Below, piece by piece: positions 1-64,000 of a DNA stretch of 64,000 nucleotides (position 1 is the stretch's first letter; the number at the start of each line of letters is the position of its first letter). The notes under the pieces are model-generated. The model had not been told where the DNA came from and searched no databases. It was given only the letters and a program-made list of their open reading frames with translations. Both the position numbers and the translations under genes were made by a program. This stretch comes from an uncultured Marinococcus sp. (lineage in GTDB: Bacteria; Bacillota; Bacilli; Bacillales; Marinococcaceae). Where the stretch lies: positions 310,001 to 374,000 of the forward strand of contig NZ_CANLSU010000001.1 of assembly GCF_947493875.1 (NCBI RefSeq). Direction: 5' to 3'.

Positions 1-205
1 CTTCTTTAAATTCGGTGGAACAGGCACGAACAATTTCTCCGTTCACCTTCACCATACAGGTGTCACAGGTTTCGATCGCACCCAGGCTCGGGTGATAACA
101 GACATTCGGCACTTCCTCATTAGTACCGCGCGTGTAGTCCAGGATTGTGGAGTCATCCGATACTTTGCGCTCAGTGCCATTCATCGTTACTCGAATAATC
201 GACAA
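1..205 (-). CDS. fdhF: Formate dehydrogenase alpha subunit, N-terminal part (runs off left edge)
   Basis: Only the first ~68 residues lie in the window. They form a plant-type [2Fe-2S] ferredoxin domain as found at the N-terminus of Bacillus NAD-linked or cytosolic formate dehydrogenases: a run reading VPNVCYHPSLGAIETCDTC with the Cys-x11-Cys-x2-Cys spacing, followed by VKVNGEIVRACS. The missing C-terminal part would hold the molybdopterin domain that oxidises formate to CO2. Start: an in-frame ATG at 214 directly abuts GGAAGG and cannot use it, so the TTG at 205, about nine bases from GGAAGG (215-220), is the better start. Family membership is clear; the rest of the protein cannot be seen. 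Confidence 0.85.
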   Translation of the reverse strand, partial: MSIIRVTMNGTERKVSDDSTILDYTRGTNEEVPNVCYHPSLGAIETCDTCMVKVNGEIVRACSTEFKE

Positions 206-522
206 AATAATCATCCTTCCATTTTGGAAATAAAGTTGGGCTAAAGGAATAAAGAAGTAGTAGACAACGGATGAATGCAGCACTCGCTTATGTAAGAGTC
301 AAGGGAGTGCACCTTTATTCTAGGTATAATATAGAAAAATGTAAAAAATAATAAAGGTTTACTTCCACGTTTCCACGAAATTAGGAATTTAAAACTATAT
401 TTTAATAATTATCAGCCATATCTAGTGACCCTGGTGGTATTTGTGATTACATCAAAACTAGATTATAATGCTTTTGGATAGCAAATATGTGAATGATAAT
501 TCAATCAAAGGACATTGATAAA
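206..522. promoter_or_regulatory. Divergent control region fdhF / mpsC-like gene
   Basis: About 317 bases separate the two divergent genes. The stretch 340-500 is AT-rich. On the minus strand a TTGACT lies near 297-302, but no good -10 follows at 17 bases. A short inverted repeat (GCACTC / GAGTGC, about 282-310) brackets that element. No riboswitch is recognised. The region presumably holds both promoters; exact sites are not defined. Confidence 0.35.
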
Positions 523-1215
523 ATGAGACCAACAGAAAATGAAAAAGATATCGCGAGCTTTGCCGGCAGACTGCTGCGGGAAAGGTTTGGCAAAGGACCG
601 GAAGCAGCCCACGTTGTAATGCAGGGACCGTTCATTACAATTTACCTCCGGCATTTTCTAAGCCCGATGGAGCGGGTCATTCTTGAACAGGAGGGTGAAC
701 AGGCTGTTTTTCGTCTGCGTGAAAGCATGATGCACAAAATTGTTCCGGAGATTAACGGATACGTGCAGTCGGTCACCGGTCAGGAATTTAAAAACTTTTA
801 CCACGACAGCGATTTTAATAAGGAATCGAGTATTTTTGTGGGGATTGATGAAAATGCGTATGACGGCGAAGACCCTTTTAAAGAATACGCCGGTAAAAAG
901 AAGCTGGAAGAGCGGGTGCGGCAGGTCACTGCAGAAGCGGAAAAGGAACCGGATAAAGTCTTTTCAGGAATGTTAAACAATAAGACTGTTCTCGTGATCC
1001 GGGAAGGACTGATGATTAATATCGAAAAAGAGCTAGTGGAGCAGGGATATGAAGAGCAGCTGAAGGTAACTAAACGCAAGCTGGAAAAACGGCTGTTAAT
1101 AGAAGGGAAGTCGTTTACCTCTATTGCCGGGATAAATATTGCTGATGTGTTTGTTGACTGGGACTTTGAACGGGACCGCAGCGTTATTGTCTTTATTATG
1201 AGCGGATCCGGCTAA
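523..1215 (+). CDS. MpsC / DUF2294 family protein, two-domain
   Basis: A soluble 230-residue protein with two copies of the DUF2294 fold (Pfam family named MpsC after the staphylococcal MpsABC bicarbonate/membrane-potential system). Copy one covers about residues 10-105 (…GPEAAHVVMQGPFITIYLRHFLSPMER…), copy two about 130-228 (…MLNNKTVLVIREGLMINIEKEL… through the C-terminal DWDFERDRSVIVFI). There is no signal peptide or membrane segment. It is divergent to a formate dehydrogenase, and I recall DUF2294 genes beside fdh genes in other bacilli, so a role in formate/CO2/bicarbonate metabolism is possible but inferred. Start: ATG 523 is 10 bases from AAAGGA (507-512); an upstream in-frame ATG at 493 lacks a comparable SD. 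Confidence 0.75.
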   Translation: MRPTENEKDIASFAGRLLRERFGKGPEAAHVVMQGPFITIYLRHFLSPMERVILEQEGEQAVFRLRESMMHKIVPEINGYVQSVTGQEFKNFYHDSDFNKESSIFVGIDENAYDGEDPFKEYAGKKKLEERVRQVTAEAEKEPDKVFSGMLNNKTVLVIREGLMINIEKELVEQGYEEQLKVTKRKLEKRLLIEGKSFTSIAGINIADVFVDWDFERDRSVIVFIMSGSG

Positions 1216-1242
1216 AAGGAAATAATATCCTGGTCCACAGCT

Positions 1243-1425
1243 TCAGCCGGCGTAGGCCTGAAAACAGTGTACACAGTAAGAATAGTTTTTTTGAGTGAAT
1301 GACTGCAGGGCAGCTTCTTCCACAAGACTTTCCCAAGCGGACGGCTTGCTGCTGGCCATGCAGCGGTCGTTAACAAATACGGATTTATGGATTTTCTGTC
1401 CATCGTGATCAATTAAAAATTTCAT
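1243..1425 (-). CDS. Small CxxC protein, unknown function
   Basis: A 60-residue ORF on the minus strand, N-terminus MKFLIDHDGQKIHKSVFVND, ending YSYCVHCFQAYAG. The CxxC pair plus Cys22 could bind a metal, but two further ligands for a zinc ribbon are missing. AAAGGAG lies upstream of ATG 1425, though the spacing (about 13 bases) is longer than ideal, which lowers confidence. It is preceded by a strong hairpin with a T-run (1458-1513), so it is either a separate transcript or subject to readthrough. I do not recognise the family. Confidence 0.5.
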   Translation of the reverse strand: MKFLIDHDGQKIHKSVFVNDRCMASSKPSAWESLVEEAALQSFTQKNYSYCVHCFQAYAG

Positions 1426-1457
1426 AAATTAAAGAGTTCTCCTTTCATAAAAGACAA

Positions 1458-1513
1458 ATAAAAAAGCCAAAAAGATAAACAGGAGGCAGGTACCTCGTGT
1501 ATCTTTTTGGCTT
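1458..1513 (-). terminator. Long hairpin with T-run upstream of the small CxxC gene
   Basis: Perfect 14-bp arms AAGCCAAAAAGATA (1464-1477) and its complement (1500-1513) extend inward through a second stem (about GGAGG / CCTC) to a six-base loop. On the minus strand the structure is followed by six T (1463-1458). It can end the 1641-1958 transcript, but lies only ~35 bases before the next gene's start, so it may act as a leader attenuator. Confidence 0.7.
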
Positions 1514-1640
1514 ATGGGAAATAGCGCCATTGTCTATCCATTTCCACCATGTATTTAGTTGCTCTTAAGTAATTGCTTTGTATGTATACCGTAAATGATA
1601 TGGCTCTTAATTGCAACCATAACAAAAACAGGTAGTACTG

Positions 1641-1958
1641 CTACTCGGTGGCTGGGGTATCGACTAACCCGGTAAACCTAAGCCGGTAAGATGTTTCGCC
1701 TTCATCAATGTAGCCCCAGGCAATACGGTCTTTTTTCCAAAAGATCTTAAACTGGTTGCGGTCGACAATTTCAAAGCTGTCGCATTCCGAGATGATTCCA
1801 AGCGTCTCCAACTCCCGGCAGATCCTCTTTGTTTCCGATAAATACCACATATTCTCCCAACGCGGGTGTTCAGAGCGGTTTGTGATGTCTGCGATAACTT
1901 CAATGGAACCATTCTGGAGAACACGATACCGGCCAAAGGAAGCTGCTTGATATTCCAT
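1641..1958 (-). CDS. Hypothetical protein, 105 aa
   Basis: Soluble 105-residue protein with no family I recognise. It starts MEYQAASFGRYRVLQNGSIE and has a tryptophan/charged middle (HPRWENMWYLSETKR) and a C-terminal beta-like segment (FKIFWKKDRIAWGYIDEG). ATG 1958 is preceded by GGGGAG at six bases; the longer frame starting at ATG 1994 has no SD. It follows the 2104-2550 gene on the same strand but a terminator (2018-2044) separates them. GC content resembles the neighbours. Confidence 0.65.
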   Translation of the reverse strand: MEYQAASFGRYRVLQNGSIEVIADITNRSEHPRWENMWYLSETKRICRELETLGIISECDSFEIVDRNQFKIFWKKDRIAWGYIDEGETSYRLRFTGLVDTPATE

Positions 1959-2017
1959 GAAATTCTCCCCATTCATTTTTCTTTTATTATGCATGAAAAA
2001 CTAGGTAATTTCTACTT

Positions 2018-2044
2018 AAAAAAACTCCCGGCCGAAGCCGGGAG
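2018..2044 (-). terminator. Intrinsic terminator
   Basis: CTCCCGGC (2025-2032), four-base loop, GCCGGGAG (2037-2044). On the minus strand seven T follow (2024-2018). It closes the gene at 2104-2550. Confidence 0.9.
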
Positions 2045-2103
2045 TAAAAATGCTGGAGAGAAAGTGAATTTCAATTTATTTTTTAAATCAATACCAAGCG
2101 GTT

Positions 2104-2550
2104 TTATTTCCATTTCATGACGACTTTTAATTTGTTCTGCTCAAAGTAGTAGGAGTCTATTTTTCCGTAAGGGACTTTTTTCATAGGCTCAAATACTTCC
2201 AGGTGAAAGCCCGCCTGCTGGTCCTGAACAGAGAAATAAGGCGGGCGGTCAAAGATTTCCCTGAACACGTCGTCCGCTTCCAGAGGGGAAATGGACTTTA
2301 ACGTAAAGTAAAGGGTCCGCTCTGAAGCGTGGGAAGGTTCAAGCAGCATGCTGAATCGGCTCTGGCTGCTGTCATTTTTTACGCCTTCAATACGCAGGAC
2401 CTGGTCCTGAATATGAACCGCGGAAATGTCCACGTTATCCATTTTTTTAACCTGAAGCACCTTCAAAAACATTTTTTCCGTTACTGGAATGGTTACTCCG
2501 TTTTCTTTCGCATCGGTCACACGTTTTTTAATAGATGAAAAAAGACTCAC
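2104..2550 (-). CDS. Hypothetical protein, 148 aa
   Basis: Soluble protein of unknown function. The N-terminus is basic and amphipathic (LFSSIKKRVTDAKENG), and the remainder alternates beta-like and charged segments, ending LKVVMKWK. The start is decided by the SD: AGGAGG lies inside an apparent ATG-AGG-AGG at 2568, so translation must begin at the GTG at 2550, nine bases past AGGAGG. It is divergent to the xylose symporter gene. No domain recognised. Confidence 0.65.
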   Translation of the reverse strand: MSLFSSIKKRVTDAKENGVTIPVTEKMFLKVLQVKKMDNVDISAVHIQDQVLRIEGVKNDSSQSRFSMLLEPSHASERTLYFTLKSISPLEADDVFREIFDRPPYFSVQDQQAGFHLEVFEPMKKVPYGKIDSYYFEQNKLKVVMKWK

Positions 2551-2677
2551 TATTGATTTCCTCCTCATAATACTGACTGTGTATTCTTATTCCCGAATAC
2601 GCCTTTAAAGGAACGTCTTTTTTAGTTCAAAAAAGATTTTTAATTCGTCCAAATGAGAACAATCATATAATACTTTT

Positions 2678-2711
2678 TTGACAATTAAGTTTATTGATTA
2701 AACAAACAAAG
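2678..2711 (+). promoter_or_regulatory. XylR-operator-like site and -35 upstream of the xylose symporter
   Basis: A consensus TTGACA (2678-2683) is followed by an imperfect inverted repeat, AGTTTATTG (2688-2696) with AAACAAAC (about 2700-2707), resembling the Bacillus XylR operator (AGTTTGTTT…AAACAAACT as I recall it). No clear -10 is seen at 17 bases. Similar elements lie at 5980-6006 and 7866-7890. Confidence 0.55.
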
Positions 2712-2775
2712 AATGTTAATCTGGTTTGTGATCGCTTACATAAAGGAGGGAAGAGTAGTAGAGCTACTCGCGTAT

Positions 2776-4155
2776 ATGAATTCTAAACGAACGATTTATG
2801 TAGTATTAGTTACCATGGTAGCTACACTTGGCGGCTTGTTGTTTGGTTATGATACGGCTGTAATTTCCGGGGCGGAGGGGTCGCTGCAGACCTACTTTGC
2901 CGACAGTCTGAATCTGAGTCCGCTTATTCACGGTCTGACGGTCTCCAGTGCTCTTATAGGGTGTATTATCGGCGGGTTGATTTCAGGGTTTTTTGCCAAC
3001 CGGATAGGGAGAAAGTTTACATTGATTATAGCAGCGGTGCTGTTTCTTCTTTCCGCATTGGGTTCAGCTTACCCGGAGGTATTATTTTTTGAAGCCGGAG
3101 ACCCTTCTGTTGCCCTTTTAGTTGTATTTAATATTTATCGGATTATCGGAGGTGTCGGAGTGGGACTGGCCTCGGCGGTCGCACCGATGTATATTGGTGA
3201 AATGGCCCCGCCCAACATTCGGGGAAGGCTCGTATCCCTTAACCAGTTTGCGATTATTTTCGGCCAGTTCGTCGTGTACTTTGTCAACTGGGGCATTGCC
3301 CGCGGACAAACAGCGGAATGGGTCGATGCGCTTGGCTGGAGGTACATGTTTGCCTCAGAAGCCATACCAGCTGCTCTGTTTTTGATTTTTATGTTTATGG
3401 TGCCGGAGACGCCGCGGTATTTGGTTTCCAAAAATCGGGATGACAAGGCTATGAAGACTTTAACAAAAATTTATGACCAGACAATGGCCAAAGCTACATT
3501 TTATGAGATTAATCAATCATTTGATAAAGGAAAAGAAAAGCTGTTTGCCTACGGAAAATTGATTATTATTATAGGTATCCTTTTGTCGATTTTTCAGCAG
3601 TTTGTCGGTATTAACGTTGCTCTGTATTATGCCCCGAGAATATTTGAAAGCATGGGGGCCGGGAGAGACGCTTCGTTATTTCAGACCATTATTATGGGAG
3701 CGGTCAACTTAATATTTACAGCCATTGCGATTATGACGGTAGATAAGTTCGGACGGAAACCGCTGCTTATTATCGGTTCTATTGGAATGACTATAGGTAT
3801 GTTCGGTGTTTCGGCTCTCGCTTTTACCGGCACGATCGGTATATCAACACTTGTATTTATTATCATCTATACGGCTTCCTTCATGATGTCCTGGGGACCG
3901 GTGGTATGGGTGCTTTTATCTGAAATATTTCCAAACAAAATCCGCGGTCAGGCTCTCGCTATTGCGGTGGCAGCCCAGTGGGCCGCAAACTATTTTATTT
4001 CTTCTACGTATCCAGCCATGATCGAGTTCAGCGGTGGATTAACGTACGGATTTTACGGTCTCATGAGTATATTGTCCGCTCTGTTTGTATGGAAGTTTGT
4101 ACCTGAAACAAAAGGAAAAACACTTGAAGAGATTGAGATGGGATTAAAAAAGTAA
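2776..4155 (+). CDS. Sugar:H+ symporter, XylE-like (probable D-xylose importer)
   Basis: A 459-residue MFS sugar porter with 12 expected helices. It shows the family signatures in order: GGLLFGYDTAVISGAEGSL in helix 1, NRIGRK (motif A), PMYIGEMAPPNIRGR, VPETPRYLV, QQFVGINVALYYAPRIF in helix 7, DKFGRKPLL, WGPVVWVLLSEIFPNKIRG and the C-terminal PETKGKTLEEIE. Helix 1 closely matches E. coli XylE. Placement beside xylR, xylosidase and xylAB supports xylose as substrate. Start: ATG 2776 gives the family's usual length, but the strong SD AAAGGAGG lies about 26 bases upstream with a possible small hairpin between; an in-frame ATG at 2713 has no SD. Function is a confident family inference; the start is uncertain. 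Confidence 0.85.
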   Translation: MNSKRTIYVVLVTMVATLGGLLFGYDTAVISGAEGSLQTYFADSLNLSPLIHGLTVSSALIGCIIGGLISGFFANRIGRKFTLIIAAVLFLLSALGSAYPEVLFFEAGDPSVALLVVFNIYRIIGGVGVGLASAVAPMYIGEMAPPNIRGRLVSLNQFAIIFGQFVVYFVNWGIARGQTAEWVDALGWRYMFASEAIPAALFLIFMFMVPETPRYLVSKNRDDKAMKTLTKIYDQTMAKATFYEINQSFDKGKEKLFAYGKLIIIIGILLSIFQQFVGINVALYYAPRIFESMGAGRDASLFQTIIMGAVNLIFTAIAIMTVDKFGRKPLLIIGSIGMTIGMFGVSALAFTGTIGISTLVFIIIYTASFMMSWGPVVWVLLSEIFPNKIRGQALAIAVAAQWAANYFISSTYPAMIEFSGGLTYGFYGLMSILSALFVWKFVPETKGKTLEEIEMGLKK

Positions 4156-4161
4156 AGTGAT

Positions 4162-4202
4162 AAAAAAGGAGACCCGGCTGCATTTGTGCAGCCGGGTCTC
4201 CT
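4162..4202. terminator. Terminator between convergent symporter and xylosidase genes
   Basis: A 16-bp stem (AGGAGACCCGGCTGCA, 4168-4183, with its complement ending 4202) and a very short loop. Six A precede it (4162-4167), giving a T-run for the minus-strand xylosidase transcript. The plus strand lacks a T-run, so the symporter transcript may stop less efficiently here. Confidence 0.9.
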
Positions 4203-4219
4203 TAATGTTATGCTTCGTA

Positions 4220-5830
4220 CTATTCTTTAGGAACATAATGAAAATATTCAAAATCTGCAGCCTTGGAAGAAAAACTGTCCTGGCACTGCATACCGACAAA
4301 AGCGCCTGTGAAGAAGCCATCGCCCTGGATATGGTCATCTGAAAGTTTAGCGGAAGGAAAAGAAATATCCACCGCAGTCCATGTGCTGCCGTCAAAGGAG
4401 TAGGAAAACCAGTACTGGTCCATGCGCACAGATACCTTAAGGTAAATCGTTTCTATATCCTGGCCAATCTCAATATCGCTGCCTTGAAGAGGGGTGTCAA
4501 ATTGAAAATGGTCATTAGTAAGAAGGGTTAAAATTCTTCCTTTATTCTCGTCGTGGGTCACGTGAAAATAAACCCAGTTTTGCGTATTGTAGTAGCAGAC
4601 CATGCCTGCGGACTGCTGGAAATGATCCGGGTCAAATTGAATAGCCGTCTCAGCATCAAAATAAAAATGCTGCCATCTTCTGGCTACAAACGCCTGGGTG
4701 AATTTAGATGTCAGAGAGTCTTTGCCGTACAGTCGTAAATAGCCTGGACGGTCTTTAAACGATAAAGTATTTTCCCCTAAAGGGATCCGCAGTGTCTGGA
4801 AGCTTTTATCCAGATCGCCAGTGTTAAAATGACTGTATACAGGGGATGGTAAATGCTGGGGCTCCGTCGAAAGACCAGGGCCCTCCACATACAGCGAGGG
4901 CTCGTTGCCGCCGGCTATGTAAGGCCATTCCTCTTCCCAATAAACCTTTTGAATAGCAGTTTCTCTTCCAAGCGGGCAGAAGCCCCGCGGATCCAATAAA
5001 GGCTTTTGCTCTTCTTTTAATGGTCTGCCGGTAAGATGCACAAAATACCATTCGCCGTGCTGTGTTTCTACAAGAGAGCCGTGCCCAGCTTTTTGCAGAG
5101 GATTTCTCGGATAGGGCCAGGACGTAATAAACGGATTTTCCGGATGAACTTCGTAAGGGCCGAATAATGATCTGGAGCGTGCGATGGTAGCTGCGTGGTC
5201 AAAGGTAGTGCCGCCTTCTGCAGTAAGCAGGTAATACCACCCATTTATTTTGTAAATATGCGGCCCCTCGGTCAGCTTGATATCAGTACCGGTGAAAATG
5301 ATCTGCCGTTCACCGATCAAAGCTTCTGCTTCGGCGTCGTATTCCTGCAGAGCGATACCGTAAAAGCGGTGATTGCCCGGCCGGTAATCCCAGACCATAT
5401 TCAGCAGATATTTTCTGCCGTCGTCGTCATGGTAAAGGGAAGGGTCAAAACCGGAGCTGTTCAAATACACAGGGTCGCTCCATTCGCCGTCAATCGTATC
5501 GCAGGTCACGAGGTAATTATGGCCATCCTTCCAGATACCGTCGATTTGTTTAATATCGGAATAGATCAGCCAGAACTGGTTATCATGCCAGGAAAGTGCG
5601 GGTGCCCAGACGCCGCCCGAATCCGGATTGCCTGCCATATTAAGCTGCGAAGTCCGTTCAAGAGGATGCTTAACAGCCTCCCAATTTTTTAAATCCTTGG
5701 AATGATGGATCTGCACCCCGGGGAACCATTCAAACGTGGAGGTGGCAATATAATAATGTTCTCCGGCCCTGCAAATACTCGGGTCAGGGTTAAAACCAGT
5801 TAAAATTGGATTGGTGATTTGATCATTCAT
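4220..5830 (-). CDS. xynB: Beta-xylosidase, glycoside hydrolase family 43
   Basis: A 536-residue GH43 enzyme, close in length to B. subtilis XynB. It cleaves xylose from the non-reducing end of xylo-oligosaccharides with inversion. The five-bladed propeller is N-terminal (about 1-320) and a beta-sandwich follows (about 325-535). Expected catalytic residues are present: general base Asp16 (NPDPSICR), pKa-modulating Asp129 (GFDPSLYHDDDG) and general acid Glu188 (LTEGPHIY). No signal peptide is seen, so it acts in the cytoplasm on imported oligosaccharides. SD AAGGAGG sits eight bases before ATG. The gene is divergent from xylR with a cre site just upstream, implying XylR and CcpA control. Confidence 0.95.
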   Translation of the reverse strand: MNDQITNPILTGFNPDPSICRAGEHYYIATSTFEWFPGVQIHHSKDLKNWEAVKHPLERTSQLNMAGNPDSGGVWAPALSWHDNQFWLIYSDIKQIDGIWKDGHNYLVTCDTIDGEWSDPVYLNSSGFDPSLYHDDDGRKYLLNMVWDYRPGNHRFYGIALQEYDAEAEALIGERQIIFTGTDIKLTEGPHIYKINGWYYLLTAEGGTTFDHAATIARSRSLFGPYEVHPENPFITSWPYPRNPLQKAGHGSLVETQHGEWYFVHLTGRPLKEEQKPLLDPRGFCPLGRETAIQKVYWEEEWPYIAGGNEPSLYVEGPGLSTEPQHLPSPVYSHFNTGDLDKSFQTLRIPLGENTLSFKDRPGYLRLYGKDSLTSKFTQAFVARRWQHFYFDAETAIQFDPDHFQQSAGMVCYYNTQNWVYFHVTHDENKGRILTLLTNDHFQFDTPLQGSDIEIGQDIETIYLKVSVRMDQYWFSYSFDGSTWTAVDISFPSAKLSDDHIQGDGFFTGAFVGMQCQDSFSSKAADFEYFHYVPKE

Positions 5831-5847
5831 GGTAGTATCCTCCTTAA

Positions 5848-5865
5848 TTTGGTAACGCTTTCAAA
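5848..5865 (-). promoter_or_regulatory. CcpA cre site upstream of xynB
   Basis: TTTGGTAACGCTTTCAAA matches the cre consensus WWTGNAARCGNWWWCAWW at all but one position. It lies about 18 bases from the xynB start, next to the SD, where bound CcpA would block transcription. This fits glucose repression of xylan use. Confidence 0.75.
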
Positions 5866-5979
5866 AAAGATTGTATAAGCAATAAACTAAATATAACTTA
5901 ATTCCTGACTCTGCTCAACTGTCAATTTGTTTTAAGCAAAAATATGGATGAAAGCATAAATTATTGCATATAAATACTA

Positions 5980-6006
5980 TTAACTTTGTTTAATCAAAAA
6001 ACTATA
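5980..6006. promoter_or_regulatory. XylR-operator-like inverted repeat, xynB-xylR intergenic
   Basis: The arms ACTTTGTTT (5983-5991) and AAAAAACT (about 5996-6003) each differ by about one base from the recalled XylR half-sites AGTTTGTTT / AAACAAACT. The site lies between the divergent xynB and xylR genes, so it could serve both. The intergenic region (5831-6078) is strongly AT-rich. Confidence 0.5.
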
Positions 6007-6078
6007 TGATGATCAAAAGAAAATGTATGCTATTATGTACGTAAACCGACCAAAATTGAAGAAGTAGGAGAAGATAAT

Positions 6079-7251
6079 ATGCGCACGGGAGACCAAACCC
6101 TGGTAAAGCAAATAAATAAATCAATCGTGCTGACGACCGTTCAGCAGAAAAGCCCGATTTCAAGGGCGCAGATTTCAAAAGATACCGGGCTGAATAAAGC
6201 TACAGTTTCAAGTTTGGTGGCTGATCTGCTGGAGGGCAGACTCGTGGAGGAAATGGGGGCTGGGCTTTCCAATGGAGGAAGAAAGCCGACCATGCTTTTT
6301 TTTAATAATAAAGCCGGCTATGCTATTGGGATTGATCTTGGAGTAAATTATGTTCTTGGTATACTGACAGACCTGCAGGGGGCGATCGTTGCTAAAATTA
6401 ACGAGCCGCTGCTGTCTATTGATGAAGGAGCTGTATTTAATAAGGTGGAGGAAGTCATTGAAGACCTTATGGATCAGGCGCCGAAAAGTGCCTATGGCAT
6501 AGTGGGTATCGGTGTCGGGGTGCCAGGGCTGATCGACAATGAAGGCACCATTTTATTCGCGCCGAACCTGGAGTGGAAAAATGTGCATTTAAAACAGCAC
6601 CTGGAAAGAAGATACGAATTGCCGGTATTTATTGAAAATGAAGCAAAGGCTGGTTCACACGGCGAAAAAAGGTACGGGGCCGGACAGGGCGTTTCGAACT
6701 TTATCTATGTAAGTATTGGCATTGGTGTCGGTGCAGGCATTTTTATTAATGACCAATTGTATAAGGGCGGAAGCGGCATCTCCGGGGAAGTCGGACATTT
6801 CACCATTGAACCAAACGGGAGAAAATGCCGGTGCGGCAATAAAGGCTGCTGGGAGCTTTACAGCTCGGAAGGCGCTATGGTGGAAAAAACAGCACATCTC
6901 TTTTCGGGTCAGGAGGAAGTGACGATCGACTGTCTTATCGCAAAAGCAAAGGAAAGAAACCTGGAGGTGCTAAACGCCTTTGACCAGGTGGGGGAATATA
7001 TTGGCATAGGATTGACGAATCTCATTAACATATTTAACCCGGAAAAAATCATTATAGGAAACCGCTTTGCAGAATTGGAGCAGTGGCTTCGCAATCCTAT
7101 CGAAAGAGTGTTTCAGCAGCGCCTGCATGAAGAATTCCGGGATTCGTTCACACTCTCCTTCTCTGAAAACAGTATATATTCCTGTGCGCTGGGATCTGCG
7201 GCTTTTTCGATTGAAACATTTTTTTCAACCAGCAGAGTAACAGTTGTATAA
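6079..7251 (+). CDS. xylR: Xylose-responsive transcriptional repressor, ROK family
   Basis: 390 residues in the XylR layout: N-terminal winged helix-turn-helix (about 15-70; SRAQISKDTGLNKATVSSLV is the recognition region) and a sugar-kinase-like ROK domain (about 85-380). The ROK domain has the GIDLGVNYV phosphate-loop-like segment, ENEAKAG, GEVGHFTIEPNGRKC and the zinc site CRCGNKGCWELY near residue 250. In Bacillus, XylR represses xyl operons and is released by xylose. SD AGGAG lies eight bases before ATG. It is divergent to xynB and upstream of the transport/catabolic genes, with operator-like repeats at three places in this island. Confidence 0.92.
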   Translation: MRTGDQTLVKQINKSIVLTTVQQKSPISRAQISKDTGLNKATVSSLVADLLEGRLVEEMGAGLSNGGRKPTMLFFNNKAGYAIGIDLGVNYVLGILTDLQGAIVAKINEPLLSIDEGAVFNKVEEVIEDLMDQAPKSAYGIVGIGVGVPGLIDNEGTILFAPNLEWKNVHLKQHLERRYELPVFIENEAKAGSHGEKRYGAGQGVSNFIYVSIGIGVGAGIFINDQLYKGGSGISGEVGHFTIEPNGRKCRCGNKGCWELYSSEGAMVEKTAHLFSGQEEVTIDCLIAKAKERNLEVLNAFDQVGEYIGIGLTNLINIFNPEKIIIGNRFAELEQWLRNPIERVFQQRLHEEFRDSFTLSFSENSIYSCALGSAAFSIETFFSTSRVTVV

Positions 7252-7275
7252 GTATAGAAAGGGGGCTGTTCGAAA

Positions 7276-7869
7276 GTGAACAGTAAAATTTATCAGGCGT
7301 TGACATGGGTGATGAATTTCGCGTACGTTCAGGTGCTCTGGGTGTTTTTTACGCTGATGGGTGCTGTGGCTGCAGGGGTATTCCCGGCGACAAACGCTTT
7401 GTTTGCAGTAGTGCGCAAATGGGTCAGCGGAGAAAAGGATCTGCCTGTTTTTTCCTATTTCTGGGGAGTGTACAAACGGGAATTTATCCAGTCTAATAAG
7501 CTGGGAGCCGTTGTCCTTTTTTTATTCATTCTTGCTGTTCTTGATATTCAGTTCATTGCAGCAAGTGACACGCTGAACTGGCTTCACATACCGTTGTTTG
7601 TGTATATCCTGTTTGTGTTTATTTTTCTTTTGTTTCTTTTTCCATCCTTTGCTCATTTTGACGATAAACTAAGAAATGTTTTCAAGAATGCGTTTTTTAT
7701 TATGCTGACTCATCCTGTTCACTTATTCTTTTTAACATTGAGTTTATTGCTTCTGGGAATTATTTTTTACATGGTGCCGGCACTGGGCTTTATATTTGGA
7801 ATAAGCGCTACAGCATTTGTTGCCACAGTCGTCAATAAAAATATTTTCAAAAAAATTATAAAAACTTAG
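7276..7869 (+). CDS. DUF624 / YesL family membrane protein
   Basis: 197 residues with five or six hydrophobic helices. The N-terminus (NFAYVQVLWVFFTLMGAVAAGVFPATNALFAVVRKW) carries the DUF624 pattern including the GxFPA segment. YesL-type proteins commonly sit beside carbohydrate ABC importers of the binding-protein family 1 type; their role is not established. Starts with GTG at 7276 after AAAGGGGG. It lies between xylR and the ABC binding protein, and its stop codon overlaps the XylR-operator-like site at 7866-7890. Confidence 0.85.
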   Translation: MNSKIYQALTWVMNFAYVQVLWVFFTLMGAVAAGVFPATNALFAVVRKWVSGEKDLPVFSYFWGVYKREFIQSNKLGAVVLFLFILAVLDIQFIAASDTLNWLHIPLFVYILFVFIFLLFLFPSFAHFDDKLRNVFKNAFFIMLTHPVHLFFLTLSLLLLGIIFYMVPALGFIFGISATAFVATVVNKNIFKKIIKT

Positions 7870-7890
7870 TTTGTTTACTGGACAAATTAT
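7866..7890 (+). promoter_or_regulatory. XylR-operator-like site before the ABC importer operon
   Basis: TTAGTTTGTTT (7866-7876), four bases, then GACAAATTAT: the best match in the window to the Bacillus XylR operator. It overlaps the DUF624 stop codon and lies about 45 bases before the binding-protein start. This suggests a separate XylR-controlled promoter for the ABC importer and xylAB. Confidence 0.65.
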
Positions 7891-7933
7891 GTAGAGGGTG
7901 TTAACTTAATATTAAGAAAAGGGGGAGGAAATA

Positions 7934-9247
7934 ATGAAAAAGATGAAAGCGGTTACGTTTTTGGCGGCAGGGTGTGCAACAGCGATGGTAATGACAGGCT
8001 GTAACTCAGAATCTTCGGGGTCTGGCGATGGCGGTGGGGACGGAGAACAAAAAACGATTGAATTCATGCATTTATGGCCGGAAGGAAGCTCGAAGGACCA
8101 TTACGATATTGTAAACGACATCATAGCTGATTATGAAGAGCAGAATCCGAATACTAAAGTGGAGCTAGAAGTGCTGAGTAACGAACAGTACAAGGAAAAG
8201 CTGCAGGTAACTTCTACATCAGGTGAACTGCCGGATGTAGGCATGACCTGGCCGGGCGGATTCCTCGAGCCTTACGTTGACGGTGAAATGTTTGCGCCGC
8301 TTGATGATGTACTTGACCAAGACGGCCTGCGGGATTCATATGTGGAAGGCACGACGGAAGCATACGAAATGGATGGAAGTACTTACGGACTGCCGCTGGA
8401 ACTGAACGTAGCCCAGGTTTTCTATAACAGTGCGATATTTGATGAATATAATTTAGAAGAGCCGGAAACATACGAAGAGCTTGAAGAAATTGTAAGCACG
8501 CTTCAGGAAAACGACGTGGCTCCGATTGCATTAGGAAACCAGGACAGATGGACCGGTTCACTATGGTATATGTATATGGCAGACCGGCTTGGTGAAGACA
8601 ACCTATTAAACAAAGCAATTAACGGTGAAGCATCCTTTACGGAAGAACCGTTGGTAAATGCGGCAGAAAAAACACAGAACCTGGCTGCAAGCGGAGCTTT
8701 CACTCAAGGATTTAACGGTCTTTCCGATCAGGAAGCAAAAAGCATGTTTATGAGTGAACAGGCAGCAATGTATTTAATTGCTACATGGGATCTTCCAAAC
8801 TATACAACGGACGAAAGCGTTTCGCAGGATTTCCGGGATGCAGTTGACTACTTCGACTTCCCGACTGTGGAAGGTAAAGGCAACCAGAACAGTTATGTAG
8901 GCGGACCTGGTGTTGGGCTGTTTGTTTCTGAAGAGTCTGATGTAAAAGAAGAGTCGAAAGACTTTGTCAAGTACTTCTCTGAAGAGTGGGGCGAAAAATC
9001 CGTAAGCGATGCGGGTGTTATCCCAGCTACGAAAGTAAACACAGATAACGTGGAACTTCCGGATATGTACCTCGAAGTACTGGATGATTTAAACAACGCT
9101 GACAACCTGACGTTGTTTGCGGATGTGCAGATGAGCCCGGATGTTGCCGAGACTCACCTGACAGCAATTCAGTCATTATTCGGTGAAGAAATTACGCCGG
9201 AGGAATTCGCTGAAATGCACGACGAAGCAATAGAAGAAGACGAATAA
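7934..9247 (+). CDS. Sugar ABC transporter substrate-binding lipoprotein (family 1)
   Basis: 437 residues. A lipoprotein signal with basic start MKKMK, hydrophobic core and lipobox MTGC (Cys23) is followed by a Gly/Ser-rich linker and an acidic mature domain of the extracellular solute-binding family 1 type (WPEGSSKDHYDIVNDIIADYEEQNP near the start, then the GLPLELNVAQVFYN region). It would capture xylose or, more likely, xylo-oligosaccharides outside the membrane, since a XylE-like symporter and a cytoplasmic xylosidase are also present. Substrate is inferred from context. The high Asp/Glu content suits a salty or alkaline habitat. Confidence 0.88.
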   Translation: MKKMKAVTFLAAGCATAMVMTGCNSESSGSGDGGGDGEQKTIEFMHLWPEGSSKDHYDIVNDIIADYEEQNPNTKVELEVLSNEQYKEKLQVTSTSGELPDVGMTWPGGFLEPYVDGEMFAPLDDVLDQDGLRDSYVEGTTEAYEMDGSTYGLPLELNVAQVFYNSAIFDEYNLEEPETYEELEEIVSTLQENDVAPIALGNQDRWTGSLWYMYMADRLGEDNLLNKAINGEASFTEEPLVNAAEKTQNLAASGAFTQGFNGLSDQEAKSMFMSEQAAMYLIATWDLPNYTTDESVSQDFRDAVDYFDFPTVEGKGNQNSYVGGPGVGLFVSEESDVKEESKDFVKYFSEEWGEKSVSDAGVIPATKVNTDNVELPDMYLEVLDDLNNADNLTLFADVQMSPDVAETHLTAIQSLFGEEITPEEFAEMHDEAIEEDE

Positions 9248-9260
9248 ATATAAAATGAAT

Positions 9261-9289
9261 AAGGGGCATTCCTGCCGGGCGTGCCCTTT
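9261..9289 (+). terminator. Intercistronic stem-loop between binding protein and permease
   Basis: AAGGGGCA (9261-9268) pairs with TGCCCTTT (9282-9289) with one G-U, loop of 13. No long T-run follows, so partial termination or protection of the upstream mRNA from 3' decay is likelier than full termination. Such a hairpin would let the binding protein be made in excess over the permeases. Confidence 0.55.
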
Positions 9290-9343
9290 ATATCATTCAC
9301 AAATGCATTCTGGACGTAAATGCAGAGCTTGGGGGCAAGTGAA

Positions 9344-10222
9344 ATGAATAAGGTTATGTCGAATAAACTCATGATTACGCTTTACATATTCCCGGCTTTA
9401 TTTCTCATTGCCGTGCTTATTATAGTTCCGCTCATTCTGACCGGCTATTACGGTCTCATGGACTGGAACGGTATCGGCTCAATGACTTTTATTGGCATGG
9501 AAAACTACATTAACGCTATTCAGGACGGGGCTTTCTGGGACAGCGCATGGCATTCTCTGCTGCTGGCTTTATTTTCAACGTTAAGCCTGGTGATTTACTT
9601 GGCGGTATCCATGATTTTGGCTTCCAAAATCAAAGGCGCGGATTTACTGAGAAAAATTTATTTGATTCCGATGCTTTTATCGTCTGTGGCAATCGCGCAG
9701 CTGTGGATTAAAGTATACAACCCGGCGAACGGTATCCTGAATACGATTCTCCGCGGTATCGGCATTGAAAATCCGCCAGCGTGGCTGGCAAACCCGGACG
9801 TCGTACTTTACGCCATATTCATACCGATTCTCTGGCAGTATGCAGGCTTTTATATTCTTATATACTATGCGGCACTCAAAAATATTCCCGAATCCTTAAT
9901 TGAATCCGCAAGAATCGATGGGGCGAACCCACTGCAGATTGCCTACAAAATAAAACTTCCATTAATCATGGGCGTAGTAAAAGTAACCATCGTTCTGGCC
10001 ATCGTCGGGTCGCTGAAATATTTCGACCTGATCTACGTAATGACCGGAGGCGGGCCCAGCGGTTCGAGTGAAGTAATGGCATCGTACATGTATGATCTTG
10101 CTTTTAGTACGAATAACTTCGGTTACGGCAGTGCCATCGGCTTTTTACTGCTGATCATCACACTCGTCGTTACAATCATCATCAGAAAATTAACTGCATC
10201 CAAGGAAGATATTCAGTACTAG
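9344..10222 (+). CDS. Sugar ABC transporter permease (MalF/UgpA type)
   Basis: 292 residues with six predicted membrane helices. It has the inner-membrane-component signature ESARIDGANPLQIAYKIKLP (EAA loop, about residues 193-212) that contacts the ATPase. ATG 9344 follows GGGGG at eight bases; an earlier in-frame ATG at 9320 lacks an SD. It pairs with the next gene as the two transmembrane subunits. No ATPase gene is in the cluster, so a shared MsmX-like ATPase elsewhere is the probable partner (known for Bacillus carbohydrate importers). Confidence 0.9.
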   Translation: MNKVMSNKLMITLYIFPALFLIAVLIIVPLILTGYYGLMDWNGIGSMTFIGMENYINAIQDGAFWDSAWHSLLLALFSTLSLVIYLAVSMILASKIKGADLLRKIYLIPMLLSSVAIAQLWIKVYNPANGILNTILRGIGIENPPAWLANPDVVLYAIFIPILWQYAGFYILIYYAALKNIPESLIESARIDGANPLQIAYKIKLPLIMGVVKVTIVLAIVGSLKYFDLIYVMTGGGPSGSSEVMASYMYDLAFSTNNFGYGSAIGFLLLIITLVVTIIIRKLTASKEDIQY

Positions 10223-10241
10223 TTGAAATGAGGTGAACGTT

Positions 10242-11063
10242 ATGGGTCGAATTGGATATATTTTGTTGTACACATGTTTGGCACTGGTAGCGGCGTTTCA
10301 GATCTTTCCGCTGCTGTGGCTGGTATTGTTTTCCCTTAAGGATAATGCCCAGATCTTTTCAGGTTCCCCGTTTGCGCTGCCGAGTGATCCGCAGTGGGGG
10401 AATTACCTGAACGTCTGGCAGGGTGGTATAGGGCTGTATTTCTTCAACAGCGTCTGGATTACCGGTCTTGCGATTATATTAACAGTACTTTTTGCCAGTA
10501 TGGCAACATTTGCGATTACACGCATGAACTGGAAGCTGAATAAATTTGTCCTGGGACTGTTTATGGTTGGATTAATGATCCCTATTCACTCCGCGCTGAT
10601 TCCTTTGTTCAGCATGTTCCTCAGCGTGAATTTGATCGATAATCCGTTATCAATTGTGCTCACGTACACCACGTACAATCTGCCGATTACGATTATGATT
10701 CTGCTTGGCTTCTACTATACTCTGCCAAGAGAAATTGAAGAAGCGGCAGTGATGGACGGTTCTTCGATCAACCGGTTGTTTTTTACGATCATCCTGCCGA
10801 TGACAACACCGGTAATGGCCACGACAGTTATCATTAACATGATCTACAACTGGAATGAATTTGTATTTGTGAATACCTTTATCAGCTCGGATGAATACAA
10901 AACGCTGACCGTTGGAATCCAGAACTTTATCGGGCAGTATATGACGGACTGGGGTTCTATCGGAGCGACCCTTGTTATCAGTATCATCCCGGTTCTTCTG
11001 GCTTTTCTGTTTTTCAGCAACAAAGTGGTGGAGGGCATCTCTTCAAGTGCTGTTAAAGGCTGA
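10242..11063 (+). CDS. Sugar ABC transporter permease (MalG/UgpE type)
   Basis: 273 residues, six predicted helices, with the EAA loop EEAAVMDGSSINRLFFTIILP in the last third. The start is ATG 10242 with SD GAGGTGA; the in-frame GTG at 10233 is itself part of that SD. It follows the first permease by 19 bases and is followed 44 bases later by xylA, so transport and metabolism are probably one operon. Confidence 0.9.
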   Translation: MGRIGYILLYTCLALVAAFQIFPLLWLVLFSLKDNAQIFSGSPFALPSDPQWGNYLNVWQGGIGLYFFNSVWITGLAIILTVLFASMATFAITRMNWKLNKFVLGLFMVGLMIPIHSALIPLFSMFLSVNLIDNPLSIVLTYTTYNLPITIMILLGFYYTLPREIEEAAVMDGSSINRLFFTIILPMTTPVMATTVIINMIYNWNEFVFVNTFISSDEYKTLTVGIQNFIGQYMTDWGSIGATLVISIIPVLLAFLFFSNKVVEGISSSAVKG

Positions 11064-11107
11064 TACCACGCAGTAATGATTTTAACTAACAATTAGGAGG
11101 ATGAATA

Positions 11108-12442
11108 ATGACTGTATTTAACAACGTACCAACTATCAATTTCGAGGGCGCCACTTCGGCCAATGACTTTTCTTTTAAGCACTATGACAAGGACGCGACC
11201 GTCATGGGAAAATCGATGGACGAATGGCTCCGCTTTTCAGTAGCCTACTGGCATACACATACGTTCGGCGGGGAGGATCCGTTTGGCGGACCGACGATGG
11301 AGCGCTCCTATCAGAAATACAGCGGCATGGATCTTGCGAAAGCACGGGTGGAGGCAAACTTTGAGCTTTTGAATAAGCTGGGCATCACCCGGTTTGCGTT
11401 TCATGACATTGATATTGCTCCGGAAGGTAATTCTTTAAAAGAAACCTATCAAAATATTGATACAATCACTGCCATGCTGAAGGATAATATGAAGGAACAC
11501 GGCATCGGTCTTCTGTGGAATACGGCGAATATGTTTGTTGACCGCCGGTTTATGCACGGGGCGGCGACGACAAACAATGCAGACGTTTATGCCTATGCTG
11601 CGGCTAAAGTAAAAAAGCAGCTTGAAGTAGCTAAAGAGCTGGGTGCACAGAACTACGTGTTCTGGGGTGGCCGGGAAGGCTACGAGACTCTGCTTAATAC
11701 CGATATGAAGCGCGAAATGGATAACCTGGCACGCTTCTATCATATGGCGGTGGATTATGCGAAAGAGATAGGCTTTGAAGGGCAGATGCTGATTGAGCCA
11801 AAGCCGCGCGAACCAATGAAGCACCAGTACGACTTTGATGTTGCTACAGCATACGCATTCCTGCAAAAGTATGATCTCGACAGCCATTTTAAAATGAACA
11901 TCGAATCAAACCACGCCACACTTGCCGGCCATACGTTTGAACACGAGCTCCGCTACGCAAGAGAAATGGGCATTCTTGGCTCGGTGGATGCAAACCAGGG
12001 CGACCTGCTGCTCGGCTGGGACACCGACGAGTTCCCAACTGATATTTACGATGCGACTCTTGCGATGTACGAAATCCTGAAAAACGACGGCCTCGGTACT
12101 GGCGGCTTAAACTTTGATGCCAAGGTGCGGCGCCCGTCTCATAAGCCCGAAGATCTGTTTCATGCGCACATTGCGGGCATGGACACATTTGCCTATGGGT
12201 TAAAGGCAGCCTCCCAGCTGATCGAAGACCGTGTATTTGAAGACATTGTGGATGAACGCTACAGCAGCTTTGACAAAGGCGTGGGGAGTGACATTCTTGC
12301 CGGCAAAACAAGCTTTAAAGAGCTTGAAGCCTATGCTCTTGAACTCCAGGAGCCGATTGAGCACCAGTCGGGTAAACAGGAGCTTATTAAGGCAAAGCTG
12401 AACCAGTATATTTTAAACGCAAACAACAAAGTAAAAGTTTAA
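11108..12442 (+). CDS. xylA: Xylose isomerase
   Basis: 444 residues; converts D-xylose to D-xylulose. All metal and catalytic positions known from E. coli XylA are present at an offset of two: His99 and Asp102 (FHDID), Glu230 and Lys232 (EPKP), Glu266 and His269 (NIESNHA), Asp294 (SVDANQGD), Asp305 and Asp307 (GWDTDEFP). SD TTAGGAGG precedes ATG. Cytoplasmic; the next gene is xylulokinase 16 bases downstream. Confidence 0.98.
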
Positions 12443-12458
12443 GCAAAGAGGTGCTGGC

Positions 12459-13937
12459 ATGACTTACGTAATCGGAATCGATTTAGGAACGAGTGCAGTG
12501 AAATCGCTTCTTGTGAACAGAAGTGGCGAGGTGACAGCTTCTGTGTCAAAATCGCTGTCTGTCCAGCAGCCGGCTGCGGGGCATTCCGAGCAGAATCCTG
12601 ATGAATGGGTGGAGCAGACAGAAGCATCGATTCAGGCACTGCTTCAGGAGACAGGAATAAAGGCAGAGGAAGTGGAAAGCATCAGCTTCTCCGGCCAGAT
12701 GCACGGCCTGGTGCTCCTGGATGAGACCGGCCGGCCACTGCGCCCGGCTATACTCTGGAACGATACAAGAACGTCGGAGCAGTGCGAAACGATCCGGCAT
12801 ACGATCGGGGAGAATGAACTGATTGAGGCAACACAGAACACAGTTCTTGAAGGCTTTACTCTTCCGAAAATGCTGTGGGTACAGGAGCACGAGCCGGAAA
12901 TTTGGAGCAGGGCAGCGTCTTTTCTGCTGCCAAAGGACTACGTCCGGTACCGGCTGACAGGGAGTATGCAGATGGAACTCTCTGATGCGGCCGGGACGCT
13001 TCTGCTGGATGTGAAAGGAAAATCATGGAGCCGTACGATGCGGGAAGGCTTTAATCTCTCCGCCTCGTTCTGCCCTCCGCTCATAGAATCCCACGAAAGT
13101 GCGGGACCCCTGACAAAGGAAGCGGCAGATAAGACGGGACTCCATGAAGGAGTGAATGTTATAGCCGGCGGGGCAGATAACGCCTGCGGTGCTTTAGGAA
13201 GCGGAATTACAGAACCTGGGGAAGGCCTTTTAAGTATAGGGACTTCCGGAGTGCTTCTCGTGCCGGATCACGGCGAAGCGGTTCCGGATGGACGTCTGCA
13301 TTATTTTAATCACGCATCTAAGGATCAGTATTATTATATGGGCGTTACGCTTTCTGCCGGAAACAGTCTTCAGTGGGTAAAGGACAATTTGTTTTTTGAC
13401 GAAACGATTGAAGAGCTGGTCGAACGGGCGTCCCAGGTGCCGGCGGGGGCAGAACAATTACTGTTCACCCCGTTTCTGACCGGTGAAAGAACGCCGTATA
13501 TGGACGCAGGAATCAGGGGCAGCTTTATCGGACTCGATATCCGTCATACGAGGGGACATATCGTCCGGGCTGTCATGGAAGGGATTACGTATTCTCTAAA
13601 GGAGTCTCACGAAATCATCCTTCAGCAGGGCTTTCAGATAGATTCTCTTGTGTCTATTGGAGGAGGGGCCAAAAGCTCCTTCTGGCTTCAGATGCAGGCG
13701 GATGCCTTCGGATGCCCTGTGCGTAAGCTCGCTCATGAACAGGGACCGGGGCTTGGGGCAGCAATGCTTGCGGCCTACGGCACGGGGTGGTTTACTACAC
13801 TTGAGGAATGCAAGAAAACGTTTGTCAAAGAGAGCGAAACGTTTTATCCTGATCCGGAACAGTTGCTCATATATGAACAATCATTTCAGGCATATAAGAA
13901 AATTTATGCACAAACATCACCGTTAAAGATGTCATGA
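12459..13937 (+). CDS. xylB: Xylulokinase, FGGY family
   Basis: 492 residues; phosphorylates D-xylulose for entry into the pentose phosphate pathway. Two FGGY/actin-fold domains: the N-terminal one starts IGIDLGTSAVKSLLV (Asp8), then SFSGQMHGLVLLD and ILWNDTRT. GGADNACGALGSG holds the catalytic base Asp240, and the C-terminal domain has LSIGTSG, FLTGERTPYMDAGIRG and IGGGAKSSFWLQMQAD. It ends the xyl operon, before a good terminator. Confidence 0.97.
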   Translation: MTYVIGIDLGTSAVKSLLVNRSGEVTASVSKSLSVQQPAAGHSEQNPDEWVEQTEASIQALLQETGIKAEEVESISFSGQMHGLVLLDETGRPLRPAILWNDTRTSEQCETIRHTIGENELIEATQNTVLEGFTLPKMLWVQEHEPEIWSRAASFLLPKDYVRYRLTGSMQMELSDAAGTLLLDVKGKSWSRTMREGFNLSASFCPPLIESHESAGPLTKEAADKTGLHEGVNVIAGGADNACGALGSGITEPGEGLLSIGTSGVLLVPDHGEAVPDGRLHYFNHASKDQYYYMGVTLSAGNSLQWVKDNLFFDETIEELVERASQVPAGAEQLLFTPFLTGERTPYMDAGIRGSFIGLDIRHTRGHIVRAVMEGITYSLKESHEIILQQGFQIDSLVSIGGGAKSSFWLQMQADAFGCPVRKLAHEQGPGLGAAMLAAYGTGWFTTLEECKKTFVKESETFYPDPEQLLIYEQSFQAYKKIYAQTSPLKMS

Positions 13938-13941
13938 CTGG

Positions 13942-13975
13942 CAGGCAAAAGTCCGAAAAGGCTTTTGCCTGTTTT
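13942..13975 (+). terminator. Terminator after xylB
   Basis: CAGGCAAAAG (13942-13951) pairs with CTTTTGCCTG (13962-13971) and is followed by TTTT. It ends the xyl operon. Confidence 0.9.
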
Positions 13976-13996
13976 AATAAAAAAATTAATTGACGA

Positions 13997-14045
13997 TTGC
14001 GGTCCGAAACGTTTTGGATTACTATGAAATGGAAGCGGTTTAATG
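13997..14045 (+). promoter_or_regulatory. Promoter with operator palindrome and cre site before the thuA-like gene
   Basis: A weak -35 (TTGCGG, 13997-14002) and -10 (TACTAT, 14020-14025) are 17 bases apart. The spacer is almost entirely a 16-base near-perfect palindrome, TCCGAAACGTTTTGGA (14003-14018), with the central CG of LacI/GalR-family operators. A cre-like site (14028-14045, AATGGAAGCGGTTTAATG, one mismatch in the core) overlaps the expected transcription start. The arrangement implies a specific repressor plus CcpA. Confidence 0.55.
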
Positions 14046-14122
14046 ATGAAGTCAGAGCAAAAAATTTTAACTGATGTTGGCAGCGTATTCAGCAGACATT
14101 TAACGACTAGAGGAGGAATGGC

Positions 14123-14860
14123 ATGAATATTACCATCTGGAACGAAAACAGACACGAAAACAAGAACCCGGAAGTCGCAAAGGTCTACCCGAAGGGAATT
14201 CACGGGGCTTTGGCTGACTTTCTGAAGGATGAGGCGGACGTTGTACGAACGGCAACGCTTGATGAGCCGGAGCATGGACTTACAGAAGACGTGTTAAACG
14301 ACACCGATGTACTGATCTGGTGGGGCCATATTGCCCACGACGAGGTAGAGGATGCCATTGTCCGGCGCATTCAGAATCGCGTGCTGGATGGGATGGGTCT
14401 GATTGTGCTTCATTCCGGTCATCTGTCAAAAATATTTCGTACATTGATGGGAACAGGCTGCGACCTGAAGTGGCGGGAAGCAGACGAGCGAGAGCGGCTC
14501 TGGGTCGTAGAGCCGGGCCATCCTATTACAGAGGGAATCGGGGAGTATATTGAGATGCCAAAAGAGGAAATGTACGGCGAGCACTTTGATATTCCCGCGC
14601 CGGATGAGCTCGTGTTTATCAGCTGGTTTGAAGGCGGAGAAGTATTTCGAAGCGGCGCTACCTTCACAAGGGGCCGTGGAAAGATTTTTTATTTCCGTCC
14701 GGGGCACGAAACGTACCCAACATATTATAATAAAGACATTCAAACGGTGATTAAAAATGCTGTCCGGTGGTCGGCCCCGAAAAATACGCCGTTGCCCGTT
14801 TACGGTAACGCCAGTCCACTGGAAGCCATTTCGAATAAAGATGTGGGGGAAAAAGACTAA
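14123..14860 (+). CDS. ThuA-like protein (trehalose-utilisation family)
   Basis: 245 residues, a ThuA-domain protein with class I glutamine-amidotransferase-like fold. It shows IWNENRHE at the start, [27 protein letters not shown] and the C-terminal [20 protein letters not shown]. ThuA proteins act with sugar dehydrogenases in disaccharide metabolism in rhizobia; the biochemical role in bacilli is not settled. SD AGAGGAGG precedes ATG. The stop codon overlaps the ATG of the next gene by one base (TAATG), so the two are translationally coupled. Confidence 0.85.
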
Positions 14861-15915
14861 TGGGAAAGCTGCAGATAGGCATTATCGGTGCAGGGGGCAT
14901 CGCCCGGGGCAGGCATCTGCCCGCTTTTCAGCAGATTAAAAATGTGCGTGTAGCAGCTGTTTTTGATACAGATCTCAGCAAAGCAGGAGCTGCTGCAGAA
15001 GCATTTGATATTCCGGCTGTATTCAGCACCGTGGAGGAATTGCTGGAGCATGTCGAAGCAGTCATCATCTGTACACCGAACAAATTTCATGCAGAGCTTG
15101 CCGTGCAGGCCCTGGAAGCAGGGGTGCACGTGCTTTGTGAAAAACCGATGGCGATGACTACAGCAGAATGCCAGGATATGATTGATGCCTCCAGGCGTTC
15201 AGGAGCCGTGTTAACGATTGGCTATCATTACCGCTACATGAAGGAATCCCGCATGGCCAGACAGATGGTACAGGAGGGTGAAATAGGTGAACCGCTGGTT
15301 GTACGTCTTCAGGCGATGCGAAGACGGAAGGTACCTGGCTGGGGTGTGTTTACAAATAAAGAACTCCAGGGCGGAGGCAGTCTGATTGATTACGGCTGCC
15401 ATCTGCTGGATCTGGCTCTCTGGCTTCTGGATGATCCACAGCCCGTGGAGGTAAGCGGAAGAACCTACGACCGCCTGAGTAAAACCCCGGGCCAAATTAA
15501 TGAATGGGGGGCTATCGATACGGAAAGCTTTTCCGTGGAGGACCATGTGACCGGCTATATTACGTTTGAAAATGGCATGACGCTGCTTCTGGAGTCATCC
15601 TGGGCGGCGAACATTAAAGAAGATAAAGAAGAGCTGAGCATTTCCGGGGTCGACGGTGGCCTTCAGGTTTTTCCGCCCGAACTGTACCAGTCAAAATTCG
15701 GTTCCATGATGAGTGTGGAGCCTCACTTAACAAGCTATGAGCGTGAAGACGTGCTGCAGGCGAAAAACTTTACAGAAGCGTGTCTGGGGCAGGCGGAGGT
15801 CGTTGTGAAGCCCGAGCAGGCACTGCGCGTCACCCGGATTATCGAAGCTGTTTATGAAAGCAGCAGAACTGGAAAAAGCGTTCGACTGGATAATGTGTAC
15901 GCCGACGAAATGTAA
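14860..15915 (+). CDS. Gfo/Idh/MocA family NAD(P)-dependent oxidoreductase
   Basis: 351 residues. An N-terminal Rossmann domain starts IGIIGAGGIARGRHLPAF, with CEKPMAMT in the expected position (near residue 95), and a C-terminal alpha/beta domain carries GGGSLIDYGCHLLDLALWLL with the usual Asp/His pair. Such enzymes oxidise or epimerise sugars, inositols or their derivatives; the substrate here is unknown. Co-transcribed with the ThuA-like gene, a pairing seen in sugar-utilisation operons. A terminator follows. Confidence 0.88.
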   Translation: MGKLQIGIIGAGGIARGRHLPAFQQIKNVRVAAVFDTDLSKAGAAAEAFDIPAVFSTVEELLEHVEAVIICTPNKFHAELAVQALEAGVHVLCEKPMAMTTAECQDMIDASRRSGAVLTIGYHYRYMKESRMARQMVQEGEIGEPLVVRLQAMRRRKVPGWGVFTNKELQGGGSLIDYGCHLLDLALWLLDDPQPVEVSGRTYDRLSKTPGQINEWGAIDTESFSVEDHVTGYITFENGMTLLLESSWAANIKEDKEELSISGVDGGLQVFPPELYQSKFGSMMSVEPHLTSYEREDVLQAKNFTEACLGQAEVVVKPEQALRVTRIIEAVYESSRTGKSVRLDNVYADEM

Positions 15916-15940
15916 GCATCCATCCGGGTGCTTTTTTATT
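15916..15940 (+). terminator. Terminator after the oxidoreductase gene
   Basis: A short imperfect GCATCC / GGGTGC hairpin immediately after the stop codon is followed by six T. Confidence 0.7.
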
Positions 15941-15988
15941 TTAAAGCAGTTCTTAAGAAAGAATTTTTCCAATTTTTAATGAATAGTC

Positions 15989-16013
15989 GTTTGAATGCAG
16001 AGACAGAGGGAAA
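15989..16013 (+). promoter_or_regulatory. Candidate sigma-B promoter before the OFA-type transporter
   Basis: GTTTGA (15989-15994), 13 bases, GGGAAA (16008-16013). This resembles the general-stress sigma-B consensus GTTTAA-N13-15-GGGWAW. It lies about 40 bases before the start codon of the downstream gene. Confidence 0.45.
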
Positions 16014-16052
16014 GAGAGGATTGTATTACTACAGAAGGGGGACTTACTAATT

Positions 16053-17318
16053 ATGGAAGCAGATCGAAATCGTTGGTTGATGGCATTATCAGCCATAGCG
16101 ATTCATTTATCGATTGGTTCGGTGTATGCGTACAGTGTGTACCAGAATCCGCTGAATGAGTCGCTTGGCTGGAACATTTCCGACGTAACACTAGCATTTA
16201 CGATTGCAATTTTCTTCTTGGGGATGTCGGCCGCTTCACTCGGGTTTTTTGTGGAAAAATACGGGCCGAGGATCTCAGCTGCCATCGCAGCCGTGCTGTT
16301 TGGTGCCGGGACAATGGGGGCCGGCCTTGCGGTACAGCTTGAAAGTCTGCCATTATTTATTGGTTCTTACGGCGTACTTGGCGGCATCGGCCTTGGTATT
16401 GGGTACATATCCCCGGTTTCTACGCTTGTTATGTGGTTTCCAGACCGTCGAGGGATGGCTACTGGGATGGCAGTTATGGGCTTTGGCGCCGGAGCGCTTA
16501 TTACAAGTCCCGTAGCTGAATGGCTGATGAACGCTGTATCGATCCCGGGGGCATTTTACATTCTTGGCGCCTCGTACTTCGTTCTTATGCTTGCAGGGGC
16601 GAGCTACATGAAGAAGCCGCCGAAGGATTGGATGCCTAAAGGCTATAAGAAAGAAGATCTGCAGACGAACCAGAAGGGCGGAGACGTGGCGCAGCTTTCA
16701 GCCAAAGAGGCACTGCGGACGATGCGTTTTTACCTGCTGTGGCTCGTGATGTTTATTAACATCTCTTCAGGTATTATGCTGCTTGCAGTGGCATCGAACA
16801 TGACACAGACCATTACAGGTACCAGCGCAGCATTAGCAGCTACCATAGTGGGAGTAATGGGCTTTTTCAACGGGGGCGGACGGATTGTATGGGCGTCGCT
16901 TTCGGACTATCTTGGAAGAACGAATACTTTTACAATATTCTTTCTCATTCAAATCGTGGCCTTTTTCCTTCTCCCGTTAACGACCAACGTTGTGCTGCTT
17001 GCAATTCTATTATTTATTATTATTACCTGTTACGGTGGCGGCTTTGCCTGTCTGCCGGCTTATATTGGTGACCTGTTTGGCACGAAACAGCTAGGAGCCA
17101 TTCACGGCTTTCTTTTAACTGCCTGGGCACTTGCAGGGGTGGCCGGTCCTACAGCCGTATCAAGCATTGTTTCGGCTACAGGAAGCTACGCGCTATCGTT
17201 CTATCTGTTTAATATTCTTCTCGTAGTCGCCCTGGCAGCTATGATTGTCATGCGATTTAATATTAAAAAGGTCAGAAAAAACAAAGAACAGGAAAGCACG
17301 GAAGCAGCGAAAGCATAA
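16053..17318 (+). CDS. MFS transporter, oxalate:formate antiporter (OFA) family
   Basis: 421 residues with 12 hydrophobic helices. N-terminal NRWLMALSAIAIHLSIGSVYAYSV and the later GGIGLGIGYISPVSTLVMWFPDRRGMATG are typical of the OFA family. The second half has GFFNGGGRIVWASLSDYLGR and FACLPAYIGDLFGTKQLG. Members exchange oxalate and formate or move other monocarboxylates such as pyruvate; the substrate cannot be told here. SD is a G-run (GGGGG) upstream. It stands alone between terminators, with a sigma-B-like promoter. Confidence 0.88.
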   Translation: MEADRNRWLMALSAIAIHLSIGSVYAYSVYQNPLNESLGWNISDVTLAFTIAIFFLGMSAASLGFFVEKYGPRISAAIAAVLFGAGTMGAGLAVQLESLPLFIGSYGVLGGIGLGIGYISPVSTLVMWFPDRRGMATGMAVMGFGAGALITSPVAEWLMNAVSIPGAFYILGASYFVLMLAGASYMKKPPKDWMPKGYKKEDLQTNQKGGDVAQLSAKEALRTMRFYLLWLVMFINISSGIMLLAVASNMTQTITGTSAALAATIVGVMGFFNGGGRIVWASLSDYLGRTNTFTIFFLIQIVAFFLLPLTTNVVLLAILLFIIITCYGGGFACLPAYIGDLFGTKQLGAIHGFLLTAWALAGVAGPTAVSSIVSATGSYALSFYLFNILLVVALAAMIVMRFNIKKVRKNKEQESTEAAKA

Positions 17319-17320
17319 AG

Positions 17321-17361
17321 AAAGACCCCTTTCTTCTAAGATAAAGGAGAAAGGGGTCTTT
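17321..17361. terminator. Bidirectional terminator
   Basis: AAAGACCCCTTTCT (17321-17334) pairs with AGAAAGGGGTCTTT (17348-17361), between the convergent transporter and aldo-keto reductase genes. Confidence 0.85.
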
Positions 17362-17365
17362 ACTG

Positions 17366-18283
17366 TTATGGGAGTTCGTTGCCGGCAGACTGATACAGGT
17401 CATACCATTCTTCACGTGTCAAAGTGATTTCAGAGGCTTTGGCGATGCCTGCCAGCCGTTCTGGGTTCATCGTCCCGACAATGGTTTGAATACGCGCGGG
17501 GTGGCGAAGAATCCAGGCTGCTGCTATTGCTGATTCGGTTACTTGGTAGCGCCCGGCCAATTCGCTGAGTTTTTTGTTCACCTCAGGAAATTTATCATTG
17601 CCGATAAAAACGCCTTCCATCATGCCATACTGAAATGGGGACCAGGCCTGGACGGTCATGTTGTTCAACTGACTGTATTCAAGCAGCCCGCCTTCCCGCA
17701 TCACCGCTGCATCATTTTTCATATTCACATTCAATCCCTGATCTATCATGAGGGAGTGCATCAGACCAAACTGCAGCTGATTGGTAATAAGATCCTGCTT
17801 GACGTGCTGCTTTAAAAGCTCAATCTGCATTGGATGCTGGTTGCTGACACCGAAATGACGTACTTTACCGGAGGCGTGGAGACTATCGAATGCTTCCGCT
17901 ACTTCCCCGGGTTCCATGAGTGCATCGGGACGGTGAAGAAGCAGTACATCCAGATAGTCTGTCTGAAGACGCTTCAGGCTTTCATCGACTGTGTTTAAAA
18001 TATGGGATTTGGAAAAATCGAAGGAATTTCCGCGTATGCCTGCTTTGGACTGAAGAATTACTTTTTCGCGCAGGTCATCGTTCATACCAGCTGCTCTGGC
18101 AAAAATGTCTTCGGAATCCCCGCCGCCATAAACATCGGCATGATCGAAAAAATTCACGCCTGCCTCAAAAGCGGTACGGAAAACTTTTTCCGCCGCATCG
18201 ATGGAAAGCTCATTCATGCGCATACACCCTAGTGCTATATTGGATACTTGAAGCGAACTGCTGCCTAACTGCATTTGTTTCAT
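17366..18283 (-). CDS. Aldo/keto reductase (YdhF/YcsN-like)
   Basis: 305 residues; NAD(P)H-dependent (beta/alpha)8-barrel oxidoreductase. The catalytic tetrad is visible as Asp and Tyr in FFDHADVYGGG, Lys in QSKAG and His in LLLHRPDALMEP; the family motif GKVRHFGVSNQHPMQIE follows. The sequence most resembles the YdhF/YcsN group. ATG 18283 follows AGAGGTG; a longer frame to 18343 has no SD. Monocistronic, convergent with the OFA transporter. Substrate unknown. Confidence 0.9.
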   Translation of the reverse strand: MKQMQLGSSSLQVSNIALGCMRMNELSIDAAEKVFRTAFEAGVNFFDHADVYGGGDSEDIFARAAGMNDDLREKVILQSKAGIRGNSFDFSKSHILNTVDESLKRLQTDYLDVLLLHRPDALMEPGEVAEAFDSLHASGKVRHFGVSNQHPMQIELLKQHVKQDLITNQLQFGLMHSLMIDQGLNVNMKNDAAVMREGGLLEYSQLNNMTVQAWSPFQYGMMEGVFIGNDKFPEVNKKLSELAGRYQVTESAIAAAWILRHPARIQTIVGTMNPERLAGIAKASEITLTREEWYDLYQSAGNELP

Positions 18284-18424
18284 CTGAGCACCTCTTTTTT
18301 TCAGGATAAGAATAGTGTAACATGACGTATGGACAATCGGCATGATAACGCTGTCAAAAATATGAAAAATGACTTTTAAGCATAAATATGGTAATTTATA
18401 GAAAAAGATTAAAGGGTGGCAGTA

Positions 18425-18652
18425 ATGAAACGAAGAACAATAAACAGCTATTTTATTTTATTCTGGCTTATTATCGGTATATGGAATATCGGCCTTGGAA
18501 TTATTGTCGGTCTCGTACTGCAAAGCTATGTGTGGGCATTCATTCATGTTTTGGCCGGAGCGCTCTGTTTAACCATAATGGAAGCTATACGCAGAGGGAA
18601 ATTACAGGTTAAAGAGAAAAAAGAAAACCACCTGCACGAAAGCGACCAGTAG
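18425..18652 (+). CDS. Small membrane protein, 75 aa
   Basis: Two hydrophobic helices (YFILFWLIIGIWNIGLGIIV and about 38-55) and a charged C-terminal tail (RRGKLQVKEKKENHLHESDQ). ATG 18425 is five bases past AAAGGGTGG. An in-frame GTG at 18416 overlaps that SD and is unlikely. No family recognised. Confidence 0.65.
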   Translation: MKRRTINSYFILFWLIIGIWNIGLGIIVGLVLQSYVWAFIHVLAGALCLTIMEAIRRGKLQVKEKKENHLHESDQ

Positions 18653-18724
18653 CTTTATGTCCCTGGATTTAAAATTGTAATAATTTGATGATTACCCTGC
18701 AGACTTTTCGGAAATAGTATATTA

Positions 18725-18961
18725 ATGATAAACAAAGGGGTGAACATTATATTACAGACCAGAGGGGCTAAAACAATAAAAAATATTATTCAGGACAATG
18801 AAAAGCCGCTGACTAATCAGGATGTCGCCGCTATATTAAAAGATAGAAACAGCATTGACAGTTCTTTTGCTTTGAAAACGATTGATTCAATGGTAGGTAA
18901 CGGACAGTTGATGCTTATCCGATATGTTGATGCCGGTGTGTATGTAGTAGAAGTGAAATAA
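18725..18961 (+). CDS. Hypothetical protein, up to 78 aa, start uncertain
   Basis: Small soluble protein; the segment NEKPLTNQDVAAILKDRNSID followed by TIDSMVGNGQLMLIRYVDAGVYVVEV resembles a small winged-helix fold, which is inference only. The frame opens with ATG 18725, which has a poor SD. A strong SD, AAAGGGGTG (18734-18742), lies inside the frame and is followed by AAC-ATT-ATA-TTA, with no ATG, GTG or TTG at the right distance. Either the ATG is used without that SD or an ATT/ATA start is used. A good terminator follows. Confidence 0.6.
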   Translation: MINKGVNIILQTRGAKTIKNIIQDNEKPLTNQDVAAILKDRNSIDSSFALKTIDSMVGNGQLMLIRYVDAGVYVVEVK

Positions 18962-18962
18962 A

Positions 18963-19005
18963 TTATGTTAACTGTTTTCATAAGCAGTTAACATAACTAT
19001 TTTTT
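18963..19005 (+). terminator. Intrinsic terminator
   Basis: A 12-bp perfect stem TTATGTTAACTG (18963-18974) / CAGTTAACATAA (18985-18996), then CTATTTTTT. Confidence 0.85.
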
Positions 19006-19100
19006 AATAAATAATTTTTACATAAATTCTCCGTTACTGTAGTGAAAGTACCGAATAATCTGTAAAATAGAGAATTACTTTAAAGAAGAGGGTGATGGCA

Positions 19101-19499
19101 ATGAGTTTCGAAGATGAGTTCGTAGCTAAAGCAAAAGAGTATTTAGAAGAAGATAAAGACGCAAATATTATGAACGAAGTAAACTGGGAAATTGCCAAAT
19201 ACTTTAATAATCTGAATAAAGAAATCGGCGAAGTGAAAAATGACTCGTTCAGCAGCTATGGTTCAAAGCACCGCAGCTATATGACCATTGATAACCGCGA
19301 AGTGCTTTTTGAAACTGTTACAGACGATGGAAATTATCATATTCAGGTAACACAGAGTACAGATGATAAAACCAATGAACTGGATGTTATATATGTTCAG
19401 GAGGGCAGAATGTACAGCCAGGAAAAGCAGCAGGAATTTAATATGGATATTGTCCGCGACCATCTTAAAGATACCTTCGGCGATATACTGGGATTATAA
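19101..19499 (+). CDS. Hypothetical acidic protein, 132 aa
   Basis: Soluble, acidic (many Asp/Glu), with an N-terminal helical half (SFEDEFVAKAKEYLEEDKD) and a beta-rich middle (REVLFETVTDDGNYHIQVTQ). It may belong to a small Bacillus-specific DUF family (DUF3942-like from memory, unverified). ATG 19101 is eight bases past AGAGGG; in-frame GTG 19092 and ATG 19095 are too close to that SD. Ends at a clear terminator. Confidence 0.7.
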   Translation: MSFEDEFVAKAKEYLEEDKDANIMNEVNWEIAKYFNNLNKEIGEVKNDSFSSYGSKHRSYMTIDNREVLFETVTDDGNYHIQVTQSTDDKTNELDVIYVQEGRMYSQEKQQEFNMDIVRDHLKDTFGDILGL

Positions 19500-19530
19500 A
19501 AAAGCGCCCGCTGCGGCGCTTTTTTATTTT
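19499..19530 (+). terminator. Intrinsic terminator
   Basis: AAAGCGCC / GGCGCTTT stem with six-base loop (CGCTGC), followed by a T-rich tail. Confidence 0.92.
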
Positions 19531-19610
19531 GAAAAATATTAAATAATCAACAGGGAAATAAGTATTGATTTCCTTCGAATGGGTATAATGTCATTAAGGG
19601 GGTATACGCC

Positions 19611-19832
19611 ATGGGGGTTGTTTATATTGACCGGCATATTCGCCAGGTGCAGGTGATTATTTGTAGTGAAGGACACATGCTGCATTGTCTTGTTTGGCCG
19701 GGGGAAGGGGGTTGGGTCGCCGATATACACTCCATGCAGAACAGCGGTTTTCATCCGACGTTTGAGCGGGTTTATTTTCCTGAAAATGAAGAGATTATTC
19801 AGCTTGGACGGCATATATATGTTCTGCGGTAA
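19611..19832 (+). CDS. Hypothetical protein, 73 aa
   Basis: A small soluble protein beginning MGVVYIDRHIRQVQVIICSE, with aromatic and Gly-rich middle (VWPGEGGWVADIHSM). SD AAGGGGG lies eight bases before ATG, and a bidirectional terminator follows the stop, both supporting a real gene over the overlapping frames. No family recognised. Confidence 0.6.
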   Translation: MGVVYIDRHIRQVQVIICSEGHMLHCLVWPGEGGWVADIHSMQNSGFHPTFERVYFPENEEIIQLGRHIYVLR

Positions 19833-19863
19833 AAAGGCAGAAGCTCGCAGCTTTCTGCCTTTG
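19831..19863. terminator. Bidirectional terminator
   Basis: AAAGGCAGAAGCT with AGCTTTCTGCCTTT, flanked by A- and T-runs, between two small convergent genes. Confidence 0.9.
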
Positions 19864-19869
19864 CCCGTT

Positions 19870-20172
19870 CTAAAGAGTATTGGGGTCCGTATAGCCAATC
19901 GGCCCACGGGATTCGGAATGCTCCACCACAGTAAGAACAAAGCGTATCGGAATAAAGATGGTGCGGCTGCCGCTGCTCTGGGCCTTTTCCTGATAGAAGT
20001 AAACGCCCGCTTCTTCAACACCATAGTTTTCCGCTGACACTACCGCTTTGATATAACTGGAGTGCTCTTCGAATGCCCCCTCGCTTTGAAATCCATTCAA
20101 TTCAAAAAGCGGGATGGCGGAAGGATCAAAATACACTTCGACGAAATTAGAATTGTCTGCTGATGAACTCAT
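19870..20172 (-). CDS. Hypothetical protein, 100 aa
   Basis: Soluble 100-residue protein, starting MSSSADNSNFVEVYFDPSAI, with a beta-rich C-terminal half (GVYFYQEKAQSSGSRTIFIP, then RFVLTVVEH). AAAGGAGG stands just upstream of ATG 20172; the longer frame to 20244 has no SD. Convergent with the 19611 gene and sharing its terminator. Not recognised. Confidence 0.7.
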   Translation of the reverse strand: MSSSADNSNFVEVYFDPSAIPLFELNGFQSEGAFEEHSSYIKAVVSAENYGVEEAGVYFYQEKAQSSGSRTIFIPIRFVLTVVEHSESRGPIGYTDPNTL

Positions 20173-20257
20173 CCGTCTTCCTCCTTTCAATAGGTGCTTC
20201 CCATAATATACCCTAAAACGGTTTAATAAAAGCAGAGGATGCAAAAGGAAAAAGGTA

Positions 20258-20271
20258 CATAAACGTTTATG
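20258..20271. promoter_or_regulatory. Perfect 14-bp palindrome
   Basis: CATAAACGTTTATG is fully self-complementary and lies in a gap upstream of a TAAAAT -10-like hexamer (20289-20294) on the plus strand and of the 19870-20172 gene on the minus strand. Looks like an operator; the regulator is unknown. Confidence 0.35.
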
Positions 20272-20344
20272 AAATGCACTATCTGCTGTAAAATAATGGG
20301 TAAGATAATAGGCGTTCCAAAGATAGAAAGGAGAAAGTGCGGCG

Positions 20345-20362
20345 AAAAACAGCCCGGGCTGT
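20345..20362 (-). terminator. Second terminator-like hairpin downstream of tRNA-Val
   Basis: ACAGC-CCGG-GCTGT (20349-20362) followed on the minus strand by TTTTTCG. In tandem with 20369-20394. Confidence 0.5.
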
Positions 20363-20368
20363 ACAAAT

Positions 20369-20394
20369 TAAAAAACAGAAGCCAATGGCTCCTG
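20369..20394 (-). terminator. Terminator of tRNA-Val
   Basis: CAGAAGCC (20376-20383) / GGCTCCTG (20387-20394) with one G-U pair; on the minus strand a T-run follows. Confidence 0.75.
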
Positions 20395-20411
20395 CTGTAG
20401 TTTATTATTTA

Positions 20412-20487
20412 TGGTGTCCCGTACTGGGCTCGAACCAGTGACCTCCACCCTGTCAAGGTGGCGCTCTCCCTACTGAGCTAACGGAAC
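20412..20487 (-). tRNA. tRNA-Val (anticodon GAC), CCA encoded
   Basis: Folds completely as a cloverleaf on the minus strand: acceptor GTTCCGT / ACGGGAC (one G-U), D-arm GCTC / GAGC, anticodon arm CCACC-TTGACAG-GGTGG with anticodon GAC (20454-20452), variable AGGTC, T-arm ACTGG-TTCGAGC-CCAGT, discriminator A and encoded CCA. 76 nt including CCA. It reads the GUC valine codon. A consensus promoter lies 29 bases upstream and tandem hairpins downstream, so it is a single-gene transcript. Confidence 0.97.
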
Positions 20488-20515
20488 AATTTGTATGGAA
20501 TAAAGCGACAGAAAT

Positions 20516-20544
20516 AATATACAATAGGAAAAGGTCAGTGTCAA
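20516..20544 (-). promoter_or_regulatory. Sigma-A promoter of tRNA-Val
   Basis: On the minus strand TTGACA (20544-20539), 17-base spacer, TATATT (20521-20516), placing the start close to the tRNA 5' end. Confidence 0.88.
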
Positions 20545-20716
20545 TCCTTCCACGCTCAATTTATGCAGGGAAAGCAGAGGGTGGTGTTGGCCAATTAATT
20601 TCTTCCGGGCGGAGAAGCCGGACCTTGCTGATGTCCTGTTACTACCGAAGATACTAAGAGAGTACACGCACCTGCTGCATAAACAGAAATTTTTATGGTA
20701 CATATATTAAAATTAA
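20545..20716. other. Gap with a start-less open frame, no supported gene
   Basis: The plus strand from 20528 is open to a TAA at 20707-20709 with a protein-like ending (ADVLLLPKILREYTHLLHKQ…), but it has no ATG, GTG or TTG in a useful place and no SD. It may be a gene remnant or chance. Nothing else is seen here. Confidence 0.3.
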
Positions 20717-20980
20717 TCAATTTTCCTTTTGCTGTTTTTCTTTCCGCTGCTGAAGGAATAGAAATAGACAGAAGGCGAGCATACCCAGACTGAGATTGGA
20801 AAGAATGAACCCAAGCGGCCCCTGGTTAAAAATGCCAAGCGACAGCGCCCCGAAAAAAACAATGTAGGTGATGCCGAGAAGCGGCAGGCTTCGCCCGGAG
20901 ACTTTTTGCATCAAACGGGCAAGCTGGTATACGAGCGTATTTACAGCAAAACCAATTAGCAGTAAAATAAGTAAATTCAT
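20717..20980 (-). CDS. Small membrane protein, 87 aa
   Basis: Three hydrophobic helices (LLILLLIGFAVNTLVYQL; LPLLGITYIVFFGALSLGIF; LGFILSNLSLGMLAFCLFLF) and a basic C-terminus (QQRKEKQQKEN). AAAGGAAGG is about 13 bases before ATG 20980; the frame extends to 21037 without an SD there. Divergent from the MscS-family channel gene. Family not recognised. Confidence 0.6.
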   Translation of the reverse strand: MNLLILLLIGFAVNTLVYQLARLMQKVSGRSLPLLGITYIVFFGALSLGIFNQGPLGFILSNLSLGMLAFCLFLFLQQRKEKQQKEN

Positions 20981-21149
20981 GCGACTATCTGAACCTTCCT
21001 TTGTGATGATGTCTTTTTCCGATTTACATGCTACCATACCTTAGGTTTGAAAGATATCTACAAAGACGAAAAGTGGGCACCCCTGCAGTAAACTGCCTGG
21101 CGGAGGCTTTAAAATATAGAGAGAATGGGATAAAGGTGGAGGGATGTTC

Positions 21150-22262
21150 ATGCAGGCATATGCAGACTTTTGGATGGAATGGCAGAGACGTATTGTAGAA
21201 CTGCCCTGGATTGATATAGGCGTAGCTGTTTTGATTGCACTTCTCGTGTTTGCCTTTCGGAAGTTATTTACTAAATACATTTTCAGGTTCATTTTAAAAA
21301 TGACTCACCAATCGAGATCACAGCTGTTCACCAATGTTTTGGTATCGTTTGAACGGCCGATTCGTATGTTTTTCGCCGTATTCGGTATATATTTGGCGCT
21401 TTTGTATCTGCCGATACCGTGGGATTCCATGACAATTATCAACCGCCTGTACGGTTCCATTTTAATCATACTTGCAGCTTGGGGGACATACAAGCTGCTG
21501 AACACGTCTTCGATGCTCTTCAACCCGATGATTAAAAGGCTCGAGGGCAAGGAAGACAATATGCTGGTTCCCTTTCTTTCCCGGGTGCTCCGGATTATTA
21601 TCGTGGCGCTCGCGTTCACCATTATTCTCTCTTCCTGGGGCTTTAACATTAACGGCTTTGTGGCAGGGCTCGGCCTTGGAGGTCTGGCCTTTGCCCTCGC
21701 CGCTCAGGATATGGTGGCTAATTTTATCGGCGGCATAATTATTGTCGTGGAACGCCCGTTTAAGCGGGGGGACTGGATTTATACGCCGACGGTGGAAGGA
21801 ATTGTGGAGGATATTTCGTTTCGGAGCACGAAGGTGCGTACCTTTGCTGACTCAATTGTCATCGTTCCAAACAACACACTTGCCCATGAGGCGATTACAA
21901 ACTGGAGTGAAATGCGTAAGCGCGAAATTAACATGACGCTTGGCATTGAATATCAGACGCCGCGGGAGCAGGTGCTGCAGCTGCGGGAGCGTCTTGAGGA
22001 AATGCTGAACAGCCGGGAGGATATCGATAAAGAAATGATTCTTGTGCAGTTTAAAGAATTTAACAGCTCCTCGCTCGACCTGTGGGTTTACTGTTTTACG
22101 AAAACAACCGCGTTTTTGGAATGGGCTGAAATAAAAGAAGAGCTGAATCTTGAAATCATTCGCATCCTTCAGGAGGAAGGCGTTCAGTTTGCCTACCCAA
22201 CACAGTCTATTTATATTGAAAAATCACCTGAAGAAAATTATCACATGTCCGACAATAATTAA
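21150..22262 (+). CDS. MscS-family mechanosensitive channel (YhdY-like)
   Basis: About 370 residues, similar in length and layout to B. subtilis YhdY. Four N-terminal membrane helices lead into the pore-lining helix rich in Gly and Ala (GFVAGLGLGGLAFALAAQDMVANFIGG), followed by the cytoplasmic beta domain (VVERPFKRGDWIYTPTVEG…FRSTKVRTFADSIVIVPN). Expected to release solutes on hypo-osmotic shock, in the cytoplasmic membrane. The SD GGAGG fits ATG 21150 (about seven bases) better than ATG 21144. A second MscS homologue (YkuT type) lies at 27.9 kb. Confidence 0.9.
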   Translation: MQAYADFWMEWQRRIVELPWIDIGVAVLIALLVFAFRKLFTKYIFRFILKMTHQSRSQLFTNVLVSFERPIRMFFAVFGIYLALLYLPIPWDSMTIINRLYGSILIILAAWGTYKLLNTSSMLFNPMIKRLEGKEDNMLVPFLSRVLRIIIVALAFTIILSSWGFNINGFVAGLGLGGLAFALAAQDMVANFIGGIIIVVERPFKRGDWIYTPTVEGIVEDISFRSTKVRTFADSIVIVPNNTLAHEAITNWSEMRKREINMTLGIEYQTPREQVLQLRERLEEMLNSREDIDKEMILVQFKEFNSSSLDLWVYCFTKTTAFLEWAEIKEELNLEIIRILQEEGVQFAYPTQSIYIEKSPEENYHMSDNN

Positions 22263-22275
22263 GCGGGATTCACGG

Positions 22276-22303
22276 TTGGCAAACAAAACGTACATGTTAT
22301 AAT
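22276..22303 (+). promoter_or_regulatory. Sigma-A promoter of the HPr-like gene
   Basis: TTGGCA (22276-22281), 16-base spacer, TATAAT (22298-22303). Confidence 0.8.
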
Positions 22304-22346
22304 AAGAATGTTTGTCAGAAGGAATATGTACGTAAAAAAGGAGCCG

Positions 22347-22751
22347 ATGCATTCGATGGAACGAGTGGAAACATTCGTGTTAACCCGTGGACTGAATGCC
22401 AGTCAAGTATTGTCGTTTGTGCATGAACTGGAAACATTTAAAGCAGATGTGTTTTTTGAAAAGCGGAGAACCTCCGCAAACGGAAAAAGCGTACTCGGTA
22501 TGATGTCTTTGTTTACAAGCATCAGACTTGGTGACAAAGTGGAACTCAAGGTACACGGAGAGGATAAAGAAGCAGTTGCCAGGGTGGCAGCTGAATATCT
22601 TGGAGAAGCAGTAGAGCATGAGAATAATAACGGCTATTGGGAAGACGAAGCAGCGGAGCATGTGGAACGGGCAATGGCCGGATGCATGGCCCACTGGAAT
22701 CCCAATGTACGAAATATTGCACGCTCGTATCTGAAAACGACACGCAGCTAA
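22347..22751 (+). CDS. HPr/Crh-like protein with C-terminal extension, no catalytic histidine
   Basis: About 134 residues. Residues 5-85 align by eye with HPr/Crh: TRGLNASQVLSFVHELETF occupies the active-site segment but lacks the His-15 of HPr (HARPA), while TSANGKSVLGMMSLFTSIRLG matches the regulatory-serine region (Ser48 here, Ser46 in HPr/Crh). KVELKVHGEDKEAVARVAAEYL completes the fold. A ~50-residue extension (GYWEDEAAEHVERAMAGCMAHW…) is unlike Crh. So it should not carry PTS phosphate but could be an HPr-kinase substrate or CcpA partner (inference). Start may be ATG 22347 or 22356, both near AAAGGAG. A strong promoter drives it. Confidence 0.8.
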   Translation: MHSMERVETFVLTRGLNASQVLSFVHELETFKADVFFEKRRTSANGKSVLGMMSLFTSIRLGDKVELKVHGEDKEAVARVAAEYLGEAVEHENNNGYWEDEAAEHVERAMAGCMAHWNPNVRNIARSYLKTTRS

Positions 22752-22754
22752 CAG

Positions 22755-22789
22755 GAAGACCCGGCGCCGGGAAAAGCGTCCGGGTCTTC
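22755..22789 (+). terminator. Hairpin after the HPr-like gene
   Basis: GAAGACCCGG (22755-22764) / CCGGGTCTTC (22780-22789). A 10-bp stem without a clear T-run. A cre-like palindrome, AGGAAACGTTTTCT, follows at about 22802-22815 (two mismatches to cre). Confidence 0.5.
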
Positions 22790-22938
22790 AGCTGTATTAT
22801 CAGGAAACGTTTTCTAAGCCTGGATAATGCTAAGCATATCACAAGCCAAATAGGGTAAACTAAAAGGGACATGAATCATATGTACTGGTTGTATAATACA
22901 AGCAGTAATAACGAATGACACGGAAGGAAGAATGCTTT

Positions 22939-24117
22939 ATGATCGATCGGCACACCGGTACATTTTGGCGGGCCTCCATTGCTCTCGGGCTTGCATCCCT
23001 GCTCATTTTTGCCAATATGTATTACCCGCAGCCGCTGCTTCCATTGTTTACCGGAGAATTCAGCGTCAGCGAAGCGACAGCGAGCTTTGTCATTTCACTT
23101 TCCCTGCTGATGCTTGGAGTGAGCTTCTTTTTTATCAGCGCGATTTCCGACGCGAAAGGAAGAAGAAAGATCATTGTGTACGCGATGATCTGGGGAACTA
23201 TAGCAACGCTGCTCATTCCTTTTGCCGGCTCCTTCTGGCTGCTTTTGCTGCTTCGGATGATCCAGGCCGTCGGACTTGCCGGAATTCCCATTGCGGCTAT
23301 GTCCTATATTGGAGAGGAATTCACCCCGCGTGCGATGACGGTAGCTATGGGCTTTTACGTAAGCGCGAACAGCCTCGGCGGCATGGGGGGAAGAGTGATG
23401 AGCGGCGTGCTTTCCGATTGGTTTGACTGGCGGACGGCTTATTTTTTCATGGCCGGGGCTAGCGTCCTGCTCGCCGTGCTCGTGATCCTGCTGCTTCCGG
23501 CTTCGAAAAACTTCAGTCCAAAGCCGCTGGAGTGGAGCGATACGTGGAAGAATGCGCTGTTTCATCTTAAAGATCCGGTGCAGCGGCTGGCTTACGTTAT
23601 CGGCGGTCTGAATTTCTTTGTATTTATCGGGACATTCAACTTTATTACGTACCGCCTGGACGGAGACCCTTTTTTCGTCAGTACAGCAGTCCTGGGCCTA
23701 TTGTTTTTAACATACGGGGCGGGGACCTTCAGCTCGAGCCTTGCCGGGGAATTGACGCAGCGCTTTAAACAGACGGACTGTATGCAGGTCGGAATCCTCA
23801 TTATGGCCGGCGGCCTGCTGCTGTCGCTTGTACCGCAGCTGTGGGTGGTTATTGCCTCGCTTGCCGTGCTGAGTTTTGGTTTTTTCTTTGCGCATTCCAC
23901 TTCAAGTTCCTGGGTAACAAAAAACGCCAAAAAAGCCCGGGCAAGCGCCTCCGGACTTTACTTGACGTCTTACTATCTGGGCGGGAGTCTCAGCAGTCTT
24001 TATTTTGGTCTCCTGTGGCCTCTGGCCGGCTGGATCGGCGTCATTGCCGGCGGCCTGCTCCTGTTAATAGTCACACTTACAAGCGTACGCCGACTGATGC
24101 CGGTGGAAGCAGGCTAG
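22939..24117 (+). CDS. MFS transporter, YnfM-like
   Basis: 392 residues, 12 hydrophobic helices. It has the early NMYYPQPLLPLFTGEF segment and motif A (SDAKGRRKIIVYAM) typical of the YnfM-type MFS group (drug or metabolite exporters), and GGMGGRVMSGVLSDWFDWRTAYFFMA in the fifth helix region. Substrate unknown. ATG 22939 follows GGAAGGAAG. Its TAG stop shares a CTAG with the stop of the convergent RraA-family gene, with no terminator between them. Confidence 0.85.
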   Translation: MIDRHTGTFWRASIALGLASLLIFANMYYPQPLLPLFTGEFSVSEATASFVISLSLLMLGVSFFFISAISDAKGRRKIIVYAMIWGTIATLLIPFAGSFWLLLLLRMIQAVGLAGIPIAAMSYIGEEFTPRAMTVAMGFYVSANSLGGMGGRVMSGVLSDWFDWRTAYFFMAGASVLLAVLVILLLPASKNFSPKPLEWSDTWKNALFHLKDPVQRLAYVIGGLNFFVFIGTFNFITYRLDGDPFFVSTAVLGLLFLTYGAGTFSSSLAGELTQRFKQTDCMQVGILIMAGGLLLSLVPQLWVVIASLAVLSFGFFFAHSTSSSWVTKNAKKARASASGLYLTSYYLGGSLSSLYFGLLWPLAGWIGVIAGGLLLLIVTLTSVRRLMPVEAG

Positions 24118-24587
24118 CCTTTGGCAGGAAGAAGCACAATGCCATCGCTGTCGGCATAGACGTAGTCCCCGGGCGTCCAGGTGACGTCAGCAAAATCGAC
24201 GGGAATGGAGCGCTCGCCGCGCCCTTCCTTGACAGACTTTCGTGGGCTGGTAAAGCGGGAAAACACCCGGACATCCATTTCGCGAAGCTCGTCACTGTCG
24301 CGGATCGCCCCGTTCACGATAATGCCTGCGAGGCCGCGCTTGACAGCAATTTCTGCCAGGTTGTCCCCGAGCAGGGCACGCCGGGAGGAACCGCCTCCGT
24401 CAACTACAAGAACACTGCCGGCGGGAATATCGCCAAGCGCCTGTTCAACAAGCACGTTATCCTCAAACACCCGTACTGTTTCTATTGGCCCTTCAAAGGA
24501 ACGTACCGGTCCATGTGATAAAAACGGCTCATTGGCGACAAAAGCCTCGTTTTTGTATTCATCACAAATATCAGCTGTTCTACCCAT
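24114..24587 (-). CDS. RraA-family protein (putative HMG/oxaloacetate aldolase-decarboxylase)
   Basis: 157 residues, full RraA length. It carries the conserved metal/substrate signature GGGSSRRALLGDNLAEIAVKRG (about 64-85) and NGAIRDSDELREMDVRVFSR (Arg97, Asp98), with DSDGIVLLP near the end. RraA-fold proteins are either RNase E regulators (proteobacteria) or 4-hydroxy-4-methyl-2-oxoglutarate aldolases/oxaloacetate decarboxylases; with GDN and RD present, the enzymatic role is the more likely one. AAAGGAGG lies seven bases before ATG 24587. Confidence 0.88.
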   Translation of the reverse strand: MGRTADICDEYKNEAFVANEPFLSHGPVRSFEGPIETVRVFEDNVLVEQALGDIPAGSVLVVDGGGSSRRALLGDNLAEIAVKRGLAGIIVNGAIRDSDELREMDVRVFSRFTSPRKSVKEGRGERSIPVDFADVTWTPGDYVYADSDGIVLLPAKG

Positions 24588-24736
24588 ATGTATGCCTCCT
24601 TTTATTATTTTCATTGTAAGGCTTTCCCAGAGGAAAGAAAATAGCAGGAGAATAGAAAAAAGAGGGAACTATCATTTTGCTTTCAAAGGGCGATATGATA
24701 ATCTAGGAAAGAGAAATTTGAAGGAGGATGTAAAAC

Positions 24737-25450
24737 ATGAATCAAATGGACGCAAATGAAATTATCCAGTTCATTTCAGATAGTAAAAAATCCACTCCGG
24801 TTAAAGTACATATTACCGGCGAGTTGGACGCTATCGGATTTGGAAATGAAACGAAGCGGTTTATTACAGGAAACACCGGTGTGTTGTTCGGTGAATGGGA
24901 AGATATTAAAGAAGGCATCGAAGCGAATGCAGACAAAATTGAAGATTTTGTTGTAGAAAACGACCGCAGAAACAGCGCGATCCCGATGCTTGACCTGAAA
25001 GATATCGAAGCACGCATTGAGCCGGGCGCGATCATCCGCGACCAGGTGGAAATCGGTAAAGGCGCCGTTATTATGATGGGAGCAAGCATTAATATCGGTT
25101 CTGTTGTCGGAGAAGGCACGATGATTGATATGAACGTTGTGATGGGTGGACGTGCCACCGTGGGTAACAACTGCCATATCGGTGCAGGATCAGTTCTCGC
25201 CGGCGTTATTGAGCCGCCGTCCGCCCAGCCGGTCGTTGTTGAAGACGGCGTTGTGGTTGGCGCCAACTGCGTGATCCTTGAAGGAGTTACTGTCGGAGAA
25301 GGCGCAGTCGTAGCTGCCGGCGCCGTAGTAACAGAAGACGTGCCGCCAAATACGGTTGTTGCTGGTACTCCTGCACGCGTCATCAAAGAAATTGATGAGC
25401 AGACAAAAGGAAAAACAGAAATTAAACAGGAACTGCGCCGCTTAAAATAA
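24737..25450 (+). CDS. dapH: Tetrahydrodipicolinate N-acetyltransferase
   Basis: 237 residues. N-terminal DapH domain (about 1-85) and a left-handed beta-helix of hexapeptide repeats (about 95-215: [54 protein letters not shown]). It acetylates tetrahydrodipicolinate with acetyl-CoA, the first step of the acetylated branch to meso-diaminopimelate. AAGGAGG is nine bases before ATG. Followed by an aminotransferase and the deacetylase dapL, giving all three branch steps in a row. Confidence 0.97.
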
Positions 25451-25470
25451 CAACGCTGCAACGTAACGGT

Positions 25471-25516
25471 GAAAGGCTGCCTTTTGGGACGGGTTCCAAA
25501 AGGGGCCTTTCTTTTT
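25471..25516 (+). terminator. Hairpin between dapH and the aminotransferase gene
   Basis: Extended stem GAAAGGC…CCTTTTGGGA / TTCCAAAAGG…GCCTTTC followed by T-run. It may reduce rather than abolish transcription into the next gene. Confidence 0.75.
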
Positions 25517-25541
25517 CATTTACGCGAAAGGGGCAAACAGC

Positions 25542-26753
25542 ATGAACTGGCTTGAAAAAGACCAGCACTATATAATGTCTACGTACCAGCGTCTTCCTAT
25601 TGTAGTGGAAAAAGGGGAAGGCAATTACTTATATGACAGCGAACAAAACAAATACCTCGATTTATTTACCGGCTTGGCCGTCAATATTGTTGGTCATTCG
25701 CATCCATACTTGCTCGGTAAGCTGAAGGAACAGGCAGAGCAGTTTCTGCATATTTCCAATATGTTTATTAATAAACCGGCGGTCCGCCTGGCAGAACGGT
25801 TGATTGAGCTCAGTATCCCGGGGAAGGTGTTCTTTGCAAACTCCGGAGCGGAAGCCACTGAAGCAGCGGTCAAGCTTGTGCATAAATGGGGCAGCGGCCA
25901 GGAAACGCCGAAAAAGGGAATTGCTGTCCTGGAAAAAAGCTTCCACGGACGGACGCTGGGTGTTATTCAGCTGACACGCCAGCCCGGAATTTATCAGGAT
26001 TTTCCGGCCGCGGACTACCCCGTATATGAAGTGGAAGCAGAAAACCTGGAGGCGCTTGAAGAAGTGCTTAAGACGAAGCAGCCGGCCGCATTTCTATTCG
26101 AGCCGATTTTAGGCTCTGGCGGCATTCAGCCAGTCTCTCCTTCCTTTATGGAGAAAGCAAAATCCCTGTGCGAAAAATACAATGTGCTGTTTATCGTGGA
26201 TGAAATTCAGACCGGAATCGGACGCACCGGAACATTTTTCGCCTACGAACGGGCAGAAATCACACCGGATGTTATTTTGTTTGCCAAGGGCATCGGCGGC
26301 GGTCTTCCGCTTGGAGGAATGATTGCCGGAGAGCGTGTGAAGGAAGTATTTCAACCGGGCGATCATGGCACGACCTTCGGGCCTTCCCCGCTCAGCGCTG
26401 CAATGGGAAATGCAGTGCTTGACGTTCTGTACGATCAAAACGAACTGGAAAATGGGCGTAAACGGGCTGAATACCTGTGGTCCCGTCTGGAAAAGTGGAA
26501 AGAAGAAAGCGAAGGGTTTGTGCAGGAAATCCGCGGACTTGGCATGATGGTCGGTGTGGTACTGGACGCAGACGCTTCATTTGTCAAAACACTGCAGGAG
26601 AGGCTGCTTGCAAAAGGATTTATGTTTAATATTACCCAGCAGCGCATTATTCGTCTGCTGCCACCGCTGACCCTTGAGAGAGCGGAAGTGGACGCTTTTA
26701 TTGAAGCCCTCGCTGGAGAAATGAGCGCCCTGAAAGAAAGGAGCGTACAGTAA
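25542..26753 (+). CDS. Class III PLP aminotransferase (ArgD-like), probable N-acetyl-diaminopimelate aminotransferase
   Basis: 403 residues of the acetylornithine/ornithine aminotransferase class. PLP-site elements: [15 protein letters not shown] (100-114), [19 protein letters not shown] (Asp220) and the Schiff-base lysine Lys249 in [14 protein letters not shown]. It lies between dapH and dapL; its TAA overlaps the dapL ATG. In B. subtilis this transamination is assigned to the class I enzyme PatA encoded elsewhere, so I infer that here an ArgD-like enzyme makes N-acetyl-LL-diaminopimelate. Broad activity including arginine synthesis remains possible. Confidence 0.88.
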
Positions 26754-27871
26754 TGGCCTTCACTGATTTAACAAGGTTCCGCCGGGATCTGCACCGCATC
26801 CCGGAGCCGGGATTCCAGGAAGTCAAAACCCAGCAGTACCTGCTTGATGTAATTCGTGCTCTCCCGCAGGAACATCTGTCATATAAAACGTGGGAGACTG
26901 GTATCCTTGTCCGTATCGAAGGGTCGGATCCGGAAAAAACCGTCGGCTACCGAACGGACATGGACGGCCTGCCGGTTCCGGAGCAGTCAGGTCTGGAGTT
27001 TCCGTCCGGGCATGAAGGAATGATGCATGCCTGCGGGCACGACATGCACATGGCGATTGCGCTGGGCATACTGCAGAACCTTGCGGAGCACCGGCCGGTT
27101 CAAAACGTGGTAATGCTGTTTCAGCCTGCAGAAGAAGGGCCCGGAGGAGCAGAGCCGATGATTCGGTCCGAGGAATTTAAGGAATGGAAGCCCGACGAAA
27201 TTTATGCCCTTCATATCGCACCAGAGCACCCGGTGGGCACGATTGCGACAAAGCCGGGGGTACTGTTTGCCAACACCTCGGAATTGTTTATTAATCTCCG
27301 AGGCAAAGGAGGGCATGCGGCGCGTCCCCACCAGACGGAGGACATGGTGGTGGCAGCAAGCCACTTTGTGACTCAGCTTCAGTCAATCGTAGCAAGAAAC
27401 ATTGATCCGCTCGATCCGGCTGTTGTGACAATCGGTACGATTGAAGCAGGAACCAAGCAGAACATTATTGCGGAATCCGCGCGGGTGGAAGGGACGATTC
27501 GCACCTTTTCGATGGACAATATGAAGCTGATCAAAGAAAGAATAACCGGAATGCTGAAAGGCACTGAAGCTTCCTTTCACTGTGAAACAGACGTGGACTG
27601 GGGAGCGAATTACTGCCAGGTGTATAATGATGAAGCAAAAACAGCGGAGCTGACGGCGTTTGCAGAGAGCCACGGGCAGGTCAACTTTGTGGAGAGCCGG
27701 GAAGCAATGACTGGAGAAGACTTTGGCTATTTTCTCCGGGACATCCCCGGGACGATGGTCTGGCTCGGGGTGGATACGCCGTACGGACTGCATGATAACC
27801 GGATCAGTCCTTCCGAAAAAGCAATGGACACAGCAGTAGAGTTTTTTACTGATTTTTTATGCAGCCGGTGA
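26753..27871 (+). CDS. dapL: N-acetyldiaminopimelate deacetylase (M20 family)
   Basis: 372 residues, M20D amidohydrolase. Metal ligands are visible as His92-x-Cys94-x-His96 (MHACGHDMH) and the Glu127-Glu128 pair (PAEEGPGG); RTDMDGLP and [16 protein letters not shown] belong to the catalytic and dimerisation domains. It removes acetate from N-acetyl-LL-diaminopimelate (B. subtilis YkuR). Overlaps the preceding gene by one base (TAATG). Cytoplasmic; supplies lysine and peptidoglycan precursors. Ends at a bidirectional terminator. Confidence 0.94.
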
Positions 27872-27873
27872 TT

Positions 27874-27912
27874 AAAAAAAGGCGGGGGCTCTGAAAGCCT
27901 CCGCCTTTTTTT
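27874..27912. terminator. Bidirectional terminator
   Basis: Stem of AGGCGGGGGCT with AGCCTCCGCCT flanked by A7 and T7, between convergent dapL and ykuT. Confidence 0.95.
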
Positions 27913-27915
27913 GAT

Positions 27916-28746
27916 TTACGCTTCTTTGCTGACGTTTACCTGGTGAGGGTAAGGGATTTCGATATTGTGGGCATCAAGATCTTCCTTGCAGGCCTTCAAA
28001 AGCTCCCGCTGCATGGCCCACTGCATCATATTCTCTGTTTTGGCGATAATGCGGATGGTTACCTCTGAAGCGCCAAGTGCGTTTACTCCGACAACGTCGG
28101 GGCCTTCCTTGAAAATACCCTGCTCCTCGGCCACGCGGTTGCAGGCCCCCTGAATGACAGCAATCGCCTTATCCACATTTTCTTCATAAGCAATGCCAAT
28201 ATCGACAATTGCCTGCATGTTACCGCGCGAATAGTTGCTGACAACACTGATTTCCCGGTTTGGTACGAAATGAAGTGTACCGTCAAAGCTTCGCACCTGA
28301 GTCGTGCGCAGCCCAACCTCCTCGACGATACCGTCTATTCCGGCAATCGCAATGTAATCCTCAACGTCAATCTGCTTTTCGAGCAGAATAAAAAAGCCGG
28401 TAACAACGTCGCTTACAAGGCCCTGGGCCCCGAAGCCAATCGCCAGGCCGACAATCCCGGCGCTGGCAATCAGTGGAGCAATGTCAAGATCGAACAAACC
28501 TAAAGTAATGGTGATTACGATAAACAACAAAATGTAGGTAAAGATGCTTATAGCGAGCTTCGAAAGGGTTTTGACCCTGCCCGGGTGCATATTCCGCTGC
28601 TTTTCCATGCGGTTAAAGGCCCGGTGGATGACCTTGCTTCCGATGGCCCTTACGATGATATAGCCGATGAGCACACCAATTAGCTGCACTATTAAAATAA
28701 CGGCAGCTGTCCAGAAAACTCCTTCATTAAACGATTCCATATTCAA
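27916..28746 (-). CDS. ykuT: MscS-family small-conductance channel (YkuT-like)
   Basis: 276 residues: three N-terminal helices, pore helix (LIASAGIVGLAIGFGAQGLVSDVVTGFF), then the cytoplasmic beta domain with EKQIDVEDYIAIAGIDGIVEEV and FVPNREI. Position between dapL and ykuU matches the B. subtilis ykuR-ykuT-ykuU order. The TTG at 28746, about eight bases from GGGGAG, is the preferred start; ATG 28740 is six bases further, and the longer frame to 28839 lacks an SD. Probably protects against hypo-osmotic shock. Confidence 0.9.
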   Translation of the reverse strand: MNMESFNEGVFWTAAVILIVQLIGVLIGYIIVRAIGSKVIHRAFNRMEKQRNMHPGRVKTLSKLAISIFTYILLFIVITITLGLFDLDIAPLIASAGIVGLAIGFGAQGLVSDVVTGFFILLEKQIDVEDYIAIAGIDGIVEEVGLRTTQVRSFDGTLHFVPNREISVVSNYSRGNMQAIVDIGIAYEENVDKAIAVIQGACNRVAEEQGIFKEGPDVVGVNALGASEVTIRIIAKTENMMQWAMQRELLKACKEDLDAHNIEIPYPHQVNVSKEA

Positions 28747-28871
28747 CTTATACCACTCCCCAGCCTGTAGTTTCCATTTTAACCTGATTAGTATAACATA
28801 ACTAATTGTACCAAAAAATATGCAATAGTAATGAATCAAACTGCTGTAAAACGAGGAGGGGAAGCGTTTCG

Positions 28872-28900
28872 TTGACTTTAAAATTAGCGGTCCATATAAT
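28872..28900 (+). promoter_or_regulatory. Sigma-A promoter of ykuU
   Basis: TTGACT (28872-28877), 17-base spacer, TATAAT (28895-28900). A palindromic GGGAAGCGTTTC just upstream resembles part of a cre site. Confidence 0.85.
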
Positions 28901-28940
28901 GAAGGAATGAAGGATCGTGATTATTAAAGGAGTGGAATGC

Positions 28941-29492
28941 ATGAGTGAAAAGCGTATGGTGGCAAAGCAGGCTCCACGCTTCGAGATGAATGCCGTCATG
29001 CCGGACACCTCGTTTGGCACGATCAGCCTTGAACAAGTAATGAAAAAAGATAAATGGACGGTGCTCTTTTTCTATCCAATGGATTTCACCGATATTTGTC
29101 CGACGGAAATTACAACAATGAGCGACCATTATGACGAGTTCGAAGAGCTTGATACAGAAGTGATCGGTGTCTCAACAGATACCATCCATTCGCATAAGGC
29201 ATGGATCAATATGACACGGGAAGATAATGGGCTCGAGCAGCTGAAATTTCCGCTTGCAGCTGATACAAATCACCGGGTAAGCCGGAATTACGGGGTTTTA
29301 ATCGAAGAAGAGGGAATAGCACTGCGCGGTTTGTATATTATTAACCCAGACGGGGAACTGCAGTATTCGATGATTCACCACAATGATGTCGGTCGTGACG
29401 TTGACGAGGTGCTTCGCGTACTGCAGGCTCTGCAGATAGGTGGAATGTGTCCGGCGAACTGGAAGCCGGGCCAGGATACGCTGAACACGTAA
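28941..29492 (+). CDS. ykuU: 2-Cys peroxiredoxin (YkuU)
   Basis: 183 residues, AhpC/TSA family. Peroxidatic Cys53 is in FYPMDFTDICPTE, resolving Cys170 in GGMCPANWKPG near the C-terminus. It reduces hydrogen peroxide and organic peroxides at the expense of a thioredoxin-like partner in the cytoplasm. AAAGGAG fits ATG 28941. Same neighbour (ykuT, divergent here) as in B. subtilis. Confidence 0.95.
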   Translation: MSEKRMVAKQAPRFEMNAVMPDTSFGTISLEQVMKKDKWTVLFFYPMDFTDICPTEITTMSDHYDEFEELDTEVIGVSTDTIHSHKAWINMTREDNGLEQLKFPLAADTNHRVSRNYGVLIEEEGIALRGLYIINPDGELQYSMIHHNDVGRDVDEVLRVLQALQIGGMCPANWKPGQDTLNT

Positions 29493-29562
29493 GCGTTCAT
29501 TTTCCATACTGCATGGGCCCGTTAAAAAGCTGAAGGACTTGAGAAGAATAGGGGAGAACGGA

Positions 29563-30228
29563 ATGAAGAAACAGTTTGCAGTCATTGGTCTCGGCCGGTT
29601 CGGCGGAAGTATATGCAACGCCCTGGCCGATGAAGGGATGGATGTGCTTGCTATTGATTCCAACGAGCACCGGGTCAATGAATTTGCCCAGGTTGTCGCC
29701 CAGGCGGTCATAGCAGATGGTATGGACGAAAAGGCGCTGCGTGGTCTTGGCATCCGTAATTTTGATAATGTCATTGTAGCTATCGGTGATAATATTCAGG
29801 CAAGCATTATGACCACCATCGTGCTTGATGAAATTGGCGTCAAGCACATTACCGTAAAAGCGCAGAATGATTATCATGAAAAGGTGCTGCGGCGCATCGG
29901 TGCCCATGAAGTCATTCATCCGGAGCGCGATATTGGAGTAAGGGTGGCGCACAGCATTGTTTCCAAAAGCGTGCTGGACTATCTGGAGCTTTCCGAAGAT
30001 TACAGTATTGTGGAGCTGGAAGCCGGTCAGCTGCTCGACGGTAAATCGCTTCTCGACCTGGATATACGTGAAACATATGGATGTAACGTGCTCGCTATTA
30101 AGCGCGGGGAGGACGTCCACGTATCACCACGTCCGGAGGTGGATATCAGTGAAGGGGACATTCTGATTGTCGTTGGCGCGGACGGAGATATTGCAAGACT
30201 CGAATCCCGGTGGATAGATGATAACTGA
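29563..30228 (+). CDS. ktrC: Ktr potassium uptake system regulatory subunit KtrC
   Basis: 221 residues, the exact length of B. subtilis KtrC. RCK_N Rossmann domain (about 1-135) with the nucleotide-binding GLGRFGGSIC and acidic AIDSNEHRV, and RCK_C domain (about 140-220), the c-di-AMP-binding region in this family. High similarity in FDNVIVAIGDNIQASIMTTI and ITVKAQNDYHEKVLRRIGA. It gates a membrane channel subunit (KtrB/KtrD), which is not in the window. GGGGAG is six bases before ATG 29563. Followed by a terminator and a CPA1 antiporter gene. Confidence 0.93.
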   Translation: MKKQFAVIGLGRFGGSICNALADEGMDVLAIDSNEHRVNEFAQVVAQAVIADGMDEKALRGLGIRNFDNVIVAIGDNIQASIMTTIVLDEIGVKHITVKAQNDYHEKVLRRIGAHEVIHPERDIGVRVAHSIVSKSVLDYLELSEDYSIVELEAGQLLDGKSLLDLDIRETYGCNVLAIKRGEDVHVSPRPEVDISEGDILIVVGADGDIARLESRWIDDN

Positions 30229-30238
30229 AAAATAATCC

Positions 30239-30275
30239 GGCCTTTTCGCATGATTGATGCGGAAGGGCTTTTTTA
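30239..30275 (+). terminator. Terminator after ktrC
   Basis: CCTTTTCGCAT / ATGCGGAAGG stem with short loop and TTTTTT tail. Confidence 0.85.
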
Positions 30276-30343
30276 GTTTTTCATTACGCACAAAGGGTAA
30301 ATAAGGATGTTAGCTGCATATATTGTACCAGGAGGTGATTCAG

Positions 30344-31537
30344 GTGCTGCTTTACGCTTCACTGCTTGTCATACTGCTGGCTGTCGGACTGATTGTTTAT
30401 ATATTTGATGTAAAAAGCAATTATTTCCCGGTGCCGATGGTGCTTTTGATTATTGGAATCGGGCTCTCCTTCATTCCCGTTTTCAGCAGGCTCGGTTTAA
30501 ATCATGATATAATTTTTGATTTGCTGCTGCCGGGGATATTATTTGTGTCTGCCTATAGTTTTCCGATACGTTCATTAAAGAAAAACATCTGGCCAATTGC
30601 CACACTCGGAACACTGGGTCTGATGGCCACTGTATTTTTAATGGCCGTGCTTATATATCTTGTAGCGGCCCCAGCTGCCGGTCTGTCCTTCGTTGCGGCA
30701 TTTTTAATCGCTTCGGTACTGACACCGACAGATCCGGTATCTGTGACGGCTATTCTCGAAAACGTGTTTGGGGATTCGGATGTTCCGAAAGTCGTGGAGG
30801 GGGAATCGATGATCAATGACGGAACAAGCGTCGTATTGTTCGGGATTGCCTCCTCCATGTTTTTGTACAATGAGTCCTTTTCCATCTTTTCGTTTCTGGC
30901 TGAGTTTCTGCTGGTGTCACTTGGGGGTGTGGCTGTGGGTGTGGCAGGCGGCTGGCTTGTTACAAAAGCGGTTCATATCATGCATAATCATGTGTATCAG
31001 GTAATGCTCAGTGTGATTCTTGCCTACGGCGGCTTTTATATTGCTGAAGGCCTGGGGGTTTCCGGTGTTTTAGCCACCGTTTCGGCAGGTATCATGCTCT
31101 CACGGACCTTCCAGAAAACCGAAAAGGAGGAGGAGCTTCACTCCTATTTGGACGGCTTTTGGAAGGTAGTGGAACCGGCCGTACTGTCGCTGCTTTTTTT
31201 GTTAATCGGCATTCAGTCAGCGGATTATCTTGCGTTCGGGCACTGGCTGCTCGCCATCGGAATATTTATTATTTCATTAATCGTCCGTTTCATTGTATTG
31301 GGCGGATTTCTAAAATTGTCACCGCATATTAAAGAACGGTTTCAGTGGTCATCTGTATTTATGATGACCTGGTCTGGGCTGAAAGGCACAGTATCTGTGG
31401 CCCTCCTGCTGAGTATCGAAACCCAGTCCAGCAGCAGTGCGGATCTCGTTGTTTCTCTGACGTTTGCGGCTATTCTGCTTTCTCTTGTTATTCAAAGCCT
31501 CGGGGTCTATCCGCTGGCAAAGAAATTTTCTTCCTGA
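30344..31537 (+). CDS. CPA1-family cation:proton antiporter (NhaP-like)
   Basis: 397 residues, about 12 hydrophobic helices. Core ion-translocation motifs of CPA1 are present: ASVLTPTDPVSVTAIL and EGESMINDGTSVVLFG (the ND pair), and later MMTWSGLKGTVSVALLLSI. It would export Na+ or K+ for H+, fitting pH and salt homeostasis. The start is GTG 30344, eight bases after AGGAGG; the frame extends to a TTG at 30323 upstream of that SD. No large cytoplasmic C-terminal domain. Lies directly after ktrC. Confidence 0.88.
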   Translation: MLLYASLLVILLAVGLIVYIFDVKSNYFPVPMVLLIIGIGLSFIPVFSRLGLNHDIIFDLLLPGILFVSAYSFPIRSLKKNIWPIATLGTLGLMATVFLMAVLIYLVAAPAAGLSFVAAFLIASVLTPTDPVSVTAILENVFGDSDVPKVVEGESMINDGTSVVLFGIASSMFLYNESFSIFSFLAEFLLVSLGGVAVGVAGGWLVTKAVHIMHNHVYQVMLSVILAYGGFYIAEGLGVSGVLATVSAGIMLSRTFQKTEKEEELHSYLDGFWKVVEPAVLSLLFLLIGIQSADYLAFGHWLLAIGIFIISLIVRFIVLGGFLKLSPHIKERFQWSSVFMMTWSGLKGTVSVALLLSIETQSSSSADLVVSLTFAAILLSLVIQSLGVYPLAKKFSS

Positions 31538-31584
31538 GAGAGCCCGGCTATGTCTGGGGGCAGGAAAAGTGATATGTATAAGAA

Positions 31585-31620
31585 AAAACACGTCCGGATG
31601 AATGCCCCGGGCGTGTTTTA
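31585..31620. terminator. Bidirectional terminator
   Basis: AAAACACG-TCCGG / CCGGG-CGTGTTTT between the convergent antiporter and osmC genes. Confidence 0.85.
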
Positions 31621-31630
31621 TAATTTCCAA

Positions 31631-32068
31631 TTAAGCTTTGCTCCAGTCGGCCTTCATTTCCACGCCGGCTGCGTGAAGGGTAGTAAATACCGGGCAGCGG
31701 GCATCAACCTTTTCCTGAAGCTCCTGAACGCGTTCATCGCTTTCAGATGTCTGTACTTTCGCTTTTACCGAAACTGTCTGAAAATAAGGACGAACATCAG
31801 GGTTGCCCATCATGCCTTCTGAATCAATATTGCCATTTACCTGAAATGAAATACCCTGCAGATCAAAATCCATTTCCTTTGCCACAAAATTGGCTACAGC
31901 GTTTTCGCAGCCTGCCAGAGAAGAGAGAAGAGCGGATAAAGGGTCCATGCCCTGATTGCTTCCGCCAAGGTTTTCCGGCTCATCGATCGTAATTTCATGA
32001 GAACCTGTGGAGAGGTCGGTCTGAAAGCTTTTAGCGTTTCCTTCTACATTAAATTCCATATTAGCCAT
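31631..32068 (-). CDS. OsmC/Ohr family peroxidase
   Basis: 145 residues, OsmC fold. The two redox cysteines are Cys54 (SSLAGCENAVANF) and Cys125 (VDARCPVFTTL), as expected for thiol-dependent organic-peroxide reductases. Preferred start is ATG 32068, nine bases from AAAGGAG; ATG 32074 is too close. A sigma-B-like promoter stands just upstream, consistent with a general-stress gene. Substrate (organic or fatty-acid peroxides) is inferred from the family. Confidence 0.9.
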   Translation of the reverse strand: MANMEFNVEGNAKSFQTDLSTGSHEITIDEPENLGGSNQGMDPLSALLSSLAGCENAVANFVAKEMDFDLQGISFQVNGNIDSEGMMGNPDVRPYFQTVSVKAKVQTSESDERVQELQEKVDARCPVFTTLHAAGVEMKADWSKA

Positions 32069-32099
32069 ATTCATTCACTCCTTTGAGAACTATAATGTT

Positions 32100-32125
32100 A
32101 TACCCGCGCCCCTATTAAGATAAAC
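32100..32125 (-). promoter_or_regulatory. Candidate sigma-B promoter of osmC-like gene
   Basis: On the minus strand GTTTAT (32125-32120), 14 bases, GGGTAT (32105-32100). It matches the sigma-B consensus GTTTAA-N13-15-GGGTAT at all but one base and would give a leader of about 25 bases. Confidence 0.65.
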
Positions 32126-32212
32126 AATAGGAAGCCGATGATCAAGTCGCGTTTTTTCAGCTTTCGTTTAGGGAATAAGGTTGAAAAGCAAATTGTAAAG
32201 GAGAAATCAATT

Positions 32213-32698
32213 ATGGCAAAGTACAGTAGAATTATCGCCCAGGCGGGATGTCACATCCATCATGCAGAACCAGCGCAGGTATATGAAGCCTGGACCAATC
32301 CTGAACTGATGAAAACGTGGATGTTTCCTTTAGGGGGAGACGAGAAAGCAGAAGCAGAGGCCGATGTATCAGAAGGAGGAGCATGGAGTGTAGTGAATGA
32401 AAGCCAGGACGAAGCGTACAGGGCTTACGGAAAATATGTGGAAATAGATCCACCGGAACGCATCAAGAAAACGCTCGTCCGTAAAGAGACAGGCGGCCAG
32501 GACGAAAAAATCACAGTGGAAATCAATTCTATTTTAAACGGAACCCAGCTGATTGTAACCCAGGACGTGGTGTTTCTTCATCATGAACAGCTCGAGGGAA
32601 AAGTGGTGGAAGAGCATTTAAGAGAAGAAAGGCTCCGGACGGAAAAATATTGGCACGAAATGTTTTCCTTATTATCGAAACAACTTACACCTTCGTAA
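32213..32698 (+). CDS. SRPBCC / AHSA1-like domain protein
   Basis: 161 residues of the START/Bet v1-like SRPBCC fold: AEPAQVYEAWTNPELMKTWMFP near the start, then VSEGGAWSVVNE and GKYVEIDPPERIKKTLV. These bind hydrophobic ligands or assist Hsp90-like chaperones; no specific function can be given. AAAGGAG fits ATG 32213, the frame extends upstream to 32138 without SD. Confidence 0.8.
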   Translation: MAKYSRIIAQAGCHIHHAEPAQVYEAWTNPELMKTWMFPLGGDEKAEAEADVSEGGAWSVVNESQDEAYRAYGKYVEIDPPERIKKTLVRKETGGQDEKITVEINSILNGTQLIVTQDVVFLHHEQLEGKVVEEHLREERLRTEKYWHEMFSLLSKQLTPS

Positions 32699-32769
32699 GC
32701 GTATGATATTATAAAAGCGGGGAAAATATTTCCCCTACAGACTTAACGACGTATAGGATGATGAGGAAA

Positions 32770-33834
32770 ATGCAGAAAAAGATCGTATTTACCGGCGGCG
32801 GCTCCGCCGGTCACGTTACGCCGAATATTGCTTTGATTAATGAGCTTGACCAAAACGATTGGGATATTTACTATGTGGGTTCAAAGGAAGGTATTGAAAA
32901 AGAGCTGATTGAGCGCAGGGGCATACGGTATCATTCTATCAGCTCAGGTAAACTGCGCCGTTACATAGACTGGCAGAACATTACTGATATTTTCCGTGTG
33001 GTGAAAGGCTGCCTCGAAGCCCGTAAATATTTAAAAAAGGTTAAACCGAATGTAGTATTTTCCAAGGGCGGCTTTGTCACTGTACCAGTGATTATTGCTG
33101 CCAAAACATTGAATATTCCCGTCATTATTCATGAAAGTGATATTACACCGGGACTTGCCAATAGAATTGCCCAGCGGTTTGCGACAAAAATATTCACTTC
33201 ATTTGACGAAGCCACAGCCCATTTTCCTTCCGGAAAAGCAAAAGCCCTCGGCTCTCCAGTCCGGAAAGAAATTACACGTGGAGATAAAAGAAAAGGACTC
33301 GAGTTTCTTGAGTTCGGGGACTCCCTGCCGGTGCTTACGATTATGGGGGGAAGCCTCGGGGCAAAAAAAATTAACGAAACGGTGCGGGCTGCGCTTCCGT
33401 GGCTCACAGATAAATACCAGGTGGTGCACCTTTGCGGTAAAGGACATACTGACGAGAGTCTCGAAGGCCAGCCGAACTACCGCCAGTTCGAATACGTCAA
33501 TGAAGAACTGCCTGATGTTCTTGCTGCGACAAATACTATCATTACCCGGGGCGGCTCCAATTCTATTTTTGAATTTCTGACACTGCATTTGCCAATGCTG
33601 ATTGTGCCGTTAACACGCGCTCAAAGCAGAGGGGACCAGATTCTGAATGCTGAGTCATTTCAGGAAAAGGGGTATGCCGCTGTCCTGGAGGAGGAACAGC
33701 TGAATGAAGAGTCTATGCGTGAAGCTCTGCAGAACATTGAAGACAATCGACATGATACGATTGCGCAGATGAAAACATATATGGCTGAAAATCCTTTGGA
33801 TCTTATTATTAAAGAGCTGTATGCCTATCACTAA
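32770..33834 (+). CDS. murG: MurG-type UDP-GlcNAc transferase, stand-alone paralogue type
   Basis: About 354 residues, GT28 family. IVFTGGGSAGHVTPNIALI is the N-terminal glycine-rich lipid I/membrane site; HESDITPGLANRIA, TIMGGSLGAKKINETVR, CGKGHTDESL and the UDP-binding RGGSNSIFEFLTLHLPMLIVPL follow. It resembles the MurG form I recall from the Bacillus cereus group (second MurG) more than B. subtilis MurG. It would add GlcNAc to lipid I at the inner membrane face. It lies outside any cell-division cluster, so it may be a second copy. Start is ATG 32770 (aligned with homologues) or ATG 32758; SD is weak for both. Confidence 0.85.
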   Translation: MQKKIVFTGGGSAGHVTPNIALINELDQNDWDIYYVGSKEGIEKELIERRGIRYHSISSGKLRRYIDWQNITDIFRVVKGCLEARKYLKKVKPNVVFSKGGFVTVPVIIAAKTLNIPVIIHESDITPGLANRIAQRFATKIFTSFDEATAHFPSGKAKALGSPVRKEITRGDKRKGLEFLEFGDSLPVLTIMGGSLGAKKINETVRAALPWLTDKYQVVHLCGKGHTDESLEGQPNYRQFEYVNEELPDVLAATNTIITRGGSNSIFEFLTLHLPMLIVPLTRAQSRGDQILNAESFQEKGYAAVLEEEQLNEESMREALQNIEDNRHDTIAQMKTYMAENPLDLIIKELYAYH

Positions 33835-33836
33835 TC

Positions 33837-33873
33837 AAAATCTCCCCGGCCGCCTTTGGCCGGGGAGATTTTT
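33837..33873. terminator. Bidirectional terminator
   Basis: TCTCCCCGGCC (33841-33851) / GGCCGGGGAGA (33858-33868) with A and T flanks, after murG and after the convergent iron-binding lipoprotein gene. Confidence 0.93.
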
Positions 33874-33894
33874 ACATCTTAAAAGGAAACCACA

Positions 33895-34839
33895 TTACTC
33901 AGCAAGTTTGTCGGCAATTAAATCAATCTGTTCATTAATGGAAATAGGGTCATACGGGTAATACGTATCGAAATCAAGGAAATAAAACTGTTCGTTCTGC
34001 ACGGCATCCAGGTTCGCCCAGACATCGGATTCCTGAATATTTTCCTTACTTTCACCAGTATCCTCCGGATCAAAGGTAGTCATAAACATATGGTCGGCAG
34101 AATACTCCTCAAGCACCTCCATTGAAATTTCCTGTGCGTTTCCTCCCATGACCTCCTCCTGAATTTTTTCGGGAGCGTTCAACCCAAGGGCATTATAAAT
34201 GGCCTGACCGCCACGCCCTCCATTTGCACCGAAAACGTAAAGATCACCATTTTGTGTCAGTTCATATAACCCAAAGGTATCATCATTGCCTATTGTGCCC
34301 TCAAGACGCTTTTTGGCTTTTTCCGCAGTTGTCTCAATAGTGTCTTTGAACTCTTCAGCCTCTGCCTGATTATTTGTCAGTTCTCCGAAGGTATCAAGCG
34401 TTTCCTGGACATTTGTATCCGGATTGTATGGAAGGTGAACGGTGGGCGCAATCTGCGATAGCTGCTCGTAATTATCATCGTACATCACCACAATTAAATC
34501 GGGATCCAGCTCAAGTACTTGTTCGGGATCGAGCGGGGCTCCGACATCCTCTGCACCGCTCAGTTGCTCTTCAAGAAAAGGATTGGAAAATGCATCCGGG
34601 CCGGAGCCGGAGACGTCTGCTTCAACTGCGAGCAGCTCCCCGGCATAATAATCGGTCACAATCGTTTCAGGATCCGAGGGAATAGAGACTTCGCCTTTTT
34701 CCGTTTCGTATGCTCTGGTTTCCTCCTTGCTGTCTGTATTGCCAGCGGATGAATTGTTTTCTCCGCTGCTGCAAGAAGCAAGTATAGCAGCGCCAGCTGT
34801 AAAAATAGCAAATCGTCCAATAAGCGTATGTAGATGCAT
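33895..34839 (-). CDS. Iron-siderophore ABC transporter substrate-binding lipoprotein
   Basis: 314 residues, type III (helical-backbone) binding protein of the FhuD/FeuA/YfiY class. Lipoprotein signal with lipobox LASC (Cys23), an acidic linker, then two lobes (PETIVTDYYAGELLAVEADV and DVGAPLDPEQVLELDPDLIVV; second lobe VMGGNAQEISMEVLEEYSADHMF). It would deliver ferric siderophore to a permease not encoded here. ATG 34839 is eight bases from GGAGA. A Fur box lies just upstream, so iron starvation should induce it. Orphan gene: no permease or ATPase nearby. Confidence 0.9.
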   Translation of the reverse strand: MHLHTLIGRFAIFTAGAAILASCSSGENNSSAGNTDSKEETRAYETEKGEVSIPSDPETIVTDYYAGELLAVEADVSGSGPDAFSNPFLEEQLSGAEDVGAPLDPEQVLELDPDLIVVMYDDNYEQLSQIAPTVHLPYNPDTNVQETLDTFGELTNNQAEAEEFKDTIETTAEKAKKRLEGTIGNDDTFGLYELTQNGDLYVFGANGGRGGQAIYNALGLNAPEKIQEEVMGGNAQEISMEVLEEYSADHMFMTTFDPEDTGESKENIQESDVWANLDAVQNEQFYFLDFDTYYPYDPISINEQIDLIADKLAE

Positions 34840-34860
34840 TAGAATCTCTCCTATATAAAT

Positions 34861-34879
34861 GATAATGATTTTCAATATC
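34861..34879 (-). promoter_or_regulatory. Fur box
   Basis: GATAATGATTTTCAATATC matches the 19-bp Fur consensus GATAATGATAATCATTATC at 16 positions. It lies 22 bases before the start codon of the iron-binding lipoprotein. Confidence 0.9.
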
Positions 34880-34914
34880 ACTATTGTAACGGAATGAAAA
34901 TGAAAAATCTACAT

Positions 34915-34943
34915 AAAAAAGCCTCCGCAATATATGCGGAGGC
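34915..34943 (-). terminator. Terminator of rpoY-rnjA
   Basis: GCCTCCGCA (34921-34929) / TGCGGAGGC (34935-34943), followed on the minus strand by six T. Confidence 0.93.
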
Positions 34944-34957
34944 AGAGGCGAAGTGAT

Positions 34958-36625
34958 TTACACTTCCATAATAATAGGGAGAATCATTGGGCGCCGTTTC
35001 GTGCGCTCATATAAATAAGGCGCCAGGCTGTCGATAATTTCTGATTTAATTTCAGACCATTGACTGGTCTTACGCTTCATTACTTCATCCAGATGCCTGC
35101 TTAATGTTTTCTGGGCATCGTTAATCAAATCTCCGGATTCACGCATATAAACGAAGCCGCGTGAAATTAAGTCCGGACCTGCTGACACCTTAAAGTTTTT
35201 CATGTCGATGCTTACGACGACTACGACGAGTCCTTCTTCAGATAGAATGCGGCGGTCCCGGAGGACAATGTTGCCGATATCTCCGATACCGTGGCCGTCA
35301 ACATAAACAGCACCAGAAGGCACCTTGCCAACGACAGAGGCACTGTCCCGGGTCAGGGCAAGCACTTCACCATTTTCCATAATAAAGGAATTGTCGAGCG
35401 GCACTCCGCAGTCCCGGGCAAGTCTCGAGTGCATTTTCAGCATCCGGTATTCGCCGTGAATGGGCATGAAATATTTCGGACGCATTAAGCGCAGCATAAG
35501 CATCTGTTCCTGCTGACTTCCGTGGCCGGAAGTATGAATGTTGTTCAGCGAGCCGTGGATGACACGGGCGCCCGCCCGGTAGAGCTGGTTAATAATTTTG
35601 TGAACAGAAGTCGTATTTCCGGGAATAGGAGAGCTCGAGAATACGACAGTGTCGCCAGGAATAATCTGAATCTGACGGTGGGTGCCGTGAGCTACACGGG
35701 AGAGGGCTGCCATCGGCTCGCCCTGGCTCCCAGTACACAAGATGGCTGCCTGGTCGTCCGGCAGTTTATTCAACTGGGACGGCTCGACAAACGTTCCTTT
35801 TGGCGCGTTAATATATCCAAGCTCCTGACCGATCGTGATGGATGATTCCATACTGCGGCCGAATACAGCAATTTTACGCCCGTCTTTTACAGCAGCATCA
35901 ATCGCCTTCTGCAGACGATAGATATTGGAAGCAAATGTGGCAAAAATGATTCTGCCTTTGGCCTGACGGAAGATGGAACGGATATTGTCCCCGACTTTTC
36001 GTTCGGAAACAGTGAATCCGGGAACTTCCGCATTCGTGCTGTCTGAAAGCAGACAGAGAACGCCTTTTTCACCGATGTCTGCCATTTTAGCTAAATTGGC
36101 AGGCTCTCCGACAGGCGTAAAGTCAAATTTGAAATCTCCGGTATGAACAACATTGCCTTCTGGAGTATGGACGTTGATACCGAGAGAATCAGGAATACTG
36201 TGAGTAGTCCGGAAAAAATCTACTTTTAAATGGTTGAAAGCAACAGGCTGATCTTCCTGGATGGTATTTAATTTTGCTTTACGTAAAAGCCCGCGTTCCT
36301 CGAGCTTTCCTTTTAACAGACCGATTGCCAATGGACCGCCGTAAATAGGGACGTTTAATTCTTTCAGCAGAAACGGCACGCCGCCGATATGGTCTTCATG
36401 GCCGTGGGTGATAAAAACACCTTTAATTTTTTCTTTGTTCCGAACCAGGTATGTGTAATCGGGAATAACGTAGTCGATTCCAAGCAGATCATCCTCCGGG
36501 AACATGATTCCGGCATCGATGACGATAATTTCATCCTGGTATTGAACCACGTACGTGTTTTTGCCGATTTCGCCTAACCCGCCCAGGGCAAAAACAGCAA
36601 CTTGATTTTGTTTGATTTGTTTCAT
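34958..36625 (-). CDS. rnjA: Ribonuclease J1
   Basis: 555 residues, identical in length to B. subtilis RNase J1. Metallo-beta-lactamase/beta-CASP nuclease with the zinc motif HGHEDH at 74-79, [21 protein letters not shown], the beta-CASP region ([16 protein letters not shown]…) and [10 protein letters not shown]. It has 5'-3' exonuclease and endonuclease activities in mRNA decay and rRNA maturation. Encoded three bases after rpoY as in Bacillus, giving a conserved two-gene operon. Confidence 0.98.
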
Positions 36626-36628
36626 ACG

Positions 36629-36838
36629 TTATAAATTCTCCACTTGGAAGTTTTCAGATCTTTTTTCGAATTCAAGCTGCTTGTCAGTAAGCCCCTGAAC
36701 GAATTCAATGTTAAATTGTTTATCGGCGAGTTTGCGGCGGACTTCCCGCTCAGATGCTGCTTCTACGTATAGTGAATGGGTATTCTCCCGTACAGGAGCT
36801 TCAGTAAAATTATTTTGGTAAAAAACTTTGTAAATCAT
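36629..36838 (-). CDS. rpoY: RNA polymerase epsilon subunit
   Basis: 69 residues, RpoY/YkzG: MIYKVFYQNNFTEAPVRENT, then SLYVEAASEREVRRKLADKQ and FNIEFVQGLT. A small accessory subunit of Firmicute RNA polymerase. Immediately upstream of rnjA; the arrangement is conserved across bacilli. Confidence 0.95.
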   Translation of the reverse strand: MIYKVFYQNNFTEAPVRENTHSLYVEAASEREVRRKLADKQFNIEFVQGLTDKQLEFEKRSENFQVENL

Positions 36839-36840
36839 CG

Positions 36841-37320
36841 TAAATATCTCTCCTTCTTCAAATGTAAATGCGGCGTTTATAGCTGCTTAAGAAAAAATGG
36901 TTTTTTGGCATAAACTAGTACTGTAAATAGGAAAAAGCAAAATAATGCAGGAAGGACAGGAAGTAATCGTTGCAACAGCCTGGCTGTTTAATCAAAAATG
37001 ACTTCATATCCAGAGCGGTTCTACTCAGCTTCCGGCCAAAGAACTCAAGCTGAACAGCACCACAGTGTACGTACCAACCATTAATAATTCATATTATAAA
37101 GCATGAAACTGTTTTTTTCATCCTTTTAATCACTTCTGCACAAAATTCGTCCAGCTTTCAGGTAAGAAAAAGACAAAAGAAAGTAACTATACGGGTACTA
37201 AAGAACCATGATAGGATAGAAACAGAATAATTTTTCTATAAATGTATAAAATTTCTTTTATAGAAATTATTTCCAAATAAACGGTGGGGAGAGAAAAATT
37301 TAAAGGAAAAACTGATGAGA
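36841..37320. other. AT-rich gap with possible decayed reading frame and inverted repeat
   Basis: About 480 bases without a supported gene. From ATG 36945 an open frame runs 18 codons to a TGA (36999-37001), and the same frame continues another ~33 codons (…SGSTQLPAKELKLNSTTVY…) to a second stop near 37103, as a gene remnant might. No good SD is seen. A 10-bp AT-rich inverted repeat (37233-37242 / 37257-37266) lies further on. The rpoY-rnjA promoter should be near 36850-36930 on the minus strand but is not clear. Confidence 0.3.
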
Positions 37321-37322
37321 TG

Positions 37323-37356
37323 AAAAAAGCGTCTTCCCGGAGGAAAACACTCTTTT
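37323..37356 (-). terminator. Terminator of def
   Basis: An imperfect G-U-containing stem (about GTGTTTTCC / GGGAAGACGC on the minus strand) followed by six T. Confidence 0.75.
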
Positions 37357-37362
37357 TGCAGG

Positions 37363-37908
37363 TTATAGCTTTGGCAGTTCCCGTTTGTATTCGTCCTCGT
37401 AATCTTCAATCCGGTCGTAAAACATAACCCCGTTCAGGTGATCAATTTCGTGCTGGGCAACGATAGCCGGAAGCCCCCGGAGGCGCAGTTTTACCTCTTT
37501 GTTTTCAAGTGTCTGTGCTTTCAGTGTAATACGCGAATATCTAGGAACATTTCCGGGAACTTCCCGGTCAACTGAAAGGCATCCTTCCCCACCCTCCAAA
37601 TGAGTTGTTTCGACAGAATGGCTGAGAATTTTTGGGTTGATGAAGCCATAGCTGTACAGTTCATCTTTGTCATCAGTCACATGCATGGCAAACATTCTTT
37701 TATTAACACCAAGCTGCGGTGCTGCTACACCGACACCGGAACGGAGTTCATATTTTTCGGCGATTTCCTCGTCCTGGCTGTTTTTTAAGAAATCCAGCAT
37801 TTCCTGGAGGGTATGCAGATCTTCAGCAGACGGAGGGTTCGGGACTTCTTCAGATACTTTGCGGAGCGCAGGGCTTCCCTCACGCTTAATATCTTTCATA
37901 GTTAACAT
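37363..37908 (-). CDS. def: Peptide deformylase
   Basis: 181 residues with the three deformylase motifs: [10 protein letters not shown] (58-67), EGCLS (Cys110) and QHEIDHLNG (His153, Glu154, His157). Removes the formyl group from nascent N-terminal methionine, on the ribosome. Type 2 features (longer, Gram-positive type like B. subtilis YkrB). GGAGG is 10 bases before ATG 37908; ATG 37899 is an alternative. Divergent from ykyA as at the B. subtilis locus. Confidence 0.97.
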
Positions 37909-38039
37909 GAATCAACGGCCTCCAATCAGACTTACATATGATAATCGTTAATAACAGTGTATTAGTATAGCAAAAAAATTTCAGCTAAAACAGTTTTAAA
38001 ACGTGAAATGACCATAAAAAATTCACAGGAGGAATACAT

Positions 38040-38690
38040 ATGTATAAATTGAACAAAAAAGTGACAGGAGCAGCAGTTGTTACATTATCGGCTTTAGTAT
38101 TATCGGCATGCGGATCGCCAGAGGGAAGTATTCAGGACCAATGGAGTGAAGCAGCAGGCGCTGAAGAGAAATTTCCCGAAAAGGATGAAGAATTGACCGA
38201 GCTGGCCGGGGAAGAGCAAAGTGTATTTGAAAACTTAACCTCCTATAAAAACAATGAACAGAAAAAAATCGAGTCATCTGTAAAGGAAGCTGTAAGCTCA
38301 GTGAACGAGCGTAAAGAATTAATGGAAGAAGAAAAGGAAGAAATCAACCAGGCGTATAATGAAGCCATGGAAGCAGATGAGCCCATTGAGAATTTAGAAA
38401 ATGAAGAAATGACTGATAAAGCAAAGCAGGCCCAGCAGGCAATGAAAAAAAGGAACGAAGCATTTAACGGGGTACACGATGCTTATATGGAAGCGGCAGA
38501 TAAAGAAATCGATATGTACGAATCGTTTAATGATAAAAATTTAGAGCTTGAAGCACTGGAGGAAGATCTTGACACTATTAATAGCTCCTATGAAGAGGTG
38601 GAAAGCTACAGGGAAACATTCAATGCCGAAACGAAAGCATTCAATGAAGCTAAAAACACCTTCGGAGAAATGATGGAAGAAGAGAGTTAA
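38040..38690 (+). CDS. ykyA: YkyA-family lipoprotein
   Basis: 216 residues. Lipobox LSAC (Cys24) after a hydrophobic signal, then a long, acidic, mostly helical region with coiled-coil character (for example VNERKELMEEEKEEINQAYN and LEALEEDLDTINSSYEEVES). Matches the YkyA family (putative cell-wall-binding lipoprotein) encoded just before pdhA in B. subtilis. AGGAGG is seven bases before ATG. Function unknown. Confidence 0.88.
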   Translation: MYKLNKKVTGAAVVTLSALVLSACGSPEGSIQDQWSEAAGAEEKFPEKDEELTELAGEEQSVFENLTSYKNNEQKKIESSVKEAVSSVNERKELMEEEKEEINQAYNEAMEADEPIENLENEEMTDKAKQAQQAMKKRNEAFNGVHDAYMEAADKEIDMYESFNDKNLELEALEEDLDTINSSYEEVESYRETFNAETKAFNEAKNTFGEMMEEES

Positions 38691-38845
38691 TTCAGTTTTA
38701 TAACAAGCCGGCAAGCAGAAGCGCTGGAGGGAGAAAAACGGCTGAACTGTTTATATACGCATGGACTAATGATATATAACAGATTCGCTTATTTACAAAA
38801 AATAGAAGATGCCAAATGACATGATAATCCTTTGAGCAAAAAGGA

Positions 38846-38873
38846 TTGACGTATCTTTTTCGTTTGGTATATT
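38846..38873 (+). promoter_or_regulatory. Sigma-A promoter of the pdh operon
   Basis: TTGACG (38846-38851), 16-base spacer, TATATT (38868-38873). It would give a leader of about 250 bases before pdhA. Confidence 0.7.
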
Positions 38874-38879
38874 CTAACT

Positions 38880-39120
38880 ATTGAAAAGTATTGTTTCATT
38901 GAAATAGTATAATAAACTGAAACAGTTACTTATCTGTTCTTTATTGAGATTATCCGTGATTATATTACGGCTGTGAAGGGTATTAAAAGATGATGTGGTC
39001 TTATATAAACCTGAAGCTGCGATTCAAATAATCACAGCTTCGGGGATAAACTCTGACAGTAATCTATTACGGATAAACGCAGTTGCTGGATATAACCGGT
39101 TTATTATAAGAAGAGAGGAA
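38880..39120 (+). promoter_or_regulatory. Structured pdhA leader
   Basis: The leader holds CCGT…ACGG (38953-38969) and GAAGCTG / CAGCTTC (39013-39019 / 39035-39041) hairpins, the second without a T-run. No known riboswitch class is recognised. Likely affects mRNA stability or translation of pdhA, by inference. Confidence 0.35.
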
Positions 39121-39127
39121 GAGGTGA

Positions 39128-40216
<1,089 letters not shown>

Positions 40217-40219
40217 GCT

Positions 40220-41197
40220 ATGGCGCAATTGACAATGATTCAAGCAATTACCGAGGCAATGCGTACGGAGCTGAAAAATGACGAAAATGTCCTTGTTTAT
40301 GGCGAAGACGTAGGTCATTACGGCGGCGTATTCCGTGCTACAGAAGGTCTGCAGAAAGAATTTGGCGAAGAACGTGTATTTGACACCCCGCTTGCGGAGT
40401 CCGGTATTGGCGGACTAACGCTTGGTCTTGCGGTGACTGGCTTCCGTCCAGTAATGGAAATACAATTCTTTGGTTTCGTATTTGAAACAATGGATGAAGT
40501 AATAGGACAGATTTCACGGATTCACTACCGTACTGGAGGCAAAAACAATGCCCCAGTTACTATCCGTGCGCCTTTTGGTGGCGGGGTAAAGACTCCTGAA
40601 CTCCATGCTGACAGCCTGGAAGGACTTCTCGCTCAGTCCCCGGGGCTTTCCGTAGTTATTCCATCGACTCCTTATGATGCAAAGGGTCTGTTGATTTCCG
40701 CTATTCGCAGTGATGACCCAGTATTCTTCCTTGAGCACATGAAGCTCTACCGCTCGTTTCGGGAAGAAGTGCCGGATGAAGAATATACAGTGGAACTTGG
40801 TAAAGCAGATGTGAAACGCGAAGGTAAAGACGTTACACTGATTGCTTACGGAGCGATGGTACACACTTGTCTGAAAGCAGCCGAGCAGCTGAAAGAGGAA
40901 GGCTACGAGGCAGAAGTGGTTGACCTGCGAACTATCAGCCCGCTGGATATGGATACAGTTATTGAGTCGGTGAAAAAAACCAACCGTGCGGTTGTAGTCC
41001 AGGAAGCTCAGAGACAAGCTGGTATTGCTGCGAACGTAGTCGCGAATATAAATGAAGAGGCTATTCTTCATCTGGAGGCACCGGTACTTAGAGTGGCGGC
41101 GCCAGATACGGTCTTCCCATTCGCAGCAGCCGAAGACGTTTGGCTTCCAAACGAAAATGACGTTATCGAAAAAGCAAAAGCTGTACTCAGCTTCTAA
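40220..41197 (+). CDS. pdhB: Pyruvate dehydrogenase E1 beta subunit
   Basis: 325 residues. [20 protein letters not shown] and [21 protein letters not shown] are the E1-beta ThDP/interface motifs; the transketolase C-terminal domain (about 190-315) includes [18 protein letters not shown]. Forms the alpha2-beta2 E1 with PdhA. A strong hairpin follows before pdhC. Confidence 0.98.
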
Positions 41198-41211
41198 AAA
41201 TTATTAATCGG

Positions 41212-41246
41212 GCAAACAGGTTGATGGAAAATATCAACCTGTTTGC
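41212..41246 (+). terminator. Strong pdhB-pdhC intercistronic hairpin
   Basis: GCAAACAGGTTGAT (41212-41225) pairs perfectly with ATCAACCTGTTTGC (41233-41246) around a seven-base loop. No T-run follows, so it is probably an RNA-processing or stabilising element, or weak attenuator, that sets E1 against E2/E3 levels. Confidence 0.7.
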
Positions 41247-41287
41247 TACGCGTGATACTGAATTGAAAATAAAAGGAGGCACTTGTT

Positions 41288-42637
41288 TTGGCTTATGAAT
41301 TTAAACTTCCTGATATTGGCGAAGGAATTCACGAAGGTGAAATTGTTTCATGGCAGGTAAAGCCTGGCGATGAGATTAAAGAAGACGATGTGCTCTGCGA
41401 AGTACAAAATGATAAAGCCGTTGTGGAAATACCTTCTCCAGTGGATGGAAAAGTCTTAGAATTAAAAGTAGACGAAGGAACAACCACCACTGTCGGTGAA
41501 GTCATTTTAACCATTGATGATGGTAGTGGAGAGGACACTGGCTCTGAAGGTTCTTCAGATCAAAAAGAAGGAACCGAAGGAACAGCGTCGAGAGATGAGC
41601 AGGAGCAAAACGACGCTCAGCCAGCTTCTACAGAAGCAGAAAAAGAAAGCCCAACAGCAGCAGGCGGCGAAAGTGCCAGTGCTTCTGGAGAAGCAGACGT
41701 AGACGAAAATGCACGCGTCATCGCTATGCCGTCTGTACGCAAATATGCTCGTGAAAACGACGTAACGATCCAAAAAGTTAAAGGGTCGGGCAAAAACGGA
41801 CGTATTCTTCGTGAAGATATCGATGCATTTCTAAGCGGTGACCAGTCAGCGGAGGAAGAAACAACTGAAGCTGCTTCTGGCTCCGAAGAAAGTAAGCCTG
41901 CAGCAAGTGCAGCAGCACCTTCCCAGGATCAGGGCGCTATGGAAGAACGTGTGCCGCTTAAAGGTATCCGTAAAGCTATCGCTCAAAAAATGGTACAATC
42001 AAAACAGACGGCTCCACACGTTACTCATATGGACGAAGTGGACGTCAGCGCGCTGGTTGACCACCGTAAAAAATTCAAGCCTATGGCTGCAGAGCAGGAC
42101 ATTAAGCTTACGTACCTGCCGTACGTAGTAAAAGCCCTGACTTCCGCAATCCGTAAGTTCCCTGTATTGAATGCTTCGATCGATGATGAAGCTTCTGAAA
42201 TCGTTTATAAGCATTACTTCAATATTGGCATTGCAGCTGATACAGAGCAGGGACTCGTCGTACCAGTTGTGAAGGAAACGGATCGCAAGCCTATCTTTAC
42301 CCTGGCTGATGAAATCAACGAACTTGCTACAAAAGCAAGAGACGGAAAGCTTTCCTCAGCTGAAATGAGCGGAGGCTCTGCTACGATTTCGAACCTGGGT
42401 TCTGCGAAAGGCGCTTTCTTTACTCCGGTTATTAATCATCCGGAAGTAGCTATCCTGGGTATTGGCCGTATTGAAGAAAAAGCGGTAGTACGCGACGGTG
42501 AAATTGTTGCAGCACCAATGCTTGCTCTTTCATTAAGCTATGACCACCGTCTAATCGATGGTATGACAGCACAGCACGCCTTAAATCACATCAAACGCTT
42601 GTTAAATGAACCAGAACTAATCTCAATGGAGGGATAA
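41288..42637 (+). CDS. pdhC: Dihydrolipoamide acetyltransferase (E2)
   Basis: 449 residues. One lipoyl domain (1-78) with lipoyl Lys43 in [13 protein letters not shown], an Ala/Glu/Ser-rich linker, the peripheral-subunit-binding domain (about 140-178, [16 protein letters not shown]… [11 protein letters not shown]), a second linker, and the catalytic domain (about 215-449) with the terminal HRLIDG active-site motif. Starts with TTG 41288, eight bases after AAGGAGG. Transfers acetyl groups to CoA and forms the complex core. Confidence 0.97.
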
Positions 42638-42640
42638 TTC

Positions 42641-44056
42641 ATGGTAGTAGGAGATTTTGCAGAAGAAATTGACACGCTAATTGTAGGTGCCGGTCCGGGT
42701 GGCTATGTTGCAGCCATCCGTGCGGCCCAGCTTGGTCAAAAAGTAACTATCGTAGAAAAAGGAAATTTGGGTGGCGTCTGCTTAAACGTAGGCTGCGTAC
42801 CGTCCAAAGCGTTAATCCAGGCCGGACACCGTTTCCACGAAGCTAATGAAGGTGCTGAAAATATGGGCATTACTTCTAAAGGCGCTGAGGTGGATTTCAC
42901 AAAGGTGCAGGAGTGGAAAGGCAGCGTTGTTGAAAAGCTTACTGGCGGCGTCGAATCCCTTCTGAAAGCGAATAAGGTGAACATCGTAAAAGGTGAAGCT
43001 TATTTCTCGGACAAGGATCAGGTAAAGGTTTCTACCGACGAATACAGCTCCCAGACGTATAAATTTAACAACTGCATCATTGCTACCGGCTCCCGTCCGG
43101 TGGAACTCAAGCCGCTTCCTTTCGGAAAACGTGTACTTGATTCTACTGGCGGCTTAAATCTCGAAGAAATTCCGAAAAGCATGATTGTGATCGGCGGCGG
43201 CTACATCGGCATCGAGATGGCTGGAGCCTATGCAAACCTTGGCACAGAGGTTACTGTGCTTGAGGGCGAAAGTCGTATTCTTTCCCAGGGCTTTGAGAAG
43301 CAAATGACGCAGCCGGTGCAAAAGAAATTGAAAGCACAGGGTGTGGATATTCAAACCGAAGCATTTGCGCAGGGCGTTGAGGAATCAGAGGACAGTGTAA
43401 CCCTTACAGCTGAAGTAAAAGGCGAAGAAAAAACGTTTGAAGCAGAATATGTACTGGTAGCTGTAGGGCGCCGTCCTAATACAGAAGAGCTGGGGCTTGA
43501 GCAGATTGGCGTAGAGATCGGCGAACGCGGCTTGATCCAGGTGGACGAGCAGTCCCGCACAAGTGTAGATAACATCTACGCAATCGGTGACATCGTACCT
43601 GGCCTTCCGCTTGCTCATAAAGCTTCCTACGAAGCGAAAGTAGCTGCAGAAGCTATCGCCGGGGAAGCAGCAGCAGTCGATTACCTCGGCATGCCGATGG
43701 TCGTTTTCTCGGATCCGGAGCTTGCAAGCGTTGGATATACAGAAGAAGATGCGAAGGAAGCAGGCTTCGATGTAAAATCCGCGAAGTTTCCGTTCCAGGC
43801 AAACGGACGGGCGTTGTCTCTGGACGTCTCTGAAGGCTTCATGAAGCTTATTACCCGCAAGGATGATGGATTAGTCATCGGGGCACAAATCGTTGGCCCT
43901 AACGCTTCTGACATGATTGCAGAAGCAGGTCTGGCAATTGAGGCAGGCATGACAGCAGAAGATGTTGCGATGACTGTTCATGCTCACCCAACGTTAGGTG
44001 AGATTACGATGGAAACGGCAGAAGCAGCACTCGGAATGCCAATTCACATCACGTAA
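42641..44056 (+). CDS. pdhD: Dihydrolipoamide dehydrogenase (E3)
   Basis: 471 residues, FAD flavoprotein. FAD site [17 protein letters not shown], redox disulfide Cys47-Cys52 ([13 protein letters not shown]), NAD site [20 protein letters not shown], and the His-Glu pair in HAHPTLGE near the C-terminus. Reoxidises E2 lipoamide, shared with other 2-oxoacid complexes. Three bases after pdhC. Confidence 0.98.
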
Positions 44057-44069
44057 TAAAAATAAGAAG

Positions 44070-44099
44070 GCCACGGCTTATCACAGCCGTGGCTTTTTT
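44070..44099 (+). terminator. Terminator of the pdh operon
   Basis: GCCACGGCT (44070-44078) / AGCCGTGGC (44085-44093) followed by TTTTTT. Confidence 0.95.
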
Positions 44100-44159
44100 C
44101 GTATAAGGGAGAAGGGCCGTCGCTCGCGGCAGCAGGTTTTTTGTTTCTTCTCAGCATAA

Positions 44160-44190
44160 TAAAATCCCCGGCGCTTAGGCCGGGGATTTC
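44160..44190. terminator. Terminator after the BCCT transporter gene
   Basis: AAATCCCCGG (44162-44171) / CCGGGGATTT (44180-44189), T-rich on both sides. Confidence 0.85.
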
Positions 44191-44206
44191 TTATTCCGTA
44201 TAGAAG

Positions 44207-45808
44207 CTACTCTTTGCCAGTCAGGTCTTTTTGAAGTTCTTCCTGTTCTTTGCGAAGCTGTTCACGTTCGCGACGGGAAAGTCCTGTTTCATCATCCTGG
44301 CGCAGCTTGCGTTCTTTATTAAGAATAGTTCGGTCAGTCTGGAGAGCTTTTAACAGCGATACACACATTAAGATCATGATAATGGTAAACGGCAGGGCCG
44401 CAATGGTCATAACAATCTGTATGCCGCCAATACCGCCGGATGCAAGCAGCATTGCCGCAGAGCCGGAAATAACAAGACCCCAGATGAATTTAATGGAAAC
44501 CGGTGGGTTCAGGCTTCCGCTCGTTGTCTGCATGCCAAGTACAAATGTTGCCGAGTCTGCAGAGGTAATAAAGAAGCTCATAATTAAAAGCAATGCTACG
44601 ATGCCTGTGATCGATCCTAAAGGAAGGGTATCAAGCAGGCCGAACAGCGCAATTTCATCACTCTGGCTTGTCATTAACTCATACAGGCCGCCGTTTTGGG
44701 CATTGTCTTCAGCAATACCGGTAGTGGCGAAAACAGCAAACCATACAAATGAAAAGATCGATGGTACGAGCAGAACACCGGTAATAAATTCACGGATTGT
44801 CCGTCCGCGGGAAACACGGGCAATAAAGGTACCAACAAATGGCGCCCAGGCAATCCACCAGGCCCAGTAGAAGATTGTCCAGGAGTCGAGCCATGCCCGG
44901 TCTCCGGTATATTCATACGTGGTGAAACTTTGATCCGGCAGGTTTTGGAGATAGTTACCAACACCGCCAGTGAAGGAATTCAAAATGCTTGTCGTTGGAC
45001 CGACGATGAGGACAAACAGCATCAGTATTGCAGCTAAAGCTATGTTTGCCCAGCTTAAATAACGTATACCTTTGTTCAAGCCTGTAGTGGCTGATGCAAG
45101 ATAAAGAACGGTGAAGATTAGAATAATAATCAACTGCGTCGGCAGGTCGTTGTTAATACCTTCAAAAATATAGCTTAACCCGCCGTTTACCTGGGTGGCC
45201 CCAAACCCGAGAGATTGGGCAACACCAAAAATAGTGGCGAATACAGCAATAAAGTTGATTAAAGTACCTATCCAGCCGTCTACACGATCACCGAGAAGCG
45301 GACGGAACGCCGAGCTGATAATCCCAGGTGCATTGTGACGAAACTGGAAATAGGCAAGGGCAAGTGCTACCACTGAATAAATCGCCCATGGGTGCAGCCC
45401 CCAGTGGAAAAACGATAGACGAATTGAGTCAGAAGCAGCCGCCGGGGTTTCAGGTTGAGCTTCCGGAGCCCCGTAATAATGATAAAGCGGCTCAGCAACG
45501 CCCCAGTATACAAGACCGATCCCCATACCGGCTGTAAATAGAAACGCAAACCATGTTAAGTAACTGTACTCCGGGCGTTCGTCCGGTTTTCCTAAACGGA
45601 TTTTCCCATATGGACTGAACACTAAGTAAATACAAAAGATAACGAAAAACGTTGCGGATATAAGATAAAACCACCCGAGATTAGTAACAATCCATCCCTG
45701 GATATTACCGGTCACTGTATTTAGATTTCCTGGTGTGACAACACCCCAGATGATTACCGCAAGCGCCGCTATCAGGGTCACAAAAAAGACGCTTGTTAAT
45801 TTTCTCAT
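44207..45808 (-). CDS. BCCT-family compatible-solute transporter (OpuD-like)
   Basis: 533 residues, 12 predicted helices and a charged cytoplasmic C-terminal tail (NKERKLRQDDETGLSRREREQ…) typical of osmosensing BCCT carriers. The Na+/substrate motif GMGIGLVYWGVAEPLYHYY is in the third helix, and the Trp-rich TIFYWAWWIAWAPFVGTFIAR segment forms the substrate site. Probably takes up glycine betaine or a related osmolyte with Na+. AAAGGTGG is 13 bases before ATG, a long spacing. Inserted between the pdh operon and speA. Confidence 0.92.
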   Translation of the reverse strand: MRKLTSVFFVTLIAALAVIIWGVVTPGNLNTVTGNIQGWIVTNLGWFYLISATFFVIFCIYLVFSPYGKIRLGKPDERPEYSYLTWFAFLFTAGMGIGLVYWGVAEPLYHYYGAPEAQPETPAAASDSIRLSFFHWGLHPWAIYSVVALALAYFQFRHNAPGIISSAFRPLLGDRVDGWIGTLINFIAVFATIFGVAQSLGFGATQVNGGLSYIFEGINNDLPTQLIIILIFTVLYLASATTGLNKGIRYLSWANIALAAILMLFVLIVGPTTSILNSFTGGVGNYLQNLPDQSFTTYEYTGDRAWLDSWTIFYWAWWIAWAPFVGTFIARVSRGRTIREFITGVLLVPSIFSFVWFAVFATTGIAEDNAQNGGLYELMTSQSDEIALFGLLDTLPLGSITGIVALLLIMSFFITSADSATFVLGMQTTSGSLNPPVSIKFIWGLVISGSAAMLLASGGIGGIQIVMTIAALPFTIIMILMCVSLLKALQTDRTILNKERKLRQDDETGLSRREREQLRKEQEELQKDLTGKE

Positions 45809-45937
45809 GACTTTTTACATTCCACCTTTCTTTTAGCGGGGTATTCGATTTTTAGGCAGCGGTACTCAGCAAAAGAGGGGATAGTTGCAATTTCATTAAG
45901 CAGGTACATACCTATTTAAAAAATGACAACGATGATT

Positions 45938-45965
45938 ATTATAACACTCATAACTTCATACGCAA
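45938..45965 (-). promoter_or_regulatory. Sigma-A promoter of the BCCT gene
   Basis: On the minus strand TTGCGT (45965-45960), 16 bases, TATAAT (45943-45938). It gives a leader of about 125 bases. The rest of the 45809-46185 gap is AT-rich without a recognised element. Confidence 0.65.
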
Positions 45966-46185
45966 CCAACACGTACGAATAATCTATACCCTAAACCTAG
46001 GCCTCCAAACCCAGAAGCCTTCATATATAATCGTTAAAAAATACCTACGGGCTATAAGGAGCGCTAATATTTCCATAATAGCGTTATTATTAACATTTAA
46101 TAGAAATTTTTTAGACTTTTAGCCCTGCCTTTGCAGAAATTTTGCTAAAATATAAAAGGGAATAAATAGACGGGGGGACTCCGGG

Positions 46186-46998
46186 TTGAAAAAAATGCTG
46201 ATATTAGCATCACTGGCAGCACTTCTTGCAGGATGTTCAAGTGCAGGAGAAGACAATGCAGATGCAGAACAAAATGAAAAAGCAGATACCGCTGCCGAGG
46301 AAGAAGCCGAGGAGCAGCATGAGGAGAAAAAAGAAGAGGAAGAACAAAAAACAGCGGCATCAAAGGAGGAAAAAGTAACGTATAAAGTTAATGAGGCGAA
46401 CTGGACCGTACAGTCCGAAGAAAGCGAAGGCGATGAAGTACTTCTCACTTTTGATGATGCTCCGGACAAAAATGCTGTAAAGATCGCGGAGATTTTAGCA
46501 GAAAACAAGGTGCCGGCCATCTTTTTTGTTAATGGTATGTTTCTACAAGATGAAGAAGGCAGAAATGCTTTGAAAAAAATAAAAGACATGGGTTTTGCTA
46601 TAGGTAATCATACGACTACCCATGCATCGCTTCCTGATTTATCAGAAGAGGAACAGCTTGAAGAATTAAAAGAAACCGATGAGCTGGTAGAAGAAATAAC
46701 AGGGGAAAAGCCGGCATTCTTTCGTGCCCCGTTCGGACAGAACACTCCATTTAGTGACGAATACGCCAAAGAGCACGGCATGATCAAAATGAATTGGACA
46801 TACGGATATGATTTTGAAGCTGAATACCAGGATGCAGAGGCACTTACAGATGTTACACTGAATACAGAGCTGTTAACGGACGGTGCAAATATTCTTATGC
46901 ACGACCGGGAGTGGACGAAAGAAGCAATCGGTCCAATTATTGAAGGATTTAATGAGAAAGGCTATTCCTTTATTGATCCCCAATATATAGAAAAATAG
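46186..46998 (+). CDS. Polysaccharide deacetylase lipoprotein (NodB homology, CE4)
   Basis: 270 residues. Lipobox LAGC (Cys17), an extremely Glu-rich linker (about 20-62), and a CE4 domain (about 80-265). Metal and catalytic motifs: TFDDAPD (Asp90, Asp91), NHTTTH (His142, His146), RAPFGQ and LMHDRE. Expected to remove acetyl groups from peptidoglycan or other wall glycans outside the membrane. Starts with TTG 46186, which keeps the basic MKK before the hydrophobic core; GGGGGG is eight bases upstream. ATG 46195 is an alternative. Confidence 0.88.
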   Translation: MKKMLILASLAALLAGCSSAGEDNADAEQNEKADTAAEEEAEEQHEEKKEEEEQKTAASKEEKVTYKVNEANWTVQSEESEGDEVLLTFDDAPDKNAVKIAEILAENKVPAIFFVNGMFLQDEEGRNALKKIKDMGFAIGNHTTTHASLPDLSEEEQLEELKETDELVEEITGEKPAFFRAPFGQNTPFSDEYAKEHGMIKMNWTYGYDFEAEYQDAEALTDVTLNTELLTDGANILMHDREWTKEAIGPIIEGFNEKGYSFIDPQYIEK

Positions 46999-47118
46999 TA
47001 GAAAAATACATGCTACAGAAGCTTTTTATGTCGAATTTTGTTGAAAATTTTTAATAGGTGCTGCATTAATGCTATATTGATTAAAAATGAATTGGATTCA
47101 CATGAAGGGGGAACATCT

Positions 47119-47556
47119 ATGGACCATTCCGCACTGTATGATGAAATAAGGCTGCACGTAGGCCTTGCCCATGATTATTCCATAACGCCTGAAGGCTTTC
47201 TGCACTATGTCATGAATGCATTTCAAAAATATTGGCCCCATAAAGACCTGATTTCGTTGTATGTTAATAAATGGACGCATTTTGAATGGCAGGACGGGGA
47301 CGTCCATCCGGTATTCACAAAAGAAATGGATATTCAAAACGGACTCCTGCTGTTGGCTGATATAGAAAGAACAGTGTTTTGCTGCCGGGAAAAAGGAATG
47401 TATCACTGGATGCTTCCATTTTACGATAATGAAATATTTGCCGGCGGTATTATTGTCTCAAGAGAGGCAGAAATGAAAGAGCTGGAAAAAGAAGAAGTCT
47501 GGCTTCTCGAAGAAATTATGTCCTTCATTAATGCGAAGCTGCCCAATTATATGTAA
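47119..47556 (+). CDS. Hypothetical protein, 145 aa
   Basis: Soluble, starting MDHSALYDEIRLHVGLAHDY; aromatic-rich (YVNKWTHFEWQDGDVHPVF, GMYHWMLPFYDNEIFAGGI), with a helical C-terminus. The beta pattern loosely recalls a GAF-like sensor fold, which I cannot confirm. AAGGGGG is seven bases before ATG. Ends at a bidirectional terminator shared with speA. Confidence 0.7.
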   Translation: MDHSALYDEIRLHVGLAHDYSITPEGFLHYVMNAFQKYWPHKDLISLYVNKWTHFEWQDGDVHPVFTKEMDIQNGLLLLADIERTVFCCREKGMYHWMLPFYDNEIFAGGIIVSREAEMKELEKEEVWLLEEIMSFINAKLPNYM

Positions 47557-47560
47557 AAAT

Positions 47561-47590
47561 AAAAAAGCAGCCGCGGCTGCTTTTTATTTT
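47561..47590. terminator. Bidirectional terminator
   Basis: AAAAGCAGCC / GGCTGCTTTT with long A and T flanks, overlapping the last codon region of speA. Confidence 0.93.
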
Positions 47591-49064
47591 ATTGAATGGG
47601 CTTTTGCTCCTGGATTACCCTTATAGTTTGAAGGGAAGGGTCTTCGGGCCCCTGGACGGGAAGGCCGGCTGCTGCGTTCGCCTGAATGTACGTTAAGTTT
47701 TCTTCGGTAACGATTTCACCCGGGAGAAGCACCGGTATGCCTGGCGGATAGATCATAATGAACTCTGCGATAATCCGGCCGGCACTTTCTGAAAGAGCGA
47801 CGGTCTCTTTTTCGGCGTAAAATGCATCACGTGGGGCAATAGACAGAGTGGGGATAGACGGAAGCTTCAAAACCGCAGGTGCCTGATAGGTCCCGGGAGC
47901 ATCATGCTGCCGGGCGAGATCCTTCATTGCATGCACTAGTAGCGATATTTCATTTTCTGTATCGCCAAAGCTGACGATGCAGAGAATGTTATAAAGATCG
48001 GACAGCTCTACTTCAATACGATAATGATTCCGCAGCCATTTTTCAGCTTCATAGCCATTGATGCCAAGCTGTTGGACAGAAATTAACAGCTTGGTCGGGT
48101 CCATGGCGGTGACGGTATTCTGTTCAAGCATCTCCGCTCCGGCACAGTAGAGGCCGTTAATGGAATTAATAGAGGCTCTGGCTTCTTCAGCGAGTTCAAG
48201 TGTATTTTCTATCAGCTTGTGCCCTTTTAATGCAAGCTGCCTGCGTGCAGTGTCGAGCGATGCCAGAAGCGGATACGATGTAGATGTTGTTGTGAGCATG
48301 CTGAAGACCGCCTGGACGTGAGCAATGGAAACCCTTGCGCCCTGAACGTTTAATACAGAGCTCTGGGTCATCGATCCCCCGAGTTTATGCACACTCGTAG
48401 CAGCCATATCAGCTCCTGCTTCCATGGCTGACGGAGGGAGACTTTCGTGAAAATGAATATGCACTCCGTGAGCTTCATCCACCAGGACGGGTACATCGTA
48501 CTGGTGGGCAGTTTCTACAATGGCACCAAGGTCGGAGGAAAAACCAAAGTAAGTTGGGTTTATTACCAGGAGCGCCTTTGCGTCCGGATGCCTTTCGAGA
48601 GCATGCTGCGCTGTTAAAGGTGTAATCCCGTGCGATATGCCAAACTCTTCGTCGAGTGCCGGATACATAAATATCGGCACTGCTCCTGAAAAAATAATCG
48701 CATTCATGATCGATTTATGCACATTTCTCGGCACAAGAATTTTATCTCCCGGAGCACAAACAGATAAGATCATTGTCATTATTGCGCCGCTTGTACCCTG
48801 AACGGAAAAAAACGTATAGTCTGCCCCGAAGGCTTCCGCTGCAAGCTTCTGTGCTTCATCAATAACGCCGGAAGGGTGATGCAGATCATCAAGCGGTTCG
48901 ATGTTAATCAAGTCCATATTTAATATATTACTGCCGATAAATTCACGAAACTCTTCATCCATCCCGGTGCCGTTTTTATGTCCGGGTATATGAAAGGGCA
49001 CAGGCTGCGTCTGTATGTGCTCTTTTAATTTCGTGAATATCGGAGTAAGCTGCTGTCTGTTCAT
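47589..49064 (-). CDS. speA: Arginine/ornithine/lysine decarboxylase (SpeA-like)
   Basis: 491 residues, aspartate-aminotransferase-fold (Orn/Lys/Arg decarboxylase class I) of the short Bacillus type. FHIPGHKNGTGMD at the N-terminus; PLP-binding VDEAHGVH (Asp196, His199) and Schiff-base Lys227 in TSVHKLGGS; small C-terminal domain. At this locus in B. subtilis the enzyme is arginine decarboxylase, first step of agmatine-spermidine synthesis. GGAGGG fits ATG 49064; the longer frame to 49097 has no SD. Confidence 0.92.
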   Translation of the reverse strand: MNRQQLTPIFTKLKEHIQTQPVPFHIPGHKNGTGMDEEFREFIGSNILNMDLINIEPLDDLHHPSGVIDEAQKLAAEAFGADYTFFSVQGTSGAIMTMILSVCAPGDKILVPRNVHKSIMNAIIFSGAVPIFMYPALDEEFGISHGITPLTAQHALERHPDAKALLVINPTYFGFSSDLGAIVETAHQYDVPVLVDEAHGVHIHFHESLPPSAMEAGADMAATSVHKLGGSMTQSSVLNVQGARVSIAHVQAVFSMLTTTSTSYPLLASLDTARRQLALKGHKLIENTLELAEEARASINSINGLYCAGAEMLEQNTVTAMDPTKLLISVQQLGINGYEAEKWLRNHYRIEVELSDLYNILCIVSFGDTENEISLLVHAMKDLARQHDAPGTYQAPAVLKLPSIPTLSIAPRDAFYAEKETVALSESAGRIIAEFIMIYPPGIPVLLPGEIVTEENLTYIQANAAAGLPVQGPEDPSLQTIRVIQEQKPIQ

Positions 49065-49186
49065 ATGCGTCCCTCCAATGCGTTCAAAAACATTCAAATT
49101 ATAGCAGATTTTAAGCCGTCATTAAATAATTTTATGAGACGTTCCGATCGGGATTTGCTAGAATATTACCGAAGGAGGAAGCAGTA

Positions 49187-49477
49187 ATGAAAGAAAATGT
49201 TAATATACCTATCTCCATGGAGTGGACTACACAGGAAATTATCGATGTGACCACCTTTTTTCAGGTGATTGAAACAGCGCACGACAAAGCTGTGCCCCGG
49301 GAGGATATTTTAGGATTGTATGGAAAATTTAAAGAAATCGTGCCGAGTAAAAGTGAGGAAAAGCAGATGTTTCGTCAGTTTGACGAGGATGCTGAAGTGA
49401 ACTGCTGGAAGACGGTGCAGGCGGCAAGAAAAGCAGAAGCAGGGGAAAAAATTAATATGACCGGACGCTCAGGATAG
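49187..49477 (+). CDS. yktA: UPF0223 family protein YktA
   Basis: 96 residues, UPF0223: ISMEWTTQEIIDVTTFFQVI, EDILGLYGKFKEIVPSKSEEK and the conserved Trp in VNCWKTVQAARKA. Function unknown. SD GAAGGAGG. The last codons are part of the terminator stem. Followed by convergent yktB, as in Bacillus. Confidence 0.9.
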   Translation: MKENVNIPISMEWTTQEIIDVTTFFQVIETAHDKAVPREDILGLYGKFKEIVPSKSEEKQMFRQFDEDAEVNCWKTVQAARKAEAGEKINMTGRSG

Positions 49478-49493
49478 AGCGTCCGGCATTTTT
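49461..49493 (+). terminator. Terminator embedded in the yktA 3' end
   Basis: CCGGACGCTC (49461-49470) / GAGCGTCCGG (49477-49486), then CATTTTT. The left arm encodes the final residues of YktA. Confidence 0.9.
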
Positions 49494-50118
49494 ATACCGT
49501 CTGCAAAGACAGCTGATATAAAGGGAGGAGTTCTTTGAATGTACTGTAAATGTAATCGTACGTTTCGTTGTCATTCCAGGAAGCAGCCGTTTCTACGTCA
49601 AACTGGCGTCCAATCAGAAGCTCCGCTTTTTTAACATCTCTTACACGTTCAAGAGTGTGAATGACCTGATCTTTGTTTTCATGAATAAAAAACGCGTCCG
49701 GTTTCGTATGGTCCGGGGAAATTTTATAGTCTTCCGGCAGGGACGTAAGCTGAGAAAGACGGTCCAGATACATTTTTCCGATATCTGCTTTGTCCGGCAC
49801 CTCGTACATATGGGTCAACCAGGCGAACAAATGGTCATCAAAAAGACCGACCTGGAAATGAGGATGTTTTTTGTAGCCTCTTTTATCCGGTGCAATACCG
49901 AACCAGGTGCTTTCCGGAGGGTGAACAGACCGTCTGGCATGCTTTGCAATATGAATAAATAATTCTTCGCCGGTATCTGCTGCCAAATCTTCAGCCAGCG
50001 GTTCTGCCAGATGGGAAAAAACTGGTTGTATGTCATTCCGGATTTGAGACATGCGGTTTTCAAGACCTTCTGCCTGCATAATAGAAAAATCATTTTTGGT
50101 GAAATGCTGTCTGCTCAT
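49492..50118 (-). CDS. yktB: UPF0637 family protein YktB
   Basis: 208 residues, YktB/UPF0637: FTKNDFSIMQAEGLENRMSQ, HIAKHARRSVHPPESTWFGI and the FKELLPLYQ end. Function unknown. AAAGGAG precedes ATG. The gene ends six bases from the yktA terminator. Confidence 0.9.
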   Translation of the reverse strand: MSRQHFTKNDFSIMQAEGLENRMSQIRNDIQPVFSHLAEPLAEDLAADTGEELFIHIAKHARRSVHPPESTWFGIAPDKRGYKKHPHFQVGLFDDHLFAWLTHMYEVPDKADIGKMYLDRLSQLTSLPEDYKISPDHTKPDAFFIHENKDQVIHTLERVRDVKKAELLIGRQFDVETAASWNDNETYDYIYSTFKELLPLYQLSLQTV

Positions 50119-50244
50119 GTAATGACTGCTCCTTTATCAATTGGTCTGTCACAAGCATACTGAAAATCCAGGTCTCCGGCAACCAATCGATTCCAGCGGA
50201 AAACGCAATTATTTAAAAATACTGAAAATTTTTGTGTGTTTTTC

Positions 50245-50273
50245 TTGCGTTTCCGGTAAAAAGGTTTTATAAT
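50245..50273 (+). promoter_or_regulatory. Sigma-A promoter, long leader before ykzI-like gene
   Basis: TTGCGT (50245-50250), 17-base spacer, TATAAT (50268-50273). The next start codon is ~210 bases downstream. The leader contains CAGAAC / GTTCTG (6-bp stem, near 50372-50395) and weaker pairings. Confidence 0.6.
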
Positions 50274-50490
50274 TCCAATAATCCTTATAGAATAACGAGT
50301 ACTCAAACGTTGTCAGTATATCGTTAGATTAGCAATAAAGACAGTAGGGAGAGACTGTTACAGAATATAATTTCAGAACAATAGAGAAAGTTCTGCATCT
50401 TGTATTTTCTGAACATTCTGAGAAGAATTGCCAGCGTCAGTTAACTTTCAGCTCGGGACATTATTATTCCATTTAAGGGGTGTGGGAAAC

Positions 50491-50679
50491 TTGGAACAAG
50501 TAATTCAGGCGTTTAAACGTAGAGATGCAGAAGAACGAATCCCGGTACTGCGCTTAGAAATTGATTATGAACTGGTAACCCTTCATGACGCCATGGCAGA
50601 GGAAGATTTAACGTCCATTCACGCCAGCAAATACCGCCTGGAGCAATTACGCCAGGAGTGGATTCGGCTGGAAGTGTAA
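50491..50679 (+). CDS. Small protein, YkzI-like position
   Basis: 62 residues, charged and helical (VIQAFKRRDAEERIPVLRLE, ASKYRLEQLRQEWIRLEV). The frame is open upstream to 50428, but the SD AAGGGG (50475-50480) points to TTG 50491. It lies between yktB and suhB, where B. subtilis has the small gene ykzI; identity with YkzI is by position only. Function unknown. Confidence 0.75.
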   Translation: MEQVIQAFKRRDAEERIPVLRLEIDYELVTLHDAMAEEDLTSIHASKYRLEQLRQEWIRLEV

Positions 50680-50695
50680 TATAAAGTAAGAAGAT

Positions 50696-50727
50696 CCGGG
50701 CTGCTTTACAGCAGGCCGGGCTTTTTT
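50696..50727 (+). terminator. Terminator
   Basis: CCGGGCTGCT / AGCAGGCCGG stem with four-base loop and TTTTTT tail. Confidence 0.92.
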
Positions 50728-50807
50728 ATGCAGAAATTGGTGCATAATTTTGCCGTATTGAGGGAAGAAGAACTCATATACATAAGGAAGAAGCGGAGAG
50801 GATTATA

Positions 50808-51599
50808 ATGGAAGAGAATTGGTCAGCAATGCAGAAGAAAGCTTTACAATGGATACAGGAGGCCGGGGAGCTGCTTCGAGCTTCCCTGGAGGAAAGCTTA
50901 ATTATAGAAACAAAATCAAATCCAAATGATTTAGTAACAGAAATGGATTTCAAAATTGAGCGGCTGTTAACGAAAAAGATTATGGAGGAATACCCTGGAC
51001 ACCGTATTTTAGGAGAAGAAGAAGCCGGAGCGGACATTACGGACACCGACGACATTATCTGGATTATAGATCCTATAGACGGCACAACGAATTTTGTTCA
51101 TCAGCAGTTTAATTTTGCTGTCTCCCTGGCTGTTTTTGAAAACGGCATCGGCAAGGTGGGCATTGTCTATGACGTGATGGCAGACGAGTGGTTTACCGCA
51201 CTGGAAGGCAGAGGGGCGTACCGCAACGATGTCAGGCTGCCCGAGTTGGAACCGGCAGAATTAAAAGAAGCAATTGTAGGTATTAACGCCAGGTGGATTA
51301 AAAATGAAAAAATTCCTTATGCCAGGCAGATGCGTAACATTGTGGATGAATCAAGAAGCACCAGGGCCTATGGTTCGGCTGCCCTCGAGCTTTGTTACGT
51401 AGCATGCGGCCGGCTTGATTCCTATGTAAACCTGTGGCTTGCGCCGTGGGATTTTGCCGGAGCGGAAGTTTTGCTGCGGGAGGTTGGGGCAGATATCTCG
51501 ACGATCGACAACCAGCGGCCGTCGATGCTTGGCAAGGGACCGTATCTGGCCGGCCGCCCGGGCCTGCAGGAAAAAGTACGGGGGATGCTGAACAGCTGA
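50808..51599 (+). CDS. suhB: Inositol monophosphatase family protein (SuhB/YktC)
   Basis: 263 residues. Metal sites of the inositol monophosphatase fold: GEEEAG, WIIDPIDGTTNFVHQ (about 84-98) and the C-terminal WDFAGAEVLLREVGA. Hydrolyses phosphomonoesters such as inositol-1-phosphate; the physiological substrate in bacilli is not certain. SD GGAGAGGAT precedes ATG. The 3' end forms half of its own terminator. Confidence 0.93.
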   Translation: MEENWSAMQKKALQWIQEAGELLRASLEESLIIETKSNPNDLVTEMDFKIERLLTKKIMEEYPGHRILGEEEAGADITDTDDIIWIIDPIDGTTNFVHQQFNFAVSLAVFENGIGKVGIVYDVMADEWFTALEGRGAYRNDVRLPELEPAELKEAIVGINARWIKNEKIPYARQMRNIVDESRSTRAYGSAALELCYVACGRLDSYVNLWLAPWDFAGAEVLLREVGADISTIDNQRPSMLGKGPYLAGRPGLQEKVRGMLNS

Positions 51600-51617
51600 T
51601 CCCCCGTACTGATTTTT
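51575..51617 (+). terminator. Terminator overlapping the suhB 3' end
   Basis: AGTACGGGGGAT (51575-51586) inside suhB pairs perfectly with ATCCCCCGTACT (51599-51610), then GATTTTT. Confidence 0.85.
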
Positions 51618-51619
51618 GG

Positions 51620-51793
51620 CTACGCCGAAGAGCTTGCTTTCAGCTTTCTGGCAAAATAAAAGGCTGCACACGTTACAGCAATTGATACAACGGCAATAAT
51701 AATGGACGCTTCGGCTATGGCAATCCCGATAGAGGCGATGCCGAAAATAGCTAACGCTGCAAGCAGCAGGTATAACCACTGTATTTTTGTCAT
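51620..51793 (-). CDS. ylaF: YlaF-like small membrane protein
   Basis: 57 residues: MTKIQWLYLLLAALAIFGIA, a second hydrophobic stretch (ASIIIAVVSIAVTCAAFYFA) and a basic end (RKLKASSSA). Matches the two-helix YlaF/DUF5325 type expected beside typA. GAAGAAGGG lies upstream of ATG 51793. Convergent with suhB. Function unknown. Confidence 0.82.
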   Translation of the reverse strand: MTKIQWLYLLLAALAIFGIASIGIAIAEASIIIAVVSIAVTCAAFYFARKLKASSSA

Positions 51794-51889
51794 AGAGACC
51801 CTTCTTCCTTTAAAATGATACTGATACTATTTTATCGGCTTTGAAAGGAAAACTCAAATAAGTACAGCCGGCTATGATTCAGGTTCGGT

Positions 51890-52095
51890 TTATGTTATAT
51901 TGAAGAAAGTAGTGTCTGTGATAGTGACTTGCCAGTCGGGATGTCTTTAATGAAGCCCGGCATATGTTATACTGACAATGTAAATGGTAGGAACTCAGAT
52001 AAAAATGGCAATGAGAACCCTGGCTTTATGGAAGACGATGTCGTCGAGCGCCAGGGTTTGTTATGATTGCAGCAAGAGAATAGGAGAGATTTATA
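51890..52095 (+). promoter_or_regulatory. typA leader with strong hairpin
   Basis: Two similar blocks, ATGTTATATTGA and ATGTTATACTGA (near 51891 and 51964), look like repeated -10 regions, the second with TATACT at 51968-51973. Downstream, AACCCTGGC (52016-52024) pairs perfectly with GCCAGGGTT (52050-52058) around a 25-base loop, followed by TGTT; this may be an attenuator. A small frame starts within it (ATG 52005) and overlaps the typA start in another phase. Confidence 0.4.
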
Positions 52096-53931
52096 GTGAC
52101 AGTTTTACGCAAAGATATTCGCAATATCGCGATTATTGCCCACGTTGACCACGGGAAAACGACCCTTGTCGACCAGCTTCTTCGTCAATCAGGAACATTT
52201 CGGGAAAATGAACAGGTAGACGAGCGGGCAATGGATACCAACGATATTGAAAAAGAACGCGGCATTACAATTCTGGCTAAAAACACAGCAGTAAAATACC
52301 ATGATACGCGTATCAATATTCTTGATACTCCCGGTCACGCGGATTTTGGCGGGGAAGTAGAGCGCATCATGAAAATGGTGGACGGCGTACTTCTTGTTGT
52401 AGACGCCTACGAGGGCTGCATGCCGCAGACGCGTTTTGTTTTGAAAAAAGCACTGGAGCAGAACTTAACCCCAGTGGTAGTCGTAAACAAAATCGACCGG
52501 GACATGGCCCGCCCATCCGAAGTTGTGGATGAAGTGTTGGACCTGTTTATCGAGCTTGGTGCGAACGAAGACCAAATCGATTTTCCAGTTGTTTATGCTT
52601 CCGCTATTAACGGCACAGCAAGCGAAGATCCTGAAAAACAGGACGAAGATATGGACGTTATTTTCCGCATGATCTCAGACAACGTGCCGGTTCCTTTTGA
52701 TAACAGCGACGAGCCGTTCCAGTTTCAGATAGCGATGCTTGATTATAATGACTACCTTGGGAGAATCGGCGTAGGAAGGGTGTTCCGTGGAACGCTCCGG
52801 ACAGGCGATCATGCCGCCCTGGTTAAGCTCGACGGAACAGTGAAAAAATTCCGGATCTCCAAAATGTTTGGTTTCTTCGGTCTGAAGAAAGAAGAAATCA
52901 GCGAAGCCAAAGCCGGAGATCTCGTAGCTATTTCCGGAGTGGAAGATATCATGGTCGGGGAAACAATATGCCCAGTCGACCATCAGGAAGCGCTGCCGGT
53001 ACTCCGTATTGACGAGCCGACGCTTCAGATGACTATTCTTGTAAATAACAGCCCGTTTGCCGGACGTGAAGGTTCTAAAATTACGAGCCGTAAAATTGAA
53101 GAGCGGCTGCTGACGCAGCTTGAAACAGACGTAAGTCTCCGGGTTGATCCGACGGACAGCCCTGACGCATGGTTAATTTCCGGTCGCGGTGAACTTCACC
53201 TGTCCATTTTAATTGAAAACCTGCGCCGTGAAGATTTTGAGCTCCAGGTGTCCAAGCCACAGGTAATCGTTAAAGAAGTGGACGGCGTGCTTTGCGAGCC
53301 GTATGAGCGTCTGCAGGTTGATGTGCCGGAAGACTATACCGGAGCAGTTATGGAGTCTCTTGGTGAACGTAAAGGCGAAATGGAAAACATGGTCAATAAA
53401 GGTGACGGCCAGGTTCGGATTGATTTCATGATTCCATCCCGTGGTCTGGTTGGTTATACAAACGAATTCTTATCCCAGACCAAAGGATATGGCATTCTGA
53501 ACCATACGTTTGAAGAATATCGTCCTTATATTAAAGAACAGATTGGCGGCCGCCGTCAGGGAGTTCTCGTTTCCATGGAAAATGGAAAAGCGACTCCGTA
53601 CAGTATGATGCAGCTGGAAGACCGCGGTACAATGTTTGTTGAACCGGGTACTGAAATTTATGAAGGCATGATTGTCGGCGAGCACAGCCGGGAAAATGAT
53701 TTGGCTGTAAACGTAACGAAAGCGAAGCAGCAGACAAACGTTCGTTCAGCTAACAAGGATCAGACCGTAACGATGAAACGACCTCGGATTCTGACACTTG
53801 AAGAAGCTCTCGAGTATTTAAACGCAGATGAGTACTGCGAAGTTACTCCGGATTCAATCCGGCTTAGAAAGAAAATTCTCCAAAAAGGCGAGCGCGAGCG
53901 CGAAGAAAAACGCCAGAGCGTGTCCAAATAA
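52096..53931 (+). CDS. typA: Translational GTPase TypA/BipA
   Basis: 611 residues. G-domain motifs: AHVDHGKTT (15-23), the switch GITI, DTPGHADFGGE and NKIDRD; then EF-G-like domain II, domains III/V and the TypA-specific C-terminal domain (…FLSQTKGYGILNHTFEEY, LTLEEALEYLNADEYCEVTP). A ribosome-binding GTPase involved in assembly and stress or cold growth. Starts with GTG 52096 behind GGAGAG. B. subtilis YlaG. Confidence 0.97.
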   Translation: MTVLRKDIRNIAIIAHVDHGKTTLVDQLLRQSGTFRENEQVDERAMDTNDIEKERGITILAKNTAVKYHDTRINILDTPGHADFGGEVERIMKMVDGVLLVVDAYEGCMPQTRFVLKKALEQNLTPVVVVNKIDRDMARPSEVVDEVLDLFIELGANEDQIDFPVVYASAINGTASEDPEKQDEDMDVIFRMISDNVPVPFDNSDEPFQFQIAMLDYNDYLGRIGVGRVFRGTLRTGDHAALVKLDGTVKKFRISKMFGFFGLKKEEISEAKAGDLVAISGVEDIMVGETICPVDHQEALPVLRIDEPTLQMTILVNNSPFAGREGSKITSRKIEERLLTQLETDVSLRVDPTDSPDAWLISGRGELHLSILIENLRREDFELQVSKPQVIVKEVDGVLCEPYERLQVDVPEDYTGAVMESLGERKGEMENMVNKGDGQVRIDFMIPSRGLVGYTNEFLSQTKGYGILNHTFEEYRPYIKEQIGGRRQGVLVSMENGKATPYSMMQLEDRGTMFVEPGTEIYEGMIVGEHSRENDLAVNVTKAKQQTNVRSANKDQTVTMKRPRILTLEEALEYLNADEYCEVTPDSIRLRKKILQKGEREREEKRQSVSK

Positions 53932-53976
53932 AAAAAGTGCCGGCTGCAGTATAATCTGCAGCCGGCACTTTTTATT
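53932..53976. terminator. Bidirectional terminator after typA
   Basis: AAAAGTGCCGGCTGCAG pairs with CTGCAGCCGGCACTTTT around a short loop, with A and T flanks. Confidence 0.95.
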
Positions 53977-54021
53977 AATAAACATTTTGCCGGAAAGCCG
54001 GAGCTTTGTATGATTTCATTA

Positions 54022-54225
54022 TTACCAGTTGTTATTTTTTACCGGATCCCGGTACAGATGGAAATGGCCGGTAGCTTTTCGCTCATTTGTCCGGGCTGAA
54101 ATCCGGTCATGGCATTCGGGGCACATATACGTGTGGATCGGCCGGTTCCGAATTTTTTTTGCTTCAGGGTTTTCATCATCCAATTTATAAATTTCATCGC
54201 AGATTACGCACTTTACCCGCATCAT
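54022..54225 (-). CDS. ylaI: Zinc-ribbon protein YlaI (DUF2197)
   Basis: 67 residues with two CxxC pairs (Cys6/Cys9 and Cys35/Cys38) around KLDDENPEAKKIRNRPIHTY, a small zinc ribbon. Function unknown. AGAGGTG is seven bases before ATG. In B. subtilis it lies two genes after typA on the same strand; here it is convergent with typA and ylaH is missing. Confidence 0.88.
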   Translation of the reverse strand: MMRVKCVICDEIYKLDDENPEAKKIRNRPIHTYMCPECHDRISARTNERKATGHFHLYRDPVKNNNW

Positions 54226-54407
54226 TTCTTTTCACCTCTGCTTTGTTCAACCAAAAGATATGATTCAAGTATAACACGCCCGCAGCTCTGAAAACAGAAT
54301 GAGCGCCAGATGGGTGGAACAGAAAAAAATAAACAGGGGAATCCGAAAAAGACTGGACAAATTTTCTGATCAAAATGGTACTATTATACATATAAGGGGG
54401 GATACAT

Positions 54408-54866
54408 ATGGCTAGTCGAGTATTTGACGAACTACCCGAAGAAATCGTCCATTTATTAAAGCAGGAACAATATGTGACGGTTTCCACCATCGAACCGAAA
54501 AATTCCACCCCGGATGTTCACGCCGTGTCATGGGTGTATGCAGCTTCTCCAAGGATTCTCCGGTTTGCTGTTGATGCCCGGGCGTCTGCAGTGGAAAATC
54601 TGCGGGAAACCCCTGGTATGGCAATGACTGTTATCGGCGGAGGCACCACGTACTCCGTTGCAGGCAAAGGAAAAATTTTAACAACTGAGGTAAGTGGGAT
54701 TTCTTTTCCGCTTGCGATTATAGAAGTGGACGTTGCTGAAGTGAAGGACGTAATGTTTTATGGGTCCAGGATGCTCCGCGGGCCGGTGTTTGAGAAGACA
54801 TATGACCCGGAAGCGGCAGAAGAATTGGACAATAAAGTACTCGAGGCAATGAAGAAAACACACTGA
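54408..54866 (+). CDS. ylaL: Pyridoxamine 5'-phosphate oxidase-fold protein (YlaL-like)
   Basis: 152 residues, split-barrel flavin-binding fold: YVTVSTIEPKNSTPDVHAVS, ILRFAVDARASAVENLRETP and AMTVIGGGTTYSVAGKG. Substrate and cofactor (FMN, F420-like or haem) unknown. AAGGGGGG precedes ATG. Upstream of phoH, 44 bases apart, probably one transcript. Confidence 0.85.
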   Translation: MASRVFDELPEEIVHLLKQEQYVTVSTIEPKNSTPDVHAVSWVYAASPRILRFAVDARASAVENLRETPGMAMTVIGGGTTYSVAGKGKILTTEVSGISFPLAIIEVDVAEVKDVMFYGSRMLRGPVFEKTYDPEAAEELDNKVLEAMKKTH

Positions 54867-54910
54867 ATATAAATATCCCGATAGAGACAAGATAGGGGGA
54901 AGCACCTGAT

Positions 54911-56233
54911 ATGAAAAAAATTTACGTTTTAGATACGAACGTACTGCTCCAAGATCCCCAGGCAATTTACCAGTTTGATGAACACCATGTTGTCATTCCA
55001 GCCGTCGTATTAGAAGAAATTGATTCCAAAAAACGGTTAATGGATGAGCTCGGCAGGAATGCGAGAGAAACAGCAAGAATTCTGGACCGCTTCCGTGGAA
55101 AAGGCAGGCTCCATGAAGGAGTACCTCTCGGTTCAGGAGGCACGCTGAGGGTAGAGCTGAACCACCGTTCGTATGAGAGCATGAAGGACACCTTTATCGA
55201 GGTGACCAATGACAACCGTATTCTGGCAGTGGCTCAAAATTTAAAGGAAGAATACGAGCTGATGGGAGATTACCACGTTGTTATTATCAGCAAAGACGCT
55301 CTCGTACGCGTGAAAGCAGATGCCCTCGGTATAACGGCCGAAGACTTTTTGAATGACCGCGTTACGCAGTACGACAATATTTACAAGGGGCATCAGACGC
55401 TGACAGTTGACCGGCCCCTGCTTGACGCTTTTTTCGAGGAGGGATCACTGGCTTCTGAAGAGGTTTCAGAAGAAGGCTTCTGTCCTCACGAATTCCTTAT
55501 TTTAAGAGACGCCCTGAGCAGCTCTTCGGCTCTTGCAAAAGTCGACGAATCTGGAAAAAGAATTCGCAAGTTCACTTCCGATATCGACCATGTGTGGGGC
55601 ATACGCCCGAAAAACGTCGAACAGAAGATGGCACTTGAGCTGCTGCTCAGAGAAGACATCCCGCTTGTGACGTTAACCGGAAGAGCAGGCACTGGAAAGA
55701 CCTTATTAACGCTCGCAGCCGGTTTGCTTCAAATTGAAGATATGGAGCGTTACCACAAGCTGCTGGTGGCGAGGCCTGTTGTTCCACTTGGGAAAGATAT
55801 AGGATATCTTCCGGGAGAAAAGGATGAGAAGCTTCGGCCCTGGATGCAGCCGATCTATGATAATCTGGAGTATTTATTTAATGCTAAGAAGCCTGGAGAG
55901 CTTGATTCCATTCTCGCGGGGATGGGGTCTATTCAGGTGGAAGCTTTAACTTACATCCGCGGGCGGAGCATTCCGGACCAGTATATTATTATTGACGAAG
56001 CTCAAAACCTCACAAAGCATGAAGTGAAAACGATACTGACGAGGGTGGGGGAAGGAAGTAAAATCGTTTTTCTCGGCGACCCGGCCCAGATCGATCATCC
56101 GTATCTCGATGAGTTAAACAATGGACTTGCTTATGTAGTGGAAATGTTCAAAAATCAGGGCATCAGTGGGCATGTAAAACTGGAAAAAGGGGAACGCTCC
56201 GGTCTTGCCCAGCTTGCGGCAGATATACTATAA
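54911..56233 (+). CDS. phoH: PhoH-family ATPase with N-terminal PIN domain (YlaK)
   Basis: 440 residues. PIN-type RNase domain (about 1-145; IYVLDTNVLLQDPQAIYQF holds the first Asp, and LVEVTNDNRIL-like EVTNDNRILAVA the later acidic site), then a PhoH helicase-like ATPase domain (about 225-440) with Walker A TGRAGTGKT (near 257-265) and Walker B IIIDEAQN (near 359-366). PIN-PhoH (PhoH2-type) proteins have RNA helicase/RNase activity. GGGGG upstream of ATG. Confidence 0.93.
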   Translation: MKKIYVLDTNVLLQDPQAIYQFDEHHVVIPAVVLEEIDSKKRLMDELGRNARETARILDRFRGKGRLHEGVPLGSGGTLRVELNHRSYESMKDTFIEVTNDNRILAVAQNLKEEYELMGDYHVVIISKDALVRVKADALGITAEDFLNDRVTQYDNIYKGHQTLTVDRPLLDAFFEEGSLASEEVSEEGFCPHEFLILRDALSSSSALAKVDESGKRIRKFTSDIDHVWGIRPKNVEQKMALELLLREDIPLVTLTGRAGTGKTLLTLAAGLLQIEDMERYHKLLVARPVVPLGKDIGYLPGEKDEKLRPWMQPIYDNLEYLFNAKKPGELDSILAGMGSIQVEALTYIRGRSIPDQYIIIDEAQNLTKHEVKTILTRVGEGSKIVFLGDPAQIDHPYLDELNNGLAYVVEMFKNQGISGHVKLEKGERSGLAQLAADIL

Positions 56234-56272
56234 AGAAACGACAGCTGGAGTGCTTCCAACTGTCATTTCTGT

Positions 56273-56785
56273 TTATTTTACCCGGAATCCTGTCACGTGC
56301 CGTATAGGATCGGCTTTATTGGAGCCGTCTCCGTAATATATGTGGACCGGCCCGTCCTCTTTCAACGGGCTGCCTTTATGAGAAAAGGCCACAATGAAAT
56401 TTTTCGCTTCCTCAAGAGATACAAGATGAGTTTGCTCTTCGGTTTCCACAACGACATGGCTGGCATCGTCTTTCGGTTCGGCGTTATCCAAAAACGGCTC
56501 GAATCTGATCCCGAATGAGCCATTGATGATCGCTTCTTTTTTATTGCGTACCTTGTTGGTGCGTCCCCGGCCAGGATCCGGGTCCGGGGCGTTTGACCCT
56601 TCCTCGCGGTCTCTTGCAAACCTTCTGGCTGTATGATCAGCTTCCGTGGAAGGCTGCTCTTCAGCGGAGGGATCGGTATCAAAATATGTTTCGAGATCAA
56701 TCTTGCGGTCGTCAAAGATCCATGTAGTAGGATCAAGGGTGATCGGGAAATGAACATTTCCCTGAATCATAACAATAAAATTCAT
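56273..56785 (-). CDS. Conserved hypothetical protein, 170 aa
   Basis: Two conserved-looking blocks: N-terminal MNFIVMIQGNVHFPITLDPT with WIFDDRKIDLETYF, and C-terminal HLVSLEEAKNFIVAFSHKGS with GPVHIYYGDGSNKADPIRHV, joined by an acidic/basic linker (about 40-90). I recall similar proteins in Bacillaceae but no function. The start is ATG 56785, eight bases from GGAGG, which itself forms part of an apparent earlier ATG frame (56800). Convergent with phoH. Confidence 0.8.
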   Translation of the reverse strand: MNFIVMIQGNVHFPITLDPTTWIFDDRKIDLETYFDTDPSAEEQPSTEADHTARRFARDREEGSNAPDPDPGRGRTNKVRNKKEAIINGSFGIRFEPFLDNAEPKDDASHVVVETEEQTHLVSLEEAKNFIVAFSHKGSPLKEDGPVHIYYGDGSNKADPIRHVTGFRVK

Positions 56786-56995
56786 GAGGGACTCCTCCAA
56801 TTTAATAGCTGCTGATAGGAACTGGTTTTTATGCTACCACAACCGGGTAATAGAGAAAAAGCAGAAGCTATTGCTGTCCCCGGAAATTGTGGCATATAGT
56901 CTGAAGAATCAAGATTTTATACGCAAACCATCTTGCTTTTTTTTAAATGAACAGATAAGATGAATAGAAGGAGTCAGCTTGTAGGAGGGATTGCC

Positions 56996-57277
56996 TTGAG
57001 CATGAGGGCAGCAACAGAACATAGTGAGAAAGCATACGCTTTATTAAAAGCAGATGCTGAGAAAATCAGAAAACTTATTGAAGTACAGATGGATAACCTG
57101 ACAATGCCTCAATGCCCACTTTACGAAGAGGTGCTTGATACACAAATGTTTGGCCTTTCAAGAGAAATTGATTTTGCCATTCGTTTGAATCTCATCGACG
57201 AACATACCGGTAAACAAATTCTTTCTGAACTCGAACGGAAACTTGCTGCTTTTCATGAAGCAACAGTCGGTGGATGA
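56996..57277 (+). CDS. ylaN: YlaN family protein
   Basis: 93 residues, the B. subtilis YlaN length. Highly conserved core: [20 protein letters not shown] followed by [18 protein letters not shown]. Recent work, as I recall it, links YlaN to iron homeostasis through binding Fe(II) and Fur. The start is TTG 56996, six bases after GGAGGG; ATG 57002 is an alternative. In B. subtilis ylaN is followed by ftsW then pycA; here ftsW is absent. Confidence 0.95.
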
Positions 57278-57278
57278 G

Positions 57279-57312
57279 CCAAGCTATTCTAATTGAATAG
57301 CTTGGTTTTTTT
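57279..57312 (+). terminator. Terminator after ylaN
   Basis: CCAAGCTATTC (57279-57289) / GAATAGCTTGG (57295-57305) followed by seven T. Confidence 0.95.
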
Positions 57313-57433
57313 ACAAACAGGTGTATTTTTAATTTAAAGTTTTACGCAGGCAAAAAACAGGGTAAAGAAACGTTACGCAAAAGAATCGTATAATAAAAAT
57401 AGGCACAAATTTTTAAAAAATGAGAATATTACT

Positions 57434-57463
57434 TTGACAGACAGCCTGGTTCTTGCGTATGAT
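57434..57463 (+). promoter_or_regulatory. Sigma-A promoter of pycA
   Basis: TTGACA (57434-57439), 18-base spacer, TATGAT (57458-57463). A second TATAAT (near 57390) lies upstream without a good -35. Confidence 0.75.
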
Positions 57464-57560
57464 AATTTATATTTAGAATTATCAGTTATTGAAGATAATT
57501 CTGATTGATCCTATCGGGATAAGATAGATACATCCTGTAATAGATAAGAGGAGGAGAAGG

Positions 57561-60500
57561 ATGAACGGTCTAGAGAATATTAAAAAGGTATTAGTAGCAA
57601 ACCGCGGTGAAATTGCTATACGCATATTTCGGGCGTGCACAGAATTACATATACGCACCGTGGCTATTTATTCCAATGAAGATGTAGGGGCGTTTCACCG
57701 TTATAAAGCAGACGAAGCATACTTAGTAGGGGAAGGGCAGAAGCCGATCGATGCGTACCTGGATATCGAAGACATTATCCGTACGGCAAAAGAAAACGGA
57801 GTCGACGCTATTCACCCGGGCTACGGTTTTCTTTCTGAAAATATTGACTTTGCCAGACGCTGTGATGAAGAAGGCATCACCTTTATCGGGCCTGAAACGC
57901 GTCACCTGGAGATGTTTGGGGATAAAGTTAAAGCAAGAGAAACAGCTATCGCTGCCGATCTTCCAGTCATCCCGGGAAGCGACGGTCCGGTGGACAGCGT
58001 GGAGGAAGTAAAGGAATTTACTGACAAGCACGGCTTTCCAATCATGATTAAAGCTTCCCTCGGAGGCGGCGGCCGCGGCATGCGTATTGTCCGCGACGCG
58101 GAATCGCTGGAGGATGCTTACGACCGGGCGAAATCCGAAGCAAAATCTGCTTTTGGCAACGATATTGTTTATGTTGAAAAATTCGTGGAAAATCCAAAGC
58201 ATATTGAAGTACAGGTGCTCGGGGATAAAGCAGGAAACGTTATCCATTTATACGAGCGGGACTGCTCCATTCAGCGCCGTCACCAAAAGGTCGTGGAGGT
58301 AGCGCCGAGTATTGCGCTTGACGAGTCGCTGCGTGAACGTATTTGCGATGCTGCTGTAAAGCTTGCCAGAAATATTGAATACATCAATGCGGGCACAGTG
58401 GAGTTTCTGGTAAACGACAAGGGAGAATTTTTCTTCATTGAAGTGAACCCGCGTGTACAGGTGGAGCATACAATTACAGAAATGATCACCGGGGTGGACA
58501 TCGTGCAGTCCCAGCTGAAAATCGCTGACGGTGGTACGCTGCATGACGCTTCCATAGATATTCCGGAGCAAAAAGATATTAAAACATTCGGCTATGCCAT
58601 CCAGTCCCGGGTTACAACAGAGGACCCTGCGAATGATTTCATGCCGGATACGGGCCGGATTATGGCTTATCGTTCAAGCGGCGGCTTCGGGGTAAGACTG
58701 GATGCTGGTAACGGCTTCCAGGGAGCGATCATTTCCCCGTACTACGATTCGCTGCTCGTAAAGGTATCCACGTGGGCACGCACATTTGAAGGGGCTTCTG
58801 AAAAAATGCTCCGAAACCTGCGGGAGTTCCGGATCCGCGGTATTCGTACAAACATCCCGTTTCTGGAAAATGTTGTCCAGCATGAGAAATTCATCAATGG
58901 CACCTACGACACCTCGTTTATTGATTCGAGTCCGGAGCTGTTTGTATTTCCAGTGCGCCAGGACCGCGGCACGAAAATGCTTACATTCATCGGGGAAACA
59001 ATTGTAAACGGATATCCCGGGCTTGAAAATACACCAAAGCCGACGCTCAATAAGCCGATGGTGCCAAAGATCGATAAGAAAAAGCCGATACCGAGAGGAA
59101 CAAAGCAGATTCTCGATGAACAGGGGCCGGAGGGTCTCGCGAACTGGGTGAAGGATCAAAACGAAGTGCTTTTGACCGATACCACGTTCCGTGACGCCCA
59201 TCAGTCGCTGCTTGCCACGAGGGTTCGCAGTGATGATCTGAAACGTATTGCAGAGCCGACCTCCCGGATGCTTCCTAACTTATTCTCCTCGGAGATGTGG
59301 GGCGGGGCCACCTTTGATGTGGCGATGCGCTTTCTGCATGAGGATCCATGGACCCGGCTGCTTGAACTTCGTGAGCGTATGCCAAACACGCTTCTGCAGA
59401 TGCTTTTCCGTTCCTCCAATGCCGTGGGATACAAAAACTATCCGGATAACCTGATCAAAGAATTTGTTCATAAATCAGCAAATGCCGGCATCGATGTTTT
59501 CCGTATATTTGATTCTCTCAACTGGGTGAAAGGGATGACTCTTACGATTGATGAAGTACGGCAGACAAATAAAATTGCTGAGGCAGCGATGTGTTATACA
59601 GGGGATATTCTTGACCCGAAACGAAACAAATATGACCTGAAGTATTATAAGAATCTCGCCAAAGAGCTTGAAAACGCCGGCGCCCATATTCTGGGCATCA
59701 AGGATATGGCAGGTCTGTTGAAGCCGGAAGCAGCGTATCAGCTTGTCTCTGAACTTAAAAATTCGATTTCCATCCCAGTTCACCTGCACACGCACGACAC
59801 GAGCGGCAACGCTATTTTCACGTATGCCCGGGCTGTTGAAGCAGGAGTAGACATTGTTGACGTAGCTGAAAGCTCCATGGCAGGACTGACTTCACAGCCA
59901 AGTGCAGATGGCCTGTACTATGCACTAGCCGGGAATAAACGCCAGCCGAATGTTGATGTTGGTGCTCTGCAGGAGCTTAGTGACTTCTGGGACACGACTC
60001 GTGAATATTACCAGGGCTTTGAAAGCGGCATGCGTTCGCCTGCGCCTGAAGTGTATGAACACGAAATGCCGGGCGGCCAGTACAGCAATCTGCAGCAGCA
60101 GGCTAAAGCGGTAGGCCTTGGTGACCGTTGGCGTGAAGTGAAAAAAATGTACCGTCGTGTCAATGATATGTTTGGGGACGTTGTAAAAGTAACACCGTCG
60201 TCGAAAATCGTCGGGGATATGGCTCTGTATATGGTACAGAATGATCTGACCGAAGAGGATGTTTACGATAACGGTCAGAACCTCGATTTCCCGGACTCCG
60301 TAGTGGAATTTTTCCAGGGGTATTTAGGACAGCCGCACCAGGGCTTCCCGGAAAAACTTCAAAAAATCATTTTGAAGGATCGTACCCCTATTACGAATCG
60401 TCCGGGTGAAAACCTCGAACCGGTCGACTTCAAAGCTATTGAAGAGGAACTGTTTAATACACTCGACCGGCCAGTGACGAGCCATGATATGATTTCCTAC

Positions 60501-61007
60501 GCGATGTATCCGAAAGTATACATGGAGTTTGAGCAGTTCCGTCAAAGCTTCAGTGATGTATCTGTATTGGATACACCAACGTTTTTCTACGGGCTTGAGC
60601 TTGGAGAAACAGTGGAAGTGGAAATCGAAAAAGGAAAGACACTGATTGTGAAGCTTATTTCTGTGTCAGAGCCGGACGAAACCGGTCATCGAAACGTGTA
60701 CTTTGAATTGAACGGACAGTCCCGCGAGGTGGTTATTAAGGATAAAAACGCCAAGGTGGATGCTAATGTTCGTCCGAAAGTAGATAAATCAAATCCTAAC
60801 CAAATCGGGGCAACGATGCCTGGTACCGTGCTGCAAACCTCTGTCAAAGAGGGAGACGAAGTGGCAAAAGGCGATCAGCTTATGATTACAGAAGCAATGA
60901 AGATGGAAACGACTGTACAGGCGCCGTTTGATGGAAAAATTAAAGGCGTTTATGTAGGAAATAATGAACCGATCGAATCGGGAGATCTTCTTATCGAATT
61001 TGAATAA
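57561..61007 (+). CDS. pycA: Pyruvate carboxylase
   Basis: 1148 residues, the full single-chain enzyme. Biotin carboxylase domain (1-450; KASLGGGGRGMRIV ATP-grasp loop, EVNPRVQVEHTITE), carboxyltransferase domain (about 530-800; DTTFRDAHQSLLATRVR, HLHTHDTSGNA), allosteric/tetramerisation region, and C-terminal biotin carrier domain with biotinyl-Lys in EAMKMETTV (near 1112). Converts pyruvate, bicarbonate and ATP to oxaloacetate. SD GAGGAGG. Monocistronic between terminators. Confidence 0.98.
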   Translation: MNGLENIKKVLVANRGEIAIRIFRACTELHIRTVAIYSNEDVGAFHRYKADEAYLVGEGQKPIDAYLDIEDIIRTAKENGVDAIHPGYGFLSENIDFARRCDEEGITFIGPETRHLEMFGDKVKARETAIAADLPVIPGSDGPVDSVEEVKEFTDKHGFPIMIKASLGGGGRGMRIVRDAESLEDAYDRAKSEAKSAFGNDIVYVEKFVENPKHIEVQVLGDKAGNVIHLYERDCSIQRRHQKVVEVAPSIALDESLRERICDAAVKLARNIEYINAGTVEFLVNDKGEFFFIEVNPRVQVEHTITEMITGVDIVQSQLKIADGGTLHDASIDIPEQKDIKTFGYAIQSRVTTEDPANDFMPDTGRIMAYRSSGGFGVRLDAGNGFQGAIISPYYDSLLVKVSTWARTFEGASEKMLRNLREFRIRGIRTNIPFLENVVQHEKFINGTYDTSFIDSSPELFVFPVRQDRGTKMLTFIGETIVNGYPGLENTPKPTLNKPMVPKIDKKKPIPRGTKQILDEQGPEGLANWVKDQNEVLLTDTTFRDAHQSLLATRVRSDDLKRIAEPTSRMLPNLFSSEMWGGATFDVAMRFLHEDPWTRLLELRERMPNTLLQMLFRSSNAVGYKNYPDNLIKEFVHKSANAGIDVFRIFDSLNWVKGMTLTIDEVRQTNKIAEAAMCYTGDILDPKRNKYDLKYYKNLAKELENAGAHILGIKDMAGLLKPEAAYQLVSELKNSISIPVHLHTHDTSGNAIFTYARAVEAGVDIVDVAESSMAGLTSQPSADGLYYALAGNKRQPNVDVGALQELSDFWDTTREYYQGFESGMRSPAPEVYEHEMPGGQYSNLQQQAKAVGLGDRWREVKKMYRRVNDMFGDVVKVTPSSKIVGDMALYMVQNDLTEEDVYDNGQNLDFPDSVVEFFQGYLGQPHQGFPEKLQKIILKDRTPITNRPGENLEPVDFKAIEEELFNTLDRPVTSHDMISYAMYPKVYMEFEQFRQSFSDVSVLDTPTFFYGLELGETVEVEIEKGKTLIVKLISVSEPDETGHRNVYFELNGQSREVVIKDKNAKVDANVRPKVDKSNPNQIGATMPGTVLQTSVKEGDEVAKGDQLMITEAMKMETTVQAPFDGKIKGVYVGNNEPIESGDLLIEFE

Positions 61008-61013
61008 CAGGTA

Positions 61014-61047
61014 AAAAGGATCGGCCGGTGGGCCGGTCCTTTTTTTA
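61014..61047 (+). terminator. Terminator after pycA
   Basis: AAGGATCGGCC / GGCCGGTCCTT stem with a short loop and T7. Confidence 0.93.
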
Positions 61048-61208
61048 TGATGAAAAGGGCGGGAGCCATCTTTTCAAAGCGCCGGGAAAATGTTTTTGGA
61101 TAGAAAAATCTGTTGGCGGGGATGTATTCTTCAGGAAAAAGCGTAAAATAAACGGAAAAAAGGTATAGAATTGAAGTGAAAGAATGAAGGTGTAAAGGAG
61201 CGAAGCAT

Positions 61209-62636
61209 ATGGCGGAAGTAAGTGCTTTATGGATGCGAAGGGATTTACGGTTAACAGATAACCGGGCAATGCATGAAATGCAGCGATGGGTGGAAGCAGA
61301 GGAAGGCAGGCGGTGGTTCCTGGTTTTTCATCTTGATCCGGACTTTTATGAGTATTCATGTCCTCATCATGATTATTTTTTTCAAAATCTAGAAAAATTT
61401 CGCAAAGAATGCGATGATCAACATATACAATTATATTTTCTGCATGGTTCAGCAGATGAGGCTTTCATCTACTTAAAAGAAAAGGTGCCGGCGCTGACTC
61501 ATCTATTCTTTAATGAAGACGAAACGCCGCGGGCCGCCCAAAGGGACGAGCAGGTATTAAAAGAAATGGAGCAGCGGAGCGTCGAAACACATGCTTATAA
61601 AGATGCTCATTTTCATCGCTCCGATGAAGTGAAGAAAAAAGATGGCGGGCTCTATTCCGTCTACACTCCTTATTATCGTACCTGGCGTCAGCTTGAAAAG
61701 GAACAGCCGTATGAATGCAGACTGGACAAGATAATCAGCCAGCAGGCCGAATTGGAGCTGCCGCAGAAGGATGCTTATCAAAAGCTTTCCTCTTATTTGA
61801 ACAATAGCGGGACGACATGGGAGCGTACTGCGGAGGAAGACGGGCGGCAACGGCTGGAGACATTTGTGGAGGAAATTGCCCCGGAGTATCATGAAACAAA
61901 TAATGCCCTCTCCCGCGATGGAACGAGTCGGCTGTCTGCCTACTTAAAAACTGGGCGGCTGTCAGTGCGTACGATTTATCAGGCCCTTTCAGAGCAGCTT
62001 GAAGAAGGAAATCCTGGGGCTGAAGCCTTTGTAGGCGAACTTGCCTGGAGAGATTATTATAATATGATTCACGCTACGCGTCCTGAGCTGAAAAATAAAG
62101 AGCTGAAAGAGGCGTATAGGAACCTGCCGTGGGAGTACGATGAAAAAAGACTGCAGACGTGGAAGGATGGCCGTACCGGCTACCCGATTGTAGATGCCTG
62201 TATGCGGCAGTTAAATGAAATAGGCTGGATGCATAACCGTGGAAGGATGATCGCTGCCTCTTTTTTAACGAAGGATTATTTGATCGACTGGAGAGAAGGA
62301 GAAAGGTATTTTGCTGACAGGCTGATTGATTATGACCCTTCTTCCAATGCCGGTGGGTGGCAGTGGGCTGCGTCTACTGGCACAGATGCAGTCCCGTACT
62401 TCCGCGTCTTTTCTCCAGTGAGGCAGAGCGAACGTTTTGATCCGCAGGGCGACTATATTCGTGAATATGTGCCGGAGCTTCAGTCCGTCCCAAAAAAATA
62501 TATTCATACTCCGTGGAAAATGAATGAACAGCAGCAAAAGGAGTATGGCTGTATCGTCGGCCAGGATTACCCGGCACCCGATGTAGACCACGCGGTACAG
62601 CGAAAGAAAGCAATCGAAATGTTTAAAGGAGAGTAA
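61209..62636 (+). CDS. Deoxyribodipyrimidine photolyase (cryptochrome/photolyase family)
   Basis: 475 residues. N-terminal alpha/beta antenna domain (about 1-130; LWMRRDLRLTDNRAM) and the C-terminal FAD-binding helical domain (about 200-470). Diagnostic FAD-site stretches: GTSRLSAYLKTGRLSVRTIY, GELAWRDYYNMI, GYPIVDACMRQLNEIGWMHN and YDPSSNAGGWQWAASTGTDA. The pattern fits class I CPD photolyase, which repairs UV-induced cyclobutane dimers using light. AAAGGAG upstream of ATG. Three bases before the next gene. Confidence 0.93.
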   Translation: MAEVSALWMRRDLRLTDNRAMHEMQRWVEAEEGRRWFLVFHLDPDFYEYSCPHHDYFFQNLEKFRKECDDQHIQLYFLHGSADEAFIYLKEKVPALTHLFFNEDETPRAAQRDEQVLKEMEQRSVETHAYKDAHFHRSDEVKKKDGGLYSVYTPYYRTWRQLEKEQPYECRLDKIISQQAELELPQKDAYQKLSSYLNNSGTTWERTAEEDGRQRLETFVEEIAPEYHETNNALSRDGTSRLSAYLKTGRLSVRTIYQALSEQLEEGNPGAEAFVGELAWRDYYNMIHATRPELKNKELKEAYRNLPWEYDEKRLQTWKDGRTGYPIVDACMRQLNEIGWMHNRGRMIAASFLTKDYLIDWREGERYFADRLIDYDPSSNAGGWQWAASTGTDAVPYFRVFSPVRQSERFDPQGDYIREYVPELQSVPKKYIHTPWKMNEQQQKEYGCIVGQDYPAPDVDHAVQRKKAIEMFKGE

Positions 62637-62639
62637 GCC

Positions 62640-63809
62640 ATGGACATTCGCCGAATAAAAAAATCAGAAATCGATCAGAGTCTGGATCTGGCCCAATATG
62701 CTTTTCAAATTCATTTAACAGAAGAACAGCGCCGGGAAAGGCGGCGGACTATCGTTCCCCAGGATAACTGGGTCGCGGTCGAACGGGGAAAGGTGCTATC
62801 CAAGGTGGCTATTTTCCCCACGGTCATTTACCTTGGGGAGGTTAAAATGCCAATGGGGGGCATTTCCGGTGTGGCAACATGGCCGGAAAAGCGCCGGGGC
62901 AGCCTGGTGCGTTCATTACTGAAAGAAGCGCTGGTGGATTTAAGAGACCGGGGTGTACCTATCTCTATGCTTTATCCTTTTTCGACTTCCTTTTACCGGA
63001 AATTCGGCTGGGAGGTGTTCTGTGATACCAAGCATTGGACAGTGACGAAAAACCAGCTTCCGGAAACCGGAGAGCCTGAAGGGGGCAGCATCCGCAGAAT
63101 CTATCAGCAGGACTGGCAGATTCTCGACTATATCTATCAGAAGTGGGCAAAACAGTATGCCGGCATGATTGCGCGTTCTGAGCAGTGGTGGAAAAACCGG
63201 ACACTTCAGCGTAAAAAAGGGAACGCTGCTGTGTACACTGATGGAAATGGCTTTGACAGCGGATACGTGCTGTATGAGGTAAAAGAGCAGCAGCTGACTG
63301 TGCATGAATTTGTGGCCTGGCATGAGGATGCGCGCAGAGAATTGTGGCGGTTTCTGGCGAATCACGATTCCATGATTGAGACTGCTAAAATTTCTCCGGC
63401 TATTGATGACCCGAGCCGTTATATGCTGCCGGAGCCGAAGATTGAAGAAACGAGAAAAAGCTACTTCATGGCCCGAATCGTCGATGTATATCCATTTTTG
63501 CACCAGTACCCGTTGGACCTGCCGCCCGAGGAGGCTCTGGTCCTGCATGTGGAGGATGATTTCTGTGATTGGAACAATACGAGCTGGCAGCTGTATAAAT
63601 CGAAAGAGGGCCGGATGGAAATTAAAGAAGTTCTCTCGAGCCATACTGGTATAGAACTGACCATCAACACATTGACCGCCCTTGTCATGGGGTATATTAC
63701 CGTGCGGGAGGCTGAGCGCATGTCGCTTGTAAAAGGAAGCAAACAGCAGCTGGATCTGCTTGACCGTGTGCTTCCGGGATTCACTCCGTTTATGTATGAT
63801 TTTTTCTGA
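62640..63809 (+). CDS. Eis-like GNAT N-acetyltransferase
   Basis: 389 residues in the three-part Eis layout: GNAT domain (about 1-150; GGISGVATWPEKRRGSLVRSLL acetyl-CoA site, MLYPFSTSFYRKFGWEV), a second GNAT-like domain, and a C-terminal SCP2-like domain (about 290-389; FMARIVDVYPFLHQYPL) ending with the free C-terminal carboxylate FMYDFF that acts in catalysis in Eis proteins. Eis homologues acetylate amines including aminoglycosides and polyamines; the substrate here is unknown. Three bases after the photolyase, so co-transcribed. Confidence 0.9.
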   Translation: MDIRRIKKSEIDQSLDLAQYAFQIHLTEEQRRERRRTIVPQDNWVAVERGKVLSKVAIFPTVIYLGEVKMPMGGISGVATWPEKRRGSLVRSLLKEALVDLRDRGVPISMLYPFSTSFYRKFGWEVFCDTKHWTVTKNQLPETGEPEGGSIRRIYQQDWQILDYIYQKWAKQYAGMIARSEQWWKNRTLQRKKGNAAVYTDGNGFDSGYVLYEVKEQQLTVHEFVAWHEDARRELWRFLANHDSMIETAKISPAIDDPSRYMLPEPKIEETRKSYFMARIVDVYPFLHQYPLDLPPEEALVLHVEDDFCDWNNTSWQLYKSKEGRMEIKEVLSSHTGIELTINTLTALVMGYITVREAERMSLVKGSKQQLDLLDRVLPGFTPFMYDFF

Positions 63810-63812
63810 TAC

Positions 63813-63853
63813 AAAAAAGCAGGCCCTTTAATGATGAAGGCCTGCTTCTTTTT
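63813..63853. terminator. Bidirectional terminator
   Basis: AAAAAGCAGGCC / GGCCTGCTTCTTTTT around a loop of ~13 bases, between the acetyltransferase and the minus-strand partial gene. Confidence 0.85.
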
Positions 63854-63861
63854 GATGAATG

Positions 63862-64000
63862 TTATTGGAGGTGCTTGTAAGCTCTGCTGACGAAACGGCC
63901 GGCCGCCTCGTAATGATCACGAGCATATAGGTCATAATAGTGAAAATGATGCTGATTGTCAGCGCGTGAATAAGCACCGATGTTAAGTGAGGGGCCCCGA
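63862..64000 (-). CDS. C-terminal part of an unidentified protein (runs off right edge)
   Basis: The minus-strand frame is open from the window edge to TAA (63864-63862) and encodes a His/Tyr-rich tail: SLNIGAYSRADNQHHFHYYD followed by LYARDHYEAAGRFVSRAYKHLQ. It ends right before a good terminator, which supports a real gene. The family is not recognised from this fragment. Confidence 0.6.
   Translation of the reverse strand, partial: RGPSLNIGAYSRADNQHHFHYYDLYARDHYEAAGRFVSRAYKHLQ

Follow-up and report, generated by a model that had tools for sequence, protein, structure and literature searches.

The locus comprises a small gene for an HPr-like protein, preceded on the same strand by a conserved neighbour, a gene for an MscS-type mechanosensitive channel (21144–22262, forward strand, Pfam MS_channel domains). 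Positions are those of the window, that is, the whole stretch of 64,000 nucleotides of Marinococcus DNA analysed here, and all features lie on its forward strand. A sequence-only reading of this DNA had placed the open reading frame at 22347–22751, which is correct and corresponds to 134 amino acids; an alternative ATG at 22356 gives 131. The ATG at 22356 is the one that aligns across orthologues, and in the orthologue L016 the upstream ATG stands directly before a stop codon. The 131-residue protein encoded by 22356–22751 is therefore the likelier product. Its regulatory serine is residue 45 counted from 22356 and residue 48 counted from 22347. The gene is preceded by a Shine–Dalgarno sequence, AAGGAG (22338–22343), and consists of an HPr domain (22356–22607, approximately residues 1–84) and a C-terminal extension (22608–22748) that ends in ARSYLKTTRS. 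The protein is 94–98% identical in M. luteus, M. halotolerans and M. halophilus.

As had been claimed, the gene has its own consensus promoter. A sigma-A-type sequence, TTGGCA-16-TATAAT (22276–22303), matches 11 of 12 consensus bases, which 1 of 300 shuffles equalled, and the same hexamers and spacing recur in five Marinococcus genomes. The −35 hexamer is weaker elsewhere, and a perfect TATAAT is the best −10 in 19 of the 21 family members scanned, the exceptions being L013, which has a TATAAT further upstream, and L016. Downstream lies a terminator-like hairpin with no clear T run (GAAGACCCGG...CCGGGTCTTC, 22755–22789), which the other four Marinococcus genomes retain in slightly altered form as judged by eye; it suggests a single-gene transcript. 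The cre-like palindrome that had been pointed out just downstream (22801–22816) was rejected as a cre site. It agrees with a cre consensus at 13 of 16 positions, a score equalled or bettered at 240 of 127,968 window positions (both strands). M. halotolerans shares the sequence, M. luteus, M. halophilus and G061 (the last by eye) do not, and it would precede the next gene.

Pfam PTS-HPr is the sole Pfam match of the window protein at E ≤ 1 (46.2 bits, E = 4.8e-12). The genome holds four PTS-HPr matches, the window protein being the weakest; the other three are the His-containing HPr, Crh and one more paralogue, which has Gln15 (L003, G000:C15:19073–19312). This paralogue reads Gln15-Ala-Arg17-Asn and DGKSLMGMMN at the two sites and, by eye, lies near a recombinase-like gene. 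The NCBIfam models for HPr and Crh score the window protein below their cut-offs: 23.5 bits for PRK13780 (HPr; cut-off 110, own HPr 141.7), 32.3 for TIGR01003 (HPr; cut-off 47.9, own HPr 116.9) and 45.5 for PRK13782 (Crh; cut-off 123, own Crh 145). AlphaFold2, with six sequences as input, predicts a β-α-β-β-α-β-α arrangement followed by two C-terminal helices (mean pLDDT 68); for the Alteribacillus orthologue it predicts an HPr fold and three short helices (mean pLDDT 74). Averaged over ten residues, the pLDDT of the window model is 69–87 up to residue 80, 51 in the next block and 39–54 beyond residue 90; over the two models together the range beyond residue 90 is 39–57. A Foldseek search returned 35 PDB chains at E ≤ 0.001, all titled as HPr, Crh or complexes containing one of them. 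We regard an HPr fold as virtually certain, and the original assignment of the protein as HPr/Crh-like stands.

The catalytic histidine is missing, as first read. The codon at 22395–22397 specifies Asn, where the HPr of the same genome has His and Crh has Gln, and across 29 family members the residue there is Thr, Ser, Asn, Pro, Ala, Arg or Gln, and never His. The segment NGKSVLGMMS, containing the HprK target serine, is intact in the window protein, again in agreement with the first reading. HPr itself shares the fold and the NxKSxxGxMS segment but differs from the window protein in having His15, Arg17 and Pro18 and in lacking the extension; its gene, ptsH, is followed in this genome by a gene taken by eye for ptsI, whereas the window gene is not beside ptsI. 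The window protein very probably has no PTS role.

Searching with a profile built on the first orthologues gave full-length members in 16 of the 29 genomes of family f1 (genome families are denoted f). Outside f1, six further members came from 397 genomes sampled evenly across the order, and 398 genomes sampled from the class contributed members from f88, f63, f77 (two genomes), f75 and f65. A member is present in 1 of 22 f2 genomes (18 of the 22 matched over the HPr domain only, and three gave no match at E ≤ 1e-12) and in 3 of 42 genomes of the order of G739. The family is thus patchy. Of the profile alignments, A1 has row L013 one codon too far upstream, and A3 has rows L013 and L052–L054 displaced by one to six codons, which we judged harmless for profile searching. 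Five of six distant members scanned match Pfam PTS-HPr; L125 has neither a Pfam match at E ≤ 0.01 nor an NCBIfam match and owes its membership to the family profile (67.7 bits). In a tree of HPr domains, 27 members form one clade with support 100, apart from Crh-type sequences (outsiders: 20 Crh-type genes and paralogues and one His-type HPr; members L047 and L123 left out). These proteins almost certainly constitute a distinct HPr-like family, set apart from Crh. A tblastn search of plasmid and phage collections gave no homologue of the Alteribacillus protein. Our literature search, with limited coverage of subscription journals, found no HPr relative with an extension of this kind or controlled by TnrA; this Bacilli branch of the HPr family is apparently undescribed in the literature searched.

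The C-terminal extension that had been noticed is a conserved feature of the family. It spans approximately 45 residues, is kept in 15 members aligned, and its conserved end is present in 26 of 29. The pattern W-E-E-E-G...E-T-V-E-K-A-M...W-x-P-x-V-R-x-V-A-K-S-Y-L-K is common to f1, f45 and f6 and looser beyond. L124 (f75) and L126 (f65) have no C-terminal extension, and L123 (f77) stops early; L126 (G490:C93:85289–85543) has instead approximately 60 extra N-terminal residues, and Asn at position 46. The description of the tail as Trp-rich is loose: it has two Trp, one shared by 25 and the other by 22 of the 29 members. As to its helix-like character, AlphaFold2 predicts helices at 100–111 and 116–130, with low confidence. 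A tail profile found no convincing relative in the PDB (three weak matches, the best, at E = 0.037, to a designed protein). Among the 398 class genomes it matched four: our own, those of two family members, and one with an ORF (L131) that has no HPr domain and was taken as a chance match. The C-terminus of TnrA binds glutamine synthetase, and a comparison of the tail with TnrA showed no similarity. By eye, an ORF immediately downstream of one member (L122, G462:C5) resembles a PTS EIIA component.

What distinguishes the genes of many relatives is the sequence upstream of them. Passages of PMC6191146 give TGTNAN7TNACA as the common TnrA/GlnR consensus, and an excerpt of PMC4475385 gives the TnrA site as TGTNANAWWWTNTNACA. 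A perfect TGTNAN7TNACA box lies at most 330 nt upstream of 12 of the 29 members, in eight families and 8 of 15 genera: L013 and L014 (f1), L023 (f2), L052 (f45), L053–L056 (f6), L057 (f8), L121 (f88), L125 (f63) and L126 (f65). The remaining 17 have no perfect box. In contrast to the family, none of 40 HPr-type control loci has one (one HPr gene and 39 Gln15 genes, of which 38 are Crh-type and one is the paralogue L003, with 39 distinct upstream stretches), nor does any of 29 mscS loci, which include one of the two pieces of a broken mscS in G026. Upstream stretches were first counted from the beginning of each match, a point inside the gene in some mscS loci and distant family members; a second scan of the controls, with adjusted starts, likewise gave none. 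The 477 kb of fetched regions contain 19 perfect boxes, of which nine lie upstream of an HPr-like gene (expected, 0.13); collapsed by genus, the enrichment is 5 of 12 genera (P = 1e-8; a recount gives 10 genera for the 19 regions), these statistics treating as independent regions that, as relatives, are not. Shuffles of six upstream stretches yielded a perfect box in 0.3–0.9% of cases.

The boxes also tend to stand at a fixed place. In 8 of 12 members the centre of the box is 38–39 nt before the −10 element, that is, near −50, and this element is TATAAT in seven and TACAAT in one. TnrA-activated promoters generally carry their box near −50. Two more f1 members, L009 and L017, have one-mismatch boxes at 38 nt; the spacing is 44 in L052 and 29 in L125, and in L057 and L126 the box precedes the HPr domain by over 250 nt and the usual spacing is absent. 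The upstream regions of L121 and L125 contain two perfect boxes each. Those of L125 lie one on each side of the −10 element, resembling the nif promoter treated in part of PMC6191146, where a site lying before the −35 (58 bp upstream in that case) is read as activating and one directly following the promoter as repressing. The main text of PMC9948412, on GlnR sites in Paenibacillus polymyxa, does not mention HPr, Crh or ptsH.

The distribution of regulators was compared with that of the gene. In G028 (f2), tnrA is the next gene, starting approximately 60 nt after the homologue, an arrangement seen in one genome; it makes nitrogen regulators or glutamine synthetase candidate partners of the protein. 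Within f1, 14 of the 15 gene-bearing genomes searched (all but G061) contain tnrA (E ≤ 1e-30), as do 8 of the 13 that lack the gene, a difference that is not significant (one-sided P = 0.056). The one gene-bearing genome of the 15 without tnrA, G012, has a homologue with an altered tail and no box; this homologue (L019, G012:C28:18577–18972) has its tail end changed in a genome with no TnrA/GlnR-like match at E ≤ 1e-8, possibly a case of decay after loss of the regulator. In G660 and G739, boxes are present but the TnrA matches are weaker and GlnR-like. We consider it likely, with good confidence, that the relatives' genes are under TnrA/GlnR control.

The window gene departs from this pattern. 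No box with zero or one mismatch occurs in the 330 nt upstream of it, the best match having two mismatches and lying 61 nt before the −10 element, and none occurs in the 160 nt upstream of the gene in five Marinococcus genomes. The tnrA gene of the genome lies elsewhere, 5 kb past the window end (C1:379008–379301). Nitrogen control in Marinococcus is thus unsupported, and with a near-consensus promoter in place of the box the protein is probably made constitutively there. From the upstream sequences, the boxes and the tnrA neighbour point to nitrogen control of the family, with the window copy excepted, and it is this nitrogen signature, rather than the cre-like site, that is the informative feature.

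We propose that the protein is a non-PTS signalling adaptor with an HPr fold, nitrogen-controlled in relatives and phosphorylated by HprK at the equivalent of Ser46, a reading to which we give an even chance. In the relatives, TnrA or GlnR would turn the gene on under nitrogen limitation. HprK/P would phosphorylate Ser46 when carbon, and with it FBP and ATP, is plentiful, so that the presence of the protein would reflect a shortage of nitrogen, and its phosphorylation a good supply of carbon. One of its two forms, phosphorylated or free, would then bind a partner, the tail adding specificity, and carbon status would thereby be read out during nitrogen limitation. The regulators that the sequence-only reading had proposed to look for are all encoded elsewhere in the genome (HPr, Crh, HprK and CcpA), and hprK is present in 61 of 61 genomes, our own included. 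Control by HprK is possible by analogy with Crh, which has no His15 and can accept a phosphate on Ser46 (PMC9631020), is phosphorylated by HPrK and, when unphosphorylated, inhibits MgsA (PMC13130090). That the window protein is itself an HprK substrate seems to us a finely balanced proposition. In the nitrogen PTS of Proteobacteria, the HPr homologue NPr is likewise tied to nitrogen; NPr keeps a phosphorylatable His. The NPr model matched one of five relatives scanned (18.4 bits, cut-off 119) and did not match the window protein.

The serine itself bears on the alternative that fares best, an adaptor that is not phosphorylated, in which Ser46 serves as a helix N-cap and binding is left to the tail. 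Ser46 caps a helix and is kept in the HPrs of bacteria without HprK, so its conservation is no proof of phosphorylation. The serine (Ser45 of the window protein, 22488–22490) was said to be conserved, and on comparison with relatives it is, in 26 of 29 members; the other three have Asp (L057), Gly (L124) and Asn (L126), and position 47 is occupied by seven residue types, both of which suit an unphosphorylated adaptor. Against it, Lys45 is invariant in the 29 members and Leu48 and Gly49 each occur in 28 of them, which looks like a recognition site, and two of the three exceptions at position 46 are divergent members without the extension. We hold this alternative to be unlikely, though not negligible. 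The third exception, L057 (G080:C12:21220–21591), is a distant member whose Asp resembles a phosphomimetic.

The protein could also be a second Crh, that is, an HprK-phosphorylated co-repressor for CcpA with the tail as decoration. Crh of Bacillus has the same fold, also lacks His15 and keeps the Ser46 segment; both HprK and CcpA are available, and Crh is the best PDB sequence match of the family profile (1mo1, 55.6 bits), with the B. anthracis chain 3ihs, which bears the name HPr (50.3 bits), ranking next after the Crh chains and all others scoring at most 45 bits. But Crh has approximately 85 residues, no extension and the motif Gln15-Ala-Arg17-Pro18, and it falls outside the fully supported clade of the family. 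Arg17 matters for CcpA binding. It is present in 8 of 29 members and lost in 21, and Pro18 is present in none; the window protein has Ser and Gln at these positions, where the HPr and Crh of the same genome both have Arg17 and Pro18. Together with the unconserved cre-like site, these differences make a second Crh improbable. The original suggestion of a phosphorylation-sensing regulator separate from sugar transport holds in outline, as a regulator outside the PTS; a plain Crh-like role with CcpA is not supported.

A partnership with the adjoining MscS channel, for instance as its regulator in the osmotic response, is suggested by position: in 18 of 20 regions, spread over three families, the gene is preceded by mscS in the same orientation, at most three predicted genes intervening. 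Yet mscS is present in all 29 f1 genomes and the full-length HPr-like gene in 16, and in the other 13 mscS is followed, by eye, by LysR/MFS genes or a dap-type gene, in some with an unplaced ORF in between. Other neighbours (c2 and c4) are likewise common to the regions, and no such channel gene occurs within 8 kb of the f2 and f8 members or, by eye, within 1.5 kb of those in f63, f75, f77, f88 and f65. We read the adjacency as a conserved place rather than a partnership, which we think quite improbable.

Finally, the patchy distribution, the long Marinococcus branch and the altered tail in G012, whose genome has no TnrA/GlnR-like match, might suggest a decaying, functionless paralogue, but this is very improbable given that dN/dS against M. 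halophilus is far below 1 (window, 0.045; M. luteus, 0.037; M. halotolerans, 0.029; G061, 0.072), for the extension alone as well (0.01–0.06). All ten Marinococcus pairs compared are below 1, the closer ones, at 0.01–0.25, having too few changes to be informative. The window gene is under purifying selection.

The proposed HprK-controlled adaptor can be taken one step further, tentatively, to a Gram-positive sensor of carbon/nitrogen coincidence that would be expressed through TnrA/GlnR under nitrogen limitation, phosphorylated by HprK, and act on nitrogen regulators or glutamine synthetase. HprK, Crh and CcpA are usually seen as carbon control and TnrA and GlnR as nitrogen control. If the proposal is true, an HPr-like protein with TnrA/GlnR boxes upstream of its gene and an HprK target site within it would join the two directly.
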